This document shows, one piece after another, positions 1 through 64,000 of a DNA stretch of 64,000 nucleotides. The notes below the pieces were generated by a model that was given only the letters and a program-made list of their open reading frames with translations, made no database searches and was not told the DNA's origin. Origin of the DNA: Leptolyngbya sp. FACHB-8. Its GTDB lineage: Bacteria > Cyanobacteriota > Cyanobacteriia > Elainellales > Elainellaceae. Both the position numbers and the translations under genes were made by a program. The stretch is taken from positions 1 to 64,000 of the forward strand of contig NZ_JACJOO010000075.1 in NCBI RefSeq assembly GCF_014695575.1, given 5' to 3'. The stretch's first letter is position 1. The number at the start of each line of letters is the position of its first letter.

Positions 1-157
1 GTTCGCGCCCGACGGGCGCGAACTCTCGGCTTTGAAGCCTGAAAATAGCCCGCCTTCGGCGGGCTATTTTCAGGCTTCAATTCAAAATGAGAATTGCTGT
101 TTTTCGAGTGCCGCGCGAAGCGCGGCACTCGAAAAAGCCCTTAACCCGAACTGAGGT
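1..157. mobile_element. Composite hairpin element, family B right part joined to family A-type end
   Basis: The stretch holds three perfect or near-perfect hairpins. One is at 1-23. The second is a 23-bp perfect stem (arms 32-54 and 58-80, loop TTC). The third is a 17-bp stem (arms 100-116 and 120-136, loop GAA). The part up to 99 ends in GAATTGCTG like family B, and the part to 157 ends in CCCGAACTGAGGT like family A (full copies at 32280, 35092 and 44416). The left end may lie outside the window. It follows the 3' end of the kinase gene at 196, so the hairpins may also end its transcript. Confidence 0.7.
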
Positions 158-195
158 TACTTAATCAACGCGCACAGATCTATAGAACCTAGCAA

Positions 196-1917
196 TTATT
201 TGCTTGCTTCAGATACTGACGTGCTTAAACGACTGGTCAGTAGCATGATTTTAGGCAGCACCTGGGTCGGTTGGATAGGACGTATCAGGCAATCGTCGGC
301 TCCCACCTGCAGGGAACGAGCTTGGGAGTCCTGGGCATTGGGGGCTACGATCGCCAGAACTTTGAGATGCTTAGTTGTAGGGTTTTGTCGCAGATGGCGG
401 ATCAGCTCAAAGCCATCGATGTTGGGTTCATCGACACCCGTAATCACCGCATCGGGTTGGAGAACTTCAATCTGGTTCAGGGCTGTGGAGCTTTCAAGAA
501 TCCAAACCAGTTGGTAACCTGCGGTCGTGAGCATATCACAGAGGATGTTGGCACTTTCTTCGTGGTTCTCCACCAAGACGATCCGCTTTTGGCCACTGTC
601 GGTAGCAAGGCCCAGAGGGCTTTCGGGGATAGAACCGTGGACATCAGCTCGGGCGGGGAGTTGTATGGTGAAGACCGTACCGACCCCTACGGTTGAATCG
701 ACAGTGATGCGACCCCCATGCAGTTCTACCAATTGCTTGGTCAGGGCTAATCCCAGCCCTGTTCCCTGATAAACCCGATGGTAAGAAGTATCGAGTTGCT
801 GAAACTTTTGGAACAGGAGCGATCGCTTCTCTTCTGGAATACCAATGCCGGTATCTTTTACCTGCAAAATGGCTGAGTTCTCGTCGGCAAACACTCGTAG
901 GGTAACATGGCCCCCGTCAGGGGTGAATTTGATCGCATTGCTCAACAAGTTCAGAAGGATTTGTTGTACCCGATAGGGATCAGCGATGAAGCGATCGCGT
1001 CCCCCATCGACACGGGAGTCTAGTTCTAAATTGACGCCTCTCTGGTCAGCCACGTCCTGCATAATTTTGAGGGTTTGCTGTGACAACAGGGTCAAGGAAA
1101 AGGCCGATAATTTGAGGACAGTATTGCCTGCCTCTAGTTGGGATAAATCCAGAATGTCATTAATCAGCTCCAGCAAGTGCTGGCCACTGTCGTAGATAGT
1201 TTGAATAAAGCCCCGTTGGCGATCGTTTAACTCCCCTAGAGACCAGCGCAGTAGAGTTGCAGACATGCCAATAATGGCGGTCAGAGGGGTACGCAGCTCG
1301 TGGCTAATGGCAGCAATGAATTCGCTCTTGGCACGACTAGCCGTTTCTGCAGCCAGCATCGCATCGTGTAAATCCTGGGTGCGTTCTATAACTTGCTGTT
1401 CCAGGGTATCCCGTTGGGGCTGTGCTCCATTGAGGGACACACTGCCAGTTGTCACCGGGGCCGGGGCCAGCAGACGAGCCAGTTGTAGAGTGAATTCACT
1501 TTGAACCTGGGGATCGTTGAGCCGAGGTACAGGCAGAAACTTTTCCAGGGTTTCGACCAGAGTAGAGCGGGACTGAAGCTTTTGAATCACATAGTCTAAA
1601 AATGCTGAAATCGCTCCCGGCTCAAAACTTAAAGCGACAGCATAGGTATCAGCTTCCACCCCCGACGCATGACCGTTGGATTCAGCTGAGCCAATGGGAC
1701 GAGCGGTTAGCAGAGCGCTGAAGGCAGGCGAGATCACCAACCCAAAACTCTCTGCATTGCTCAGCAAAGGTGTGCGGGAAGAGATAAAAATTTCTTCTGT
1801 TAAGAAAATGGCCTGTGCGCCCATCCGTTGAGCCATCCGTCGCAGCAGTTCACGCAACTGCTCGAAGGTTTTGACCGGCAACATCTGGCAAAATATGGCA
1901 TCGTCTGAATCGGGCAT
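196..1917 (-). CDS. Hybrid histidine kinase with a degenerate receiver domain
   Basis: A 573-residue sensor kinase without membrane segments. Residues ~10-115 form an input region I do not recognise. A coiled linker (~165-200) leads to the dimerisation/phosphoacceptor motif SHELRTPL (His206). The HATPase domain shows the N box (LLNLLSNAIKFTP, ~321-333), DTGIGI (~355) and GTGLGLAL (~385). The C-terminal ~444-560 has the fold pattern of a receiver, but by alignment to the usual receiver pattern the phosphoacceptor Asp is Gly494, the Thr/Ser is Val524, the Lys is Arg546 and the acidic pair is Glu450-Asn451. It should therefore not be phosphorylated in the normal way. Kinase activity is expected by family; the signal and partner are unknown. 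No response regulator gene lies next to it in the window. Confidence 0.9.
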   Translation of the reverse strand: MPDSDDAIFCQMLPVKTFEQLRELLRRMAQRMGAQAIFLTEEIFISSRTPLLSNAESFGLVISPAFSALLTARPIGSAESNGHASGVEADTYAVALSFEPGAISAFLDYVIQKLQSRSTLVETLEKFLPVPRLNDPQVQSEFTLQLARLLAPAPVTTGSVSLNGAQPQRDTLEQQVIERTQDLHDAMLAAETASRAKSEFIAAISHELRTPLTAIIGMSATLLRWSLGELNDRQRGFIQTIYDSGQHLLELINDILDLSQLEAGNTVLKLSAFSLTLLSQQTLKIMQDVADQRGVNLELDSRVDGGRDRFIADPYRVQQILLNLLSNAIKFTPDGGHVTLRVFADENSAILQVKDTGIGIPEEKRSLLFQKFQQLDTSYHRVYQGTGLGLALTKQLVELHGGRITVDSTVGVGTVFTIQLPARADVHGSIPESPLGLATDSGQKRIVLVENHEESANILCDMLTTAGYQLVWILESSTALNQIEVLQPDAVITGVDEPNIDGFELIRHLRQNPTTKHLKVLAIVAPNAQDSQARSLQVGADDCLIRPIQPTQVLPKIMLLTSRLSTSVSEASK

Positions 1918-2231
1918 AGAGGAGTCTGTCAGGGTGCAGCAACGGGTTTTGGGTCAAATGCCAAACCACTATCTATATCCATTCAATGAACTATAGAAAA
2001 ACTCGACGGACGAATTGGATTAGAAGTGGACAGATTGTGATAGTCGGGCGATCGCCCCAAATGCCAGTTCGCAGTTTCTTCGTAATCTATGCTACCTTGC
2101 TCAACTGCTCATCCTGGCAAACATAAGCTTTTTATGATAGCCCCTAAGAAAGTCTAAAGGCACTCTCATCACTTTCTTAAATCAATACTTTAGAGGATTC
2201 TTCTAAGGAGGTTTCTGCATAAGAATTTACT

Positions 2232-2280
2232 CAGGATGTTGGTGCTTCGCCCACGAAGCGGGCAAAGCACCAACATCCTG
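2232..2280. repeat. Long hairpin, 16-bp outer stem
   Basis: Arms 2232-2247 and 2265-2280 are exact reverse complements, with an inner GCTTCGCCC / GGGCAAAGC part-match around the apex. It is of the same kind as the hairpin cores of the other elements, but no second copy of its flanks was found in the window. Confidence 0.7.
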
Positions 2281-2377
2281 GGGGTAATTCATTGTTGAAA
2301 ATCTTCTAAAGACTTTAATTTTGGAGCTATTTCATAATCTTAAATCAAAGAACTTTGCAAAACTATTCAAAATAAAT

Positions 2378-2468
2378 TAGGACTTACGCAAGTCCGCTAT
2401 ATCTAGACCACCTTTGTTGTGGGTAGGCTGCTCTGCACCCCACCCACAACAAAGATGTGTAAGTCCTG
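2378..2468. mobile_element. Family C MITE-like element, 91 bp
   Basis: The ends are AGGACTTACGCA and GTAAGTCCTG. Flanking TAAAT at 2373-2377 and 2469-2473 looks like a 5-bp target duplication. Inside is a stem built on TTTGTTGTGGGT. The element is the same length as the copy at 6615-6705 but lies in the opposite orientation. It has no coding capacity. Confidence 0.75.
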
Positions 2469-2659
2469 TAAATGTTCACAGTAAACAAGATAAGTACTGC
2501 ATCAAACGCTTTCAATTGTTCGCCATAAAGCCCTTGAACCTGAGTCACTAGTACGACAGGCAAAGCTCGCTGTACTCGTAAAACTTAGACGTAGCAGTTG
2601 TGCTCAACCCACCCTTCAAAAACAATTTAGGATTTTTAGTACCTGGTGGCTTAATGCCT

Positions 2660-2703
2660 GTGTTGGGTGGTGTGGAATGCTTTGCACCCACACCACCCAA
2701 CAC
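2660..2703. repeat. 16-bp perfect hairpin ahead of cobN
   Basis: Arms 2660-2675 and 2688-2703 (GTGTTGGGTGGTGTGG and its complement) pair fully around an 11-12-base apex containing TGCTTTGCA. An upstream ATG for cobN at 2677 falls in the apex, which argues that the longer reading frame is not the real start. Confidence 0.75.
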
Positions 2704-2778
2704 ACGGTTGATTTCCGCTACTTAGCTGACGTTGAGCCCTTTCAGTCTAAATTGAATAAGCGGCTCAGAGCTTCGTAT

Positions 2779-5700
2779 ATGCATCGTCTCCCTGCCTCTC
2801 CCGGTGGCTGGAATCCTGACACCGAAGGCGTTATCTTTATCGACCAAACCCCGGCACCCATTATTTTTCTGACAGCGGCTGATACTGACATTTTGCTGTT
2901 GGGCCGCACTGTTGCGCAGCTTCCGTCCACTTTTCCGGAAATGCGGGTGGCAAACCTACTGCAACTTCAACAACAGCTCACCATTGATACCTACGCTGAC
3001 ACGGTTCTGGCCCATGCCTCGGTCATTGTGCTGCGACTACTCGGTGGGCGGGCTTACTGGCCCTATGGGCTAGAGGTGGTGCGGCAAACCGTGGAGCAAA
3101 CGGGAGCTGCCCTGTTGGTGTTACCAGGAGACGATCGCCCTGACCCTGAACTCATCAGCCATTCCACGGTCCCCCTGGCTCTGGTGAATCAGTTCTGGCG
3201 TTATCTGACAGAAGGCGGTCTGGAAAATATGGTCAATGGGTTGCGGTTTCTGGAGCATGCTTGCCTGAATCAGCCAGACGCTCCACCGCCGCCCAAGCCC
3301 GTCCCCCGAGTCGGTTGTTTAAATACGACTCAGCAGGGTAACGCAACGGATCCTCGCGTGGGGATTTTGTTCTATCGGGCACATTATCTCGCTGGAAATG
3401 TGGAACCTGTGGAGGCGTTAAGTCAGGCGATCGCTCAACGCCATCTGCAACCCGTCCCCATCTTCGTCTCCTCCCTGCGTGACCCCGATGCGCAGGAGGA
3501 TCTACTGGCTATCCTGCAACCCAAGGACGGCCCTGGCATTGATGCCTTACTGAACACCACAAGCTTCTCCCTGGCTCAGCTGGACACAGATGCTCCTGAT
3601 GTCAAGCTTTGGGAGACGCTCGATGTGCCCATCATTCAAACCATCTTCAGCGGCGGCTCCCAGGAGCAGTGGAAAGCTTTGAGCCGTGGCCTTTCCCCGC
3701 GAGATGTGGCCATGAACGTAGCCCTCCCCGAAGTGGATGGACGGATTATCGGCCGCGCAGTGTCCTTCAAAGCGGTGGTGCAGCAACATCCTCAACTCCA
3801 GGTCGAGGGCGTGGGGTATCGGGCGGTTGGCGATCGCATTCAGTGGACGGCTGACCTGGCTCAGGCCTGGGTCACTCTACGCCGCACACCACCCGAGCAA
3901 CGCAAAGTTGCGCTCATTCTCGCCAATTACCCCAGCCGAGACGGTCGCTTGGCCAACGGTGTGGGCCTAGATACGCCCGCCAGTTGTGTGGAGATTTTGC
4001 GATCGCTTCACCATGCTGGCTATACTCTAACCGAGGTTCCCGAAACTGGAGACGCGTTGATCGATTGCCTCACATCGGGAGTCACGAATGACCCCGAGGG
4101 GCAATATTTACGGGCTGTTCACCAATACCTTCCCTTAAAAGAGTATCAAACCTTCTTTGATACATTGCCGGAAGCCGCGCGCCAGGGCATTATTGAGCGC
4201 TGGGGGCAACCATCGTCAGAACATTTCGAAGACAAAGGTTTTCCCATTCCTGGCATTCAATTCGGCAACGTTTTCGTAGGAATTCAGCCGCCTCGGGGCT
4301 ACGATCGCGATCCCTCCCTCAACTACCACGCGCCTGATCTGGAACCCACGCACGACTACTTGGCGTATTACCAGTGGTTACGGCAACACTTTGGGGCACA
4401 GGCGATCGCCCACGTTGGCAAGCACGGCAACCTAGAATGGCTTCCCGGCAAAAGCGTGGCTCTCTCTGAGGATTGCTACCCGGAGATTGCCCTCGGTCCC
4501 TTACCTCACCTCTATCCCTTCATTGTCAATGATCCCGGCGAGGGCTCTCAGGCGAAACGCCGGGCTCAAGCCGTTATCCTTGACCACCTGACCCCACCCA
4601 TGACCCGTGCCGAACTTTACGGCTCGTTGATGCAACTGGAGGCTCTGGTGGATGAGTATTATGAGGCCCAGTCTCTCGATCCCACCCGGCTGCCTGCGAT
4701 TCAAGACCGCATTGAAGCCCTGGTCCGTCAGGAAAACTTAACGGCAGATCTCCAAACCTGGCTGGGCGCCACGGAAGCCATTGACCTGAAAACCGCGGAT
4801 TGGGGCGCTTTACTCACCGGGTTGGATGCCTGCCTTTGTGACCTGAAAGAAGCCCAAATCCGTGATGGGCTGCACGTTTTTGGTCAATGCCCTGAGGGGC
4901 GGCAACTACGCGATCTGGTGGTCGCGATCGCCCGTCACCCTGGCCCTCAGCGACTCGGTTTAACCCGAGCGATCGCCCAGGATTGGCAACTTTCCTTCGA
5001 TCCTCTAACCGCTACTCCCAACGAGCCATGGGAGGGTATTTTACCCAAATTGTTCAACATGCCATGCCGTCATCAGGGAGACGTGATTGAACAGTTAGAA
5101 ATTGCAGCAGCGACTTTCGTGGAATCCCTCTTAGAAGGAACAGCTTTTCCATTTCGGCCTGGAGCCGCAACGGTTCAAGAGCTGGCATGGGTGGGCGATC
5201 GCCTCTTACCCAACCTGCGTCGCACGTCCGAGGAAATCACCCATCTGCTGCGAGGTTTGGATGGCCGTTACGTTCCCAGCGGTGCCTCTGGAGCTCCAAC
5301 CCGGGGTCGTCCTGATGTGCTGCCCACAGGTCGTAACTTCTATTCGGTAGACATTCGCGCCATTCCCACAGAGACGGCATGGGATGTGGGGCGACGAGCA
5401 GCGGAAACGTTAATCGAGCGCTATACCCAGGAGAACGGCGAGTATCCCCAAACCCTGGGGCTGTCCATTTGGGGCACGTCTACGATGCGCACAGGTGGGG
5501 ATGATTTAGCAGAAGCTCTGGCACTCCTGGGAGTCCGTCCCGTGTGGGACGGGCCCTCCCGTCGAGTCGTGGATTTTGAAATTTTGCCCGTATCGGCCCT
5601 GGGTCGCCCCCGGGTGGACGTGACCCTGCGAATTTCAGGCTTCTTTCGGGATGCCTTTCCCAATTTGATTGATCTGTTTCATCAAGCCGTTCAAGCGGTC

Positions 5701-6534
5701 GCCGCTCTACCTGAGCCGGCAGAGGAGAATCCGTTGGCAGCGCGATCGCACCAGGAAGCCCAGGACTGGATTCAACAGGGCCTATCGGCAGAGCAGGCCG
5801 AGGGGCGATCGCGCCTGCGAATCTTCGGTTCCAAACCTGGAGCTTATGGAGCCGGGCTTCAGGGTTTGATCGAAGCACAAAACTGGAGCACGGATGATGA
5901 CCTGGCTCGTGCTTACTTAAATTGGAGCAGCTACGCCTACACCAGCCAGGGGGATGGCCAGTCGGCCCCCGAAGCCTTTGCTCAACGTCTGCGTCAGCTA
6001 CAGATTGTGCTGCACAATCAAGACAACCGCGAGCATGACCTGCTCGACTCGGATGATTACTACCAGTTCCAGGGAGGCATGACCGCTGCGGTACGTTCCC
6101 TCACGGGGCAAAATCCCACCACATATTTTGGCGACCACAGTCTGCCCGAAAATCCTCGCGTTCGTACCTTGCAGGAGGAAATGCGGCGAGTCTACCGCTC
6201 CCGTGTGATCAACCCCAAATGGATTGCCGGGGTCATGCGTCACGGTTATAAGGGAGCCTTCGAAATGGCTGCTACGGTTGATTACTTATTTGCTTACGAT
6301 GCCACAGCCCGTTGCGCCGATGATTTTATGTACCAGGGCGTTGCCGAGGCTTATGTGCTGGATGAGACCGTACAGGCGTTCGTACAATCTAAAAATCCCT
6401 GGGCTTTGCGAGATATGGCGGAACGTCTACTCGAAGCCCACCAACGGGGGCTCTGGCAACAAGTTGATAGGGCAACATTGGACGAGTTACGGGCGATCGC
6501 CCATGCCGCCGAAGCAACTATCGAAGCGCGTTAG
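2779..6534 (+). CDS. cobN: Cobaltochelatase large subunit CobN
   Basis: A 1251-residue CobN/magnesium-chelatase H-type protein, the usual family length. By family, it inserts cobalt into hydrogenobyrinic a,c-diamide in cobalamin synthesis, in the cytoplasm, with an AAA+ partner complex; in cyanobacteria the ChlI/ChlD-type subunits may serve. Recognisable blocks include HVGKHGNLEWLPGK (metal/porphyrin-binding His region), GTSTMRTGGDDLAEAL and HGYKGAFEMAATVDYLFAYD near the C terminus. I chose the ATG at 2779 (MHRLPASPGGW). The longer frame from 2677 begins inside a hairpin and adds 34 residues without family character. No other cobalamin gene is in the window. It could be confused with ChlH, but length and motifs favour CobN. 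Confidence 0.92.
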   Translation: MHRLPASPGGWNPDTEGVIFIDQTPAPIIFLTAADTDILLLGRTVAQLPSTFPEMRVANLLQLQQQLTIDTYADTVLAHASVIVLRLLGGRAYWPYGLEVVRQTVEQTGAALLVLPGDDRPDPELISHSTVPLALVNQFWRYLTEGGLENMVNGLRFLEHACLNQPDAPPPPKPVPRVGCLNTTQQGNATDPRVGILFYRAHYLAGNVEPVEALSQAIAQRHLQPVPIFVSSLRDPDAQEDLLAILQPKDGPGIDALLNTTSFSLAQLDTDAPDVKLWETLDVPIIQTIFSGGSQEQWKALSRGLSPRDVAMNVALPEVDGRIIGRAVSFKAVVQQHPQLQVEGVGYRAVGDRIQWTADLAQAWVTLRRTPPEQRKVALILANYPSRDGRLANGVGLDTPASCVEILRSLHHAGYTLTEVPETGDALIDCLTSGVTNDPEGQYLRAVHQYLPLKEYQTFFDTLPEAARQGIIERWGQPSSEHFEDKGFPIPGIQFGNVFVGIQPPRGYDRDPSLNYHAPDLEPTHDYLAYYQWLRQHFGAQAIAHVGKHGNLEWLPGKSVALSEDCYPEIALGPLPHLYPFIVNDPGEGSQAKRRAQAVILDHLTPPMTRAELYGSLMQLEALVDEYYEAQSLDPTRLPAIQDRIEALVRQENLTADLQTWLGATEAIDLKTADWGALLTGLDACLCDLKEAQIRDGLHVFGQCPEGRQLRDLVVAIARHPGPQRLGLTRAIAQDWQLSFDPLTATPNEPWEGILPKLFNMPCRHQGDVIEQLEIAAATFVESLLEGTAFPFRPGAATVQELAWVGDRLLPNLRRTSEEITHLLRGLDGRYVPSGASGAPTRGRPDVLPTGRNFYSVDIRAIPTETAWDVGRRAAETLIERYTQENGEYPQTLGLSIWGTSTMRTGGDDLAEALALLGVRPVWDGPSRRVVDFEILPVSALGRPRVDVTLRISGFFRDAFPNLIDLFHQAVQAVAALPEPAEENPLAARSHQEAQDWIQQGLSAEQAEGRSRLRIFGSKPGAYGAGLQGLIEAQNWSTDDDLARAYLNWSSYAYTSQGDGQSAPEAFAQRLRQLQIVLHNQDNREHDLLDSDDYYQFQGGMTAAVRSLTGQNPTTYFGDHSLPENPRVRTLQEEMRRVYRSRVINPKWIAGVMRHGYKGAFEMAATVDYLFAYDATARCADDFMYQGVAEAYVLDETVQAFVQSKNPWALRDMAERLLEAHQRGLWQQVDRATLDELRAIAHAAEATIEAR

Positions 6535-6614
6535 AGCCTGTTTGTAAGCAAACATAAAATCTCCGAAAGCTTTGTCGCAAGCTTATTAGGCAGCACAATT
6601 TTTGGAAATTTTAT

Positions 6615-6705
6615 CAGGACTTACGCATTTGTGTTGTGGGTGGGGTGCTTCGCACCCCACCCACAACACAAATACGCTACAGATAGCGGACTTGCGTAAG
6701 TCCTG
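6615..6705. mobile_element. Family C MITE-like element, 91 bp, inverted relative to the 2378 copy
   Basis: The ends are CAGGACTTACGCA and TGCGTAAGTCCTG. TTTAT at 6610-6614 is repeated at 6706-6710. The core hairpin (GTGTTGTGGGTGGGGTGC, apex TTC) is perfect. The AGCGGACTTGCG segment sits at the right, the mirror image of the 2378 copy. Confidence 0.8.
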
Positions 6706-7134
6706 TTTATGTTTGATTGAATTGAGTTATTTGATACCAGAATTCATGAATGCTCGATAGTTAAAGTCTACTCACCTTCCAACATGAGTTGAGTTCCACC
6801 ACTTCGTACTGGCCTCAAGTGTCATTTAGGAAGCCTATTGTTGTTAGAAATGAAAGACGATAGCCAACAATTCATCATGGTATAAATCAGAACAATAGAC
6901 TTAGCAGTTCTGACTAGGTTCATCGCATTAAGCAGAATGTCCTTAACCTGTAAATTACCCGGGTCGGGTACTTACATCACCTCGTTATCCTTGCCAAAAT
7001 CAACACATCCCAGACGCGAAATGCCTAACAATTTGCATTCCAAATTCACGGCATAGATTTTACAAAATCATTACGGCTAGTCCTGTAGGTCATGTTAAGC
7101 ACAGGTTCTAATGCCGATTTCGTCTCAAGTTTAA

Positions 7135-7167
7135 TCTCCTATGCATGCATGCGAATTGCATAGGAGA
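7135..7167. repeat. 11-bp inverted repeat upstream of the protease gene
   Basis: TCTCCTATGCA (7135-7145) and TGCATAGGAGA (7157-7167) pair exactly. The site lies 83 bp before the protease start, so it could be in the leader or be an operator. Function not shown. Confidence 0.45.
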
Positions 7168-7249
7168 CAGCGCAATATATGGGCCTTGCGATCGCACTTC
7201 TAGCGATGCACCCATCACAACTTCACTCAATTTCCAAAGGAATGATTGT

Positions 7250-9493
7250 ATGACTACTCCGAATGATCCGCTGTTTTCACAACAGTGGCACCTTTCCAAT
7301 ACGGGTCAATCTGGTGGCACCGCTGGGATGGATTTGAACGTATTACCCGTGTGGGACGATTACACGGGACGAGGGGTACGGGTTGGCGTGATGGACGACA
7401 GTGTGGAATACCTCCATCCCGACCTGAATGATAACTATGACACCAGCATCGACATCGACACCTCCGAGCGCGACGACGATGCCGCCCCAACCTGGTATGA
7501 CGACATACACGGCACCTCTGTTGCTGGCTTAATTGCCGCTGAGGCAAACAACGGCATTGGTGGAACCGGTGTCGCCCCCGATGCTACTCTGGCTGGCATT
7601 CGCCTTGACTTCTATGACTACAACTTTGAAGCCAATGCCAGCTATGGGTTCCGGCAGATGGCCAACTTCGATGTAGTCAATAACAGTTGGGGATACAGCT
7701 ACCCCTTCTACGATAACTTTGACGGCAAGCCGGGCATGCCTTTTTACCGAGATGCTCTACAGTACGCCGTAGAAAATGGCCGGGGCGGCCTCGGAACCTC
7801 CATTGTCTTTGCAGCAGGTAATAGCCGGACGTGGGGTGATAATGCTAACTTCCACAACCTGAATAATTCCCGCTTCACCATCGCTGTAGCAGCGCTGACC
7901 CACACAGGGGTGCATACCTATTACAGCAGCCCCGGTGTCAATCTGCTGGTATCCGCTTTCGGAGGGGATACCCCCGAAGATGGCATTGTCACAACGGATC
8001 GCACAGGATACGACGGGTACAGCGGGGATGACTATACCAACCAATTTGGCGGCACTTCTTCCGCGGCACCCATGGTAACGGGTGTGATCGCCCTTATGCT
8101 GGAAGCCAACCCTAACCTGGGTTATCGGGATGTTCAGGAGATTCTGGCCTACTCGGCTCGTCAGGTCGATGTAGACAACAACACCTGGCTCACCAATGGA
8201 GCCACTAACTGGAATGGTGGTGGCTTACACCACAGCAGCGACTACGGCTTCGGGCTCGTAGATGCACGAGCCGCCGTCCGCCTGGCAGAAACTTGGACAA
8301 CCCAGCATACCTATAGCAACGAAGCCCAAGCCCAGGTGTCTTCCAGCCCAGCAGCAGCCATCCCCGACAATGGTGAAGTATCCAGCCAGATCACTCTGAC
8401 CGAGGAGATGGACATCGACCATGTCGAGGTAGTGGTTGACATTAGCCATACCTGGATTGGGGACTTAGAACTGGTGCTGACCTCCCCTGATGGCACCGAG
8501 AGCATTCTAACAAGCCGTCCAGGAGCGACGGAGTTCAGTCCTAACGGGTTGGATTCTGACAATCTACGGTTTACCTTTGGCACTACCCAATTTTGGGGTG
8601 AGGAAAGTGAGGGTACCTGGACTTTAACGGTTCGCGATCGCGCCCTATTTGACACCGGGGTGTTGCAAAGCTGGACATTACGGGTCTATGGCGACGAGAA
8701 CACCAGCGATAACGTCTACATCTACACAGATGCCTACGGCACCGTTCCGAACGACTCCGCCCGCACAACTCTAACTGACAACAGTGGTCTGGATACCCTC
8801 AATGCCGCTGCTACAACCACCGATCTCGTGCTGAATTTAACGGCTGGTTCAACCAGCACGATCGCCGGACGCACCCTCACCATCGCTGCTGATACCACCA
8901 TTGAGCAAGCCTTTAGCGGCGATGGCAATGACACGATTTCAGGCAATGACGCCGCTAACTTCCTGCGGAGTGGCCGAGGCAATGACAACACAACGGGGGC
9001 AGCAGGTAATGACATCATCTGGGGTGAGCAAGGTAACGATCGGCTCAACGGTAGCAATGGTAGCGATTCCCTGATTGGTGGAGCTGGGGCTGACAACTTA
9101 CTCGGTGGGGCAGCTTCCGATCGCCTTACGGGTGGAGACGGTGCCGATACCTTCCGATTCGCCGCTAACAGTGCATTTGGGGCTGTATCCCTGGGTATCG
9201 ACCTGATCACCGACTTCATTAACGGCGTTGATCGAATTATGCTGAGCAAGAGCACCTTCTCAGCCCTGCTCAGCACGATCGGAACTGGCTTCTCCCAGGC
9301 GTCTGAATTTGCCCAGGTTGCCAACAACACCCTGGTAGACAACAGCAGTGCGCTGATTGTCTACAGCCAGGCCAGCAACACCCTCTACTACAACGCTAAC
9401 GGCACCGAATTGGGACTTGGCGATGGTGGCAGATTTGCAATCTTGAGAGGTGTGGCAAACTTGACCGCTCAAAGCTTCATCTTGCAGGCTTAA
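7250..9493 (+). CDS. Secreted S8 (subtilisin/kexin-type) serine protease with P domain and RTX repeats
   Basis: A 747-residue protein. The catalytic domain runs ~1-360: Asp in GVRVGVMDDSVE, His in DIHGTSVAGLIAAE, Ser in GGTSSAAPMVTG, with the oxyanion Asn expected in VNNSWGY or AAGN. A kexin-like P domain follows (VEVVVDISHTWIGDLEL to TWTLTVRDRA). The C terminus has RTX calcium-binding nonapeptides (GDGNDTISG, GNDIIWGEQGND, GGAGADNLLGG, GGDGADTFRF). There is no N-terminal signal peptide, and RTX repeats usually mean type I secretion, so it is probably an extracellular calcium-dependent protease. I chose the ATG at 7250 because AAAGGA lies 8 bases upstream; the longer frame from 7145 overlaps the inverted repeat. 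No secretion genes are adjacent. Confidence 0.93.
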   Translation: MTTPNDPLFSQQWHLSNTGQSGGTAGMDLNVLPVWDDYTGRGVRVGVMDDSVEYLHPDLNDNYDTSIDIDTSERDDDAAPTWYDDIHGTSVAGLIAAEANNGIGGTGVAPDATLAGIRLDFYDYNFEANASYGFRQMANFDVVNNSWGYSYPFYDNFDGKPGMPFYRDALQYAVENGRGGLGTSIVFAAGNSRTWGDNANFHNLNNSRFTIAVAALTHTGVHTYYSSPGVNLLVSAFGGDTPEDGIVTTDRTGYDGYSGDDYTNQFGGTSSAAPMVTGVIALMLEANPNLGYRDVQEILAYSARQVDVDNNTWLTNGATNWNGGGLHHSSDYGFGLVDARAAVRLAETWTTQHTYSNEAQAQVSSSPAAAIPDNGEVSSQITLTEEMDIDHVEVVVDISHTWIGDLELVLTSPDGTESILTSRPGATEFSPNGLDSDNLRFTFGTTQFWGEESEGTWTLTVRDRALFDTGVLQSWTLRVYGDENTSDNVYIYTDAYGTVPNDSARTTLTDNSGLDTLNAAATTTDLVLNLTAGSTSTIAGRTLTIAADTTIEQAFSGDGNDTISGNDAANFLRSGRGNDNTTGAAGNDIIWGEQGNDRLNGSNGSDSLIGGAGADNLLGGAASDRLTGGDGADTFRFAANSAFGAVSLGIDLITDFINGVDRIMLSKSTFSALLSTIGTGFSQASEFAQVANNTLVDNSSALIVYSQASNTLYYNANGTELGLGDGGRFAILRGVANLTAQSFILQA

Positions 9494-9549
9494 TTTCGGT
9501 TATCCAAGTTGCGTCAATATTGGAGCGCACTTTAAAACTCCCTGGAAGG

Positions 9550-9645
9550 TTTTTTCATGTGCAAAGCGCACGAAAAAATAACTTCTAAACCAGCCCTGGG
9601 TTGCTGAATGAAAGAAGCCCGATGTTTGCAAAACATTGGGCTTCT
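9550..9645. terminator. Two hairpins after the S8 protease gene
   Basis: The first hairpin (9550-9578, TTTTTTCATGTGC against GCGCACGAAAAAA) has the CGTGCGC-type apex seen after several other genes. The second (9613-9645, AGAAGCCCGATGTT against its near-complement) is followed by ATTTCTTT and resembles a rho-independent terminator. TTGCTGAATG and CTCAGCAAC frame the second hairpin, as at 13369. Confidence 0.65.
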
Positions 9646-9710
9646 ATTTCTTTGGACTCAGCAACGTTAACTTGCAGCGGTAAGACAATCATTCAGGTAC
9701 TGTTCTGGAC

Positions 9711-9769
9711 GTGTAGTGAGTTGTTATGGAAGGGGCGCTCAGTGCTCCTTCCATAACAACCCACTACAC
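9711..9769. repeat. 23-bp hairpin, related to 27270-27327
   Basis: The arms 9711-9733 and 9747-9769 differ at one position; the apex is GGCGCTCAGTGCT. The preceding TGTTCTGGACGTGTAGT recurs before the hairpin at 27270, so the two belong to one small family. Confidence 0.7.
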
Positions 9770-10033
9770 ACCACACCCAAAACATCACTGCCAGCCGACA
9801 ACTCGACCAATTGGTTTGCTAACAGCAGATTTCATCCGGATGAGTAGCATAGCGCTCGTCATATACCCTATGTCCCGCTCGCTTTTACAGAAGCGGCCCA
9901 TGTTCACGTGCTGCAAGTGTAAGTATGAACGGCAAAGCCAGGCCTCAAGGCGTTTTTCAAGCTCTAAACCGAATCAATCCTAAGCCATGGAAGCCCTCTG
10001 GGTTTTACTACAACAAGACCATAGTCCTCTCGA

Positions 10034-10405
10034 TTATGGCTGTTGTTCGCACAAGCCAGCAGGGTACTCTAGGGCAGACTGACTTTGAAACTTTTTCACT
10101 AAATATTCCCTAAGGTTCTTGTCAAGTTCGGTGATAGTCTTGCTCCCGTAGGATGTTATGGTTAGAGGCGGCTCATTCTTAAGAAACATGTCGAAATAAG
10201 TTTCTTTTGCCTTGAGCATAGCCCACATTGTACTGGGGTTTTCCCTCCCCATTTGGGATGGGCGATCGCCCATGCGTAGGGCTTCTGCAAAGTCTACAGA
10301 CAGCTTAGCAGAAGCCAAATCTACAGAATCAGGTCGCTGTCTTTCGATTCTTGTAGTTTGCTCCTTACCGTGTTCGTTGCCTCCCCATGCTGACTTTACT
10401 GTCAT
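10034..10405 (-). CDS. Doubtful hypothetical frame, 123 residues
   Basis: An open frame that overlaps the start of the DUF3370-type gene on the other strand by 19 bases. The C-terminal half (around WAMLKAKETYFDMFLKNE) looks protein-like. The N-terminal half runs through a HIP1 site and short inverted repeats (GCTTCTGC / GCAGAAGC), as often seen in non-coding cyanobacterial DNA. No family recognised. It may be a remnant or chance. Confidence 0.25.
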   Translation of the reverse strand: MTVKSAWGGNEHGKEQTTRIERQRPDSVDLASAKLSVDFAEALRMGDRPSQMGRENPSTMWAMLKAKETYFDMFLKNEPPLTITSYGSKTITELDKNLREYLVKKFQSQSALEYPAGLCEQQP

Positions 10406-12006
10406 TCTTGCTTCCGGTCTCTATTCCCACACCACCGCCACTCCTGGCCCAGAGTACTCCCCATCAGTACGTCTACGAGCCCCAGGAAGTGCGCCCTTTA
10501 CCGGGGCAATTGGACGAAGTCCCTGTGTTCAACAGCAACAGCCCCGAAGTTGTGCAGCAAGAAGGCATCTTGCTGTCCACCTTTCCCCCCGATGGAATGC
10601 GGGTTCCCTCCGCCCATCTCGACTATGCATTTGAAGGGCGTTTTGATCTTTTCATCCACCATATTGCTAAGGGGCAGACCCCCGAAGACGTTCGTACCCT
10701 ATTTTTAGGGGTTCTGGTTCATAACCCTTCCGACGAGACGGTGACCGTAGAGGTATCCCAGGCCGTCAGTTATCTGAGCCAGGAAGCGCCCTTTTACGAC
10801 TTGCCCTCCTACGTGGCAGACACCACCGGACGCGCTTTTGCAGGCCCAGGTAGCCGCACCACCACGGATATTCTGCGAGGGGTTGACCAAGGCTTTTTGC
10901 CTGATCGCTTCCGCTTGCCACCGGGTAGCACCCAGCTCCTCTTCAGTGCTCCCATTCCCCTGCGCAGCCTTCAAGAATTCCAACAGGGTATGCCATTGCC
11001 GCTGTTTGTCGATCCGGCTACTGAGGCTGGGCTCGATGCAGCAGAAGCCACCTCCGATAATCCCCTGGCTCCAACGCGTCCCGTCCGACCTCGCGGCCGA
11101 GATATCCCGATCAACGGTCGTACAGCCCTGGTCTATTTAGACAGCAACGGCCCTATCAATGTCGCAAGTTTAGGGATGTTTAGCCGAGTCCTTCCGGATG
11201 GCCGAGAGATCCCGCCCAGTACAGAGGATTGGATTCGTCTGTTACAACAGGGCGATCTGGCAGGACCGCGCGATGTTCCTCCTACCCCGCCGAACCAGCG
11301 GACCTCCTCTCGTCGCTTCTACTACGGTCGCGTTGCTGGCGTTGCCCAGGGTTCGCTCTGGAGCACTCGCCTGACTGATGACTCTGACTCTGAGCATCTC
11401 TCTATTCCCGAGGCAGGGCAATCTATTTCCTACGCCATCAGCACAGTTGACCGTAACACTCTGGGAACTGGGCAAATTCAAAGTGCTCCCATCCTGGCAC
11501 GGTACCCCGATACGGCTTACCGTGCCCATGGTAACTATGGCATTCATTACCAGATCGAAATGCCCCTGCGGAACAATACCGATCGCACTCAGCAGGTGGC
11601 TGTCCTTTTCCAGACTCCTTTGAAAGATGAAACTCTTCAGGGAAGAGGGCTGCGGTTTATGCGCCCGCCGCTGGATCGGGTCTTCTATCGGGGTACGCTG
11701 CGGATTCGCTATACCAACGATTGGGGAGCCGAGCAAACTCGCTATGTCCATGTCGTCCAGCGTCGGGGGCAGGAAGGTGAACCTCTCGTAACCTTATCCC
11801 TAAGACCTGGGGAAGAACGAGATGTGGAAGTGGAATTTCTTTACCCTCCCGATGCCACTCCGCCCCAAGCGCTTACCATTGAGACTCTGGCCCCAACGAT
11901 CATTCCGCGCCCCAACCCCGACGAGGGATACCCAACCCTCAGTAATCAGCCAGGGACACCCACTTCGCTGGAGCCTCACCCAACGGGAAATAGACCTCGC
12001 CAATAG
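10387..12006 (+). CDS. DUF3370-type exported protein of unknown function
   Basis: A 539-residue protein with a short N-terminal signal (hydrophobic MLTLLSFLLPVSIP, then LLAQS as a likely cleavage region). The mature protein starts near YVYEPQEVRPLPGQLDEVPV and contains NSNSPEVVQQEGILLSTFPP, which I recognise as the start of the cyanobacterial DUF3370 family. The rest is beta-rich with a proline-rich tail, and is probably periplasmic or outer-membrane associated. No catalytic motif was seen. The spacer before it offers no clear promoter. Family assignment is from memory of the conserved N-terminal block. Confidence 0.8.
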   Translation: MLTLLSFLLPVSIPTPPPLLAQSTPHQYVYEPQEVRPLPGQLDEVPVFNSNSPEVVQQEGILLSTFPPDGMRVPSAHLDYAFEGRFDLFIHHIAKGQTPEDVRTLFLGVLVHNPSDETVTVEVSQAVSYLSQEAPFYDLPSYVADTTGRAFAGPGSRTTTDILRGVDQGFLPDRFRLPPGSTQLLFSAPIPLRSLQEFQQGMPLPLFVDPATEAGLDAAEATSDNPLAPTRPVRPRGRDIPINGRTALVYLDSNGPINVASLGMFSRVLPDGREIPPSTEDWIRLLQQGDLAGPRDVPPTPPNQRTSSRRFYYGRVAGVAQGSLWSTRLTDDSDSEHLSIPEAGQSISYAISTVDRNTLGTGQIQSAPILARYPDTAYRAHGNYGIHYQIEMPLRNNTDRTQQVAVLFQTPLKDETLQGRGLRFMRPPLDRVFYRGTLRIRYTNDWGAEQTRYVHVVQRRGQEGEPLVTLSLRPGEERDVEVEFLYPPDATPPQALTIETLAPTIIPRPNPDEGYPTLSNQPGTPTSLEPHPTGNRPRQ

Positions 12007-12049
12007 GGGAAGGGCGATCGTGTCAAACTGAAGCCTTCACGGAAGCTTT

Positions 12050-12203
12050 CTTGTGAGTGCCAATTATTGCTCACAAGGCTTCTGATAAAAGGAGAGAGGT
12101 GAGGCTTCGTCCCACCTCTCTCCTTTTAGAGCGCTACGCGCCTAGAACCAGGCAGTATGCTTTTGAAAAGCTGCGCTCAGCGCAGCTTTTCAAAAGCATA
12201 CTG
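12050..12203. repeat. Cluster of three hairpins after the DUF3370-type gene
   Basis: CTTGTGAG/CTCACAAG pairs at 12050-12077. A 16-bp perfect stem follows (12086-12101 with 12113-12128, apex GCTTCG). Last comes a 24-bp perfect stem (12153-12176 with 12180-12203, loop TCA). The first or second may end the upstream transcript; the third is flanked by TAGAAC / GTTCTA, suggesting an element boundary. Confidence 0.7.
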
Positions 12204-12440
12204 TTCTAATCAGATTGGGTAAGGCTATAAAAAAAGATATTTGGCGATCGCGACACGCGCAAATTGCCAGACTGGACGTTCTGTTTTTTTTAGGCTTTAG
12301 TTTTTATACAGTGGTCTGGCCACGAGTTAAGTACAAAGACGGGGTTTTAGCGTAACGTATTCCACGTCGAATGTTTTCACATTGCATAACTCTATACAGA
12401 ACGGCGTCTTGCAACCTTGATTCCAAAAGCGGGTTTAGTG

Positions 12441-13361
12441 ATGATTCGTCATTTTTTTCATTCAGCCTGGAAGCGGAGGGTAACCCGCTTCAGGTTGAGA
12501 TATTTAGTGTTGGGGTTTTGGGCTACCGCCATGGTGGCTCTGGGGTCTTGCCATAGCTTAGTCTCCAGTAGCCAAGCTACCCCCGCTTCCAGCCTCTACT
12601 TCATCGGGAACAGCCTTACAGACGAAGTGCTGTACAAGGGCTTTGATGACATGGTGGAAAGTCAGGGACGCCCCCTGGAATGGGGCCGTCACATGATTCC
12701 GGGCGCCCCATTGGAATGGATTTTTGAACACCCCAATGATGGGTTTCGAGAAGAACCCTACGGTACCTATCCCCAGGCCTTTGCCAACTACACCTGGGAC
12801 TATGTAACGCTGCAACCGACCAATCGCCTTCTAAATGATGATTTGACAACGATCGCCCAGTTCCTTGATCTCCTGAAGGAGCGCAGCCCAGAGGCCCAAG
12901 TCTTCATCTATGCGCAATGGCCCGGCAATGACGGTCAGGATTGGGACACGCAATGGCTACACGAGTACACTGATCGCTGGGATGGCACACAACGTACCCG
13001 TGATTATTACGAAACTCTGACCCAGACGTTGAATGAGCAGCATCCTAACTTTTCCCCATTTCGCCTCATTCCAGTAGGCCATGTCATGTATGCGCTCAAT
13101 CAGAAGATGAAAGCTGGAGAGATACCAGGCTTTACCAAAATTACCGATGTTTACATCGATAGGGGCCATCTAAACAGTGTTGGTTCCTATATTGTGGCAA
13201 CGACATTCTACGCCACAATTTTCCAATCCAGCCCCATTGGGCTTCCGGTACCACCTCCGTATCAAGAAGATCAGCCGATTTCCGATGAATTGGCTGCTGT
13301 CATCCAGAACACGGTTTGGGATGTGGTAACTACAACGCCCTTGTCTGGCGTCACGCCCTAA
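12441..13361 (+). CDS. SGNH-hydrolase-like lipoprotein
   Basis: A 306-residue protein with a basic N terminus, a hydrophobic stretch (YLVLGFWATAMVAL) and a lipobox ending GSC, so it is probably a lipoprotein. The mature part opens with LYFIGNSLTDEV, where GNSLT replaces the GDS nucleophile block of SGNH hydrolases, and ends with DRGHLNSVGSY, matching the catalytic Asp-x-x-His block. It is therefore probably an extracytoplasmic esterase-like enzyme; substrate unknown. The start is ATG 12441; GTG 12438 and an upstream TTG (12417) are also possible. It converges with the esterase/SBP gene. Confidence 0.75.
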   Translation: MIRHFFHSAWKRRVTRFRLRYLVLGFWATAMVALGSCHSLVSSSQATPASSLYFIGNSLTDEVLYKGFDDMVESQGRPLEWGRHMIPGAPLEWIFEHPNDGFREEPYGTYPQAFANYTWDYVTLQPTNRLLNDDLTTIAQFLDLLKERSPEAQVFIYAQWPGNDGQDWDTQWLHEYTDRWDGTQRTRDYYETLTQTLNEQHPNFSPFRLIPVGHVMYALNQKMKAGEIPGFTKITDVYIDRGHLNSVGSYIVATTFYATIFQSSPIGLPVPPPYQEDQPISDELAAVIQNTVWDVVTTTPLSGVTP

Positions 13362-13368
13362 TTTTTCC

Positions 13369-13407
13369 GTTGCTGAATGAAGCTATGAAATAGCTCCATT
13401 CAGCAAC
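13369..13407. terminator. Hairpin between convergent genes
   Basis: GTTGCTGAATG and CATTCAGCAAC flank AGCTA/TAGCT, giving a stem of about 16 bp. It lies 7 bases after the SGNH gene stop and 23 bases before the stop of the gene converging from the right, so it could serve both. There is no long T-run. Confidence 0.6.
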
Positions 13408-13430
13408 ACCTATTGGCGATCGCCACAACA

Positions 13431-15956
13431 TCACTGTGCACAAAAATCCAAGTTGAGCAGGATGTACGAATAGAGTTCTGGACTGAACAGTCGCTCCGTG
13501 CGCCGGCGAAAGTCAGAACTGGCAATAAAGTTATTAACCGTTGTTTCCCAACGGCGATCGCCCTCAGGCAACACCAGACCATAGGGCTCACAACTCAGCG
13601 GTGCATCAGGGATCAGGCGGTAGGAATTGGGGGGAAGATCCTGAGCGATCGCCTCCCCCAGCAACAAAATTCCATCTCCTGCAAAGGCATCGACCTGCCC
13701 CTGAAGCATCGCCCGTACACCCTGTTCCTGAGCAAGCGGCCCCTGAAAATCCACAGCACTTGCAGCAGGATAGCGCTGCTCAAGAAAACGTTCCGTGGCC
13801 GTTTCATCTTTGACTCCCAACCGTGTGCCTTCGAGGGCACCGTAGGGATTAATGGGCGTTTGATCACTTTCCCGCACGAGGAAGTGGGTTCCTGTAATGA
13901 AAAAAGGACTGGAAAACGTCACCCCTTCCGATGCGAGACGTATGCTGTTGGGGCCACATTCCACCATCGCTGCACCGTTAAGAACGGCCTGAAACCCGTC
14001 GCTTACGGTTGGTTGGGCCACCACTTCCATACGAATGGGCACCTCTAACTGCTGCGTCAGGTGAGCAGCCAACCCCTCCATCAAATCTACACAGTAGCCT
14101 TGCAGTTGGCCCTGGTCATCAGTAAAACCAAACGGTAAGGCATTGGTACGAATAGCTACTCGCAACACTCCCTCCGCAGCAATCACATCCAGCACCGAGG
14201 AAGCATTGGCAGCTAAAGGTTCTTGCACCAACGGCGGCACAATCGGAATAGGTGGATTAGCTCCATAGGCTGTCTGCAAATCCTCGGGGGTGAGCGATCG
14301 CACCAACGCCAGATCCAATTCCCCAGCCCTGATAAACTGAGCATAGTCTGGGGTGAGATAGGAATCATACTCAGCCTGGTTTTGGAGATACCGCTGCATA
14401 AACGCCAGGGAAAGCTCCCGAATATACTCCCGACCCTGCTGTGGATCTGGGCCTGCCAAAGCCGCAGCGAGAGGGCCTGCATTAGCCAGCTCAGTATTGT
14501 CAGCGGAGGAATGACCACTGGGAATCATCAGCGCCAGGTATTTGTCCTCGTTGGTCATCCACAGAAACGGGTGGATTTGCTCCTGAACGACGGAGGCCAC
14601 AAAGTCATTACTTCCTCCAATCATGAGAGTAGGAACTTCGATCTGGCTCATACTCTCAGGCCCCAGCACTACACTGATCGTGGGACTGATGGCGATCGCC
14701 GCTCGCACTCGATTATCCTGCAAGGGATACGCAAAATTTGGCAATCGTGTCGCAATGCATTGCAGGGTTGGAGCAGCATTGAGGGTAAACGGAGGCGGAT
14801 TACACTGGGCCTGAATACGGTCAATGTTGAGGGGGGCTCCGGCCAGCGCCAGCGCCGTATATCCACCAAACGAGTGGCCAATCACGCCAACCTGGTTGGT
14901 ATCAATGCGCCCCTCCAGAGAACCACCGGGCTGAGCCATTTGTTCCAGTACATCCAGGATGTAACGAATATCCAAAGGGCGATCGATAAATTCTACCGGG
15001 TTAATATCTGTGCCCAGCACGCCCGATATCAGAGCATCGCGGAGGCTCTCATCACTGCCAATATGTTGGGGGAGTACCGTCGCAAAGCCGTAAGAAGCCA
15101 GGTGCTCTCCCAGATAATCAAACGCTTCGGGGGTAGAACCCAGACCATGGGAGATGACAACCACGGGTGCCGGATGATCCAATCCTTCTGGGATGTGCAG
15201 GTTGACACGGAAACTACGGGCAATGGGCTGACCTTCTGCTGTCTGGCGATCGCGATGCAACTCCAACCGGATGTCTCTTGTGCGATATGGCCCTAACTCG
15301 CTTAAATCTGGAAGCTGGCTGAAGTCGATGGGTGGTTGATTCGTCGTCTCGTCCATTTCGGCCTGAACAGCTCGAACGGCCGCATCTCGATAATCTACCA
15401 GGGTCAAGAACTCGTCCCGCAATGCCAGAAGCTGACGGCCATCAATTCGAATGGCACGGCTGGGATATTGCTCAATCAAGTTCACAACGGCAAACCCCTC
15501 AGGCTCGTTCGCAGCAAGAGTTAGGGCGGCTCGAAGGGCAGTAAACCCGTTAGTACGGGCATCCGTCTGGATAACTTGGCCTAAATTTTGCAACACCCCT
15601 TCTCCCATCAGGGAATAGGTCAGTTGCGAAACCACTACGGGATCCAATTCAAAGCGCTGCTGCAGAATGCGGCGAAAAGCAGCCAGGGTTTGATCATCTA
15701 AGAAGCGAGCATAAAAACGTAAATCTCCTTCCAATTTCCCCGTCTCTTCAAATATCTCCAGGGATTCTCGCGAGAGGGAAAATTCCAACTGTCTATAGGT
15801 AACAATCACTTCTTCGGCCGCGATCGCCCGCTGTGGCTTCAATCCTGAACCCAATCCCAAAGCCATAGCGCATCCTAGCAAAGCCCATCGCCCTAACCTC
15901 CGAACCCCAGGCTTTCGAGATAACCTAGCATGGCCAGGGCTTACACAATTTTGCAT
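13431..15956 (-). CDS. Fusion of a DUF1400/alpha-beta hydrolase with a family 3 solute-binding domain
   Basis: An 841-residue exported protein (from ATG 15956). A signal peptide (RRLGRWALLGCAMALGLG, cut near RAIA-AEE) leads to a region like the cyanobacterial DUF1400 domain (VTYRQLEFSLSRESLEIFEE). An alpha/beta hydrolase follows, with APVVVISHGLGSTPEAFDYL, nucleophile Ser in GVIGHSFGGYTAL and a late His in MIPSGHSS. From ~residue 590 comes a complete SBP_bac_3 domain (EGVLRVAIRTNALPFGFTDD, GYCVDLMEGLAAHL, FSSPFFITGTHFLVRES). This joining of an esterase to a polar-amino-acid-type binding protein is unusual. It follows the pot genes but has no permease of the amino-acid type beside it. The frame stays open to 16082; the start is uncertain because a repeat element covers it. 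Confidence 0.85.
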   Translation of the reverse strand: MQNCVSPGHARLSRKPGVRRLGRWALLGCAMALGLGSGLKPQRAIAAEEVIVTYRQLEFSLSRESLEIFEETGKLEGDLRFYARFLDDQTLAAFRRILQQRFELDPVVVSQLTYSLMGEGVLQNLGQVIQTDARTNGFTALRAALTLAANEPEGFAVVNLIEQYPSRAIRIDGRQLLALRDEFLTLVDYRDAAVRAVQAEMDETTNQPPIDFSQLPDLSELGPYRTRDIRLELHRDRQTAEGQPIARSFRVNLHIPEGLDHPAPVVVISHGLGSTPEAFDYLGEHLASYGFATVLPQHIGSDESLRDALISGVLGTDINPVEFIDRPLDIRYILDVLEQMAQPGGSLEGRIDTNQVGVIGHSFGGYTALALAGAPLNIDRIQAQCNPPPFTLNAAPTLQCIATRLPNFAYPLQDNRVRAAIAISPTISVVLGPESMSQIEVPTLMIGGSNDFVASVVQEQIHPFLWMTNEDKYLALMIPSGHSSADNTELANAGPLAAALAGPDPQQGREYIRELSLAFMQRYLQNQAEYDSYLTPDYAQFIRAGELDLALVRSLTPEDLQTAYGANPPIPIVPPLVQEPLAANASSVLDVIAAEGVLRVAIRTNALPFGFTDDQGQLQGYCVDLMEGLAAHLTQQLEVPIRMEVVAQPTVSDGFQAVLNGAAMVECGPNSIRLASEGVTFSSPFFITGTHFLVRESDQTPINPYGALEGTRLGVKDETATERFLEQRYPAASAVDFQGPLAQEQGVRAMLQGQVDAFAGDGILLLGEAIAQDLPPNSYRLIPDAPLSCEPYGLVLPEGDRRWETTVNNFIASSDFRRRTERLFSPELYSYILLNLDFCAQ

Positions 15957-16018
15957 GGGCCAGGTAAAACCCAGCCCATGCAAAATTGCACGAAATATGT
16001 TGGACTTGCTAAAGCCCT
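15936..16018. mobile_element. Family C-like element overlapping the start of the fusion gene
   Basis: The ends are AGGGCTTACACA and GGACTTGCTAAAGCCCT. A 15-bp perfect stem (15946-15960 with 15974-15988, CAATTTTGCATGGGC) fills the left part and the GGACTTGC segment sits at right, as in the 6615 copy. No clear target duplication. On the minus strand it carries the ATG at 15956 and the first seven codons of the fusion gene. Confidence 0.65.
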
Positions 16019-16171
16019 GCTCGTATCTCATGGGCGATCGCTCTGCTTCACAGGAACCTATCACCCGGCAATTCTGGCACAAATTCCGTGATACCAGATG
16101 TAACTAACGTTAGATGCATCCGTTAGAGCTTCTATTTTTTCAATTTGAAGACGTATCTCATGTTCTGCTCT

Positions 16172-16190
16172 CTAGTACGCTGAGGCCTAG
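16172..16190. repeat. Solo end of family E at the potC stop codon
   Basis: CTAGTACGCTGAGGC is identical to the left end of the two full family E elements (40199 and 49220), but here it is followed at once by CTAG and no element. The second CTAG contains the potC stop codon. It may be a deletion or excision remnant. Confidence 0.5.
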
Positions 16191-16996
16191 CCATTCAGAC
16201 GGCGGCGATCGCCTTGAAAGCGAATAAACTCAGCCGCAAAGGCTAACAACCCTGACCCTAGAATCAGCACGACGCTGAGGGCATTAATATCCGGTTTCAC
16301 TCCCGTTCGAACGCGGCTAAAAATTTCCATCGGTAGGGTTGTTACACCACCCCCTGCCGTAAAGCTAGAAATCAGCAGGTCATCCATGCTCAGCACAAAG
16401 GACAGTAGACACCCAGAAATAATTGCCGGCATAATCTCCGGCAGCAGCACTTTGATAAATGCCTGGACTGGCGTTGCGCCCAAATCCAGTGCGGCCTCTT
16501 GCAGAAATGGATTGAGCCCCGCTAAGCGCGTAGAAACGACCACCGCGATATAAGCAATACAGAAGACCACATGGGCAGCCACCACCGTCCAAAGGCTCAA
16601 GGGAATGGCCATCGATGCCAGAAATACAAGGGTTGCTACGGCGATCGCAATATCTGGAATAATCAACGGCAAATATGCCATCCCTTGATACAGCCCTTTG
16701 CCAGGGAACATATAACGCGCCAACCCCACGGCCATTAGCGTCCCCAACACCGCAGACACCGCCACCGCAAAGAATGCAACTGACAAGCTATCTTGCAGCG
16801 CCGACAGGATGCGGGTATCACTAAACATTTTCTGATACCACTTCAGGGAAAACCCCTGCCAGTTAGACGAAAACGGCGATGCGTTAAAGCTAAAGAAAGC
16901 TAGCACCAGCACAGGCAGGTACATGAAGGCAAACATGAGCAGCGTTAACACCATCTGCCAGTGCAGCCGAAAGCGAGGGGAGAGGCCATTCGTCAT
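16187..16996 (-). CDS. potC: Polyamine ABC transporter permease PotC
   Basis: A 269-residue inner-membrane permease with about six membrane segments and the coupling motif EAALDLGATPVQAFIKVLLPEIMP (EAA loop) that contacts the ATPase. Length and sequence fit the PotC/YdcV group of spermidine/putrescine transporters. It is the last pot gene, 80 bases after potB. The substrate is presumed to be spermidine or putrescine from the family and not shown by the sequence. Confidence 0.9.
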   Translation of the reverse strand: MTNGLSPRFRLHWQMVLTLLMFAFMYLPVLVLAFFSFNASPFSSNWQGFSLKWYQKMFSDTRILSALQDSLSVAFFAVAVSAVLGTLMAVGLARYMFPGKGLYQGMAYLPLIIPDIAIAVATLVFLASMAIPLSLWTVVAAHVVFCIAYIAVVVSTRLAGLNPFLQEAALDLGATPVQAFIKVLLPEIMPAIISGCLLSFVLSMDDLLISSFTAGGGVTTLPMEIFSRVRTGVKPDINALSVVLILGSGLLAFAAEFIRFQGDRRRLNG

Positions 16997-17076
16997 AGGA
17001 TGCGGTGCGGGTTGAATAAAAGCGCTTACAAGGTCTTTTGAGGGTTGGAAATTGACCCTCGAATACTAACAAGGGA

Positions 17077-17988
17077 CTAGAAGGTTTCGGCTTTGCGATC
17101 GCCGTATTTCAACAGGAGGGCGATCGCTGCACTCACAGCCAAAATCAGCAGCATACTCAGCGCTGAGCCAAAGCCCCAGTTACGGGTTGCTCCTAAAAAC
17201 TGGTTGAAGATCAGCCGGGCCATCGTCATGCTAGACGCCCCACCCAATAATTCCGGCACCACAAAATCGCCCAAGCTGGTAATAAATACCAATAGGCACC
17301 CCGCCGCAATCCCCGGCAACGATTGGGGTACGGTAACCTTGCTAAAAACTTGAGGAGGTGTAGCCCCCAAATCCGAAGCCGCCTCCAGCAGCCGCTTATC
17401 TAGCTTCTCCAAAGAAGCATATAGAATCAGCACCATGTAGGGCAGGTAGTTATAGGCCAATCCCAAAACAACCGAGAACTGGGTATTCAAAATTTCCACA
17501 GGGGGAATACCAACCACTCCTAGCACTGAATTCAGCACTCCTGTGGGTCGCAAGATCGTGATCCAGGCGTAGGAACGCAGCAGCGACGAAGTCCACAGGG
17601 GCAGCACAAAGGCAACCACCAGTAGATTTTGCCAGCGCTTAGGAGCCATCAGCGCGATCCAGTACGCCACAGGAAAACCTAGCAGCAGACAGACAATCGT
17701 ACTAATGACCGCAAAGAGAACCGAGCGGAAAATAACCAGCAGGTAAACCGACTCAAAAATCTTCAGGTAATTACCCAACCCGTAGGGGGGTGCAGCCTGC
17801 CCCAGCTTAAAGTCTGGTAACAGACTCAACTCCACAATCATCAAGGTAGGAATGACCAACAACAGAAACAGCCATACCCCTGCTGGAAGCAACAAAATAA
17901 GCGGCTCAACCAATCGGGCAAACCGCTGTCGTACCGTACTTAGAAGAGAGCCAGATTTGGGAGGAGAGGCAGGGGTGCTGGATGCCAT
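17077..17988 (-). CDS. potB: Polyamine ABC transporter permease PotB
   Basis: A 303-residue permease with a hydrophilic N terminus, six predicted membrane segments and the EAA loop (EAASDLGATPPQVFSKVTVPQSLP). It forms the membrane pore with PotC. The longest frame starts at 18084 inside potD. I prefer the ATG at 17988, 22 bases after the potD stop, because it removes the overlap and gives a typical length. Confidence 0.9.
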   Translation of the reverse strand: MASSTPASPPKSGSLLSTVRQRFARLVEPLILLLPAGVWLFLLLVIPTLMIVELSLLPDFKLGQAAPPYGLGNYLKIFESVYLLVIFRSVLFAVISTIVCLLLGFPVAYWIALMAPKRWQNLLVVAFVLPLWTSSLLRSYAWITILRPTGVLNSVLGVVGIPPVEILNTQFSVVLGLAYNYLPYMVLILYASLEKLDKRLLEAASDLGATPPQVFSKVTVPQSLPGIAAGCLLVFITSLGDFVVPELLGGASSMTMARLIFNQFLGATRNWGFGSALSMLLILAVSAAIALLLKYGDRKAETF

Positions 17989-18010
17989 CGAGGTGAATCC
18001 GAAGTAGGGA

Positions 18011-19153
18011 TCAGGTGCTAGTAAGTTGAGTCCATAGGCGATCATACAGATCAATGGTGTTACCCACATTCGCCAAGGGCTCACACTTTTCTAGCACGTT
18101 ATCAGGTGGGAACAGGCGCTCATCGGACTTGAGTTTGGAATCGAGAAGATCCAAGGTTTTCTTGTTAGGAGTAGCCAATTGTAAGCGACTGGATACTTTG
18201 GAGGCGCTTTCCGGCTTCAGCACGTAGTCCATCCAGGCGTAGGCAGCCTCCACGTTTGGTGCTGTTTTTGGGATAGCGATGGTATCCGTCCACACCGTCG
18301 CACCACTGGCGGGAATGACGTATTTCAAGTCGGTGTTTTGCTGCACCACATCCAGTGCATCCACGGAGTAGGCGTGGGAAATCAACAAATCACCTGGGAT
18401 AATGCGATCGCGCCACCCATCTGTCGTAAAGGCACTGATAGCAGGCTTCAATTCCTCTAATTTCTTAAAGGCCGCTTCAACTTCTTTTGGATTGGTCGTG
18501 CTGTTGGAGTAGCCAAGCATCTTTAAGACCGCCCCTGTCACTTCCCTTACATCATTGAGCAGGCTTACCTTACGAGACAGTTTTTTCTTATTATCCCAAA
18601 GGTAATCCCAGTCAGTAATCTCAGCTCCTAATTTGGCAGCATTGTAGACCAACCCAGTCGTGCCCCAGGTGTAGGGTAGGCTAAAACCATTCTTGGGATC
18701 GTAGGGAGGGCTTTGCCACTGAGGAAGCAGATCCGCCAGCTCAGGAACGCGGTCCTGGTCAATCTCAGTCAGCAGCCCCATCTCGATCATCTGCTCCACC
18801 ATGTAGTCAGAGGGGTAGATGATGCTGTACTGGCTACCCCCACCGGCCTGCAACTTCGCCAGCATCGTTTCGTTGGAGTCATAGATGTCGGCGACCACTT
18901 TAATACCGGTCTGCTTTTCAAAATCAGCTAATACTTCATCGTTGACATAGGCCGACCAGCTATAGATATAAAGGGTCTTATCACCGCTTGCGGACGTGGA
19001 TGCAGAAGCATCCGGGTCACTACTGCCAAGATTGCGGGCGCAGTTGGATAGCACCACCCCTGTCATCGCCGCAGTAGACAGTTGCAGAAAACGCCGCCGA
19101 CTGCTGGAAAGATTTTGAAAAGAGCGGGATGGAACCGACCCTCGCTTAGGCAT
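18011..19153 (-). CDS. potD: Polyamine-binding lipoprotein PotD
   Basis: A 380-residue extracytoplasmic binding protein of the PotD/PotF type (LYIYSWSAYVNDEVLADFEK, then GGGSQYSIIYPSDYMVEQMI). The N terminus has SRRRFLQLSTAA, a twin-arginine-like motif, and a lipobox LSNC (Cys38), so it is probably exported folded and lipid-anchored. It delivers the substrate to PotB/PotC. It lies 447 bases downstream of potA, an unusually wide gap filled with hairpin elements. Confidence 0.92.
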   Translation of the reverse strand: MPKRGSVPSRSFQNLSSSRRRFLQLSTAAMTGVVLSNCARNLGSSDPDASASTSASGDKTLYIYSWSAYVNDEVLADFEKQTGIKVVADIYDSNETMLAKLQAGGGSQYSIIYPSDYMVEQMIEMGLLTEIDQDRVPELADLLPQWQSPPYDPKNGFSLPYTWGTTGLVYNAAKLGAEITDWDYLWDNKKKLSRKVSLLNDVREVTGAVLKMLGYSNSTTNPKEVEAAFKKLEELKPAISAFTTDGWRDRIIPGDLLISHAYSVDALDVVQQNTDLKYVIPASGATVWTDTIAIPKTAPNVEAAYAWMDYVLKPESASKVSSRLQLATPNKKTLDLLDSKLKSDERLFPPDNVLEKCEPLANVGNTIDLYDRLWTQLTST

Positions 19154-19473
19154 AGATCAAACTCCTCAAGGCTATAGATTTAAGGGTAAAAGGTGCCGCC
19201 ACAAAACATTCAGTTGTTGAAAAGAACCGTAAATTTACGGGCTAGCAAAAAAACAATTCCCAGCGACGAATTGCTTTTATAAAAGAAAAGCTGCGGCCTT
19301 GATACACAAAAAATTTAGTCCCTGAATGTCTCGAGGAATGATGAATAGATACAGTCAACTATGGAATGCAGGCAAGTTCCGTACACCGTGAACAGCTCTG
19401 CAAATTTTCCAGCCGTGCTACTCCGCTGTAGAAGAAATCGCGCCGATATAGCCTTACCTAATTTTGTTAGAAC

Positions 19474-19522
19474 AGTTGATTTTCGAGAAGCCATACTCCG
19501 TGCGGCTTCTCGAAAATCAACT
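19474..19522. terminator. 19-bp perfect hairpin downstream of potA
   Basis: AGTTGATTTTCGAGAAGCC (19474-19492) pairs fully with 19504-19522 around an 11-base apex. It lies after potA in the direction of transcription and may reduce readthrough into potD. Confidence 0.6.
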
Positions 19523-19533
19523 ATTTAATCAAA

Positions 19534-19593
19534 TAGGACTTACCCATTTCGTTGGGTACGTTCCATACACTCAACGAACATGGGTAAGCCCTG
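19534..19593. mobile_element. Short family C element, 60 bp
   Basis: The ends are AGGACTTACCCA and TGGGTAAGCCCTG, joined by a hairpin only; the GGACTTGC segment of the longer copies is absent. AATCAAA occurs on both sides (19527-19533 and 19594-19600) as a likely target duplication that reaches the potA stop codon. Confidence 0.65.
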
Positions 19594-19600
19594 AATCAAA

Positions 19601-20767
19601 TCACGCTGGGGTCAGCGCATGGGTCAGCGCCAAGCAGTCAGCATAAGACCAGTAAAGGTAGACTGTATCGCCCAATTCCAACAGGCTGCCCTGGCGGTTA
19701 GGCTGAAGAACCGTTATACGCTCGGTTTTACCATCCCGACAGAAATCGCCTGGCTCTAAATCTACAACGTAGTGAACGTGAGTTCCCAGGTACATCGTGT
19801 TTTGTACCCGGCCCTTATAACAGTTGACATTTGCATCCAAAGGTTCAGGACTGAGGTGCACATTCTCAGGCCGAAGACTCAAAACAACTGCCTCCCCCAC
19901 CGAACCACTCCACCCCTCCGCAGGGTGAACCAGAATACGCATTCCACTTTCCGTGGTAATTTTCAGCAGACTGGCATCTGCTGCTTCCACAAAACCATGC
20001 AGCAAATTGGTATCACCAATGAAATCAGCCACGAAAGGAGTCTGGGGGTTTTCGTAAATTTGGCTGGGAGTGCCAATCTGCTCAATACGTCCCCCATTCA
20101 TAACGGCGATACGGTTGGAAAGGCTCAGGGCTTCCTCCTGGTCATGGGTCACCATCACAAAGGTGACGCCCAATTCCTGGTGCAGCGTAGACAGCTCGAC
20201 CTGCATTTCCTTTCGCAGTTTCAAATCTAATGCCCCTAGGGGTTCATCCAGTAATACCACCGTCGGGCGGTTCACTAAGGCTCGAGCCAGGGCAACTCGC
20301 TGCTGCTGACCGCCGGAGAGTTGGCTGGGGTAGCGGCGGGCAAAGGAATCCATCTTGACCAATTGCAGCGCTTCCTCAACCCGTCTCAGAATTTCCGCCG
20401 TCCCATGTTTTTTGATGCGGAGACCAAACGCGACATTCTCCCAGACCGTTAAGTGACCAAATAAGGCGTAGCTTTGGAAGACTGTATTGACAGGCCGTCG
20501 ATAGGGAGGCACGTTTGCCATCCCCTGTCCTCGAATCAGGACATCCCCAGACGTAGGTTGCTCAAAACCCGCAATCAAGCGCAGAGTTGTGGTTTTTCCA
20601 CAGCCGGATGGCCCCAGAATACTAAAAAACTCTCCCTGGCGAATTCCCAGATCAATACCCCGAACTGCTGTATCTCCGTTGTAGACCTTGAAGACTTTGC
20701 GCAGTTCCACATCGTACCGAGCATTTGTCTCTGTCGCTGTCTGGTTATGTGTAATGGTCTGAGCCAT
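19601..20767 (-). CDS. potA: Polyamine ABC transporter ATPase PotA
   Basis: A 388-residue ABC ATPase. Walker A is GPSGCGKTT (52-60), the Q loop is in VFQSYALFGHLTV, the signature is LSGGQQQRVALARAL, and Walker B is VVLLDEPLGALD, followed by the switch His in MVTHDQEEAL. The C-terminal ~110 residues form the TOBE regulatory domain typical of PotA/CysA (LSLRPENVHLSP). It powers PotB/PotC at the inner face of the membrane. It is transcribed divergently from pbp2. Substrate by family and by the neighbouring potBCD. Confidence 0.92.
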   Translation of the reverse strand: MAQTITHNQTATETNARYDVELRKVFKVYNGDTAVRGIDLGIRQGEFFSILGPSGCGKTTTLRLIAGFEQPTSGDVLIRGQGMANVPPYRRPVNTVFQSYALFGHLTVWENVAFGLRIKKHGTAEILRRVEEALQLVKMDSFARRYPSQLSGGQQQRVALARALVNRPTVVLLDEPLGALDLKLRKEMQVELSTLHQELGVTFVMVTHDQEEALSLSNRIAVMNGGRIEQIGTPSQIYENPQTPFVADFIGDTNLLHGFVEAADASLLKITTESGMRILVHPAEGWSGSVGEAVVLSLRPENVHLSPEPLDANVNCYKGRVQNTMYLGTHVHYVVDLEPGDFCRDGKTERITVLQPNRQGSLLELGDTVYLYWSYADCLALTHALTPA

Positions 20768-21200
20768 GAAAAGTCCCCGCAGTCACGCAATCTCAACTCG
20801 AATGGTTACCCGATCTACCCCGCTAAGCGGTGCTTGAAAAGTCTCAGAAAGAGCTCCTTGATTAGAAGAAATTAATTTTTATTCATAGTGGATGAAAATT
20901 AACGGTTCTAATCTCCCTTGATTGAGCCTACCTAAGTATTTGGGCAGTTGGGGAAATCAACGGTTAAACGCGATACCATTGAACGTTAGTCCGTAGCATA
21001 GCTTAAAGTTATGGACGATCACTATAGAGATATTTCTAAAATCTTTCCTCAATTCAAGTTGAGTACTGTGGTGTAGCCTTCCAGCTTAGAAGCTCGTCTG
21101 ACCGTCCAATGATGAAGTCGGCTAGACTGGCAAATTGAGCAGGTTGCTTTCAACAGTCAAGCTAACCCTCATATGTTTTGAATAGATAGCGATCGCCCTC
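20768..21200. other. Divergent spacer potA / pbp2
   Basis: This 433-bp spacer must hold the promoters of both genes. An AT-rich block at ~20868-20900 is a candidate for potA. A HIP1 site lies directly before the PBP2 start. I found no exact NtcA-type GTA-N8-TAC site and no hairpin element here. Confidence 0.4.
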
Positions 21201-23003
21201 ATGACTCTGACGAAAAACGGTTTACTAGGCCAACGGGACAGCACCCGTACCGTAGGGCAACGATACCAATCGGTTGTTGTCATGTTTTTCATTACTCTGG
21301 CCCTCTTGGGAGGTATTGGTAGTCGTCTAGCCTACCTACAACTGGTACAGGGTGAACAAAACCGCCAGTTAGCTGACAATAACCGCATTCGACTAATTCC
21401 CCGACAACCGGAGCGGGGGCGGATTTTGGATCGGAAAGGCCGCACCTTAGCCGGAAGCCGTCTGTCCTTCGCCGTCTTTCTGTGGCCGATCGCCAATAAA
21501 GAAGCTGAGTGGAAGCCTATCGTTCAAAAAGTCTCGAAGATCCTCAATATTCCTCCTAAGGTAATTGAGGATCGTCTAACACAGGCCGGGTATCACTCGC
21601 CTACCTTAGTGCGCATTGCCCGAGGCATCAGTCCAGCTCAGGTTACGGCATTAGCCGAACTTAGTCCCGAGCTGAACGGTGTCCAGGTAGAAGGGGAAGC
21701 GGTGCGCTATTACCCGAACGGTGACCTGGGAGCTCATGTGCTGGGCTACACGGGGGAACTCACTGATGATGAGTTGAAAGATAACCTGGACAAGGGCTAC
21801 CGGCTGGGGGATGTCATTGGCCAAATGGGGGTCGAATCATCCTTTGAGCCTCGCCTGCGGGGTGAGTGGGGTGGCCAGCAGGTAGAAGTCGATGGTGCTG
21901 GCCGTGTGCTACGGGTGCTGGGCGAAAAATCTGCTCGCGCTGGAAATACAGTCACCCTCACCCTGGATCTGGATGTGCAACGGGCCGCAGAGGCAGCTTT
22001 GGGCGATCGCAAAGGGGCCGTCATTGCCATTGATCCCCGCAATGGTGCAGTACTAGCCATGGTTAGCCGCCCCACCTTCGACCCCAATATCTTCTCAGGC
22101 CGTGTTACTGATGACCAGTGGCAAGAACTGCAAGAGAAACAGTACCCCTTTGTCAATCGAACGTTACAGGGCTTTCCACCCGCCAGCACCTTCAAAATTG
22201 TGACCACAACTGCTGCCATTGAGTCGGGTAGTTTCTCCCCCACAGCGGTACTACCCACCTACCCATTCGTTTCAGTCGGTGGCATTCAGTTTTGGGATTG
22301 GAACCGGGCCGGTTTTGGGCCGTTGAACTTCCCAGGGGCCATGGCCATGAGCAGTGACACTTTCTTCTATCAAACTGCCATGCGAATGGGTGGCGAAACC
22401 TTAATTGAGTGGACGCGCCGCTATGGCTTTGGCAGTAAAACAGGCATTGAATTAAGTGATGAAGAGGCAGCCGGATTGGTGCCTGACGAAGCCTGGAAAC
22501 AAGAAAATATTGGTGAAGGCTGGTTTATTGGTGACAGCATTAATATGTCTATTGGCCAGGGCTTCATGCAAGCTTCGCCGCTGCAAGTGGCCCGGATGTT
22601 TGCGGTACCAGCCAACGGTGGCTACCTGGTTAAACCGCACCTGCTAAAAGACAACGAAGAAGCTAAGCAGTGGCGAGAATCGCTCAACATATCCCCCACC
22701 ACGGTAAGGGTGTTGGAGCAGGGGTTACGGCGAGTGGTTACCGCGGGAACAGGGAAGGTACTGAATGTTCCGGACCTCCCCCCCATCGCTGGCAAAAGTG
22801 GCACGGCTGAGGATCCTCCTCGGCACTCTCATGCCTGGTTTGGAGCCTATGCCCCCTTCGATAAACCTGAAATTGTCGTCGTTGCCTTCGTTGAGAACTC
22901 AGCCGCAGGCGGGGGTGGTAAAGTAGCGGGCCCGATTGTGCTTCAAGTCTTACAAACCTATTTTGGTAAGGCGAAGTCAACGGCGAATCAGCCTGCGAAT
23001 TGA
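21201..23003 (+). CDS. mrdA: Penicillin-binding protein 2 (peptidoglycan transpeptidase)
   Basis: A 600-residue class B PBP with one N-terminal membrane anchor (~25-46), a PBP dimer domain (ERGRILDRKGRTLAGSRL) and a transpeptidase domain. The active Ser is in PASTFK (Ser329-Lys332), the second motif is around AMSSDTFF, and the third is KSGT (532-535). It cross-links peptidoglycan in cell elongation with the RodA-type synthase, which is not in the window. The ATG at 21201 comes 3 bases after a HIP1 octamer and has no strong ribosome binding site. Confidence 0.9.
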   Translation: MTLTKNGLLGQRDSTRTVGQRYQSVVVMFFITLALLGGIGSRLAYLQLVQGEQNRQLADNNRIRLIPRQPERGRILDRKGRTLAGSRLSFAVFLWPIANKEAEWKPIVQKVSKILNIPPKVIEDRLTQAGYHSPTLVRIARGISPAQVTALAELSPELNGVQVEGEAVRYYPNGDLGAHVLGYTGELTDDELKDNLDKGYRLGDVIGQMGVESSFEPRLRGEWGGQQVEVDGAGRVLRVLGEKSARAGNTVTLTLDLDVQRAAEAALGDRKGAVIAIDPRNGAVLAMVSRPTFDPNIFSGRVTDDQWQELQEKQYPFVNRTLQGFPPASTFKIVTTTAAIESGSFSPTAVLPTYPFVSVGGIQFWDWNRAGFGPLNFPGAMAMSSDTFFYQTAMRMGGETLIEWTRRYGFGSKTGIELSDEEAAGLVPDEAWKQENIGEGWFIGDSINMSIGQGFMQASPLQVARMFAVPANGGYLVKPHLLKDNEEAKQWRESLNISPTTVRVLEQGLRRVVTAGTGKVLNVPDLPPIAGKSGTAEDPPRHSHAWFGAYAPFDKPEIVVVAFVENSAAGGGGKVAGPIVLQVLQTYFGKAKSTANQPAN

Positions 23004-23016
23004 CGTTTCTATCATT

Positions 23017-23110
23017 TATAGCAATGTGCAAGTGCGTTAAGTACAGCAACGGCAATGTGGGGCACTTCGTGCCCCACGTTGCCATACTTAATTAATGTGC
23101 ACAGCGCTAG
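23017..23110. mobile_element. Family D MITE-like element, 94 bp
   Basis: It begins TATAGCAATGTGCA and ends TGTGCACAGCGCTAG. The central hairpin GGCAATGTGGGGCAC / GTGCCCCACGTTGCC has apex TTC and one mismatch. Two relatives at 30081 and 38871 have the same layout and length. It lies between the convergent PBP2 and cyclase genes. Confidence 0.75.
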
Positions 23111-23149
23111 ATGGAGTGGTACCCATTCCATCAACGATGAATGCCAGCC

Positions 23150-24535
23150 CTATTTTTTTCCTTTTAATAAATACGTCACCATTTCCCCCTTACCTTTGAC
23201 CAAAATTTGGCCCCGTTCTTCAAAGACAAATTGGTACTTCAGACACTCGTAGGTCGTGTCGGTCACCTGAATCTCGTTTGGCAGCCCCTGAGATTCCATC
23301 CGGCTGGCCGTGTTGACAGTATCGCCCCAGAGGTCGTAGGCAAATTTTTTCAAGCCTATAACACCAGCAACAACAGGGCCCGTATGAATTCCAATCCGTA
23401 ACAAAATGGGTCGACCGAAGTAGAAGCTAAATTTTTCTAGAGCATCTTGCATCGCAAGGGCCATGTTAGCGATCGCCACCGCATGGTCTTCCCGGTAATG
23501 GGGTACCCCTGCCACCACCATGTAAGCATCGCCAATGGTTTTAATCTTCTCCAGGGCAAACTCTTCTACAAGCTCATCGAACATAGAAAAGACGGTGTTG
23601 AGCAACTCCACAATTTGATCTGGGGTCATGTGGGCTGAAAGCTGAGTGAAGTCGACAATATCTGCAAACAGCACGGTGACAGTCGAAAAATTATCGGCAA
23701 CGGTGCGCTGATTGCGTAGCAAGCGCTCCGCGACAGACTGGGGCAGAATGTTGAGCAGGAGTGCTTGCGATCGCGATCGTTCGTCGTCTAACTGTCGACG
23801 AATCACAAACTCCGTGTGAAACAACTGATCAATCAGGTACACCACCAGAACGGACATTCCCGAAATCCACACCATATCGAACAGCACATCTGCTGCTGCG
23901 GTGCCCTCCGGGAATAGAGGCAACCCCAGAAGGCCATTCACCCCGAAGTAGTAGGCATAGGCTCCTAAATGAGAAACCAGGTGTAGCCGCCAGCGAAATG
24001 GGATAACAGTGGCCTGAGCAAAAAATAGCATGGTCCACCCAGAAATATCTGGATTGATGTGCCCGCTGAGGGTTTCGGGAATTTCGGTGAGAACGCTCAC
24101 GGCCCAAGAGAGCGTTAGGAACATGAGGGATAGGTTGCTATGCCGGGGCGATCGCTGCAACCACACCAACAGCCCAGCCAGCACCACGGCCGTCAGCAGA
24201 TTCATCACAGCTTGAGCATCCACCGAGCTAGTCGGCAAAACCCAGGCCCTCACCCAATCCAGGGCAGCATAGGTGGCAAAATAACCAAACGCTAGCAGCA
24301 TGCCCAAGCCTAACCGCCGTCGCATGAAAAGGCGTTGCCACAGGGCGTAGGTCATGCGACCAGTGTCATCCGGTCGTTCCAGAAAGAAACGAACAAACCG
24401 GCGAGCAAACTGAATAGTCGGTATCACGGGGCGATCGCCGTCTAGAAAGCGAGGAGGTGTTGAGTGGCTCTTGGGCTGATCCCATCTGGTACACACCAGC
24501 CGATCAATCCAATAGCCAGGCCTTAAATAACCCAT
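23150..24535 (-). CDS. Membrane-bound class III adenylate/guanylate cyclase
   Basis: A 461-residue protein. The N-terminal ~240 residues contain about six hydrophobic segments. The C-terminal catalytic domain starts near TVLFADIVDFTQLS (two metal-binding Asp), continues with KIKTIGDAYMVVAG and DLWGDTVNTASRMES (transition-state Asn and Arg). The Lys in KTIGDAY and the Asp in YDLWGD form the pair usual for ATP specificity, so adenylate cyclase is more likely than guanylate cyclase. It would make cAMP from ATP in response to an unknown membrane signal. It converges with pbp2. The long hydrophilic N-terminal ~70 residues leave the start somewhat open. Confidence 0.88.
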   Translation of the reverse strand: MGYLRPGYWIDRLVCTRWDQPKSHSTPPRFLDGDRPVIPTIQFARRFVRFFLERPDDTGRMTYALWQRLFMRRRLGLGMLLAFGYFATYAALDWVRAWVLPTSSVDAQAVMNLLTAVVLAGLLVWLQRSPRHSNLSLMFLTLSWAVSVLTEIPETLSGHINPDISGWTMLFFAQATVIPFRWRLHLVSHLGAYAYYFGVNGLLGLPLFPEGTAAADVLFDMVWISGMSVLVVYLIDQLFHTEFVIRRQLDDERSRSQALLLNILPQSVAERLLRNQRTVADNFSTVTVLFADIVDFTQLSAHMTPDQIVELLNTVFSMFDELVEEFALEKIKTIGDAYMVVAGVPHYREDHAVAIANMALAMQDALEKFSFYFGRPILLRIGIHTGPVVAGVIGLKKFAYDLWGDTVNTASRMESQGLPNEIQVTDTTYECLKYQFVFEERGQILVKGKGEMVTYLLKGKK

Positions 24536-24626
24536 TCAGGTATAGCTGCACGCCAGGAAGAGGAGTAACGTATCTATATCGAGAGAGGTAGGGTGCTGCC
24601 CCGTCGAATTATCGAGAGATAGCAGT

Positions 24627-26201
24627 ATGGCTCGAAGTCAAATTATTCAAATTCTACGTCGTGCTTACCAAACAATTGGTATTGCAACAAAGCAAAAAAT
24701 TTCCATTGGTGAGGCTGAGGGGTTATTAACATCCCAGTCCCACTTATCCCGTCGAGAGTTTTTATACGGCAGTCTGGTTACGGGGGCAACTCTGGGTTTA
24801 CGCCCCAAAGAGGTAACACAGGTTATTAGTAATCCCAAAATTTTGGTCGTAGGTGCGGGAGTTGCCGGTCTGACGGTGGCCTATCGGCTACAACAGGCTG
24901 GCATAGCGGTTGATCTGGTAGATGCGTCTCAACGGGTGGGGGGACGGTTGCGCAGTCTGCGAGACTGGCCCGGATGCCCCAATCCGGTAGAACTGGGGGG
25001 GGAATTTATTGATACCCGGCATACAGCGGTGCACGCATTGGTGCAAGAGCTGGGCTTGCCCCTGGCAGATTTGCGAGAAGCTGATCGCGGGCTGGAGGCA
25101 GAAGTTTTCTTTTTCAACGGGCAGCGAGTTTCTCACAAGGCCGTGATTGATGCTTTTATTCCATTAGCTGAAAAGCTCAATCGGGATTTAGCTGCCATTG
25201 GCGACGCCACACCCAATTACCGCAATGCCAATCGTGCGACTCAAGCCCTCGATCGCCTTTCGCTGGATGCATACCTGGATACGGTCGATATTGATCCGAT
25301 GATTCGCGATCTGGTGCGTGTTGCCTACATCACGGAGTATGGCCGTGACAGCGGAGATCAGACCTGCCTGAACATGCTGTTTTTGATTGGAACGGAGTCC
25401 GGCCAGTGGAGCACCTACGGCACCAGTGATGAACGCTGGCATGTTATTGGAGGAAATGAGCAAATTCCTAAAACCCTGGCTCAACGGTTGCGATCGCCCA
25501 TTCAATCAGAAACGGTCTTAGAATCAATCCGCGAAACCGATACTGGCACCTATCAGGTCAGCCTGCGGCAGGGAGCGACCAGCCGAGAACGCACCTATGA
25601 AGGGGTTGTTCTGGCAGTACCTTTTACGGTGTTGCGGCAGGTGGAATTAGCAGTAAAGTTACCCCCAGCTAAACGGGCAGCGATCGCTCAACTGGGGTAC
25701 GGCACCAGTACCAAGCTCGTCGTTCCCTTGCGAGAGCGAATCTGGCGTAATCGCTATGGTTCTACCATTAGTGTTTACACTGATCAGGCTTTTCAAAATA
25801 CCTGGGAGAGTGCCCGTTACACGCCCGGCAGCAGTGGCTGGATCACCAACTTACGGGGTGGTGCAGAAGGCATTCGGCTGGGAGAAGGAACTCCTGAAGC
25901 ACAGGGCGATCGCCTGATCAGGAGTCTGAGTCCCCTCTTCCCAGGTATTGATCAAGTACAGAGAGGGCAAGCCCTACGAGCTTACTGGGCGGCAGAGCCC
26001 TATGCTCTGGGGTCCTACTCTTGCTACCGACCGGGTCAGTGGACTCAGTTTGGTGGAGCCGAAGCGGAACCTGTGGGTAACTTATGGTTTGCTGGAGAGC
26101 ACTGCTCCCTCAGCTCTCAAGGGTATATCAATGGCGCGGTTGAATCTGCAGAAGTGGCTGCACAACAGGTGCTCAAAACTTTGAGAGGACAGTCGGTATA
26201 G
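24627..26201 (+). CDS. Flavin amine oxidase (FAD-dependent), possibly exported
   Basis: A 524-residue flavin monoamine oxidase-family protein. An SRREFLYGSL twin-arginine-like motif (41-50) precedes a hydrophobic stretch, suggesting Tat export of the folded flavoprotein. The dinucleotide-binding motif is VVGAGVAGLTVAYRL (~74-88), followed by GGRLRSL. The C-terminal FAD motif is NLWFAGEHCSLSSQGYINGA. It would oxidise an amine or amino acid with release of ammonia and peroxide; substrate unknown. Given the pot genes nearby, a polyamine is possible, but that is only a guess. Confidence 0.87.
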   Translation: MARSQIIQILRRAYQTIGIATKQKISIGEAEGLLTSQSHLSRREFLYGSLVTGATLGLRPKEVTQVISNPKILVVGAGVAGLTVAYRLQQAGIAVDLVDASQRVGGRLRSLRDWPGCPNPVELGGEFIDTRHTAVHALVQELGLPLADLREADRGLEAEVFFFNGQRVSHKAVIDAFIPLAEKLNRDLAAIGDATPNYRNANRATQALDRLSLDAYLDTVDIDPMIRDLVRVAYITEYGRDSGDQTCLNMLFLIGTESGQWSTYGTSDERWHVIGGNEQIPKTLAQRLRSPIQSETVLESIRETDTGTYQVSLRQGATSRERTYEGVVLAVPFTVLRQVELAVKLPPAKRAAIAQLGYGTSTKLVVPLRERIWRNRYGSTISVYTDQAFQNTWESARYTPGSSGWITNLRGGAEGIRLGEGTPEAQGDRLIRSLSPLFPGIDQVQRGQALRAYWAAEPYALGSYSCYRPGQWTQFGGAEAEPVGNLWFAGEHCSLSSQGYINGAVESAEVAAQQVLKTLRGQSV

Positions 26202-26574
26202 TGCGGTCGCTAAGCCATACACAGCCTCCAGGTGAGGCAATCTGACGTGTCTATTGTTGCGTGTGCAAAACGCACGCAACAATAGGGGTTTTTCGAGTGC
26301 CACACAATGCGTTGTACTCAAAAGCGAAACTTCGCGTCTATGCTCCTTCCTGTGTCGAGGTAAAAGCCTGCCCTGTATTGAGGCAAAAGCTTGCTGGGTA
26401 GGAATTTAGGGCGATCGCAAAAAAGTAAAGATATTCTTAAAATCGACTAAATAAGCGCCATAATTCGGTTAAGTTACACGGTGCTAAGTGTAAATACTCA
26501 GCCTAAAGAGGCTTGGTTTAACTCTGACGAGTCGATCAGTCTTAAACCAGCCCATGTGAAACCAATGGCATCGC
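26202..26574. other. Spacer amine oxidase to pentapeptide gene
   Basis: Apart from the two hairpins at 26251-26322, the 373-bp spacer contains a HIP1 site and AT-rich sequence (~26420-26470) that could hold the promoter of the pentapeptide gene. Nothing else is recognised. Confidence 0.4.
26251..26322. repeat. Two adjacent hairpins after the amine oxidase
   Basis: The first is a 15-bp stem with one wobble (26251-26265 with 26271-26285; CTATTGTTGCGTGTG). The second (26288-26322) reads GAGTGCCACACAATGCGTTG and is a decayed version of the family A/B hairpin GAGTGCCGCGC. The order, an ATTGTTGCGTG stem then a CGAGTGCC stem, is that of family A copies 35092 and 44416, so this may be a decayed family A copy without recognisable ends. 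Confidence 0.6.
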
Positions 26575-27102
26575 ATGAACGTAGAAGATCTTTTACAACA
26601 GTACGCTGAAGGACGGCGTGACTTTTCTGGAATTAACTTGACTCAGGCGAACCTGTTTGAAGCCAATCTTCAAGACATCAACCTTCAGGGCAGCAACCTG
26701 AATGGGGCCTATCTGCCCTATGCCAACCTGAGCCGGGCAAATCTTGAAGATGCACAATTGCAAGGGGCCGACTTAAGCCATGCCCGATTGCAGTCCACCA
26801 ATCTAAATCGAGCTAAGCTGCATCAGACAAATCTCTCTCGTGCTATCTGCTCGTATTCCACCTTCCAGGGCGCTAATCTATCAGATGCGAATTGCCAAAC
26901 TACTGATTTTCGGTACGCTGACCTATCACAGGCAAACCTCACCCAGGCCAATCTGGTTAATGCTAATTTAGAACACACGAACCTGACCCAGGCCAATCTC
27001 CAACAAGCCAATTTGTTTCGATCCCAGGGGGGGAGTTTCAAGGAGAGTGTCTCTGACACCCGAACAATTTTCCCCGATGGGCATCGAAATGGGGATGGCT
27101 AA
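26575..27102 (+). CDS. Pentapeptide-repeat protein
   Basis: A 175-residue protein. After a short leader (MNVEDLLQQYAEGRRDFSG) it consists almost wholly of A(D/N)Lxx repeats (ANLFEANLQDINLQGSNL), predicted to form a right-handed quadrilateral beta helix. No signal peptide or membrane segment, so cytoplasmic. The function of such proteins is usually unknown. Its leader resembles that of the second pentapeptide protein at 29029 (MNARELLQRYAAKQTNF), so the two are likely paralogues. Hairpin elements bound it on both sides. Confidence 0.92.
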   Translation: MNVEDLLQQYAEGRRDFSGINLTQANLFEANLQDINLQGSNLNGAYLPYANLSRANLEDAQLQGADLSHARLQSTNLNRAKLHQTNLSRAICSYSTFQGANLSDANCQTTDFRYADLSQANLTQANLVNANLEHTNLTQANLQQANLFRSQGGSFKESVSDTRTIFPDGHRNGDG

Positions 27103-27120
27103 CGCTTCTCTTTAAGAATT

Positions 27121-27231
27121 CAGCAACTCCCATTATGAGCTTCAAAGGCGAGAGTTCGCACCTTTGAAGCTTGAAGATAGACCGCCTTCGGCGGTCTATC
27201 TTCAAGCTTCAATTTAAAGTGGAAATTGCTG
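27121..27231. mobile_element. Family B element, 111 bp
   Basis: The ends CAGCAACTCCCATT and AAAGTGGAAATTGCTG are imperfect inverted repeats. The core is a 23-bp perfect stem (27164-27186 with 27190-27212, loop TTC). It matches the core at 32-80 except for three positions, and each change is matched in the other arm. It lies 18 bases after the pentapeptide gene stop. Confidence 0.75.
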
Positions 27232-27240
27232 TTAAAAATC

Positions 27241-27327
27241 TGTTCTGGATGTGTAGTTGTTTATTGTATGTGTAGTTGTTTGTTGTGGAAAAGGAACTCG
27301 CATTCTTTCCACAGCAAACAACCACAC
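27241..27327. repeat. Hairpin related to 9711-9769, with a direct repeat of one arm
   Basis: GTGTAGTTGTTTGTTGTGG (from 27270) pairs with 27305-27327. Its first part, TGTGTAGTTGTTT, also occurs just upstream at 27250-27262, as if the arm had been partly duplicated. It begins TGTTCTGGATGTGTAGT, like the 9700 copy. Confidence 0.6.
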
Positions 27328-27552
27328 GTTTGAAACACAATTTCTTTAAGCAAGTATGTTTTGAGGGTACAAAAACCTAGATTCTATGGCTCTAAAGTAT
27401 CGCTCAATCAGCAATCTCCCAGTTTTTCAGGTGAGAGATTTGCTTTTTAATGAGAAAGCCCCTCGTTTCTCCATGGTTTATGCTAGTAGAAAAGTGTGTT
27501 ACATCCCTTTATAAGCTGGGTTATCGCTTTTACGGGCTCACCCGTTAGGGAA

Positions 27553-27587
27553 GAAAAAACTAGAGATCAAGCCTCTAGTTCTTTTTT
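27553..27587. terminator. Rho-independent terminator-like hairpin
   Basis: AAAAAACTAGAG and CTCTAGTTCTTTTTT form an 8-bp stem flanked by A- and T-runs around ATCAAGC. The upstream gene ends 450 bases away, so it may end an unrecognised short transcript or act on the opposite strand. Confidence 0.55.
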
Positions 27588-27703
27588 ACCTCTGAAAGAT
27601 CTAAGGTGCTAGGAAAAATTGGATGCGATCGCATCTCTGGTACTTAAGTGCTTGACACATCACGAATCAGCAGAGCCTGTTCATCTACAAAACCTTCATT
27701 CGG

Positions 27704-28930
27704 GTGAGAATATTGCCTGTGCAGTCCCCTTTCGATGCCGCTGTTGATGCTTTATCTCAGCACGAATGTCTGACACGAATCAAAAAACTGTTGATTTATA
27801 CCTGTCAGAGTGTCTGGGAAAGCGACCCCTATCGGCTCGACTACTTTGACTTGCGCAGCCTCGTGTATCAGCTTCTACAATTGGCCCCATCGCGGGAACA
27901 GTTACGCAGCCGCCTCGATACCTTTGTTCGCACCTTAAGCAAGGTAGATGAATATACTCACGTTGCTGATATTATTTACAGCCAGTTAGAGCCGCTCTGC
28001 GTTCATCAACCCAGCGGCCCGCTCAAAGGAGATTCTCGTTGGCAAAGTAAGGCCGACCGTCAGCGTTATCGCACTGTGGCTCGACAATTACTTCAGGATC
28101 CAGAACAGGTTCGCATCAAAAAGATCCTGTACTGTGCGCAAACTCGCACCTGGGAAAATGACCCAGGCGTTCTCAGCCAAATCGACCTGGAAGCATTACT
28201 TCAAGACTTGCATAGCCTGCTTCAAACCCCGGAAGCTTTGGCGTTAAACCTGAATGCTATTGTGCAGACTCTCAATCGTCAGGAGCAATATATCCCCATT
28301 GCTCAACGCACCCAGCGCATCCTGGCCCCTCTCTTTGCAGAAGAAGCACCTGAGCAGACAAGGGTTATGCCTGCCGCTAGTCCTCAAACTGTAGCTCCAG
28401 CGCCTTCTAAAGCTCAGCGATCGCCCGCTCCCCCGCCGCCACCACCACCACCCAGAGCCACGGCTATATCTCCCCCGGCCCCTAGCTTTAAGCCTGCGGT
28501 TAAAGTATTGGATACAGCTAATTTGATGGATGTACGCTTGCAGGTCATGAAATACAGTAATCCCCTGCGGGCTAAGGTACTCCTTTTCTCTACCCTATAT
28601 CGCCCGCTTGGACCGGAGCCCCGCTCCTGGGAAGTGCTCCATTCTCATGAGCTAGATACTTTGCTTTTAGAAGCCTTCCGAGCTTTTAGAGACGACAGTG
28701 AACTGCGTCTAAAGCTTCAGCAAACAGCCGAAGCTCTGGCGGAATCAGAGCACTACATTCAGGCAGCAGGGGCTATTCTACGGGCTTTAAAGCCTTACTA
28801 TGCTCCAAAAACCTCCTCCGCAACTTCACCCGAAGAACCTGTGAGTGCTGGAGGGCCAAATACCAGCATTTCTAAACAACAGGAATGGACGGTTCCCCAT
28901 CTTCCACCTCATCCCAAAAATTCTCCATAA
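27704..28930 (+). CDS. Protein with three copies of an unnamed ~80-residue module
   Basis: A 408-residue protein of unknown function. Three similar helical modules are visible: residues ~21-98 (RIKKLLIYTCQSVWESDP), ~134-211 (RIKKILYCAQTRTWENDP) and ~285-366 (LRAKVLLFSTLYRPLGPEP). Each follows the order RIKKLL, W, DP, DLxxL, L, Y, A, L-P. A proline-rich linker (~225-262, with eight consecutive Pro) separates modules 2 and 3. No signal peptide or membrane segment. The start is GTG 27704. It sits between two pentapeptide-repeat genes and ends ~100 bases before the second, suggesting co-transcription. Confidence 0.8.
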   Translation: MRILPVQSPFDAAVDALSQHECLTRIKKLLIYTCQSVWESDPYRLDYFDLRSLVYQLLQLAPSREQLRSRLDTFVRTLSKVDEYTHVADIIYSQLEPLCVHQPSGPLKGDSRWQSKADRQRYRTVARQLLQDPEQVRIKKILYCAQTRTWENDPGVLSQIDLEALLQDLHSLLQTPEALALNLNAIVQTLNRQEQYIPIAQRTQRILAPLFAEEAPEQTRVMPAASPQTVAPAPSKAQRSPAPPPPPPPPRATAISPPAPSFKPAVKVLDTANLMDVRLQVMKYSNPLRAKVLLFSTLYRPLGPEPRSWEVLHSHELDTLLLEAFRAFRDDSELRLKLQQTAEALAESEHYIQAAGAILRALKPYYAPKTSSATSPEEPVSAGGPNTSISKQQEWTVPHLPPHPKNSP

Positions 28931-29028
28931 GGCTGAATAAAGTGCAGCACACAAGACTGCCCCTCATTCATGCGAGGAACGCCATTGGAATCAATACACG
29001 CTACTCCCTCTTAATGAAGGGATCAACC

Positions 29029-30021
29029 ATGAATGCTCGAGAGTTGCTACAACGTTATGCGGCCAAACAAACCAACTTTGCAGAGGCCAAGCTGAACGGC
29101 ATTGACCTATCAGGGGCAGATTTAATTGGAATTGATCTGAGTCAGGCTTACTTACAAAATGCAACGCTGACCCTGGCTTACTTGAACCGAGCAAACCTAT
29201 CAAAGGCGCATTTGAACCGGGCCCGGTTAAGCGGCATCAACCTGAGTCAGGCGAATCTTATACGAGCGAGCCTGCGCGATGCAGATTTACATGGAGCGAT
29301 CTTGCAGGGAGCAGATTTGAGAGGAGCGGATCTGAGCCTGGCCAGTTTACTGGATGCCAATCTGCTGGATGCAGATCTGCGGAATGCTGAGTTGGGTGGA
29401 GCGAATTTGACGGGAGCCTGTCTGCGAGGAGCAAACCTGCGAGAAGAAAACCGCAAGTATATTGCAAATCTGCGGGGAGCCATTCTACGCAAAGCAGATC
29501 TGCAGGGAGCCAATTTGACGGGAGCCGACCTGGCTCGTGTTGACCTGCGAGGTGCGGATCTGAGTGAGGCAATGCTACGAGGAGCCGACTTGAGCGGAGC
29601 AGATTTGAGCGAGGCAAACCTCCGTGGAGCATTTCTAACGGAGGCAAACTTGGTGCAAGCCAATCTGCGAGAGGCAAACCTGACTAATGCTAAATTGGAG
29701 CGGGTAGAAGCTTTAGAGGCTGATTTGGAAGGTACCACGCTCAAAGGAGCCATTCTTCCGGATGCTAAACTGACCCATGCTAATCTGCAAGGGGCCAACT
29801 TACAGGATGCCCAGCTGAGCCGTGCCGACCTGAGCCGCGCTAATCTCAAGCAAGCAAATCTCCAGGGAGCATTTCTCACCGATGCCTATCTGGCCCGTAC
29901 AGATCTCAGTGACGCAGATCTGACGAATGCCAACCTTGTTCGAGCTGAAATGAGCAGTACCAATTTGCTCGGAGCCATCCTTGCAGGAGCTACGATGCCT
30001 GATGGTTCAGATGGAGACTAG
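29029..30021 (+). CDS. Long pentapeptide-repeat protein
   Basis: A 330-residue protein with the leader MNARELLQRYAAKQTNFAEA and then dozens of A(D/N)LxG repeats, interrupted once near residue ~135 by REENRKYIANLRGA. It should fold as a long right-handed beta helix in the cytoplasm; function unknown. The ATG at 29029 has GAAGGG ~7 bases upstream, and the leader matches the 26575 paralogue. The longer frame from 28885 runs into the preceding gene and is rejected. Antisense frames over this gene are artefacts of its repeats. Confidence 0.92.
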   Translation: MNARELLQRYAAKQTNFAEAKLNGIDLSGADLIGIDLSQAYLQNATLTLAYLNRANLSKAHLNRARLSGINLSQANLIRASLRDADLHGAILQGADLRGADLSLASLLDANLLDADLRNAELGGANLTGACLRGANLREENRKYIANLRGAILRKADLQGANLTGADLARVDLRGADLSEAMLRGADLSGADLSEANLRGAFLTEANLVQANLREANLTNAKLERVEALEADLEGTTLKGAILPDAKLTHANLQGANLQDAQLSRADLSRANLKQANLQGAFLTDAYLARTDLSDADLTNANLVRAEMSSTNLLGAILAGATMPDGSDGD

Positions 30022-30053
30022 GACTCGACAGCTTAAGTTCGCCGATGGTTAGG

Positions 30054-30082
30054 GATAGGTTGATTTCTGCCGCTTAGTACTA
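30054..30082. repeat. Decayed family E end
   Basis: ATAGGTTGATTTCTGCCGC followed by TTAGTACTA resembles the reverse complement of the family E left part (ATAGGTGATGGATTTCCGCC ... GTACTAG) with substitutions and a small deletion. A family D element abuts it. Confidence 0.4.
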
Positions 30083-30175
30083 TAGCGCTGTGCATGTTGA
30101 TTAAGTACGGTGGTGTGGGGCACTTCGTGCCCCACACCACCGTTGTTGTACTTAACGCACTTGCACATTGCTATA
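30081..30175. mobile_element. Family D MITE-like element, 95 bp
   Basis: It begins TATAGCGCTGTGCA and ends TGCACATTGCTATA. The central hairpin CGGTGGTGTGGGGCAC is perfect, apex TTC. The 14-mer GCCGCTTAGTACTA occurs just before (30069) and just after (30179) it. It lies between the convergent pentapeptide and glyA genes, reversed relative to the other two copies. Confidence 0.75.
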
Positions 30176-30189
30176 GTAGCCGCTTAGTA

Positions 30190-30265
30190 CTAGTAGAGAG
30201 GCCCAGGCAGTGCCTGGGCCTCTCTACTAGATTCTTAATGATTGAGCGCCTAGCGCTCAGTCATT
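30190..30265. terminator. Paired hairpins between convergent genes (glyA end)
   Basis: A 19-bp perfect stem (30191-30209 with 30211-30229, TAGTAGAGAGGCCCAGGCA) is followed by a second stem (30237-30249 with 30253-30265, AATGATTGAGCGC) just beyond the glyA stop. Both probably contribute to transcription ending for glyA. Confidence 0.65.
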
Positions 30266-30273
30266 GGTTGACG

Positions 30274-31557
30274 TTACACCAGGGCAGGTTGGCGGTTGCT
30301 CAGGTGAGGATAAAGCGGGAAGCGATCGCACAACTTTCCAATCCGCACACGGCAGTCTTCCGCTACAGATTCGTCACTGGGGTTGAGCAGGCGATCGGCA
30401 ATGATGTTGGCGATTTCGACGAATTCTGCCTCGGCCATGCCGCGAGTCGTCATCGCTGGGGAGCCCAGACGAATACCGCTGGTAACAAAGGGCGATTCGG
30501 GATCAAAAGGCACCGTGTTCTTGTTAGCCGTGATGCGGGTCGTTCCCAACAGTTGGTCGGCCACCTTGCCCGTCATACCGATCGAGCGCAGATCTACCAG
30601 CATCAGGTGATTATCAGTACCATCGGATACCAACTTAAAACCACGGGCTTGCAGTTGTGCCGCCATGGCCTGAGCATTCTTGATCACTTGACCGCAGTAT
30701 TGCTTGAAGGATGGCTGCAGGGCTTCACCAAAGGCAACCGCTTTCCCAGCGATGACATGCTCCAGTGGGCCACCCTGGGTACCGGGGAAAACGGCTTTGT
30801 CAAATTTCTTACCCAGCTCAACATCCCGGGTCATGATCAGGCCACCGCGAGGACCCCGTAAGGTTTTGTGGGTGGTAGTGGTAACCACATCACATAGGGG
30901 TACGGGATTGGGGTGGTGCCCACTCGCTACCAGACCCGCAATGTGAGCGATGTCAGCCATCAGATAGGCTCCTACTTCGTCGGCGATCGCCCGGAACTTC
31001 TCGAATTCAATAATTCGAGGATAAGCAGAGTAGCCGCAGATGATGAGCTTGGGCCGATGTTGCAGAGCCAAGTCACGAATTTGGTCAAAGTCAAGGCGCT
31101 CGGTTTCCCGATTCACGCCATACTGCACGACCTTAAACCATTTACCAGACACATTCACAGGCGAACCATGGGTCAGGTGACCACCATGGGACAGATCCAT
31201 GCCAAGAATGGTATCGCCCGGCTCTAGCAAAGACAGGAAAACGGCAAAGTTAGCCTGGGCTCCGGAGTGGGGTTGTACGTTGGCATGAGCTGCACCAAAC
31301 AGCTCTTTGACGCGATCGATCGCCAACTGCTCAACTTTATCAACGAACTCACAGCCACCGTAGTAGCGCTTTCCGGGTAGACCTTCCGCATATTTGTTGG
31401 TCAACACGGAACCTTGGGCAGCCATCACGGCCGCCGAGGTAAAGTTTTCACTGGCAATCAATTCCAAATGGTCTTGCTGCCGTTGCAGCTCATCCTGAAC
31501 GAGGGCCGCGACTGTCGGGTCGGTTGCCGCTAGAAAATCCCAATTGGTTTGAGTCAC
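30274..31557 (-). CDS. glyA: Serine hydroxymethyltransferase
   Basis: A 427-residue PLP enzyme that interconverts serine and glycine with tetrahydrofolate as one-carbon carrier, in the cytoplasm. Visible family blocks are [39 protein letters not shown] and the PLP-lysine motif [14 protein letters not shown]. The GTG at 31557 ([14 protein letters not shown]) gives the standard cyanobacterial N terminus and length; the ATG at 31581 adds eight unmatched residues. Followed by two terminator hairpins. Confidence 0.95.
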
Positions 31558-31877
31558 AAATACGCTCCCAGGAGTTCTCACATCAACGTGGCATAGATTG
31601 CCCTATGCTAGGGGCCAGGGTGCGACGGTATGCTCTCCGGTAAAGCCCCGCTTAGCCGATTGCCCTGGATCTAACATCATACTGCGGTTGCGGTTTCTCG
31701 CGAAGATGGGATCTTGAGGAGCTGGCTTTCTATCAAAAGGTAGAGAATTGCGGATTGTAGATGACGTTAAGCTTCCGCCATCTTCCGGGCGCGACCATAG
31801 AAGGCTGATATAGAATTTAAGGATAGGAGAAATCCAGCACGGTACACCGGAAAGCGACTGTACGTCGGAGGTGACGG
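31558..31877. other. Divergent spacer glyA / small Cys-rich gene
   Basis: This 320-bp spacer holds the promoters of both genes. No hairpin element or recognised regulatory RNA was found. Confidence 0.4.
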
Positions 31878-32075
31878 ATGCTTATTGTATTAATGGATCA
31901 ACAAATTCTTTCCCCGGAGCAGATTTGTCCGGGATGTCTGATGGCAGACCAGAGCGGGCAACCTCGCTGGAACCATGGGAAGCTACGCTGTGGACGCGCC
32001 CTAAAACGCACCGCAGAGACAGTGCCAGAACAGTACGAGTGCCAAATGGGCTTCCGGATTGCCAATATTGAATGA
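31878..32075 (+). CDS. Small conserved-looking protein with four cysteines
   Basis: A 65-residue protein with CPGC near the start, a central Cys in KLRCGRAL and a final Cys in YECQMGFRIANIE, a spacing that could bind zinc. A strong ribosome binding site (GGAGGT, 31867-31872) lies 5 bases before the ATG, which favours real translation. An overlapping frame from 31871 lacks these features. Function unknown. Followed by a 21-bp terminator hairpin. Confidence 0.7.
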   Translation: MLIVLMDQQILSPEQICPGCLMADQSGQPRWNHGKLRCGRALKRTAETVPEQYECQMGFRIANIE

Positions 32076-32081
32076 TTGAAA

Positions 32082-32132
32082 CCCATTACAGAGTAGGAGC
32101 GGTGCTTAGTGCCGCTCCTACTCTGTAATGGG
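32082..32132. terminator. 21-bp perfect hairpin with GGTGCTTAG apex
   Basis: Arms 32082-32102 and 32112-32132 (CCCATTACAGAGTAGGAGCGG) pair fully; the apex TGCTTAGTG resembles that of the hairpins at 37762, 43248 and 63903. It lies 6 bases after the small gene stop. Confidence 0.65.
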
Positions 32133-32173
32133 GTCTTTAGAATAGCTGTGAGTATAGCTACCCTCTTCTCTTA

Positions 32174-32255
32174 AGGATCCGCATTCTTGTTGTGTGGGCT
32201 GCCTTGCACCCCACACAACAAGAATGCATAAATATAGTGGGCTTGTATAAGTCCT
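32174..32255. mobile_element. Family C element, 82 bp
   Basis: The ends are AGGATCCGCATT and GTATAAGTCCT; the hairpin GCATTCTTGTTGTGTGGG is perfect, then TATAGTGGGCTTG follows as in the 6615 copy. No clear target duplication. Confidence 0.65.
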
Positions 32256-32279
32256 ATTGGTAATTAATTAAATTAATTA

Positions 32280-32401
32280 ACCTGAGTTCGGGTTAAGGGC
32301 GTTTTCGAGTGCCGCGCGTTGCGCGGCACTCGAAAACGCTCATTTTGGCGTGCGCTTTGCGCACGCCAAAATGAGCACTTCAGCTTATCCCGAACTGAGG
32401 T
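32280..32401. mobile_element. Family A MITE-like element, 122 bp, copy 1
   Basis: The ends are ACCTGAGTTCGGG and CCCGAACTGAGGT. TAATTA flanks it on both sides (32274-32279 and 32402-32407), though this flank is low-complexity. Inside are a 19-bp perfect stem (32299-32317 with 32321-32339, GTT loop) and a 16-bp perfect stem (32340-32355 with 32359-32374, TTT loop). No coding capacity. Confidence 0.85.
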
Positions 32402-32429
32402 TAATTAGGTGATTTCTGAAAAAGAACTT

Positions 32430-32484
32430 CCCATTTTTGGGAGAAAGTACGCGGCTTCGCCGCGCACTTTCTCCCAAAAATGGG
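32430..32484. repeat. 26-bp hairpin upstream of the Tic20-like gene
   Basis: CCCATTTTTGGGAGAAAGT and further bases (32430-32455) pair with 32459-32484 with one mismatch, loop TTC. It lies ~120 bases before the Tic20-like start, so it may be in the leader. Confidence 0.65.
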
Positions 32485-32603
32485 GCTACTCTTTTGCGGT
32501 AATCTCCTTAGATGGCTGTGGATGGATAGAGGACGGGTTGAAAGAGTTTGCGGTAATCTAGAGCAAAAGCCGCTTAGTTTCCCTCTGATTAGGAGTTTTG
32601 CTC

Positions 32604-33083
32604 ATGACCTGGCGTGGCTCCATAACGGCGAGCGATCGCATCTTTGCTTGCCTACCTTACCTGCTGCCGCTCATCTCGTGCCTTGGTTTCGCCGCCCCTC
32701 TGGTGTCGCAGTTTCCAGTGGTGGGGCTATTGTTCCTCCCAATCCTGCCCATTGCGGCCATTTATCAGGGAGTTCCCTTCCTCAGTCTGGCGATTTTCTT
32801 CGCATTATTTTTGCTGGTCGTACGCAATGAGAGCATTGCTCGCTTCATCCGATTCAACACGATGCAGGCGATCCTATTTGATATCGTGCTGGCCCTGTGC
32901 AGTATTGTGATCAGCTACGTACTGCGGCCCATCCTGCCCGGTGGATTGCTGATGGATACCCTGTACAACGTGATTTTCCTGGGCACTTTAGCGGCCGTTG
33001 GTTACTCGCTGGTTCAAACAGCTATGGGTAAGTACGCCGAAATTCCTACCATCTCAGATGCGGTAAATACACAGATTCCTTAA
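32604..33083 (+). CDS. Tic20-like membrane protein
   Basis: A 159-residue protein with four hydrophobic segments and the pattern RIFACLPYLLPL, RNESIARFIRFNTMQAILFDI, then a C-terminal pair of helices. This matches cyanobacterial homologues of Tic20, the chloroplast inner-envelope translocon component. The role in bacteria is not established. The start is ATG 32604 with AGGAG at 32591-32595; the slightly longer frame begins with TTG. It converges with plmA across a strong terminator. Confidence 0.85.
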   Translation: MTWRGSITASDRIFACLPYLLPLISCLGFAAPLVSQFPVVGLLFLPILPIAAIYQGVPFLSLAIFFALFLLVVRNESIARFIRFNTMQAILFDIVLALCSIVISYVLRPILPGGLLMDTLYNVIFLGTLAAVGYSLVQTAMGKYAEIPTISDAVNTQIP

Positions 33084-33096
33084 TCTAGCCCCATTT

Positions 33097-33135
33097 ACAA
33101 AGCGCGTTGGAGATACTGTCTCCAACGCGCTTTGT
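33097..33135. terminator. Bidirectional terminator, 17-bp stem
   Basis: ACAAAGCGCGTTGGAGA (33097-33113) pairs fully with 33119-33135, loop TACTG, followed by TTTGC. It lies between the convergent Tic20-like and plmA genes. Confidence 0.75.
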
Positions 33136-33148
33136 TTTGCACCTGTTT

Positions 33149-34138
33149 CTATTCCAACCCCAGTTCTCGCTTTAGCAGACTGATGGACTTTTCACCGATG
33201 TAATTCTCGCAAGTCACCAAGCGAGGAGCCCGAATCAGATCATCCCGTACCTTCTGAATCGTGTCCCGTACCGCCTTTTCACTGTACTGATCGAAACAGA
33301 CAATGGTTTGGGAACTGCGAACTAAAGCTGTCAGCTTGTAGGCATCTTCGGTCTGGGCCGTCATCACCAGCAACTCTTCACCCCGCAAGCTGTGAATAAT
33401 GACTTCCACAGCTCGCAGAATTCCTGTACTGAGACTCACGACACCGATGTTGGTGTTGCGAGGAACGTCCTTGAGTAGGTCCAGTTCTTTGCGGTAGTCA
33501 TAGATATCAATAGGGATCACACGAACGGATTTGGGGGAAGCGATCGCCTCCGCTTCCCCAATGAAGTAGCGGCTCGTGACCACCGTTCCCCCACGGGCCT
33601 GATCCAGCACTTCCCCCAATTCCTCAAGGGGTACCAGTTGGACAGGAATCTGGAGCGCTTGCTGAAGCTCACGCACCATCAACTCACCGGCCCCAATATC
33701 CTGACTGGGAGCCGTAACCAGCACGCGGGCACTGCACCGCAACCGCCAGTCAATCTCTGCCAGAAACAATTCTCGGGCCTGGCTCAGGGAACACCCCTGG
33801 TTCAACAGCTCATCCAGGCTCTTTTGCACCAGTTTGTAGGCTTTGGGGTGCTTCTCCATGATGGGCGATCGGCTGGCCCCACCGCCTCCTTCATCGCCCT
33901 GAGCTCGTACGTAAATGCCGGCTCCAGCTCGGGCATCGACAACCCCATCATCTTCTAGCTGCCGATAAACCTTGCTGATAGTGTTGCGGTGCAGCCCGGT
34001 TTGCATGGCCAGTTGGCGGGTGCTGGGCAGGCGGTGTCCGGGGGGAAATTGGCGAGAGGCGATCGCAAAGCGAATTTGATTATAAAGTTGGGCCGAAGCG
34101 GGAATGTCGCTCTCTGGCTGGATATGGAACTCAACCAT
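33149..34138 (-). CDS. plmA: PlmA-type GntR-family regulator
   Basis: A 329-residue regulator. The winged helix-turn-helix is at ~10-80 (SAQLYNQIRFAIASRQFPPG, RLPSTRQLAMQTGLHRNTIS, KVYRQLEDDGVV). The C-terminal ~220 residues are not an aminotransferase domain but match the cyanobacteria-specific PlmA group in length and layout. In studied cyanobacteria PlmA interacts with PipX and the PII signalling protein and so links to nitrogen status; that is family knowledge. It is divergent from the dienelactone hydrolase with a 200-bp spacer. Confidence 0.85.
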   Translation of the reverse strand: MVEFHIQPESDIPASAQLYNQIRFAIASRQFPPGHRLPSTRQLAMQTGLHRNTISKVYRQLEDDGVVDARAGAGIYVRAQGDEGGGGASRSPIMEKHPKAYKLVQKSLDELLNQGCSLSQARELFLAEIDWRLRCSARVLVTAPSQDIGAGELMVRELQQALQIPVQLVPLEELGEVLDQARGGTVVTSRYFIGEAEAIASPKSVRVIPIDIYDYRKELDLLKDVPRNTNIGVVSLSTGILRAVEVIIHSLRGEELLVMTAQTEDAYKLTALVRSSQTIVCFDQYSEKAVRDTIQKVRDDLIRAPRLVTCENYIGEKSISLLKRELGLE

Positions 34139-34338
34139 GGTGTTTAAGGAAGTGCAGAAATGGGCAAGCGGCTGGGGGGCAAGCTGGAAGAGATCCTGAT
34201 TAGGGACTACATTCGAAATCGCAGGGTTTCCTGGATTTAATCCTAAAAACGAAGGGATCAGGCGGTTGCGCCATCCAGTTTACCTCCATAATCTCGTTGA
34301 CAGCTTCATAATTAACGTGGCGAGTTGCAAAAAGCACA

Positions 34339-35088
34339 ATGGTTGTAACCCAGGATATTCATACTGAGCGCATTACCGTCCCCAATGGTGATTTGCAAAT
34401 CGAGGCATACCTGGCCCAGCCCGCGGCAGAAGGGGTGTTTCCGGCAATCGTTGTGATTCAGGAAATCTTTGGGGTGAATGCCCATATTCGGGATGTCACC
34501 GAACGTTTTGCTCGATTGGGGTACGTGGCGATCGCCCCCGCTATCTACCAGCGCCAGGCTCCCGGCTTTGAAGCAGGCTATACCGAACAGTCTATTAAGC
34601 TTGGTCGCCAATATAAAGAGCAAACTCAGGTTTCTGAGCTGCTGAGCGACATTTCAGCGACCCTGGCCTACTTGAAAACACGGCCTAATGTGAAAGCGGG
34701 GGCGATCGGCTGCATTGGTTTTTGCTTCGGTGGCCACGTTGCTTACTTAGCCGCAACCCTACCCGACATTAAAGCAACAGCCTCCTTCTACGGAGCAGGC
34801 ATTCCGACCTGGAGCCCTGGCGGTGGCGCACCCACACTCAGCTACACCGCTGACATTCAGGGCGTGATTTATGCCTTCTTTGGCATGGATGATCCCAGCA
34901 TTCCCCCCGAACATGTAGACGACATTGAAGGAGTCTTGCAAAACCACCACATTTCCCATCGAGTATTCCGTTACCCAGGAGCCCAACATGGCTTTTTCTG
35001 CGACCAGCGTGGCAACTATAACGCCGAGGCAGCCGCAGATGCCTGGGAAAAAGTTCAGCATCTATTTAGCCAAACTCTGCATTCATAG
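34339..35088 (+). CDS. Dienelactone hydrolase family protein
   Basis: A 249-residue alpha/beta hydrolase. The catalytic Cys129 is in GFCFGGHVAYLA, the Asp is near FGMDDPS (184-185) and the His is in PGAQHGFF (His217), giving the Cys-Asp-His triad of the family. No signal peptide. The physiological substrate in cyanobacteria is not known. The stop codon TAG is part of a 6-bp duplication made by the family A element immediately downstream. Confidence 0.9.
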   Translation: MVVTQDIHTERITVPNGDLQIEAYLAQPAAEGVFPAIVVIQEIFGVNAHIRDVTERFARLGYVAIAPAIYQRQAPGFEAGYTEQSIKLGRQYKEQTQVSELLSDISATLAYLKTRPNVKAGAIGCIGFCFGGHVAYLAATLPDIKATASFYGAGIPTWSPGGGAPTLSYTADIQGVIYAFFGMDDPSIPPEHVDDIEGVLQNHHISHRVFRYPGAQHGFFCDQRGNYNAEAAADAWEKVQHLFSQTLHS

Positions 35089-35091
35089 TTA

Positions 35092-35213
35092 ACGTCAGTT
35101 CGGGATAAGCCGAGCCGCCCATTATTGCGTGCGCGACGCGCACACAATAATGAGCTTTTTCGAGTGCCGCGCTTCGCGCGGCACTCGAAAAAGCCCTTAA
35201 CTGGAGCTGAGGT
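35092..35213. mobile_element. Family A MITE-like element, 122 bp, copy 2
   Basis: It starts ACGTCAGTTCGGG and ends GAGCTGAGGT (one end slightly diverged). TAGTTA is present on both sides (35086-35091 and 35214-35219). Inside are the CATTATTGCGTGCGC stem and the CGAGTGCCGCGC stem. The left duplication includes the stop codon of the hydrolase gene. Confidence 0.88.
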
Positions 35214-35223
35214 TAGTTAACCT

Positions 35224-35305
35224 CGGGTGCATTCCACTTTTGTGAGGCGAGCAAAGCCCGCCTCACAAAAGTGGGTTCCTAAATCCGCAAAAGTGGGATG
35301 CACCC
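35224..35305. mobile_element. Family F MITE-like element, 82 bp, copy 1
   Basis: It starts CGGGTGCATTCCACTTTTGT and ends GTGGGATGCACCC. An exact 8-bp duplication GTTAACCT flanks it (35216-35223 and 35306-35313). The core stem is CCACTTTTGTGAGGCGAGC. It inserted into or beside the family A target site. Confidence 0.85.
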
Positions 35306-35355
35306 GTTAACCTTTATTTGGCATAAGCCTAAGTGCCCCTTGTTACCTGCGACAA

Positions 35356-35388
35356 AGAGAGGATGGGTGCCCCGCGCCCATCCTCTCT
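35356..35388. repeat. 15-bp hairpin
   Basis: AGAGAGGATGGGTGC pairs with GCGCCCATCCTCTCT with one wobble around CCC (35371-35373). It lies ~225 bases before the lipoprotein gene; role unknown. Confidence 0.5.
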
Positions 35389-35613
35389 GCCAAAGAGGTC
35401 TGGAGCTTTGGAAATCCATTTGAATGTGTTAATCCATTCTCTTGGATGGGGAATGTTACAGGTAAGCGCGGCGAACTAGGCGGAAAAGCCCCTATTCGAC
35501 AGAAATAAAAAATTGGGGCATCCTGACTGTAAGTTATACCTATCCGCCGTTGTTACTGAGGCGGTTGTTGTGATGTCGTTTTTTCGGTCGTCTTGCAGCG
35601 ATTGAACGAAGCC

Positions 35614-36555
35614 ATGCGCCCAATACTGAATCAACTTCCTGTTTTAATAGCCGTTTTGACCCTGAGTTTAGGGGGCTGCTCGCCATCCAAATCCAACGAA
35701 ACTGCTACTCCCGTCCCAGTCTCACCCAGCTTAACCGCTTCGTCACCTGCAACCTCAGCTACACCAGCAGCACCGAATGTTGCTCAACTGGTAGCCGAAG
35801 CAAAAGAAAACGCGACCCAGGCTGCAACCCTATCTCAGTCAGCCCAATCGCGAGATGACTGGGCTTTGGTGAGTAGCCGTTGGCAACGGGCGATCGCCCT
35901 CCTCAGCCGTATCCCTGAGGGCGCCCCCGAAGCAGCCAAAGCCCAGCAAGATCTGGCCACCTATCGGCGCAACTTGGCCGAGGCACAGCAACAGGCCAGC
36001 CAACCGCTCAATCGGCAACCCGTCCGTCTAGCTCGCCCTGAGGCAGACGCCTCGCCCGCTGACGGCAGTAGCCCATCACCTGACGCCAGCCCTTCCGGGG
36101 ATGGGACAGCCTCCCCAGAAGCCAGTCCGTCTCCGGGTGAAAGCCCATCACCAGGAACCAGCCCGTCACCAGGCGAAAGCCCGTCACCAGGAACCAGCCC
36201 GTCACCAGGCGAAAGCCCGTCGCCCCAGGCCAATTTGTCTCAGCGGGCGGATGTGACGGCGGAGGTGGCACTCGCCAATCATTTGCAGCAGACAGGCGCA
36301 CGGATGTATGCCGCCTACTGGTGTGGTTATTGCCAACGTCAGCAGGCAATGTTTGGCTCCGAAGCCGTGCAGCAATTGGAGATTGTAGAATGCGACCCCC
36401 GCGGGACTAATCCTCAAGTAGATCGCTGTCGCACAGCCAACGTGGGTAGCTTTCCCACCTGGCAAATTAATGGACGACTCTATCCTGGCCTGCAATCTAT
36501 GACCCGCCTGGCAGATTTGTCAGGATATAGCGGCCCTCGCACATTTAGGAACTAG
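35614..36555 (+). CDS. Lipoprotein with Ser-Pro repeats and a VKOR-type thioredoxin domain
   Basis: A 313-residue exported protein. A hydrophobic stretch ends in the lipobox LGGC, so it is probably lipid-anchored. A helical region follows (~45-120), then a Ser/Pro/Gly linker including SPSPGESPSPGTSPSPGE repeats, then a ~90-residue thioredoxin-like domain with WCGYC, ECDPRG, DRCRTAN and the cis-Pro segment SFPTW. The four Cys and the LYPGLQSMTRLADLSGY end match the thioredoxin domain fused to cyanobacterial VKOR, but no VKOR membrane part is present. It lies 2 bases before a CcdA-type gene, which could reduce it. The ATG at 35614 was preferred over an upstream TTG. Confidence 0.82.
   Translation: MRPILNQLPVLIAVLTLSLGGCSPSKSNETATPVPVSPSLTASSPATSATPAAPNVAQLVAEAKENATQAATLSQSAQSRDDWALVSSRWQRAIALLSRIPEGAPEAAKAQQDLATYRRNLAEAQQQASQPLNRQPVRLARPEADASPADGSSPSPDASPSGDGTASPEASPSPGESPSPGTSPSPGESPSPGTSPSPGESPSPQANLSQRADVTAEVALANHLQQTGARMYAAYWCGYCQRQQAMFGSEAVQQLEIVECDPRGTNPQVDRCRTANVGSFPTWQINGRLYPGLQSMTRLADLSGYSGPRTFRN
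36124..36231 (+). repeat. Six 18-bp tandem repeats inside the lipoprotein gene
   Basis: Units of AGCCCGTCACCAGG(AACC or CGAA) repeat in frame and encode SPSPGT / SPSPGE. The middle four units are almost identical, which suggests recent expansion. The linker length may vary between strains. Confidence 0.85.
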
Positions 36556-36557
36556 CC

Positions 36558-37409
36558 ATGACACCGAGAACAACCGCATCCACATCAAAGCGTTCCGTTA
36601 AACACTGGCTTGGGTTAGGAGCGTTGGGGTTACTCGGTTTGGGGCTGGTGGTCTGGGCTAGCCAGATTCGCCTGATTGAATTTCTACGACCATTGCAATC
36701 CCTGGTGTTTTGGCTAGAAGAACTGTACCGTCCCTGGCTGGAACAGACGGCTGCTCAGAACCCACTGCTACTGTTGCCAATGGCGTTTCTGGGAGGGCTG
36801 ATAGCCAGCCTTTCTCCCTGCATTCTTTCCTTGCTACCGGTGAACCTGGGCTACATTGGTACCCGAGAAATTACGTCTCGGCGGGATGCCTTGCTCAAAG
36901 CAGGTCTGTTTGTACTGGGGGTCAGTACGACCCTCAGTATTATTGGGCTGTTTTCGTCGGTGGCAGCGGCGATCGCCCTCCAATACCGTGGCTATATCAA
37001 TGTTTTGGTAGGACTGCTGATTGTAACCATGGGGTTAGGGCTGTTTGGGATTGTGCCTCTACCCATGCCATCCTTTGGGAAACACTTGCCCCTTGCCAAT
37101 CCCTACATCTTTGGCCTGTCGTTTGCCCTGGTTTTATCTCCCTGTGCCAGCCCCATTGTGTTCGCGGTCATTGCCGCGGCAGGAGCAACAGGCTCACAGG
37201 TGATCAGTGTGCTGACGATGGTGAGCTATGCCATTGGCTACAGCATGATTATTTTTCTAGCCAGCCTCTTTACTGGGTTGGCAAAACAAACCCGAGGATG
37301 GCTGGTCCATTCCAGCAAATTCTTGCGAATTGGTGCCGTCATGCTGGTGCTCCTGGGAACCTATTACATTGCGACGGGGGTAAATTGGCTCACATTGATG
37401 AAGAATTAG
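36558..37409 (+). CDS. ccdA: CcdA/DsbD-type thiol:disulfide transporter
   Basis: A 283-residue membrane protein with an N-terminal extra segment and then about six further membrane helices. The two conserved Cys lie in GGLIASLSPCILSLLPVNL and ALVLSPCASPIVFAVI, the redox pair that moves electrons from cytoplasmic thioredoxin to the outside. Cyanobacterial CcdA is needed for cytochrome c assembly. This copy directly follows a thioredoxin-like lipoprotein, which could be its partner. Longer than many CcdA proteins because of the first ~60 residues. Confidence 0.88.
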   Translation: MTPRTTASTSKRSVKHWLGLGALGLLGLGLVVWASQIRLIEFLRPLQSLVFWLEELYRPWLEQTAAQNPLLLLPMAFLGGLIASLSPCILSLLPVNLGYIGTREITSRRDALLKAGLFVLGVSTTLSIIGLFSSVAAAIALQYRGYINVLVGLLIVTMGLGLFGIVPLPMPSFGKHLPLANPYIFGLSFALVLSPCASPIVFAVIAAAGATGSQVISVLTMVSYAIGYSMIIFLASLFTGLAKQTRGWLVHSSKFLRIGAVMLVLLGTYYIATGVNWLTLMKN

Positions 37410-37554
37410 AAAAAAATCTGTATCGCAAGATACCTTTGTGCCATAATTCAACCAAAGAAGAGTTTACGGAACTTCTCTCCAGTCTATTGATGTTCTGTTA
37501 CAGAACATTTCCGACAACCCTTCTCTCCCTTGACTTCCACAGAGAGGCATACCT

Positions 37555-37749
37555 ATGGGCACTCCGTCGAATTCCAATCCCAGACTGAATACAAGTCAGG
37601 CATTAGATCAGGCAGTCCGAAATTACCGCAAACACGACCTGCGAGGGCCAGAGTTATTCCGTCAGTGGAAAGCAATTCGAGATGCCTCTCTCGCCTTAGA
37701 AATGGGCCCTGGTGAGGGCGATCGCGTTGCTGGCGATGACAGCTACTAA
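37555..37749 (+). CDS. Small hypothetical protein
   Basis: A 64-residue hydrophilic protein, helical and charged (ALDQAVRNYRKHDLRG, QWKAIRDASLALEMGPGEGD). AGAGAGG (37541-37547) lies 7 bases before the ATG, and a strong terminator follows 13 bases after the stop; both support a real gene. Function unknown. Confidence 0.6.
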   Translation: MGTPSNSNPRLNTSQALDQAVRNYRKHDLRGPELFRQWKAIRDASLALEMGPGEGDRVAGDDSY

Positions 37750-37761
37750 ACGATGACTGAA

Positions 37762-37796
37762 ACAAAGAGCGCGGTGCTTAGCACCGCGCTCTTTGT
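37762..37796. terminator. Bidirectional terminator, 16-bp stem, GGTGCTTAGCACC apex
   Basis: ACAAAGAGCGCGGTGC pairs fully with GCACCGCGCTCTTTGT, loop TTA. It lies between convergent genes ending at 37749 and 37814. Confidence 0.75.
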
Positions 37797-37813
37797 TATT
37801 GTGGACGACCCAA

Positions 37814-38716
37814 TTAGGCATCCGGTGGCGTATCAACCGTTGGTTCTGTAGTTTCCGCATCTTCTTTCGTCGACGGCTCCGAAGAGTAGAGCGTATCTAC
37901 CGCTAAGGCCAGCTCATCTTCAGATATTTCGAGTGGAGATTCTGTCCCTTCAGGTTGAACTGTGCCTTCTTCAGGTTGATCCGACAGAAGAGTGGATGAC
38001 TCTGAGATAGAAGACTCCGCTACTTCAGTTTGATGTGGGACTTCAGCAGATGTAACAACGGATGTATCTGGGGAGGGAGATTCTCCGTCCGTTGCAGCAA
38101 GCGTTGAAGACGGAGTGGGGACGACCACAGACTCGGGCATGGGAAGAATGCGCTTGAGGCGAATTCCAAGCAGGGTGAAGTCTTTACCGATGCGCTCGGT
38201 AGGGTAAGGTTCTTGACGGTTAACCTTGGCATCATTCGCCACCATAACCCCCAGAACACTGACCGGAACCTGGGTGAAAAGATTGGCGAAGAAGAAGGCG
38301 ATCGCCGCTAACCCCAATCCAAACCAGCGCTGCCCATCAAAGGGAGCCACCGAGGCCACCAAGGGGGCCCGCAGGTAAAGCTGCCACAGGACAACCAGTA
38401 ACCCTACCGCAACTGGAATAGCCAGCAGTTGGTTAAACGAGCCTTTAAACAGCCGCAGTAGTCGACGTTGCCCCTCTGTCATATGAATGGGCGCTACGGA
38501 TAAAAACAGCAAGCTGAAGATACAGAAGGGCTTTTGCCATTGCATCCACAAAATGGGCACAATACCGACTCCAGCCACCAGCAAAACCTCTAGCCAGACG
38601 GGCAGAACTGGATCGCCCACTGCCAGCCCCAACAGACAAATTTCCAGCCATAGGGGCACGGTAGCAAGGCCCGCCAAGTGCAGCCAGAGATAAGGATCAG
38701 ACCAGAAAGCACGCAT
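37814..38716 (-). CDS. Low-complexity-tail membrane protein
   Basis: A 300-residue protein starting MRAFWSDPYLWLHLAGLA, with about four to five membrane segments in the first ~170 residues, then a conserved stretch (YPTERIGKDFTLLGIRLKRI) and an acidic, Ser/Thr/Glu/Pro-rich tail (~205-300). This layout matches a cyanobacterial family named for its low-complexity tail. Function unknown. Confidence 0.8.
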   Translation of the reverse strand: MRAFWSDPYLWLHLAGLATVPLWLEICLLGLAVGDPVLPVWLEVLLVAGVGIVPILWMQWQKPFCIFSLLFLSVAPIHMTEGQRRLLRLFKGSFNQLLAIPVAVGLLVVLWQLYLRAPLVASVAPFDGQRWFGLGLAAIAFFFANLFTQVPVSVLGVMVANDAKVNRQEPYPTERIGKDFTLLGIRLKRILPMPESVVVPTPSSTLAATDGESPSPDTSVVTSAEVPHQTEVAESSISESSTLLSDQPEEGTVQPEGTESPLEISEDELALAVDTLYSSEPSTKEDAETTEPTVDTPPDA

Positions 38717-39119
38717 AATCGTGAACCGTGAACCGCCAGATTGCTCGAACGTCAGGGGGAAGAGACGCGAAGCTGCCGCTCTCCTACCTTAATGTCGAAT
38801 CGATCCATTGCAATCCTAATTCAGAGTGGGGGCATTACTTAAAAAATGCCATTTTTTGTGTATACGAATGCATAGCGATGTGCAAGTGCATGAAGTACAG
38901 CAACGGTGGCGTGAGGCACGAAGTACTCCACACCACCGTAATTAACTAATGCGCACAGTGCTATAGAAGAAACGGCATTCCACGAGGTGCGGCAACCGCC
39001 TCTGTCGTTTCCCCTGGCTTTTCCTTACTATGGTTGATAAACCGAGCCCAGTTCATTCGGTTTCATCCATCGAAACTTTCCCAAGTACCGATTACCGTTC
39101 CCTAATCCCGGTTTAATCT
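38717..39119. other. Divergent spacer before moaA
   Basis: This 403-bp spacer contains a family D element (38871-38965). The ~150 bp nearest moaA show no molybdenum-cofactor riboswitch that I can recognise. Confidence 0.4.
38871..38965. mobile_element. Family D MITE-like element, 95 bp, diverged core
   Basis: It begins CATAGCGATGTGCA and ends TGCGCACAGTGCTATA. The core CGGTGGCGTGAGGCAC / GTACTCCACACCACCG has mismatches, unlike the perfect core at 30081, so this copy looks older. Confidence 0.7.
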
Positions 39120-40103
39120 ATGGCGATCGATCGCTACGGGCGCAGCATCAACTACCTGCGGATTTCTCTGACAGATCGCTGTAATCTGCGCTGTGTCTAT
39201 TGCATGCCGGAGACGATGACCTTTCGTCCCCGTGCCGAACTGCTTCAGGATGAGGAATTACAGCGGCTTATTCCACTCTTTGCCACGATCCTTGGATTTC
39301 GAAAATTCCGGTTGACTGGAGGCGAACCAACTCTGCGAGAAAATATTGTGGGCTTGGTGCGCCATATAGCCGCTGCCCCCGGTGTCGAAGAACTGGCTAT
39401 GACGACCAATGGCGTGTTGTTATCAAAACTGGCACAGCCCCTCGCCGAGGCAGGATTGCAACGCGTCAACATCAGCATTGATACTCTCGACCCTGACAAG
39501 TTTAAAGCGGTGACACGCTGGGGGGACGTCGGCGACGTGTGGAGTGGAATTAAAGCTGCGACAGAAGTAGGACTACACGTCAAACTGAATGCTGTGATTG
39601 TACGCGGCTTTAATGACCGAGAAGACGTGATCGAGTTAGCGCGCCTAACTTACGACTTCCCCTGGCAGGTGCGATTCATCGAAATGATGCCCTTTGGAGA
39701 AGTGGCAGAATTTCAACAGGCCAACTCCGTCAGTGAAGCCGAATTACTGGCTCGTATCGGTGATACGTTAGATGCGCCGGTACTTCTCAATAACGGTCAA
39801 CTTGATGGAGAAGCCCGCCTGTACCAGCTACCAGGAGCTGTAGGAAGCTTAGGTTTCATCAGTCCGGTCACACAACCCTTTTGTGCTGGATGCAACCGGG
39901 CCCGGTTGACAGCTGACGGGCGCTTACGGCTCTGCCTGCTGCGTGACCATGAACTGGATGTACTCACCCCCCTCCGTCAAGGCATTTCTTCTACAGACTT
40001 ACAACAACTGATTGAAGATGCCATCTGGCTCAAACCCTGGGGCCATGGTTTAGCAGAAGAAGATGTCCCCCTAAACCGGGTCATGTCGGAAATCGGCGGC
40101 TAA
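39120..40103 (+). CDS. moaA: GTP 3',8-cyclase MoaA (molybdenum cofactor synthesis)
   Basis: A 327-residue radical SAM enzyme that begins molybdopterin synthesis by rearranging GTP. The N-terminal [4Fe-4S] motif is CNLRCVYC (Cys21, 25, 28), with GGEPTLRENI for SAM binding. The C-terminal second cluster uses FCAGCNRARLTADG and LRLCLL. Length is standard. No other moa gene is in the window. A hairpin terminator follows 5 bases after the stop. Confidence 0.95.
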   Translation: MAIDRYGRSINYLRISLTDRCNLRCVYCMPETMTFRPRAELLQDEELQRLIPLFATILGFRKFRLTGGEPTLRENIVGLVRHIAAAPGVEELAMTTNGVLLSKLAQPLAEAGLQRVNISIDTLDPDKFKAVTRWGDVGDVWSGIKAATEVGLHVKLNAVIVRGFNDREDVIELARLTYDFPWQVRFIEMMPFGEVAEFQQANSVSEAELLARIGDTLDAPVLLNNGQLDGEARLYQLPGAVGSLGFISPVTQPFCAGCNRARLTADGRLRLCLLRDHELDVLTPLRQGISSTDLQQLIEDAIWLKPWGHGLAEEDVPLNRVMSEIGG

Positions 40104-40108
40104 TACAG

Positions 40109-40164
40109 CTAAGACCGAAAAGGCTGTATCGCCCGTGTGGGCAGTACAGCCTTTTCGGTCTTAG
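40109..40164 (+). terminator. moaA terminator, 20-bp stem
   Basis: CTAAGACCGAAAAGGCTGTA (40109-40128) pairs fully with 40145-40164 around a GC-rich apex. It is placed directly after moaA. Confidence 0.7.
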
Positions 40165-40198
40165 GTTTGCTGAGCTACTTATCCCTAACAAAAATGCA

Positions 40199-40297
40199 CT
40201 AGTACGCTGAGGCGGAAATCCATCACCTATGTTTTGTGTGGGGTGCTTCGCACCCCACACAAAACATAGGTTGTGAACTTAGGCCGCAGCCTACTAG
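40199..40297. mobile_element. Family E MITE-like element, 99 bp, copy 1
   Basis: It begins CTAGTACGCTGAGGC and ends GCCGCAGCCTACTAG, an inverted repeat with CTAG at both tips. The core stem CCTATGTTTTGTGTGGGGTGC is perfect, apex TTC. It lies between the convergent moaA and EamA genes. Confidence 0.85.
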
Positions 40298-40308
40298 CTC
40301 TGGTCTTT

Positions 40309-41367
40309 TCAAGACGACTCAGCTTCCGAGGGAACGTTGGTTGTAGTCGTTGAAACGAGGGCGATCGCCTCCCCATCTCCCTCCACCTGCGCCTCCGTTG
40401 AAGAACGGCCAAACACGATTTCGCTGAGGCGATCGCGCTGATTAATCAAATAGATGCTCACCAGCGTCAACCCTACACCAAACCATTGGGTTAAATTCAG
40501 CACCTCACCCAACAACCAATTGCCAAATAGCAAGGCAAAGACGGGGGTGAGAAATGTCAGAGAAACAAGACTGGTAAGGCTACCGGTGGCAGCAAAGTAG
40601 AAAAAGAGACCGTAGGCGATCGCACTTCCAAACACGGTTGAATAAGCCATCGCCGTCCACTCTGACAGGCCCAACTGCTGCCATTGGCCCACTTCTCCCC
40701 AGGCCGACAGAACAAACAATGGAATGCCGCCCAAAATCATGTGCCAGCCCGTTGCCGCCACCGGATCAGCATGACGGCTCACATAACGCATTAGCACCGT
40801 ACCCACCGCCATTGATAGAGCTGCCAGCAACATCAGCCACTGACCGTTCTGAAAAATTCGCTCAACCAGATCCACGCCACTACCCAGCGACAACTGCCCA
40901 TGCAGGAGGCCAGAAAGAACAGCCTCGGGCAGCCCTAAAAGGCTAATGCCAGCAACCCCAAACGCTAATCCTAGCCAGCCCCAAAGGCGCACCTGTTCCC
41001 CAAATAAGAAACGTGCCATCAGCGCCACCGCCAGCGGTTGAGAGTCAATCATCACAGACCCCAAACCCGCGCCAGTGCGTACTAATCCTTCGGCTAGAAA
41101 GCCCTGAAACAAGGCCCCATCAATCAGGCCGAATAATGAAATCCAGGCCCAGGCTCTCCAACCGGATGGCTGAGGGCGACCCATCCATTGCGTGGCGACA
41201 AGGATCAGCAGCCCCGCTGGTACCAATCGAATTCCGGCCATGAAGAGAGGTGTGGTTTGTAGAATTACCCCTTTCATGGCAACCATCGCTGTTCCCCACA
41301 GGAAGAAGGGGGCAATCAACAACAAGGATGCAACGGGAATCCGAGACTCGGATAATTTGAGGGCCAT
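40309..41367 (-). CDS. EamA/DMT-family transporter
   Basis: A 352-residue membrane protein with ten predicted helices in two EamA halves (FLWGTAMVAMKGVILQTTPL; later YSTVFGSAIAYGLFFYFAAT). It probably exports a metabolite; substrate unknown. The last ~35 residues are hydrophilic and run through a HIP1 site. Confidence 0.87.
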   Translation of the reverse strand: MALKLSESRIPVASLLLIAPFFLWGTAMVAMKGVILQTTPLFMAGIRLVPAGLLILVATQWMGRPQPSGWRAWAWISLFGLIDGALFQGFLAEGLVRTGAGLGSVMIDSQPLAVALMARFLFGEQVRLWGWLGLAFGVAGISLLGLPEAVLSGLLHGQLSLGSGVDLVERIFQNGQWLMLLAALSMAVGTVLMRYVSRHADPVAATGWHMILGGIPLFVLSAWGEVGQWQQLGLSEWTAMAYSTVFGSAIAYGLFFYFAATGSLTSLVSLTFLTPVFALLFGNWLLGEVLNLTQWFGVGLTLVSIYLINQRDRLSEIVFGRSSTEAQVEGDGEAIALVSTTTTNVPSEAESS

Positions 41368-41736
41368 AGGGACTGCCAGAAAGTCTTCATCTAATTTTAC
41401 AGATTATGTAGTTTCTTAACAAAATGGTCTGTATTCTCTCACATCGGCGTCTGAGTACGGTGAGAGCACCACTTTGCCCTCCTTCTACCTCATCCAAGTA
41501 TTACAGCGCTTTGCGCTTGAATTAGCCATGGTTATTTTTGTGAGAGCCGCACTCCGCGCGACTCTCACAAAAATAACCAGATTTTAAGCGCTTAAAAAGT
41601 GCTGTAAGAACTGCTGCATTGAAGGTAACCCCCTCAATTCGCCAGCGCTGAATTGCCACTTACGGAGAATCATTCGGGGTGGATTAGTGCAAACTAGAGA
41701 TCAGCTTAGTCGCACGAACGATTGTACGGATTCAAC
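41368..41736. other. Divergent spacer EamA / sppA
   Basis: The middle is occupied by a hairpin element (41500-41608). The flanks presumably hold both promoters; none stands out. Confidence 0.4.
41500..41608. mobile_element. Possible MITE-like element with TTACAGC ends
   Basis: TTACAGCGCTTTGCGCTT at left and AAGCGCTTAAAAAGTGCTGTAA at right are imperfect inverted repeats around a 17-bp perfect stem (GGTTATTTTTGTGAGAG, 41530-41546 with 41562-41578). A single copy in the window and no target duplication seen. Confidence 0.55.
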
Positions 41737-42558
41737 ATGGTTTGGTTTTTTAAGCGCCCATTTCGTCAACAGATTGCCCGCATTGAAGTGAATGGGGCGA
41801 TCAATGGTTCCACCCGCACCCGCGTTTTAGAAGCCCTCAAAACCGTAGAAGAGAAGAAATTCCCGGCATTACTCCTGCGGATCGACAGCCCTGGCGGCAC
41901 CGTAGGCGATTCTCAGGAAATCTACGAGGCGCTCAAACGGCTTCAGGACAAGGTCAAGATTGTTGCGAGCTTTGGTAATCTGTCGGCTTCGGGTGGGGTC
42001 TACATTGCCATGGGAGCTCAGCACATCATGGCAAACCCCGGTACGGTCACCGGCAGTATTGGCGTTATTTTACGCGGCAATAACCTGGAGCGGTTGCTGG
42101 ACAAGGTGGGCGTTTCTTTTAAGGTGGTTAAATCTGGCCCCTACAAAGATATTCTGGCCTTTGATCGAGAATTGACTGAGCCTGAGCAAGGTATTTTGCA
42201 GGCGCTCATTGATAGCAGTTACAGCCAGTTTGTCCAGACTGTTGCAGAGGCCCGCAGGCTTCCGGTTGAGGCCGTAAGAGCCTTTGCCGATGGACGTATT
42301 TTTACAGGGCAACAAGCCTTGGAACTGGGGGTCGTCGATCGCCTGGGTACCGAAGCTGATGCTCGCCGTTGGGTAGCAGAGCTGGTAGGGTTAGATCCAG
42401 AGAAGACACCCTGCTACACCTTGGAAGAGAAGAAAAAGCTGATCAACCGCATTCTGCCATCAAATACCCGCTTCCCTGCTCAATTACAAGCCACAACCCA
42501 ATGGATGGAATTTGAGCTAGAAACCAATGGATTGCCGCTATGGATGTTTCGTCCTTAG
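41737..42558 (+). CDS. sppA: Signal peptide peptidase SppA (S49 family)
   Basis: A 273-residue short-form SppA. Motifs are LRIDSPGGTVGDSQEIYEAL, the nucleophile Ser in NLSASGGVYIAMGA and GVVDRLGTEADA near the end. By family it digests leftover signal peptides in the membrane, with a Ser-Lys dyad. The ATG at 41737 (MVWFFKRPFRQQIARIEVNG) is preferred to an upstream TTG. Confidence 0.9.
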   Translation: MVWFFKRPFRQQIARIEVNGAINGSTRTRVLEALKTVEEKKFPALLLRIDSPGGTVGDSQEIYEALKRLQDKVKIVASFGNLSASGGVYIAMGAQHIMANPGTVTGSIGVILRGNNLERLLDKVGVSFKVVKSGPYKDILAFDRELTEPEQGILQALIDSSYSQFVQTVAEARRLPVEAVRAFADGRIFTGQQALELGVVDRLGTEADARRWVAELVGLDPEKTPCYTLEEKKKLINRILPSNTRFPAQLQATTQWMEFELETNGLPLWMFRP

Positions 42559-42836
42559 GGTTTGACGGAGAATTCACAGGATCTTTATCAAAGCAAGGTT
42601 AAAGGATTCATGGTTTCCGCATTTCAATGGAGAGACAGACCGATCAGAGATCCGTTGAAAGGTTAGTTCTTTGTATGCAGAGCGGGCAAAGCCTAATTTC
42701 TTTTAGGGCTTTTCAAAGGACTCCTATTAAGGCTGTTAAAACAAGAGGATGCAGTCAAATTTGAAATGGTTCGAATGTTAAAAAGTTTTGAGTAAGTTTT
42801 GAAAACATTGGTATGGAGCTTATGGAGGACATCCAC

Positions 42837-43226
42837 GTGGGTTGGCGAGTGCGGGCAATTCGAGGAGCAACCACTGCGACTGGAAATTCGGTGGAGGCAA
42901 TTCACTCGGCTGTGATGGAAATGCTAGATGCTATCGAGCATCGAAATCAGTTGGATTTTGATGAAATTGTCAGTGTGACTTTTTCCGTTACCCGAGATCT
43001 AGATGCAGCTTTTCCCGCGGCGATCGCCCGCCAACGCCCCCACTGGCAAAACGTTCCCCTGCTCGATGTGCAACAAATGCACGTTGCAGGTAGCCTGGAG
43101 CGCTGCATCCGGCTGATGATCCATATCAATGCCCCAGCTCATATCCGCTTCCACCATGCCTACCTGCGCGGTGCCGCCGTTCTGCGACCCGATTTAAGCA
43201 TGGAACCTGTCATCCCTCAGTTCTAG
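42837..43226 (+). CDS. aroH: Chorismate mutase, AroH type
   Basis: A 129-residue monofunctional chorismate mutase that converts chorismate to prephenate for Phe/Tyr synthesis. The N terminus is WRVRAIRGATT (catalytic Arg), then AFPAAIARQ, VPLLDVQQMHVAGSLERCIR (second catalytic Arg) and RPDLSM. A GTG at 42837 has GGAGGA 7 bases upstream and gives the usual family length; two upstream ATGs (42813, 42822) lack such a site. The residue matching Glu78 of the Bacillus enzyme reads Gln here. Followed by a terminator. Confidence 0.88.
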   Translation: MGWRVRAIRGATTATGNSVEAIHSAVMEMLDAIEHRNQLDFDEIVSVTFSVTRDLDAAFPAAIARQRPHWQNVPLLDVQQMHVAGSLERCIRLMIHINAPAHIRFHHAYLRGAAVLRPDLSMEPVIPQF

Positions 43227-43247
43227 AATCCCTGTTTCCTTTAAAGA

Positions 43248-43278
43248 AGAATGCACGGTGCTTAGCACCGTGCATTCT
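43248..43278. terminator. Bidirectional terminator, GGTGCTTAGCACC apex
   Basis: AGAATGCACGGTGC pairs with GCACCGTGCATTCT, loop TTA, followed by CTTTAT. It lies between the convergent aroH and the membrane protein gene. Confidence 0.75.
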
Positions 43279-43307
43279 CTTTATCTATCTATTGACTTTA
43301 AGAATCC

Positions 43308-43961
43308 TCAGGATACGTTGGTGTAGGTGCGATCGTTCGTACGCTGATGGGAGCGGGGGCTGCGAGCGCCAACAGCAGCACCAATCATGGAGGCGGCCAG
43401 ACCCAGCAATGAACCCAGGGCAAAAGACCAACCCACTTTAGCCGAGTTGCCTGCAAGGTTTTGAGCTTCCTGAGTTGTTACATCGGGAGTTTGAACATTC
43501 GCGGGGTTAGGAATGTTGCCCGTCTGATTCAGGATTTCTCCAGCATTCGATGCAGCAATACCGAATGCACCGGAAACACCGGAGGAGATCAACCAGGCAC
43601 TGACGGCCAGGGTAGTTGCCCACAGAATTGCACCATTCAACAGAGCAGTCTTACGGTTCATCGGACCGCAAGCACGGGAGGTAACCCAGCCACCCAGAAA
43701 TAGAGAAATAAACAAGCTGATGATCGACCAAATACCCACAGCGGAGCCAACTCCACCGGCATTGGCTTGGGGGGCTCCAGAGTTAGCCAGAGTAGTTAGA
43801 CCGATCGCGGCACCCAGAGCTGTCAGCACGAGTTGAGAGCTGATCGCGGTGACGAGTCCTGCAAAGATAGGACCCCAACGTACCAGATCGTGATACTCGG
43901 CAACTGGGACAGCAGCCATCGGTTCTACAACCCGATTGACAGGTTCATTTGTGTAAGCCAT
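43308..43961 (-). CDS. Membrane protein of unknown function
   Basis: A 217-residue protein with four hydrophobic segments rich in Gly, Ala and Ser (WGPIFAGLVTAISSQLVLTA; GIWSIISLFISLFLGGWV; ATTLAVSAWLIS; FALGSLLGLAASMIGAAVGA). The C-terminal tail is polar (RSPRSHQRTNDR). No catalytic motif. A 684-bp repeat-rich spacer lies upstream of it. Confidence 0.75.
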   Translation of the reverse strand: MAYTNEPVNRVVEPMAAVPVAEYHDLVRWGPIFAGLVTAISSQLVLTALGAAIGLTTLANSGAPQANAGGVGSAVGIWSIISLFISLFLGGWVTSRACGPMNRKTALLNGAILWATTLAVSAWLISSGVSGAFGIAASNAGEILNQTGNIPNPANVQTPDVTTQEAQNLAGNSAKVGWSFALGSLLGLAASMIGAAVGARSPRSHQRTNDRTYTNVS

Positions 43962-44339
43962 GGTCTAGTAGCTCCTGCTAGCTATAGGTGAAATCTAGGC
44001 GTGAATTTTCATAAGTCCAAAATAGGCTGTGTTTGCTGTGGATACACCTACCTGCAGGGATAAGCAAAATATCCCCTAGGAGTACATATTTCGGCAATCC
44101 GTACCTCTAAGGTGTGGCCTAACAGAAATGTGTTTATTGCATCTATGCGTGGGATCATGTACTGAACAGGTCTGTGCTTCTTAACCCAAGGTGCAAGGCT
44201 CACAGCATCGCTTTTCTATCAAAGAACAAACTATTTTTTTACTTTAGCTGAAGTGAATATTTCACACCGATTCTCTTATCAACCTGAGATATCCGCTGGC
44301 AAGAAATCCACCAGTACTGTTCTAAATGAGCTGATAGGT

Positions 44340-44623
44340 TAAGGGCGTTTTTAAGTCAGTAATTCTCATTTTGGAATCCAACCCGAAAATAGCCCGCCGA
44401 AGGCGGGCTATTTTCACGTCAGTTCGGGATAAGCCGAACCGCCCATTATTGCGTGCGCGACGCGCACGCAATAATGGGCTTTTTCGAGTGCCGCGCGAAG
44501 CGCGGCACTCGAAAAAGCCCTTAACCCGAACTGAGGTTATTTTCGGGCTTCAACGCTGAAGCCCATACTGAGAATTGCTGCTTTTGAGTGCCGTACGTTG
44601 CACGGCACTCAAAAACGCCCTTA
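44340..44623. mobile_element. Family B composite element, interrupted
   Basis: It begins TAAGGGCGTTTTTAAG and CAGTAATTCTCATTTTGG, and ends AGAATTGCTGCTTTTGAGTG with a hairpin and CGCCCTTA, so the ends are inverted repeats. The core stem CCCGAAAATAGCCCGCC is broken by the family A copy at 44416-44537. Without the insert and one target copy it would be ~155 bp. Confidence 0.7.
44416..44537. mobile_element. Family A MITE-like element, 122 bp, copy 3, nested
   Basis: The ends are ACGTCAGTTCGGG and CCCGAACTGAGGT. TATTTTC flanks it on both sides (44409-44415 and 44538-44544). Both internal stems are near-perfect. Removing it and one TATTTTC restores the right arm of the surrounding family B hairpin (GGCGGGCTATTTTCGGG), direct evidence of insertion. 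Confidence 0.9.
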
Positions 44624-44645
44624 CGTTTAAAACACGACTGAGCTT

Positions 44646-45203
44646 CTACGAACTATCCCGAAGGGATTGCAAGTTTTGACTCAACTGCAGGAGTCCTTTC
44701 CGAGTCCAGGTTTTTACAGTGCCCAGTGGAGCGTCCAGAAATTGAGCAATTTCTGCCTGGCTTAAGCCTTCAAAATAGCTCAGCTCCAAAACTCGCCGCT
44801 GCATTTCTGGGAGCATCGCTACAGCACAGCGAACCAGCTCTCCTCGTTCAAGGGTAGAGGCTTGATCAAAGGGTGTAGTGCTCGTGATAGGAGGGCTGAC
44901 CTCATCGGACCACTGATTTAAGATACGGCGACGGTTGCTGCCCACTCGCAGGCGATCGATGGCGCGCGATCGCGTCACCGTTGACAAATAACTACTCAAA
45001 CTGCCCCGACTCGCCTGATAGGTATTGCGTTGCCATAAGGTGAGAAAAACCTCCTGGGTCAGGTCTTCTGCTTCTGCTGAGTTACCCAGAATTTTCATCG
45101 CAATTCCATACACCAACTTGGAATAGCGATCATAAACAACGCCCAGTGCAGCAGTCTGACCGGCTTGAAGGGCTTGAATCAGCTCTGCATCAGTATCAAG
45201 CAT
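44646..45203 (-). CDS. ECF-type (group 3/4) RNA polymerase sigma factor
   Basis: A 185-residue sigma factor. Region 2 is DRYSKLVYGIAMKILGNSAEAEDLTQEVFLTLW; region 4 is MLPEMQRRVLELSYFEGLSQ and EIAQFLDAPLGTVKTW with the helix-turn-helix. Regions 1 and 3 are lacking, as in ECF factors; the closest cyanobacterial class is probably SigG/H/I. It follows mtnP by 17 bases on the same strand, so it is probably co-transcribed. No anti-sigma gene is downstream, where only repeats are found. Confidence 0.9.
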   Translation of the reverse strand: MLDTDAELIQALQAGQTAALGVVYDRYSKLVYGIAMKILGNSAEAEDLTQEVFLTLWQRNTYQASRGSLSSYLSTVTRSRAIDRLRVGSNRRRILNQWSDEVSPPITSTTPFDQASTLERGELVRCAVAMLPEMQRRVLELSYFEGLSQAEIAQFLDAPLGTVKTWTRKGLLQLSQNLQSLRDSS

Positions 45204-45220
45204 GGATATAGATTGAGAAC

Positions 45221-46093
45221 CTATAAATACTTTTGCAATAACAGCTTGAGCTTTTCTTTTGTACTGTCAGGTGCCTTATCCAACGGGGTGATAATGGCAT
45301 ACTTGAGGGCATCATGAGCATCGGATAAAGGCGGATTCTCGCTCAGACGCCGGACTGTTTCACGAATGACCCGTTGGGCGTTAACGGCGTTTTTCTGCAG
45401 GTTGCCAATCACCATTTCAACCGTCACACTGTCATGGTCGGGATGCCAGCAATCGTAGTCTGTTACTAGAGCTAGAGTGGCATAGGCAATTTCGGCTTCA
45501 CGGGCAAGCTTGGCTTCAGGCAAGTTTGTCATGCCAATAATCGTGGCGCCCCAGCTCCGGTATAGATTCGATTCCGCTTTTGTGGAAAATGCTGGGCCTT
45601 CCATGCAAACGTAGGTGCCCCCCCGATGCAAAGTAATGTCGGGCAGATTGAGGTCAGCGATCGCCCCCGCCAACACTTCCGCCAATCGATTGCACACTGG
45701 GTCACCAAAGGAAATATGAGCAACAAGGCCATCACCAAAAAAGGTGGATACACGGTGTCGGGTGCGATCGATGAACTGATCTGGCACGACCATATCCAGC
45801 GGCTTCACTTCCGCTTTTAGAGACCCCACGGCCGAAGCCGAAATTAAATATTTCACCCCCAAACTCTTCATCGCGTAGATATTCGCCCGGAAGGGGAGTT
45901 CCGTTGGCATCAGCGTATGCCCGCGCCCATGACGCGCTAGAAATACAACCGGCGTCCCATCCAAGGTGCCCCGAATCAGCGCATCGGAGGGTGGCCCAAA
46001 GGGTGTATCCACCCGGATTTCCTCCACATCCTGCAACGCCTCCATTTGGTAGAGGCCGCTGCCGCCGATAATGCCGATCTGAATATCTGTCAT
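45221..46093 (-). CDS. mtnP: S-methyl-5'-thioadenosine phosphorylase
   Basis: A 290-residue enzyme of the purine phosphorylase family that splits methylthioadenosine, a by-product of polyamine synthesis, to adenine and methylthioribose-1-phosphate. Motifs are [46 protein letters not shown] (phosphate/substrate binding) and [17 protein letters not shown]. Length is standard. It leads a two-gene unit with the sigma factor. Confidence 0.93.
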
Positions 46094-46192
46094 AGCTGGG
46101 GTTCTGAACGACTCTAGGATTTTATATCAATCACTCAGGGTGTTAAGAGTAATATCAGACCTTGCATAAAAAAACCAAGTAGCGATCGCCCC

Positions 46193-46843
46193 CTACACTG
46201 GGCTAACCTTGGCCCGATAAAGCAACCGATCGCCCTGCACATACCCCATATATCGCACCCTGACTTGATCTCCTGGCTGTGCATTCCCTTCCATCAATTG
46301 ATGCTGCTGCGGGTCATAGGGAATCTCGGAGCCGACCGGGGCGATCGACTCGATCCCCCACTGGCTCAGCAATTGATCCAGCGGCCGCAGTAGGGGAGCT
46401 AAACGACTAGCTGGGATATCCGGTTTTTGCTGGGCTGTATACAAGGCTGTTGGTAGTTGCACCAGCATAGATTCCAGAGTTTGCAGCGTCGCCTGCTGAA
46501 ATTCAGCCAATAACTGCTCCCGCTGTTGCTCTAGTTTGGCCTGAAGCCGTTGATACTCCTCCTGTAGGGCGGTAGCGTCTGAGTCAGTAGAAGCTGAGTT
46601 TTCTACCGCAGTTGATGTTACCAAAGTCGATGAAAAATGGGAGATAAACTCCGTTAAAGACAGGCCTAGAGCTTCACTCATGCGTTGCAAGTTCTCGACG
46701 CGCATGGCAGCTATCTGCCCTCGGCGCAACTGCTCCACCTGCCATTTCGACACCTCTGCCTTGCGACAAAGCGCTCGAAAACTGGGGATATTGGCTGCTT
46801 CAAGCAGCGATCGCAACCGTTCTGAAAAATCCGGGGAGTTCAT
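46193..46843 (-). CDS. XRE helix-turn-helix protein with a GrpE-like C-terminal domain
   Basis: A 216-residue protein. Residues ~8-62 are an XRE/Cro-type DNA-binding domain (LCRKAEVSKWQVEQLRRGQI). A coiled coil (~90-125, LQEEYQRLQAKLEQQREQLL) follows, and the C-terminal ~50 residues (IESIAPVGSEIPYDPQQHQL to GYVQGDRLLYRAKV) match the beta domain of GrpE, as in FDPNFHE and GYTLGERVL of the true GrpE at 57154. It may bind DNA and DnaK; neither is shown. It is divergent from a cytochrome c gene. Confidence 0.78.
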   Translation of the reverse strand: MNSPDFSERLRSLLEAANIPSFRALCRKAEVSKWQVEQLRRGQIAAMRVENLQRMSEALGLSLTEFISHFSSTLVTSTAVENSASTDSDATALQEEYQRLQAKLEQQREQLLAEFQQATLQTLESMLVQLPTALYTAQQKPDIPASRLAPLLRPLDQLLSQWGIESIAPVGSEIPYDPQQHQLMEGNAQPGDQVRVRYMGYVQGDRLLYRAKVSPV

Positions 46844-46877
46844 ACCAGCGTCCTGATGTTGCGCTTCCCAACTTCAA

Positions 46878-46928
46878 GTAATGTTTTTGTGGGTAGCAGA
46901 GACAGCCTGCCACCCACAAAAACATTAC
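46878..46928. repeat. 17-bp perfect hairpin in a divergent promoter region
   Basis: GTAATGTTTTTGTGGGT (46878-46894) pairs fully with 46912-46928. The spacer between the divergent HTH and cytochrome genes is only 110 bp, so the hairpin occupies nearly half of it and must overlap one or both promoters or leaders. Confidence 0.65.
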
Positions 46929-46953
46929 ATCGTATCCAGAGTTGAGGGACAAA

Positions 46954-47301
46954 ATGCGCAGATTGGTGACGGGATTGATAGTAGCCATGTTCTGGTTGGG
47001 GGCGATCGCGGGAACCTGGGCCGCCGAGTTGCCCACAAGCAATTTGCCGGACGCGGCCCCCCTATTTGAGACGCACTGTGCCGGCTGCCATATTAACGGC
47101 GGCAACATCATTCGCCGGGGCAAAAATCTGAAACAAAAAACCCTGGAACGCAACGGATATGACACTGCTGAGGCAATCGCCCAACTCGTTACCCACGGCA
47201 AAGGCAATATGCCCGCCTATGCTGACCGCATGACGCCAGACGAAATTCAAGCCGTCGCTAACTATGTATTGGAGCAAGCGGCACAAAATTGGAAACCCTA
47301 A
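46954..47301 (+). CDS. Cytochrome c6-like protein
   Basis: A 115-residue precursor with a signal peptide (LVTGLIVAMFWLGAIAGTWA) for export to the lumen or periplasm. The mature protein has one heme motif CAGCH (42-46), the segment NIIRRGKNLKQKTL and an axial Met in GNMPAY (Met86). This is a small soluble electron carrier; the sequence suggests a c6B/c6C-like paralogue more than the main PetJ, but this is uncertain. The ATG at 46954 has GAGGG 6 bases upstream; the frame is open to a TTG at 46942. Confidence 0.85.
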   Translation: MRRLVTGLIVAMFWLGAIAGTWAAELPTSNLPDAAPLFETHCAGCHINGGNIIRRGKNLKQKTLERNGYDTAEAIAQLVTHGKGNMPAYADRMTPDEIQAVANYVLEQAAQNWKP

Positions 47302-47390
47302 TTTCGAAGTGATGGGTCAGGGTAGCGTCGAAGCATTTGACAGTCAAAACATCACGGAATAGCAGAACCATACCGAACGTTGACGATAGG

Positions 47391-49070
47391 TTATTCCTGA
47401 GAACGTCCCCGACTAAATCGCTCACGGATACGGCCGACAAACTGATCGACCTCCGGCAACTGTAATCGGCTGGCATAAAACGCAAAAGCCAAAAATCCTA
47501 GGGCTCCAGCGATCGCCAATTCCCCTAACTGAACGAAGAAGCCGTCCAACCCCATCCAATTTTGCAGAAGTCGGAGGCTACCGTAGGCGATCGCTCCAGT
47601 CATCACGCTCCCAACGGTCAGATTCAGCGTAATCATACTCCACTGACGCAGAGGCAACCCATTCAGGCGGCGATCGAGAATCCACAGCATCGTCACTAGG
47701 GCAATGAAATTGACCCCTACCGTTGCCAATACCAAACCCACTGCACCTAAAGGTTTGACCAGCAGGAAATCCAAAAAGGCATTCAAAAAAATATTAACGA
47801 CGCTGATGCGAAAAGGAGTATCCCCATCTTCCAGAGCATAAAAGACGCGGACCAATACATCTCGGCCTAGATAGAAGAACATGCCCAAGGCATAAGCCAC
47901 CAGCACTGAAGCCGTCAGATACGAATCTTTTTCTGTAAATGCGTAGCGTTCATAAACCACCCGCGACAGCGGCACCGCCAGAGCGACCATCAGAGCGCTG
48001 ATTGGCAGCATCGTGATAGCCGTCATTAACAACCCCTGCCGGATGCGCAGCTTCAGATCAGGCCAATTTTCTGGCGCCGCCAGACGAGAAAAAACAGGAA
48101 GCAAGGGCACCAGGATAACGTTAGACAGGATACCCAGCGGCGTCTGAATCAACAGACCCGCGTAGCCCATAGCCGATACCGCCGCCGCCGCACTGGGGAT
48201 GAACGATGCAAAAAACAAGTCCGTCCAGACGTTGATCTGCATCATGCCTGAGGAGAATGTGGCAGGCCCCATGATTTTGATCACTTCCTGCACTTCCGGC
48301 TGACGGAAGTTAAAGCGGGGGCGCAACGTTCCTAACCCCGATCTCCATTGCACAGGCAGCTGCACCAACCACTGCATTACAGCTCCAGCCACAATCGACC
48401 AGGCCAGTACCGCACCGCCAAACATGATGTTTTCTGAGCCGGAAATACCGGATCCTAGATACCAGGCCAACCATCCCAACCCCAACAACACCGAAAGACT
48501 AGAAAAAATTGGGCTAATGGAGGGCAACCAATACTGATCTGAGGCATTCAGCGTACCAAAGCCAATGCCAATCAATCCTGCCAGCACCGCCAACGGCGAC
48601 ATGATGCGGAATTGCAAAATAGCCACTTCCCGAGTCTGTTGCAAGGTTGCATACACCTCAGGTGCTTCTCCCAACGCCTGAAATTGCTCTGGGGTAATAA
48701 ACAGACCAGGCGCGACTAATCGCATCAATGGCTCTGCAAAGACAATCATGCCGACCATGACCAACAGGAGAATGCCGACTACCAGGGTGGTAATGGTTTC
48801 CACAATGGCCGCGATTTCCTCGCGCCTCCGCTTGGCCAGAACACTGACAATGGCACTGTGGAAAGGGCCATTTATCCCCCCCAGCAAAATCAGTAGAAAG
48901 CCGGGAATCACATAGGCAAAGTTGAAGGCTCCGAAAATCGGTCCGACTCCAAAAGCGGCAGCGATCGCCTGCTGCCGAAACAGCCCAAACAGTTTACTTA
49001 TCAGGGTGGCCGCCGCAACAATACCAGCAATCCTGGTTAAAGAGCGGGCTGGGCGCTTGACATCAGACAC
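47391..49070 (-). CDS. murJ: Lipid II flippase MurJ (MviN)
   Basis: A 559-residue membrane protein of the MOP superfamily, with about 14 helices. It moves lipid II across the membrane for peptidoglycan synthesis. Recognisable parts are ISKLFGLFRQQAIAAAFGVG, GAFNFAYVIPGFLLILLGG, the cyanobacterial GPFHSAIVSVL and YALEDGDTPFRISVVNIFLN. Length is typical of cyanobacterial MurJ. Confidence 0.92.
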   Translation of the reverse strand: MSDVKRPARSLTRIAGIVAAATLISKLFGLFRQQAIAAAFGVGPIFGAFNFAYVIPGFLLILLGGINGPFHSAIVSVLAKRRREEIAAIVETITTLVVGILLLVMVGMIVFAEPLMRLVAPGLFITPEQFQALGEAPEVYATLQQTREVAILQFRIMSPLAVLAGLIGIGFGTLNASDQYWLPSISPIFSSLSVLLGLGWLAWYLGSGISGSENIMFGGAVLAWSIVAGAVMQWLVQLPVQWRSGLGTLRPRFNFRQPEVQEVIKIMGPATFSSGMMQINVWTDLFFASFIPSAAAAVSAMGYAGLLIQTPLGILSNVILVPLLPVFSRLAAPENWPDLKLRIRQGLLMTAITMLPISALMVALAVPLSRVVYERYAFTEKDSYLTASVLVAYALGMFFYLGRDVLVRVFYALEDGDTPFRISVVNIFLNAFLDFLLVKPLGAVGLVLATVGVNFIALVTMLWILDRRLNGLPLRQWSMITLNLTVGSVMTGAIAYGSLRLLQNWMGLDGFFVQLGELAIAGALGFLAFAFYASRLQLPEVDQFVGRIRERFSRGRSQE

Positions 49071-49219
49071 AGAATTTCAGGTTCCTTTAGGGTGACTTCA
49101 CCCATTTAAGCCTGAAATGGGTAAGAAGTTTTGCGGGTTCTATTTCAAACCTATCCATGGGCAGGGTAGAAGGGATACTGAACGACTCTTCCGGCGCACC
49201 CAACAAGCGGATGAGAATA

Positions 49220-49320
49220 CTAGTACGCTGAGGCGGAAATCCATCACCTATGTTTTTGTGTAGGGTGCTTCGCACCCTACACAAAAACATAGGTTGCGAA
49301 CTTAGGCCGCAGCCTACTAG
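49220..49320. mobile_element. Family E MITE-like element, 101 bp, copy 2
   Basis: The ends match the 40199 copy exactly (CTAGTACGCTGAGGC and GCCGCAGCCTACTAG). The core stem differs from that copy by one extra T-A pair and one G-C to A-T pair, each changed in both arms. It lies between crtB and murJ. Confidence 0.87.
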
Positions 49321-49342
49321 GGTAAGTTTCAAAGCTTATTGA

Positions 49343-49389
49343 AAGGGTTGTTTTTTCGTGCGCTAAGCGTGCGAAAAAAACAACCCTTA
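49343..49389 (-). terminator. crtB terminator hairpin
   Basis: AAGGGTTGTTTTTTCGTGCGC pairs with the downstream arm around a TAA loop with a few mismatches and one unpaired base. It lies ~30 bases beyond the crtB stop and has the CGTGCGC-type apex common in this window. Confidence 0.6.
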
Positions 49390-49421
49390 AAACAGCCCCT
49401 GGCTTTTCATGAGGGGGACAG

Positions 49422-50354
49422 CTAAAGAATCTCCGCGCGCAGCTTAGCTAAGGGCAGGCTCAGAAACTTCCGCGCACCCGAAACATAGGCTCGCTTCGTG
49501 AACACGTCGTAGCGGTTCTTCTCGATAGCATCGAGGATTTGGCGATAGAGCATCAGCGCTGACCACACGGGGAAGCGAGCATCGCGGCTGAGCTGACGAA
49601 TGCCACTCTCAGAATCCGCAAAAAACTGACGAGCCCGACGAATCTGAAATTTCATCAACTCTCGCCAACGGTCGTCGATGACGCCGTTCATCAGATCTTC
49701 CTCGGTGTAATTAAACCGAGCCAGGTCTTCCAGCGGTAGATAGATTCGACCACGGCGCGCATCTTCACCCACATCTCGCAGGATATTGGTGAGCTGATTG
49801 GCAATGCCGAGGGCGATCGCCTGCGGTATCGGATTAGGTACCCCTTTATCCCCATCCCATGGGGCTGTGCGGCCATCCGTATCGACTCCCATCACCGCTG
49901 CCGACATCAGGCCGACCGTCCCGGCTACCCGGTAACAGTACAGCTCCAGTTCTTCAAAGGTCTCGTAGCGGTTACGGTAGAGATCCATCCGCTGCCCCGC
50001 AATCATGTCACGGAAGGGTTGGATGTCGATAGGAAAGTGCTCCAGGGTATCAACCAGGGCAACATCTACATCGGAGATCGGATGACCCGCAAAAATAGAC
50101 TCCAGGTTCGCCTCCCAGTCATCCAGGGTGGCGTCAGTCGTAAATTGAGCCCGGGCACCATCTACCAATTCATCAGTGTGGCGACACCAGACGTAAATTG
50201 CCCAGATCGCGCGTCGCTTCTCCGGGGGCATCAATAACGTCCCCAGGTAGAAGGTTTTAGCGTACTCTTGGGTAATTTGACGACAAGATTCGTAGGCTTC
50301 TGCGACCGAAGCCTGCGGCGTCTTGCAGGTGGGTTTTGGAAGTTGCAGCATCAC
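49422..50354 (-). CDS. crtB: Phytoene synthase
   Basis: A 310-residue enzyme that joins two geranylgeranyl diphosphates to phytoene, the first committed carotenoid step. The two Asp-rich motifs that bind the diphosphates through magnesium are DELVD (in WCRHTDELVDGA) and DVGED (in NILRDVGEDARRGRIY). It follows crtP by 100 bases on the same strand, the usual cyanobacterial pair. Confidence 0.95.
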   Translation of the reverse strand: MMLQLPKPTCKTPQASVAEAYESCRQITQEYAKTFYLGTLLMPPEKRRAIWAIYVWCRHTDELVDGARAQFTTDATLDDWEANLESIFAGHPISDVDVALVDTLEHFPIDIQPFRDMIAGQRMDLYRNRYETFEELELYCYRVAGTVGLMSAAVMGVDTDGRTAPWDGDKGVPNPIPQAIALGIANQLTNILRDVGEDARRGRIYLPLEDLARFNYTEEDLMNGVIDDRWRELMKFQIRRARQFFADSESGIRQLSRDARFPVWSALMLYRQILDAIEKNRYDVFTKRAYVSGARKFLSLPLAKLRAEIL

Positions 50355-50454
50355 ATCGCAGGGCTTGGAATACAGATAAACCTATCAGCAATTGGCAACC
50401 GAACGGGAGTAAACCGCCACGATTCAGCCTGAAAAAGAGAATAAATCGCCATTA

Positions 50455-52080
<1,626 letters not shown>

Positions 52081-52130
52081 TTATCGCCATCTTATTGCGA
52101 TGTCGCGTTAGCTAGGACATCGCCCATGTT

Positions 52131-52161
52131 GATTTTTCGTGTGTATAGCGCACAAAAAATC
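52131..52161 (-). terminator. rsgA terminator hairpin
   Basis: GATTTTTCGTGTG pairs imperfectly with CGCACAAAAAATC directly after the rsgA stop at 52166. A smaller stem GCGATGTC/GACATCGC lies at 52097-52123. Confidence 0.55.
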
Positions 52162-52165
52162 GCTA

Positions 52166-53335
52166 TTAATCGTCCTCTTCCAACACTTCATCCAGGTGGA
52201 GGGAGTCCAGTTCTTGCTTGCCACTGCGACGCGATTGACGGCGGTACTTCTTCTGGGAAAGTTTAGGTTCTGTTTCGATTTGACCCGATTGGCGAATCTT
52301 TTGCTTGGTGGTGGATTCTACATCAGGGGTACGGTCAAGTTGAGTCTGACGAGCGATCGCCTCTTCCAAAAACGTTAAATAATACTCATACCGCTCCCAA
52401 TCGCCTCGCACAGCACAGCCGGGCTCATCCCGATGGAGGCAATCGTTAAACTGGCAGAATTCATGGCTCAAGCGCTCGCGGGCTTCGGGGAAGAAGTGAG
52501 CCAACTCGGTGGGAGCACAGTATAAATCAGGCTGATTAAACCCAGGGCTATCGGCCAGAAGACCGCCGTGGGCTAATTCAAATAATTCGACGTGGCGGGT
52601 GGTGTGACGACCGTGGCGCAGTTTTCCAGATACTTCTCCAACGCGCAGTTCCACATCAGGTAGCAGACGATTGAGCAGGCTGGACTTGCCAACTCCTGAT
52701 GGCCCTGAAACCAGAGTAATATGGCCTTCCAGGCTCTCTTGCAAGTCATCCAGGCCCGTATTGGCTTGAACGCTCATAAAGATGGGGGAGTAGCCCCAGG
52801 TAGCCAGGCGATCGCGCCACTGCTCCCGTTCTTCTTCTGAAAGCAGATCTTGCTTATTCAGACACAGCCGAACCGCTACTTCTGTAGACTCCGCTTTGAC
52901 CAGAAATCGGCTGAGCTGCATGGGTTCTAACGATGGCTCCGCCAGAGCAAACACTAATAGAATTTGATCGACGTTAGCAATGCGGGGCCGGTCCAGCTCC
53001 GTCTGCCGGGGATAGACAGCAGAAATGGCTCCTCGTCCTCCAGCCCAGTCAGGTTCTTCGATCTGGACGCGATCGCCGACCATCACCTGCTGACCAATCT
53101 TTTTGAGACGTGCTCGCCGCGTGCAGAGCAACATGGAAACCTCCGCCCCTTCAAGCGGAATGGTGTCTGACTCTAACTGTACCGAGTAGAAGTTGGCTTG
53201 AACTGCCAGCACTGTCCCGATTAACGGCACCGATTCCTGGGTCTGCTCAGACGCCTCGTCAGCATCGTCTTGCTGCAAATCTGCAGGTTCTGACGTGATA
53301 CGTTCGGGTAATTCTGCCCTTTCCCGACCCAGCAT
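52166..53335 (-). CDS. rsgA: Ribosome small-subunit GTPase RsgA
   Basis: A 389-residue circularly permuted GTPase that acts late in 30S assembly. The G motifs come in permuted order: LCLNKQDLL (G4), then GPSGVGKSSLLN (G1), then DSPGFNQP (G3). A zinc motif follows (HEFCQFNDCLHRDEPGC). An N-terminal OB fold precedes. The C-terminal ~50 residues are basic (KKYRRQSRRSGKQ). The ATG at 53335 follows the tusA stop by 4 bases and has GAGG before it; longer frames would overlap tusA. Confidence 0.92.
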   Translation of the reverse strand: MLGRERAELPERITSEPADLQQDDADEASEQTQESVPLIGTVLAVQANFYSVQLESDTIPLEGAEVSMLLCTRRARLKKIGQQVMVGDRVQIEEPDWAGGRGAISAVYPRQTELDRPRIANVDQILLVFALAEPSLEPMQLSRFLVKAESTEVAVRLCLNKQDLLSEEEREQWRDRLATWGYSPIFMSVQANTGLDDLQESLEGHITLVSGPSGVGKSSLLNRLLPDVELRVGEVSGKLRHGRHTTRHVELFELAHGGLLADSPGFNQPDLYCAPTELAHFFPEARERLSHEFCQFNDCLHRDEPGCAVRGDWERYEYYLTFLEEAIARQTQLDRTPDVESTTKQKIRQSGQIETEPKLSQKKYRRQSRRSGKQELDSLHLDEVLEEDD

Positions 53336-53339
53336 GGCC

Positions 53340-53594
53340 TCATTCCGTTGCATTCGGACGACGCACCCGCAGCGAGAAGAAACCATCCCGCGCTTCAATT
53401 TGCTCAATGGGATAGCCTTCTAATCGCAAGCTATCGGGCACCTGTTCAATCGGCTCTCCCCCATCCAGCCACACCTCTAGCAAAGCTCCAGGAGCCAGTT
53501 TCTCCAGAGTTAGCTTGGTACGTACAAAGTTGATAGGGCAGGGTGTGCCCCGTAGATCCAGTTGAAAATCTGGGGTCTGGAGCACATCACTCAT
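53340..53594 (-). CDS. TusA-family sulfurtransferase-like protein
   Basis: An 84-residue protein with the family motif [17 protein letters not shown] (Cys19-Pro20). TusA relatives carry persulfide sulfur on this Cys. Its start overlaps the dnaJ stop by 4 bases (53591-53594), and rsgA follows directly, so translation of the three is probably coupled. The real sulfur acceptor is unknown. Confidence 0.88.
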
Positions 53595-54712
53595 GACTGA
53601 AACAGCCCCCCCAGAAAGCCCGAACCTTTACCACTGGTGCGATCGCCCCGAATCTTTGCCAATTTCTCCAACAACTCACGCTCCTCAGAAGAGAGTTTCG
53701 TTGGAATATCAACCGAAACGGTCAACAAATGATCTCCACGCACATCCGGCGTCCCTAACCGAGGCACACCGTGCTTATCCAAGGTGAGCACAGTTCCTGG
53801 TTGGGTTCCGGGCGGAATGGTCACTTCGATTGGCCCATCTACTGTGCTGGCATCCAATTTTGCTCCCAGAATGGCCTGCAAATAACTCACCTTCAACTTG
53901 GAGTGGATGTTGATACCATCCCGTTGAAATTCTGGATCCTCATTCACGAAGAGGTAAACGTACAGATCGCCTGGAGGGCCATTACGCTGTCCGGAATCCC
54001 CTTCTGAGGAAACCCGCAGACGCGTACCATTGTCCACACCAGCAGGAATAGTAATCTTGAGCTTTTTCGCTTCCTGACGCAGCCCAGCGCCACCGCAAGA
54101 GTCACACTTGTCCTCAATGACTTGCCCATTGCCACCACAGGTAGGACAACCTGAAACCTGGGTAAAGCTGCCAAAAGGGGTTCGAGTCGCACGGCGCACC
54201 TGGCCCGCTCCGTTACAAGTGCCGCAGGTGGTTGGACGAGTGCCTGGCTTGGCCCCAGAACCAGTACACGTAGTACAGGTTTCCAAGTGGCTAATGCGAA
54301 TTTCCTTTTCGCCTCCAAAGATAGCTTCCCGGAAGTCCAGCTTCAGATCTAAGCGCAAGTCATCCCCACGGGTTGGCCCAGAGCGACGACGGCCCTGTTG
54401 TCCCATCCCAGAGAACCCGCTGAAGAAGCTTTCAAAGATGTCGGCAAAGCCGCCCATATCTCCAAAATCTTGGTAGCCACCAGCTCCAGCTCCAGTCACT
54501 CCAGCTTCACCGAAGCGGTCGTAACGGGCTTTTACTTCCGGGTCTGATAGCACCTCGTAGGCCCGGTTAATCTCTTTGAAACGCTCCTCGGCTCCCTCCT
54601 CTTTATTGACGTCGGGGTGATACTTACGCGCGAGGCGGCGATAGGCTTGCTTGATATCTTCTTTATCGGCTTCGCGTGAAACACCGAGAATCTCGTAGTA
54701 GTCACGGGGCAT
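53591..54712 (-). CDS. dnaJ: Chaperone DnaJ (type I)
   Basis: A 373-residue Hsp40 with all canonical parts: J domain with HPD (32-34), a Gly/Phe-rich region ([17 protein letters not shown]), four zinc repeats ([36 protein letters not shown]) and the C-terminal substrate domain. It stimulates DnaK ATPase and delivers unfolded proteins. It lies 271 bases after dnaK, with a hairpin between them. Confidence 0.96.
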
Positions 54713-54907
54713 AGAGCATTGCCTCGGAGGTGCGGGGAATAAAACAATAAGAACAAAATTTGTCGAATATGTGACGGGCTAAGCACAGTCACACATTCTT
54801 AATCCTAAATCACAGGGTATCGCATCGGGAATCCGCGAGAATTACGGTTTCCCCGAAATCAACCGCCCAGTGTCAACCTAATCCTTGCTTCAAAAGCCTT
54901 TGACACA

Positions 54908-54942
54908 TCAATGTTTCGTACGCTAGACGCACGAAACATTGA
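54908..54942. terminator. Hairpin between dnaK and dnaJ
   Basis: TCAATGTTTCGT (54908-54919) pairs with ACGAAACATTGA (54931-54942) around a CGCTAGACGC apex. It may lower dnaJ expression relative to dnaK or end the dnaK transcript. No CIRCE element was seen in this spacer. Confidence 0.55.
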
Positions 54943-54983
54943 CCCCTCTTGGGACTCTCCAAACATCCTCATTTAGATGTCAA

Positions 54984-56975
54984 TTAATCAACGGCTTCGT
55001 AGTCCGCCGTCACGGTCTCGTCAGTTTCAAAGTTGAAGCTCTCGTCGAAATCTTCCAGCGTCCGAGTTTCCTCATCCTCATACTGGCCGTTATTCCACAT
55101 TGCGGTAGCTTCCGCATCAGGGACAGGATCGTATTCGTAATCGGTCGAGGTGTCTTGAGACACGGTGGCATTCTGATATAGAGATGCGCCAATGGCAAAG
55201 AGAGCGGCCTGCAACGCATCAATGCGCTGCTTCATGTCATCAACGGAAACTGTACGATCGGCGATCGCAGCCCGCAGTTCTGCCACTCGCTCCATCGCTT
55301 GTGCCTTGTACTCCTCGGGAATCAACTCACCATTTTCCCGCAGAGTCGTTTCGTAATTACCAAACAAGACATCAGCCTGGTTACGCAGCTCGATCAGGTG
55401 CTGACGACGACGATCCTCCTCAGCATAGAGCTCAGCTTCCTGACGCATCCGATCCACTTCAGCATCGCTCAAGCCACCCGTATTGGTAATCCGGATGCTT
55501 TGAGCACGCCCAGTGCCCTTATCTCGGGCGCCCACCTGGAGAATACCGTTAGCATCAATCTCAAAGCTCACCTCAATTTGAGGAACACCCCGAGGAGCTG
55601 GCGGAATACCCGTTAGCTGGAATTTCCCTAAGCTCTTGTTGTCCTTCGCCATGGCGCGCTCACCCTGTAGCACATGAATTTCTACAGAGGTCTGGCCATC
55701 GGTAGCCGTAGAGAAGGTTTGAGTTTTGCTAGTCGGAATCGTTGTATTCCGCTCAATGATTTTGGTAAACACTTCACCCAGGGTTTCAATTCCCAGGGAA
55801 AGCGGGGTCACATCGAGCAGGAGCAAATCTTTTACTTCACCGCCCAACACCCCAGCTTGAATGGCTGCACCTAATGCGACCGCTTCATCAGGGTTAACCG
55901 AGCGATCAGGAGCTTTGCCATCAAAGAACTTCTTAATCGCTTCCTGGACGGCAGGGATACGCGTTGAGCCACCAACCAGAAGAATCCGATCAATTTGGTC
56001 AACAGCAAGCCCCGAATCTTTCAGTGCCTGGCTTACAGGCTCAATCGTACCCTGCACCAAGTCATTGACTAATTCTTCAAATTTGGCACGGGTCAGCTCC
56101 ATCTCCATGTGCTTTGGCCCGGTTTCATCAGCAGTGATGAAGGGCAGGTTGATGGAGGTTGTCAGCATGCTAGAAAGCTCAATCTTGGCTTTCTCTGCTG
56201 CTTCCCGCAGACGCTGGAGGGCCATGCGATCGCTCGCCAAATCAATCCCTTCTTGATCACGGAAGGTATTAATAAGCCACTGCACCAACGCGCTATCAAA
56301 GTCGTCACCGCCGAGATGGTTGTTTCCTGAGGTCGCCTTCACCTCAAACACGCCATCTCCGAGCTGTAAGACGGATACGTCAAACGTTCCACCTCCTAAG
56401 TCAAAGACCAGTACAGTTTGATCCTGATCTTGCTTGTCCAGCCCGTAAGATAAAGCAGCGGCTGTAGGCTCGTTAATAATACGGAGCACTTCGAGGCCCG
56501 CAATTGTACCAGCGTCCTTAGTTGCCTGTCGCTGAGCATCTGTGAAGTAAGCCGGAACCGTAATCACAGCTTGAGTCACGTCTTCTCCGAGATAGCTTTC
56601 GGCATCCTGCTTGAGTTTTTGCAGGATCATGGCTGAAACTTGCTGCGGAGTGTAACCTTGCCCCCGAACCTGAACATCTACCGTGTCATCCTTACCCCGT
56701 ACACAAACGTAGGGAACACGGCTCCGTTCCTGATTGGTATCGTCCCAACGTCTCCCAATGAACCGCTTAATACTAAAAATGGTATTTTCAGCATTGGTAA
56801 CGGCTTGCCGCTTTGCAAGCTGTCCAACGAGACGTTCACCGTTTTTGCCAAAGCCTACAATGCTGGGTGTGGTTCGTCCACCCTCGGTATTGGCGATGAC
56901 AACTGGCTGCCCGCCTTCCAGCACAGCAACGCAACTGTTTGTTGTACCCAGGTCAATGCCAATGACTTTTCCCAT
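54984..56975 (-). CDS. dnaK: Chaperone DnaK (Hsp70)
   Basis: A 663-residue Hsp70. The ATPase domain starts [21 protein letters not shown], continues with [17 protein letters not shown] and the linker [18 protein letters not shown]; the substrate domain and helical lid follow. The acidic C terminus ([14 protein letters not shown]) lacks the EEVD end of eukaryotic Hsp70. Linkage to grpE and, divergently, to pil genes is like that of dnaK1 in Synechocystis, which suggests the DnaK1 group; this is inference from gene order. Confidence 0.96.
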
Positions 56976-57153
56976 ATTCAGCCGCCGATAAGTTGTTCAG
57001 GGGGAAATGAGTACAGAGCCCCTCAGAACTGAACTCATTTCTTGCAAGTATTCCGCAAATGCTCGGAAAGCGATCAGTATTTGCTCGTTAAATTTAGCAA
57101 CGTTGATGAAGTTTCTGATGGTTTTCCATGAATTAGGGGCATTTAACCAGAAC

Positions 57154-57840
57154 TTACGCTTCCGAGGCTTCTGAAGTACTAGATTCTGGAGCGGTAGATC
57201 CACCATCTTCTGGCGCTGCTGCAACCTTCACCATGGCATGGCGCAGGACACGTTCTCCCAGAGTATACCCCCGTACCAGTTCTTCGATCACAGCGCCTTC
57301 GGGGTACTCAGCACTAGCTTCTCGAAGAACGGCTTCATGAAAATTAGGGTCAAACTCCTGACCTTCAGAACGCATTTGAGCTACCCCAATGCGCTTTAGA
57401 CGGTCGACCAAATCTTTATAAACGCCCTGATAACTCTTATGAACTGAAAGCCCTTCTTCCGTCTGGGGCTTAATTTGCGATCGCGCCCGCTCAAAGTTAT
57501 CCACCACAGGTAAAATCTCAATCACTGTCGAGCACTTCACCTGAAGTTCAAGGTCTTCCCGCTCTTTTTGGGTGCGTTTACGGAAGTTATCAAAATCTGC
57601 CGCAATCCGCATAAATTGAGTTGTACGGTCGTCCAGTTGAGCCCGCAATGAGGCAATTTCTTGCTGCAACTCTTCCGCACTGGCTCCACCCGTGGTTTCC
57701 CCAGTTGCATCAGAGCCTAAATTTTCACTGCCTTCAACTGGAACAGCATCTTCAACCGAAACAACATCTGCCCCACTTCCTTCCTGGGAAATGGTCTGTT
57801 GTTCCGAAGCCTGCATCTCTTCAATTCCATCGGACATCAT
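57154..57840 (-). CDS. grpE: Nucleotide exchange factor GrpE
   Basis: A 228-residue GrpE: an acidic N terminus, a long helix ([35 protein letters not shown]), and the beta domain with [20 protein letters not shown] and [16 protein letters not shown]. It releases ADP from DnaK. ATG 57840 has GGAG 6 bases upstream; ATG 57852 and TTG 57879 are also in frame. First gene of the grpE-dnaK-dnaJ-tusA-rsgA set. Confidence 0.93.
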
Positions 57841-58408
57841 GCCTTGCTCCATCTCCTCGACTGGCTTCTCTTGCAACAAACCTCAGACGCTACCCGAACA
57901 TAAGTCTTGCGGTTAGCGACTCAACCTGGCCTGTGTTATATAAGATGCATCGCTGCTGACAGCGAACACTCGTACAAGCCTATCCTACTGAGGTATTTTA
58001 CTGACAAGGTATTCACTGACAAGATTTTATTGACATCCAACAGTCGGCATAAACCCACAAACTGGCGTCGAATCTAACTATCTGTTGATTTTAACGATTT
58101 CAGGAGGGTTTTAAGCATAGATTTGCGATCGCCCAGCGATCTGGCAACCATATTTATGAAGCTAAGGTTGCCTTTTAAGCTCAAATTCTTCCGGCCTCCA
58201 GGACTGGGCTATCCGATTCCGCAACGGTTAACCCTAGACTTGGGGCGATCTAGTATCTTTACGGAAAGTTTACCTATCATCAACTATTATTTCCATCAAA
58301 TCCATCTTCCCCGGGATCGGTTCTACGAAATTTTGCCTTCCTGTTATCAAACCTTTATGTTTGCGGGAATACTCAATCTACGACTGAAACAGAAACACTG
58401 GATTAACC
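57841..58408. promoter_or_regulatory. Divergent regulatory region grpE / pilB
   Basis: This ~570-bp region separates the heat-shock and pilus gene sets. ACTGACAAG occurs at 58000-58008 and again at 58015-58023, spaced 15 bases, with a related ATTGACAT at 58029; this could be a repeated binding site or part of a promoter. AGGAGG at 58102-58107 resembles a ribosome binding site for the doubtful frame at 58123. No CIRCE-type inverted repeat was found. Confidence 0.35.
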
Positions 58409-58416
58409 ATGGCTAA
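58123..58416 (+). CDS. Doubtful frame ahead of pilB, 97 residues
   Basis: An open frame beginning with TTG in a HIP1 site (alternative ATG at 58156, MKLRLPFKLKFF) and overlapping the pilB start by 8 bases. It is basic and aromatic and matches no family I know. It could be a small translated leader of pilB or simply untranslated leader. Confidence 0.25.
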   Translation: MRSPSDLATIFMKLRLPFKLKFFRPPGLGYPIPQRLTLDLGRSSIFTESLPIINYYFHQIHLPRDRFYEILPSCYQTFMFAGILNLRLKQKHWINHG

Positions 58417-60412
58417 CTCTTCCTCGCAGCGCCGCGCGCTGGTTGTTCAGCATAACTTCTCCCCCTTCAGCAACAAGCTCATCCAGTCGGGTTATGTCAA
58501 TAATGAGCAGATGCAGCAGGCGCTGGTTGAGAGCCGCAAAACGGGTAGACCCCTAACCGACGTTCTTCAAATGATTACGGGCCAGCAGCTCCCCCCTGAT
58601 CTGCTGCGTCAGTATAAGAAGCAACAGTTATTTGAGCTAAAGATTCTCTACGGGGTTGAATCGCTTGACCCCGAGATCAGTCAGATTTCCACGGCCCAGG
58701 TAGGTCAACTGATTGACACCCTGATCCCCGTCGACCTGTGTCGGCGGTATCGCCTCGTTCCTGTGTCGAAGACAGAGGGAGAACCCCCCTCCGCCCTGAT
58801 TGCAATGGTCGATCCCGATGACCTGGCAGCTCAGGATGATCTCAACCGCATTCTGCGGCCTCAGGGGCTGGCCTTACAGCGCATGGTTATTACAGCCGAA
58901 GACTACCAGCGCATCATCTCTGAGTATTTAGATGAGCAGGTCGAGCGGCAAAAGCAACTTGAACAACAATCCAAAGTTGATGTGAAGGCCGACCTGGAAG
59001 GGTTGGATTACCTCGACCTGGAAGAGCCGGACGATGATATTGAGTCCAACCTGGACGTCGCTCTGGAGGATGCAGAGGCAGCTCCAGTCATCGCTCTGGT
59101 TAACAAGATTTTGGTAAAAGCCCTACAAGAAGGGGTATCTGACATCCACATTGAGCCCCAGGAAGAACACCTGCGGATTCGCTTCCGCAAAGACGGGGTA
59201 CTGCGGGAAGCCTTTGATCCCCTGCCCAAAAAGATTATTCCGGCGGTAACCGCTCGCTTCAAGATTATCTCCAACCTGGATATTGCCGAACGTCGGATGC
59301 CTCAGGATGGCCGGATTCGTCGAATTTTTGACGGTCGCAAGGTCGACTTCCGGGTCAACACCCTGCCCAGCCGTTACGGAGAAAAGGTTGTGTTGCGGAT
59401 CCTCGACAACTCAGCCACTCAGCTTGGCCTAGACAAGCTCATCACTGATCCTGACACCCTAACCATTGTGCAGGAAATGGTCGCCCGTCCCTTCGGTCTG
59501 ATTCTGGTAACAGGGCCAACGGGTTCGGGTAAAACGACTACCCTGTACTCGGCTCTGGCAGAGCGTAATAGCCCAGGCGTAAACATCAGTACTGCTGAAG
59601 ACCCGATTGAATATTCCTTGCCTGGGATCACCCAGGTACAGGTGATTCGGGAAAAAGGAATGGACTTTGCCTCAATTCTGCGAGCCTTCCTACGACAAGA
59701 TCCAGACGTCATTCTGGTGGGTGAGACTCGGGACAAGGAAACCGCCAAGACTGCTATCGAAGCGGCGCTAACGGGGCACCTTGTATTAACAACACTGCAC
59801 ACCAATGACGCGGCCAGTGCGATCGCCCGCTTAGAAGAAATGGGCGTAGAAACCTTCATGGTATCCAGCTCTCTGATTGGTGTGTTGGCTCAGCGTCTAA
59901 TGCGTCGGGTTTGCGCCGAGTGTCGCATTCCCTACAACCCCACCCCAGAAGAACTGGCTCGTTTTGGCTTGTCGGCATCCCGTGATGGCGAGATTACCTT
60001 CTACCGAGCTAATTCTCTATCAGTGGAGGAGATTCAGGCAGCGAAAAGCAACAACACATTGTGCTCAGCCTGCCGAGGAATTGGCTATAAGGGCCGTTGT
60101 GGCGTTTACGAAGTCATGCGGGTGACGGAACAACTGCAAACCTTGATTACAGAAGGCGCTCCAACAGAGCGGATTAAGGAAGTAGCCGTTGATGAGGGCA
60201 TGAAGACCCTGTTAGCCTACAGCCTGGACCTTGTACGCCAGGGTGCAACCACCCTAGAAGAGGTCGAACGAGTTACCTTTACCGACACCGGCTTGGAGTC
60301 GGAGCTAAAGGCGAAACGGAAAACATCACTCACCTGTCGAAATTGTGCGGCGGAACTGAGACCCGAGTGGTTAGATTGTCCCTTCTGCACAACACCACGC
60401 TTCCAGGATTAA
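58409..60412 (+). CDS. pilB: Type IV pilus extension ATPase PilB
   Basis: A 667-residue hexameric ATPase that drives pilus extension at the cytoplasmic face. An N-terminal MshEN/T2SSE_N-type domain (LIQSGYVNNEQMQQALVESR) precedes the ATPase core: Walker A GPTGSGKTTT, the Asp box, Walker B DPDVILVGETRD and the His box. A tetracysteine zinc motif follows (CAECRIPY ... CSACRGIGYKGRC). The C-terminal tail adds a second zinc-ribbon pattern (CRNCAAELRPEWLDCPFC). First of pilB-pilT-pilC. Confidence 0.95.
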   Translation: MANSSSQRRALVVQHNFSPFSNKLIQSGYVNNEQMQQALVESRKTGRPLTDVLQMITGQQLPPDLLRQYKKQQLFELKILYGVESLDPEISQISTAQVGQLIDTLIPVDLCRRYRLVPVSKTEGEPPSALIAMVDPDDLAAQDDLNRILRPQGLALQRMVITAEDYQRIISEYLDEQVERQKQLEQQSKVDVKADLEGLDYLDLEEPDDDIESNLDVALEDAEAAPVIALVNKILVKALQEGVSDIHIEPQEEHLRIRFRKDGVLREAFDPLPKKIIPAVTARFKIISNLDIAERRMPQDGRIRRIFDGRKVDFRVNTLPSRYGEKVVLRILDNSATQLGLDKLITDPDTLTIVQEMVARPFGLILVTGPTGSGKTTTLYSALAERNSPGVNISTAEDPIEYSLPGITQVQVIREKGMDFASILRAFLRQDPDVILVGETRDKETAKTAIEAALTGHLVLTTLHTNDAASAIARLEEMGVETFMVSSSLIGVLAQRLMRRVCAECRIPYNPTPEELARFGLSASRDGEITFYRANSLSVEEIQAAKSNNTLCSACRGIGYKGRCGVYEVMRVTEQLQTLITEGAPTERIKEVAVDEGMKTLLAYSLDLVRQGATTLEEVERVTFTDTGLESELKAKRKTSLTCRNCAAELRPEWLDCPFCTTPRFQD

Positions 60413-60508
60413 TCCTCCTTGAACTTTGCGTGGCTTTGCAATCGGCTATAGAATCTTTGGTTTCGTTGCTCTTTACTAACCCATGTATTTGCTGAAGGAG
60501 ACTATCCC

Positions 60509-61627
60509 ATGCCCATGGATTTGATGATTGAAGACCTGATGGAGCAATTGATCGAAATGGGAGGGTCTGACCTGCACCTATCGGCTGGAGTACCCCCTTA
60601 TTTCCGAATTAACGGTCACTTGACCCCCATTGGAGATGAACCGCTGACCCCAGAAGAATGTCAGCGTCTAATCTTCAGCATGCTCAACAACACCCAACGG
60701 AAAACTTTGGAACAGACTTGGGAGTTGGACTGCTCTTACGGCGTGAAAGGGTTGGCGCGCTTCCGGGTCAACGTCTATAAGGATCGGGGCACCTATGCAG
60801 CTTGTCTCCGGGCATTGAGTTCCAAAATTCCCAACTTTGACAAACTGGGTTTGCCCGACATTGTGCGAGAAATGGCCGAAAAGCCCAGAGGTCTGATTCT
60901 GGTGACAGGACCAACGGGTTCCGGTAAGACGACCACTCTGGCGGCCATGATCGACCTGATCAACCGCACCCGGGCTGAACACATTCTGACCATTGAAGAC
61001 CCAATCGAATTCGTTTACGAACCGATTAAAAGTCTGATTCACCAGCGTCAGTTGCACGAAGATACCAAGAGCTTCGCCAACGCTTTAAGAGCCGCGCTGC
61101 GGGAAGACCCAGACATTGTACTGGTGGGTGAGATGCGGGACTTAGAAACCATTTCTCTGGCAATTTCTGCCGCAGAAACCGGTCACCTGGTTATGGGCAC
61201 CCTGCACACCAGTTCTGCCGCCCAGACGGTAGACCGGATCATTGACGTGTTCCCTGCCGAGAAACAGCAGCAGGTTCGTGTACAGCTCTCCAACTCGCTG
61301 ATTGCGGTATTCAGTCAAACCCTGGTATCCAAGAAGAACCCTAAGCCTGGCGAGTTTGGGCGGATCATGGCTCAAGAAATCATGGTCGTAACCCCTGCTA
61401 TTTCCAACCTGATTCGGGAAGGAAAAACATCTCAGGTTTATTCTGCGATTCAAACCGGCGGTAAGTTGGGCATGATTACCCTGGAGAAGGCTCTAGCCGA
61501 CATGTATAAGGCAGGCCAGATCTCCTTTGAAGCGGCAATGTCAAAGACCTCTCGCCCTGATGAATTGCAGCGGCTGATGGCTGGAGCTGGTGGCCCAGGG
61601 GCCCGTCCAGCCGTTCAATCCCGTTAA
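60509..61627 (+). CDS. pilT: Type IV pilus retraction ATPase PilT
   Basis: A 372-residue ATPase that powers pilus retraction and twitching. Motifs are GGSDLHLSAGVPPYFRINGH, Walker A GPTGSGKTTT, Walker B DPDIVLVGEMRDLETI and the AIRNLIRE-like segment AISNLIREGKTSQVYSAIQT. AAGGAG lies 8 bases before the start. It lies 96 bases after pilB. Confidence 0.95.
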   Translation: MPMDLMIEDLMEQLIEMGGSDLHLSAGVPPYFRINGHLTPIGDEPLTPEECQRLIFSMLNNTQRKTLEQTWELDCSYGVKGLARFRVNVYKDRGTYAACLRALSSKIPNFDKLGLPDIVREMAEKPRGLILVTGPTGSGKTTTLAAMIDLINRTRAEHILTIEDPIEFVYEPIKSLIHQRQLHEDTKSFANALRAALREDPDIVLVGEMRDLETISLAISAAETGHLVMGTLHTSSAAQTVDRIIDVFPAEKQQQVRVQLSNSLIAVFSQTLVSKKNPKPGEFGRIMAQEIMVVTPAISNLIREGKTSQVYSAIQTGGKLGMITLEKALADMYKAGQISFEAAMSKTSRPDELQRLMAGAGGPGARPAVQSR

Positions 61628-61637
61628 TCTTAAAGAG

Positions 61638-61670
61638 TTGCTTTTCGTGTGCTTGGCGCACGAAAAGCAA
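61638..61670 (+). terminator. Hairpin after pilT
   Basis: TTGCTTTTCGTGTGC pairs with GCGCACGAAAAGCAA with one wobble, loop TTG. It lies 11 bases after the pilT stop. pilC is 293 bases away and may have its own promoter; no other feature is seen in the gap. Confidence 0.6.
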
Positions 61671-61920
61671 CCGATTCCGTTGGGGACATCTCCAACCATC
61701 AGGAAAGGGCTCTATCTCTTCGTGAACGTAAAACAGTTAGCGGTTCAACTTTAATTTTTTGTTTTTTAAAGAGCCCAAAGCCCAGGATTTATTTTCTACC
61801 TTAAACCCTGTGGCTATTATGGAGGCATCCAATATCCTGTCCTGCTGTCGCTTCATTAATTCACCCACTCGATAGCCTCACATTTCCACTCTTCGTTTTA
61901 CTTCTGCTTGTGATAGAGCT

Positions 61921-63156
61921 ATGCCTACTTATGTTGTCCGTGCCAGAGATGCTAAAGGTAACCCCGTCCGACGTAAAGTAACGGCGGAAACTCCGACGGA
62001 TGTTCGGACTACCTTGCGATCGCAAGGTCTGTTCGTGCAGGAAATTAACCAGGATCGAAGCTTGATGGAAACCATCAATAACTTCGATATGAAGGAAGTT
62101 AGTACGGCCTTCGCGTCCGTGAGCGTGAAGGACAAAGCGATTTTCTCGCGGCAATTTGCCTCCCTGGTAAATGCAGGCGTTGCCATGGTAAGAGGTTTGG
62201 GAGTACTAGCCGATCAATGCCCCAACCCTAAGCTGAAGAAAGCACTTCAAGAAATTAGCTCAGATGTGCAGCAGGGGACTGACCTATCGGATGCCATGCG
62301 CAAGCACCCCCAGTGCTTCGATGGTCTCTATGTCAGCATGATCCAGGCTGGAGAAGTGGGCGGGGTACTCGATGAAGTATTAAACCGTCTCTCTAAGCTT
62401 CTGGAAGATATCGCCCGATTGCAGAACCAAATTAAGTCTGCGATGGCATACCCCATCACCGTAGGCGTGATTGCGGTCTCCGTTTTCATCGGGATGTGCG
62501 TTTTTCTGCTGCCCACCTTCGCTAATGTGTTTGAGGAATTGGGTGCAGAGCTGCCTATGTTTACCCAAATCATGCTAAACATCAGCGCAATTTTGCGAAC
62601 TCCCATCTATTCCATCACGCTAATTGCGGTTGTAGCCCTTCTGGTCTTTGCTTACCGCCAATACTACAAAACTCGGGTCGGCCGGGAAACCATGGATCGG
62701 TTCTTCCTCAAGATGCCGTTGTTTGGTGACCTGATTCAAAAAACAGCAACGGCTCGCTTCTGCCGTACTTTTGGTGCTTTATCGCGCTCTGGGGTACCCA
62801 TCCTGACATCGCTGGAAATTGTGCGAGATACCTCGGGAAACCAGGTGGTTGCCAATGCGATTGATTCTGCCCGCAGAGAAGTGCAAACCGGTGGCATGAT
62901 TACCATGGCTCTTCAGCGAGAGCAGGTATTTCCTATCATGGCGATCCAGATGATCAGCATTGGGGAGGAAACCGGGGAACTGGACTCCATGTTGTTCAAA
63001 GTGGCCGACTTCTATGAGGATGAGGTAGAACAGTCGGTAAAAGCCCTAACCTCCGTTATGGAGCCCATCATGATTGTGTTCCTGGGGGGCATGGTTGGTT
63101 CGATTCTGGTTGCGATGTATCTACCGATGTTTAAGGTCATGGACGCAATCGGTTAA
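61921..63156 (+). CDS. pilC: Type IV pilus inner-membrane platform protein PilC
   Basis: A 411-residue protein of the GspF/PilC family with two T2SSF domains (FSRQFASLVNAGVAMVRGLG; FCRTFGALSRSGVPILTSLE) and three membrane helices (~178-200, ~225-245, ~377-400). It links the PilB/PilT motors to the pilus base. Length is standard. Confidence 0.95.
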   Translation: MPTYVVRARDAKGNPVRRKVTAETPTDVRTTLRSQGLFVQEINQDRSLMETINNFDMKEVSTAFASVSVKDKAIFSRQFASLVNAGVAMVRGLGVLADQCPNPKLKKALQEISSDVQQGTDLSDAMRKHPQCFDGLYVSMIQAGEVGGVLDEVLNRLSKLLEDIARLQNQIKSAMAYPITVGVIAVSVFIGMCVFLLPTFANVFEELGAELPMFTQIMLNISAILRTPIYSITLIAVVALLVFAYRQYYKTRVGRETMDRFFLKMPLFGDLIQKTATARFCRTFGALSRSGVPILTSLEIVRDTSGNQVVANAIDSARREVQTGGMITMALQREQVFPIMAIQMISIGEETGELDSMLFKVADFYEDEVEQSVKALTSVMEPIMIVFLGGMVGSILVAMYLPMFKVMDAIG

Positions 63157-63263
63157 AATCTTAGCCCATTAAATCTCCTCAACATGAGGGATGAACAGCG
63201 GCGGAATCGGGTTTTAGGATCTGTTCCAAGCTCATAACCGGCACTTTTAGGGAGCCCTACAAC

Positions 63264-63896
63264 ATGACGGTTAAACAATCCCAATATGAAGAGTTGCTGG
63301 CGGAGTACTGCGACCATCAGGGGGCGATCGCGCTCCTCAAGCAGTACCGCTCCTACCTGGAAATGGTGCCGAGTATGCGCCGCCCCAGCGACAGTGTCAT
63401 TACCATCCCCCTGCCAGTGGTTCGAGTTCGCCACACGAATCTAGCGGGGGATGGGGGAGTGGCCACCGTCAAAACATCCGAGACGGTGCTGCTGCCCTGT
63501 GATGTGGGCATCCTCATGTGTGACCCGGAGTGGAAGATTAAAACGGGCTCTGAGATTTTCGTATTCATTCACCGCCCCCAAGAGGACTTCTCAGATTTAC
63601 TGAGTCGCTGGCGCCACACGCAAATGCTCTTGAATCGTGACTATGAGTGGGTGATGCCTCACCGCTACAAGCACATTCTGAATGAGGCGGCAGAAGATAC
63701 CTACCCATTGTTCGTGATTTTTCCCGACACCCCAGAACGTATTCGGCGGGGGTTGCGGGGAGCAGGGTTACCCTTTGTGATCCAGCAGGTTGATGTGGCT
63801 GATGCCGAAGAACCTGAACTGATTGAAGAGGCAGACGATCTTTCCTACCTACCATTATCCGATGACACGTGGGGTGAGATAGGGGAAGGGTTCTAG
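63264..63896 (+). CDS. Conserved-looking protein of unknown function
   Basis: A 210-residue soluble acidic protein with no signal peptide or membrane segment. Blocks that look conserved are EYCDHQGAIALLKQYRSYLE, VLLPCDVGILMCDPEWKIKT and WVMPHRYKHILNEAAEDTYP. I recognise no domain. It lies 107 bases after pilC on the same strand but an operon link is uncertain. It ends in a strong terminator. Confidence 0.75.
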   Translation: MTVKQSQYEELLAEYCDHQGAIALLKQYRSYLEMVPSMRRPSDSVITIPLPVVRVRHTNLAGDGGVATVKTSETVLLPCDVGILMCDPEWKIKTGSEIFVFIHRPQEDFSDLLSRWRHTQMLLNRDYEWVMPHRYKHILNEAAEDTYPLFVIFPDTPERIRRGLRGAGLPFVIQQVDVADAEEPELIEEADDLSYLPLSDDTWGEIGEGF

Positions 63897-63902
63897 CTGA
63901 AG

Positions 63903-63951
63903 CTGATAAAGAAGAAGCGGGGTGCTAAGCACCCCGCTTCTTCTTTATCAG
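63903..63951. terminator. 24-bp perfect terminator, GGTGCTAAGCACC apex
   Basis: CTGATAAAGAAGAAGCGGGG and four further bases (63903-63926) pair fully with 63928-63951. It lies between the gene ending at 63896 and a converging gene that runs off the window. Confidence 0.75.
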
Positions 63952-63958
63952 GCTATTG

Positions 63959-64000
63959 TTAATCCCAATCATCAAGATGTTCGTCAGCCTGGGCAACCCC
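63959..64000 (-). CDS. 3' end of a gene running off the window
   Basis: Reading leftward, the last 13 codons would be GVAQADEHLDDWD and then TAA at 63959-63961. The frame starts beyond the window. The terminator just to its left fits a gene end here. The product cannot be identified. Confidence 0.45.
   Translation of the reverse strand, partial: GVAQADEHLDDWD

What the first reader, a model, noticed from the sequence alone, without database searches (positions are those of the whole stretch)
27121..27231. Both arms of the hairpin cores change together between copies
The 23-bp stems at 32-80 and 27164-27212 differ at three positions, and each difference is matched in the opposite arm. Family E copies (40199, 49220) differ by one pair and one inserted pair. 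Family F copies (35224, 51971) differ by four extra pairs and several substitutions, all still paired. The ends and apex stay fixed. Either the stem is under strong selection as a structure or a copying process (template switching, hairpin-primed repair) rewrites one arm from the other.
Basis: seen in the sequence. Interest (0 to 1): 0.7.

Follow-up and report, generated by a model that had tools for sequence, protein, structure and literature searches.

The report
Self-copying hairpin repeats in a cyanobacterium
Hundreds of small DNA hairpins scattered through this cyanobacterial genome keep their two halves matching because one half appears to be re-copied from the other, and their tips flip over almost at random, so the genome holds a natural record of a DNA-copying error that is usually very rare.

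Summary
The window comes from a 6.9-Mb cyanobacterial genome. I read 2.42 Mb of it: 1,308 short hairpins, against about 1 per 600 kb by chance, in at least 22 dispersed families. Copies were compared by their flanks, not by pairing. Between nearest copies, 163 stem columns changed in both arms and stayed paired, and 113 changed in one arm; independent mutation predicts 0.2 two-sided changes. (1) The 3-nt apex loop is not fixed: it occurs as a sequence and its exact reverse complement (TTC/GAA, GGA/TCC, GTT/AAC), often at near-equal frequency, even between copies identical elsewhere. (2) Two-sided changes lie more than about 8 bp from the apex (66 two-sided, 9 one-sided); one-sided changes lie within 8 bp (19 against 54; p = 7e-15). 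(3) Some copies have one flank replaced by the reverse complement of the other, lengthening the stem. A complete genome from another genus shows signs 1 and 2. Selection on structure alone cannot produce this; arm-templated copying with loop inversion (template switching) can. The process is known; its intensity on dispersed hairpin elements, and the ~8-bp boundary, I did not find described.

The parts
27121..27231 (+). D-family hairpin element; arms 27164-27186 and 27190-27212, loop TTC 27187-27189
   Evidence: DNA fold -34.8 kcal/mol, z -9.5
32..80 (+). D-family hairpin core, second copy; three paired differences from 27164-27212
40199..40297 (+). E-family element; core stem 40225-40246/40250-40271, loop TTC
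49220..49320 (+). E-family element; core stem 49246-49268/49272-49294, loop TTC; one changed pair and one inserted pair relative to 40199
35225..35305 (+). F-family element; stem 35233-35252/35256-35275, loop AAA, one-sided A.C at pair 3 and T.G at pair 20
51973..52060 (+). F-family element; stem 51979-52002/52006-52029, loop GAA, one-sided G.T at pair 6
32278..32403 (+). Composite two-hairpin element: loop GTT in hairpin 1 (arms 32299-32317/32321-32339) and loop TTT in hairpin 2 (arms 32338-32355/32359-32376), outer imperfect terminal repeats
   Evidence: genome-wide loop combinations
2232..2280 (+). Family 2 hairpin, window copy, one-sided mismatch near the apex
6624..6676 (+). Family 7 hairpin, window copy, loop TTC

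Best explanation
The hairpins are cores of non-autonomous, MITE-like dispersed repeats. During DNA synthesis across these near-perfect palindromes the nascent strand switches template at high frequency. Snap-back on itself, or a jump to the complementary strand, copies one arm from the other. A mutation in either arm is therefore soon either erased or copied into the opposite arm, so both arms appear to change together. An inter-strand switch that spans the apex returns the loop as its reverse complement. Correction needs roughly 8 bp of apex stem as a fold-back primer, so changes within 8 bp of the apex stay one-sided. A switch that runs past the stem end copies one flank onto the other and lengthens the stem. 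Shown: two-sided changes, loop inversion, the 8-bp boundary, stem extensions, and replication of the loop inversion and boundary in a second genus. Inferred: the polymerase, the timing (replication rather than transposition or repair), and the primer interpretation of the boundary.
For: Nearest-copy comparison in 10 flank-retrieved families: 163 two-sided, 113 one-sided, 0.23 two-sided expected; two-sided per column 0.036 against flank 0.060 per site. Transition share: two-sided 106/163 = 65%, clean flanks 71/110 = 65%. Loops between nearest copies: 75 same, 75 exact reverse complement, 47 other; stem-identical nearest pairs 32 same, 33 reverse complement; pairs identical at every compared base outside the loop 71 same, 67 reverse complement, 6 other. 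Apex boundary: pairs 1-8, 19 two-sided and 54 one-sided; pairs 9+, 66 and 9; Fisher p 7e-15; family D weaker (p 0.01), and mismatch rate in G/C columns 7.1% inside against 2.4% outside. Stem extensions copying a flank: L127:1850 (14/14), L036:9411 (10/10), L021 (11/11), L072 (6/6). Composite elements: the two loops flip independently (18/8/6/3 against 17.8/8.2/6.2/2.8 expected from the margins, worked by hand). Private or near-private paired changes in copies otherwise identical to the modal 93-nt element: L136, L140, L093, and a paired 2-bp deletion in L168. Replicate in G008, one contig: loops GCA 26, TGC 21; mismatches concentrated at pairs 1-7. Same signatures described for template switching (PMC8604942, PMC8794818).
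Against: No orthologous before/after pair was available, so single-step change is inferred from near-identical copies. Block inversion predicts that inner mismatches swap arms with the loop; the test showed no association (p 0.63). In the composite subfamily with TTC/GTC loops, one loop is never flipped, so rates differ between hairpins for unknown reasons. One-sided changes are 89% transitions, so transversion mismatches are removed faster or selected against. The family D boundary is weaker than in the others. Nearest-copy pairs share history, so the Fisher p-values are nominal.
Confidence: 0.75

Rival explanations
1. Selection on the hairpin as RNA or DNA structure: one-sided mutations are purged and rare compensatory mutations restore pairing.
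For: Stems are very stable; one-sided changes are mostly transitions (101:12), the best tolerated mismatches. REPIN work reports common compensatory changes and reads them as hairpin selection (PMC3116915).
Against: Selection can remove one-sided changes but should not generate two-sided ones at 0.6 of the flank rate. Transversion pairs are not depleted (35% against 35% in flanks). G-T and A-C mismatches are about equally common in element orientation (about 40:38 summed, family E left out), which gives no sign of an RNA read in that orientation. Exact loop inversion (up to 3 substitutions at once) and stem extension are not explained.
Confidence: 0.06
2. Ectopic gene conversion between dispersed copies, aligned in either orientation through the palindrome, replaces both arms and flips the loop.
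For: Many near-identical copies exist, and inverted alignment inside a palindrome would flip the loop.
Against: Does not create new paired states; private ones exist (L136, L168), although the genome was not read whole. Flank homology should favour direct alignment, yet loops are near 50:50. Stem extensions use the copy's own other flank. No reason for an 8-bp apex boundary.
Confidence: 0.08
3. The rewriting happens during transposition (folded intermediate repaired or resolved at insertion) rather than in situ.
For: Family 8 copies lie at different loci with 5-6 bp target duplications, and loops are already scrambled between otherwise identical copies.
Against: The two loops of one composite element flip independently and one subfamily barely flips. 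No transposase with these ends was found in the 2.42 Mb.
Confidence: 0.15
4. Assembly artefact: de Bruijn assemblers cannot orient a loop between arms longer than k.
For: Logically possible for long arms in a 95-contig draft.
Against: Loops are near 50:50 at arms of 16-18 bp and where a mismatch breaks the arm within 10 bp; the single-contig genome G008 shows the same; some loops never flip. It cannot produce paired substitutions.
Confidence: 0.03

Closest known systems
Template-switch / quasipalindrome-correction mutations (Ripley model; PMC8604942 in yeast, PMC8794818 in RNA genes, PMC7202029 in E. coli)
   Same: Arm homogenisation, exact spacer inversion (including GAA<->TTC in yeast), paired changes in one event, stem extension.
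   Different: There each event is rare: 69 loop-inversion-only cases and 6 with a compensatory change across rRNA data sets (PMC8794818), 10 spacer inversions in yeast genes (PMC8604942). Here inversion is near equilibrium across whole repeat families, and an ~8-bp uncorrected apex zone is resolved.
REPINs / REP elements (PMC3116915, PMC3733652)
   Same: Dispersed palindromic repeats; for REPINs, common compensatory stem changes.
   Different: Stems are 17-36 bp, longer than the 6-13 bp given for GTAG REPs; at least one family has 5-6 bp target duplications and asymmetric terminal repeats. No RAYT link was tested. Loop inversion did not come up in the passages of either paper that I read.
Small dispersed repeats of cyanobacteria (Elhai et al. 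2008, not held; cited in PMC3116915)
   Same: Very small mobile repeats in cyanobacterial genomes.
   Different: Could not be read here, so sequence identity with those families is untested.

Membership tests
Template-switch (quasipalindrome) mutation | Both arms of an inverted repeat made complementary in one event | tested here: inconclusive
   Private or near-private paired changes in otherwise identical copies fit a single event, but no ancestor/descendant pair was available
Template-switch (quasipalindrome) mutation | Exact inversion of the spacer/loop | tested here: met
Template-switch (quasipalindrome) mutation | Stem extension from the opposite flank | tested here: met
Template-switch (quasipalindrome) mutation | Arises during DNA synthesis, with replication-direction bias | not tested
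   Draft genome; replication direction and clonal reads not used
MITE | Short, no ORF, terminal inverted repeats, target-site duplication | tested here: met
   Family 8: 93 nt, imperfect terminal repeats, 5-6 bp duplications at most loci. Not shown for D or F; E ends CTAG...CTAG
MITE | Partner transposase with the same ends | tested here: inconclusive
   No transposase recognised between matching ends in 2.42 Mb, 35% of the genome
REPIN / REP | RAYT transposase association, GTAG or CGTC tag | not tested
   No RAYT search was made and no tag scan was run

The most novel reading that the evidence does not exclude
Loop orientation at hundreds of hairpins is a rapidly reversible two-state switch within a population, driven by template switching at rates well above point mutation, and these elements persist because the copying continually repairs their palindromes.
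Probability: 0.4. Interest if true: 0.8.

Novelty: new variant of a known kind. Interest (0 to 1): 0.64.

Why it matters
How long stems stay perfectly paired is an old puzzle. The template-switch answer predicts paired change plus loop inversion, a combination found to be extremely rare in RNA genes (PMC8794818). This genome offers hundreds of replicate hairpins in which inversion is near equilibrium, so rates, primer length and switch points can be measured directly. It also warns that covariation in dispersed DNA hairpins is not, by itself, evidence of functional RNA structure.

Tried and rejected
Orthologous copies: the only congener held is about 68% identical at nucleotide level, and the E family is absent from 59 relatives. 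Rfam: no match in the window. RNA reading: G-T and A-C mismatches about equal. Block-inversion linkage of inner mismatches with the loop: no signal. Autonomous partner element: none found. Assembly artefact: rejected. First regex retrieval timed out and was replaced by BLAST. A first nearest-neighbour count mis-scored opened apex pairs as paired indels and was replaced. G003, same taxonomic family, has 1 hairpin in 200 kb, so the load is not universal.

Full report
WHAT IS THERE. The window is contig C73 of a 6.93-Mb, 95-contig genome. GC is 51% and HIP1 (GCGATCGC) is abundant, as in cyanobacteria; the closest relatives of window gene 39120-40103 are cyanobacterial. I fetched 2.36 Mb more (2.42 Mb with the window). 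A hairpin scan (loop 3-12) found 1,308 hairpins scoring at least 12, against 1 in 600 kb of first-order Markov sequence. Shared flanks on both sides group 423 of them into 22 families.

The D stems (32-80, 27164-27212) differ at three pairs, all matched. The E stems (40199, 49220) differ by one pair and one inserted pair, matched. The F copies carry one-sided mismatches, at pairs 3 and 20 in 35224 and pair 6 in 51971, so 'all still paired' is wrong there. Two of those three lie in the inner 8 bp, where one-sided changes are common genome-wide.

UNBIASED COUNTS. To avoid selecting for pairing, copies were retrieved by flanks and folded afterwards. In ten families, between nearest copies: 163 stem columns changed on both sides and still paired, 113 on one side, 16 on both sides unpaired, 18 paired indels; 0.23 two-sided changes are expected from the one-sided rate. 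On the 52-copy family 8 alignment: 7 pairs with two-sided change against 1.7 +/- 1.1 in shuffles, 20 cells against 2.0, 0/500; slid versions give 0-2.

LOOP INVERSION. Loops occur as exact reverse-complement pairs while flanks fix the orientation: E TTC 20/GAA 16, family 4 TCC 14/GGA 12, family 5 GAA 14/TTC 13 among unambiguously oriented copies; family 8 GAA 27/TTC 22; D TTC 25/GAA 21, AAA 9/TTT 6, GAC 8/GTC 7, GTA 8/TAC 5. Copies identical at all compared bases outside the loop: 71 same, 67 reverse complement, 6 other. These are all pairs among copies and so not independent, and family 2 contributes most of them. Families 2 and 5 contain a number of ambiguously oriented copies (21 of 49 and 10 of 41); E, 4 and 8 contain few (2, 4 and 4), and the result does not rest on families 2 and 5. 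In composite elements the two loops combine independently. One composite subfamily hardly flips, so the rate varies.

NOT AN ASSEMBLY ARTEFACT. Orientation is balanced at arms of 16-18 bp (7:8) and where a mismatch interrupts the arm within 10 bp (23:29). An unrelated family in G008, a single-contig genome of another genus in the same taxonomic family, shows GCA 26/TGC 21 plus TGT 4/ACA 2.

POSITION RULE. From the apex, pairs 1-8 have 19 two-sided and 54 one-sided changes; pairs 9 and beyond have 66 and 9 (p 7e-15). In family 8, one-sided changes occur only at pairs 1-8 and 32-36 and two-sided ones only at pairs 11-23 in the 52 aligned copies. In G008 mismatches fall from 3-13 per pair at pairs 1-7 to 0-5 beyond. 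Family D shows it more weakly (p 0.01), and G/C-containing columns alone still show 7.1% against 2.4% mismatched, so base composition is not the whole cause. A fold-back primer of about 8 bp explains the rule; a size limit of mismatch repair in a small hairpin would give the same pattern and is not excluded.

STEM EXTENSION. In L127:1850, L036:9411, L021 and L072:10451 the flank beyond the usual stem has been replaced by the reverse complement of the other flank over 14, 10, 11 and 6 nt.

SPECTRUM. Two-sided changes are 65% transitions (106:57), equal to clean flanks (71:39); a compensatory path through G-T intermediates should enrich transitions. G-T and A-C mismatches are about equal, which gives no support to selection on an RNA in element orientation.

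MECHANISM AND PRIOR KNOWLEDGE. Arm homogenisation and spacer inversion by polymerase template switching are established (PMC8604942; PMC8794818; PMC7202029). In the rRNA study a compensatory change with loop inversion was called the strongest possible support and was extremely rare. REPIN authors saw compensatory changes and read them as hairpin selection. I found no report of loop inversion near equilibrium across dispersed repeat families, but the key cyanobacterial repeat paper (Elhai 2008) is not held. The switching step itself, its timing and its enzymes are inferred.

VERDICT. A real, strong and replicated pattern, best explained by a known mutational process acting at unusual intensity on MITE-like hairpins: a new variant of a known kind.

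Noticed in passing
Family 8 alignment A1, column 29/65 (pair 17 from apex): One stem pair takes all four states (C-G, T-A, G-C, A-T) among otherwise near-identical copies, always paired.
   Followed up: partly
apex of most families, e.g. window 27187-27189, 40247-40249: Loops are mostly 3 nt closed by GC (GCGAAGC type), resembling the unusually stable d(GCGAAGC) mini-hairpin (own knowledge).
   Followed up: no
window 32278-32403, 35100-35203, 44441-44520: Composite elements with two adjacent hairpins between imperfect terminal repeats (TTCGGGTTAAG...CTTATCCCGAA); 73 oriented copies in the 2.42 Mb.
   Followed up: partly
G003 (L261-L270) against G000: A complete genome of the same taxonomic family has only 1 hairpin in 200 kb, against more than 500 per Mb here.
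   Followed up: no
window 39120-40103: Gene whose relatives are mainly in Chloroflexi (about 60-72% identity) apart from a few cyanobacteria (mostly 76-82%), suggesting transfer between phyla.
   Followed up: no
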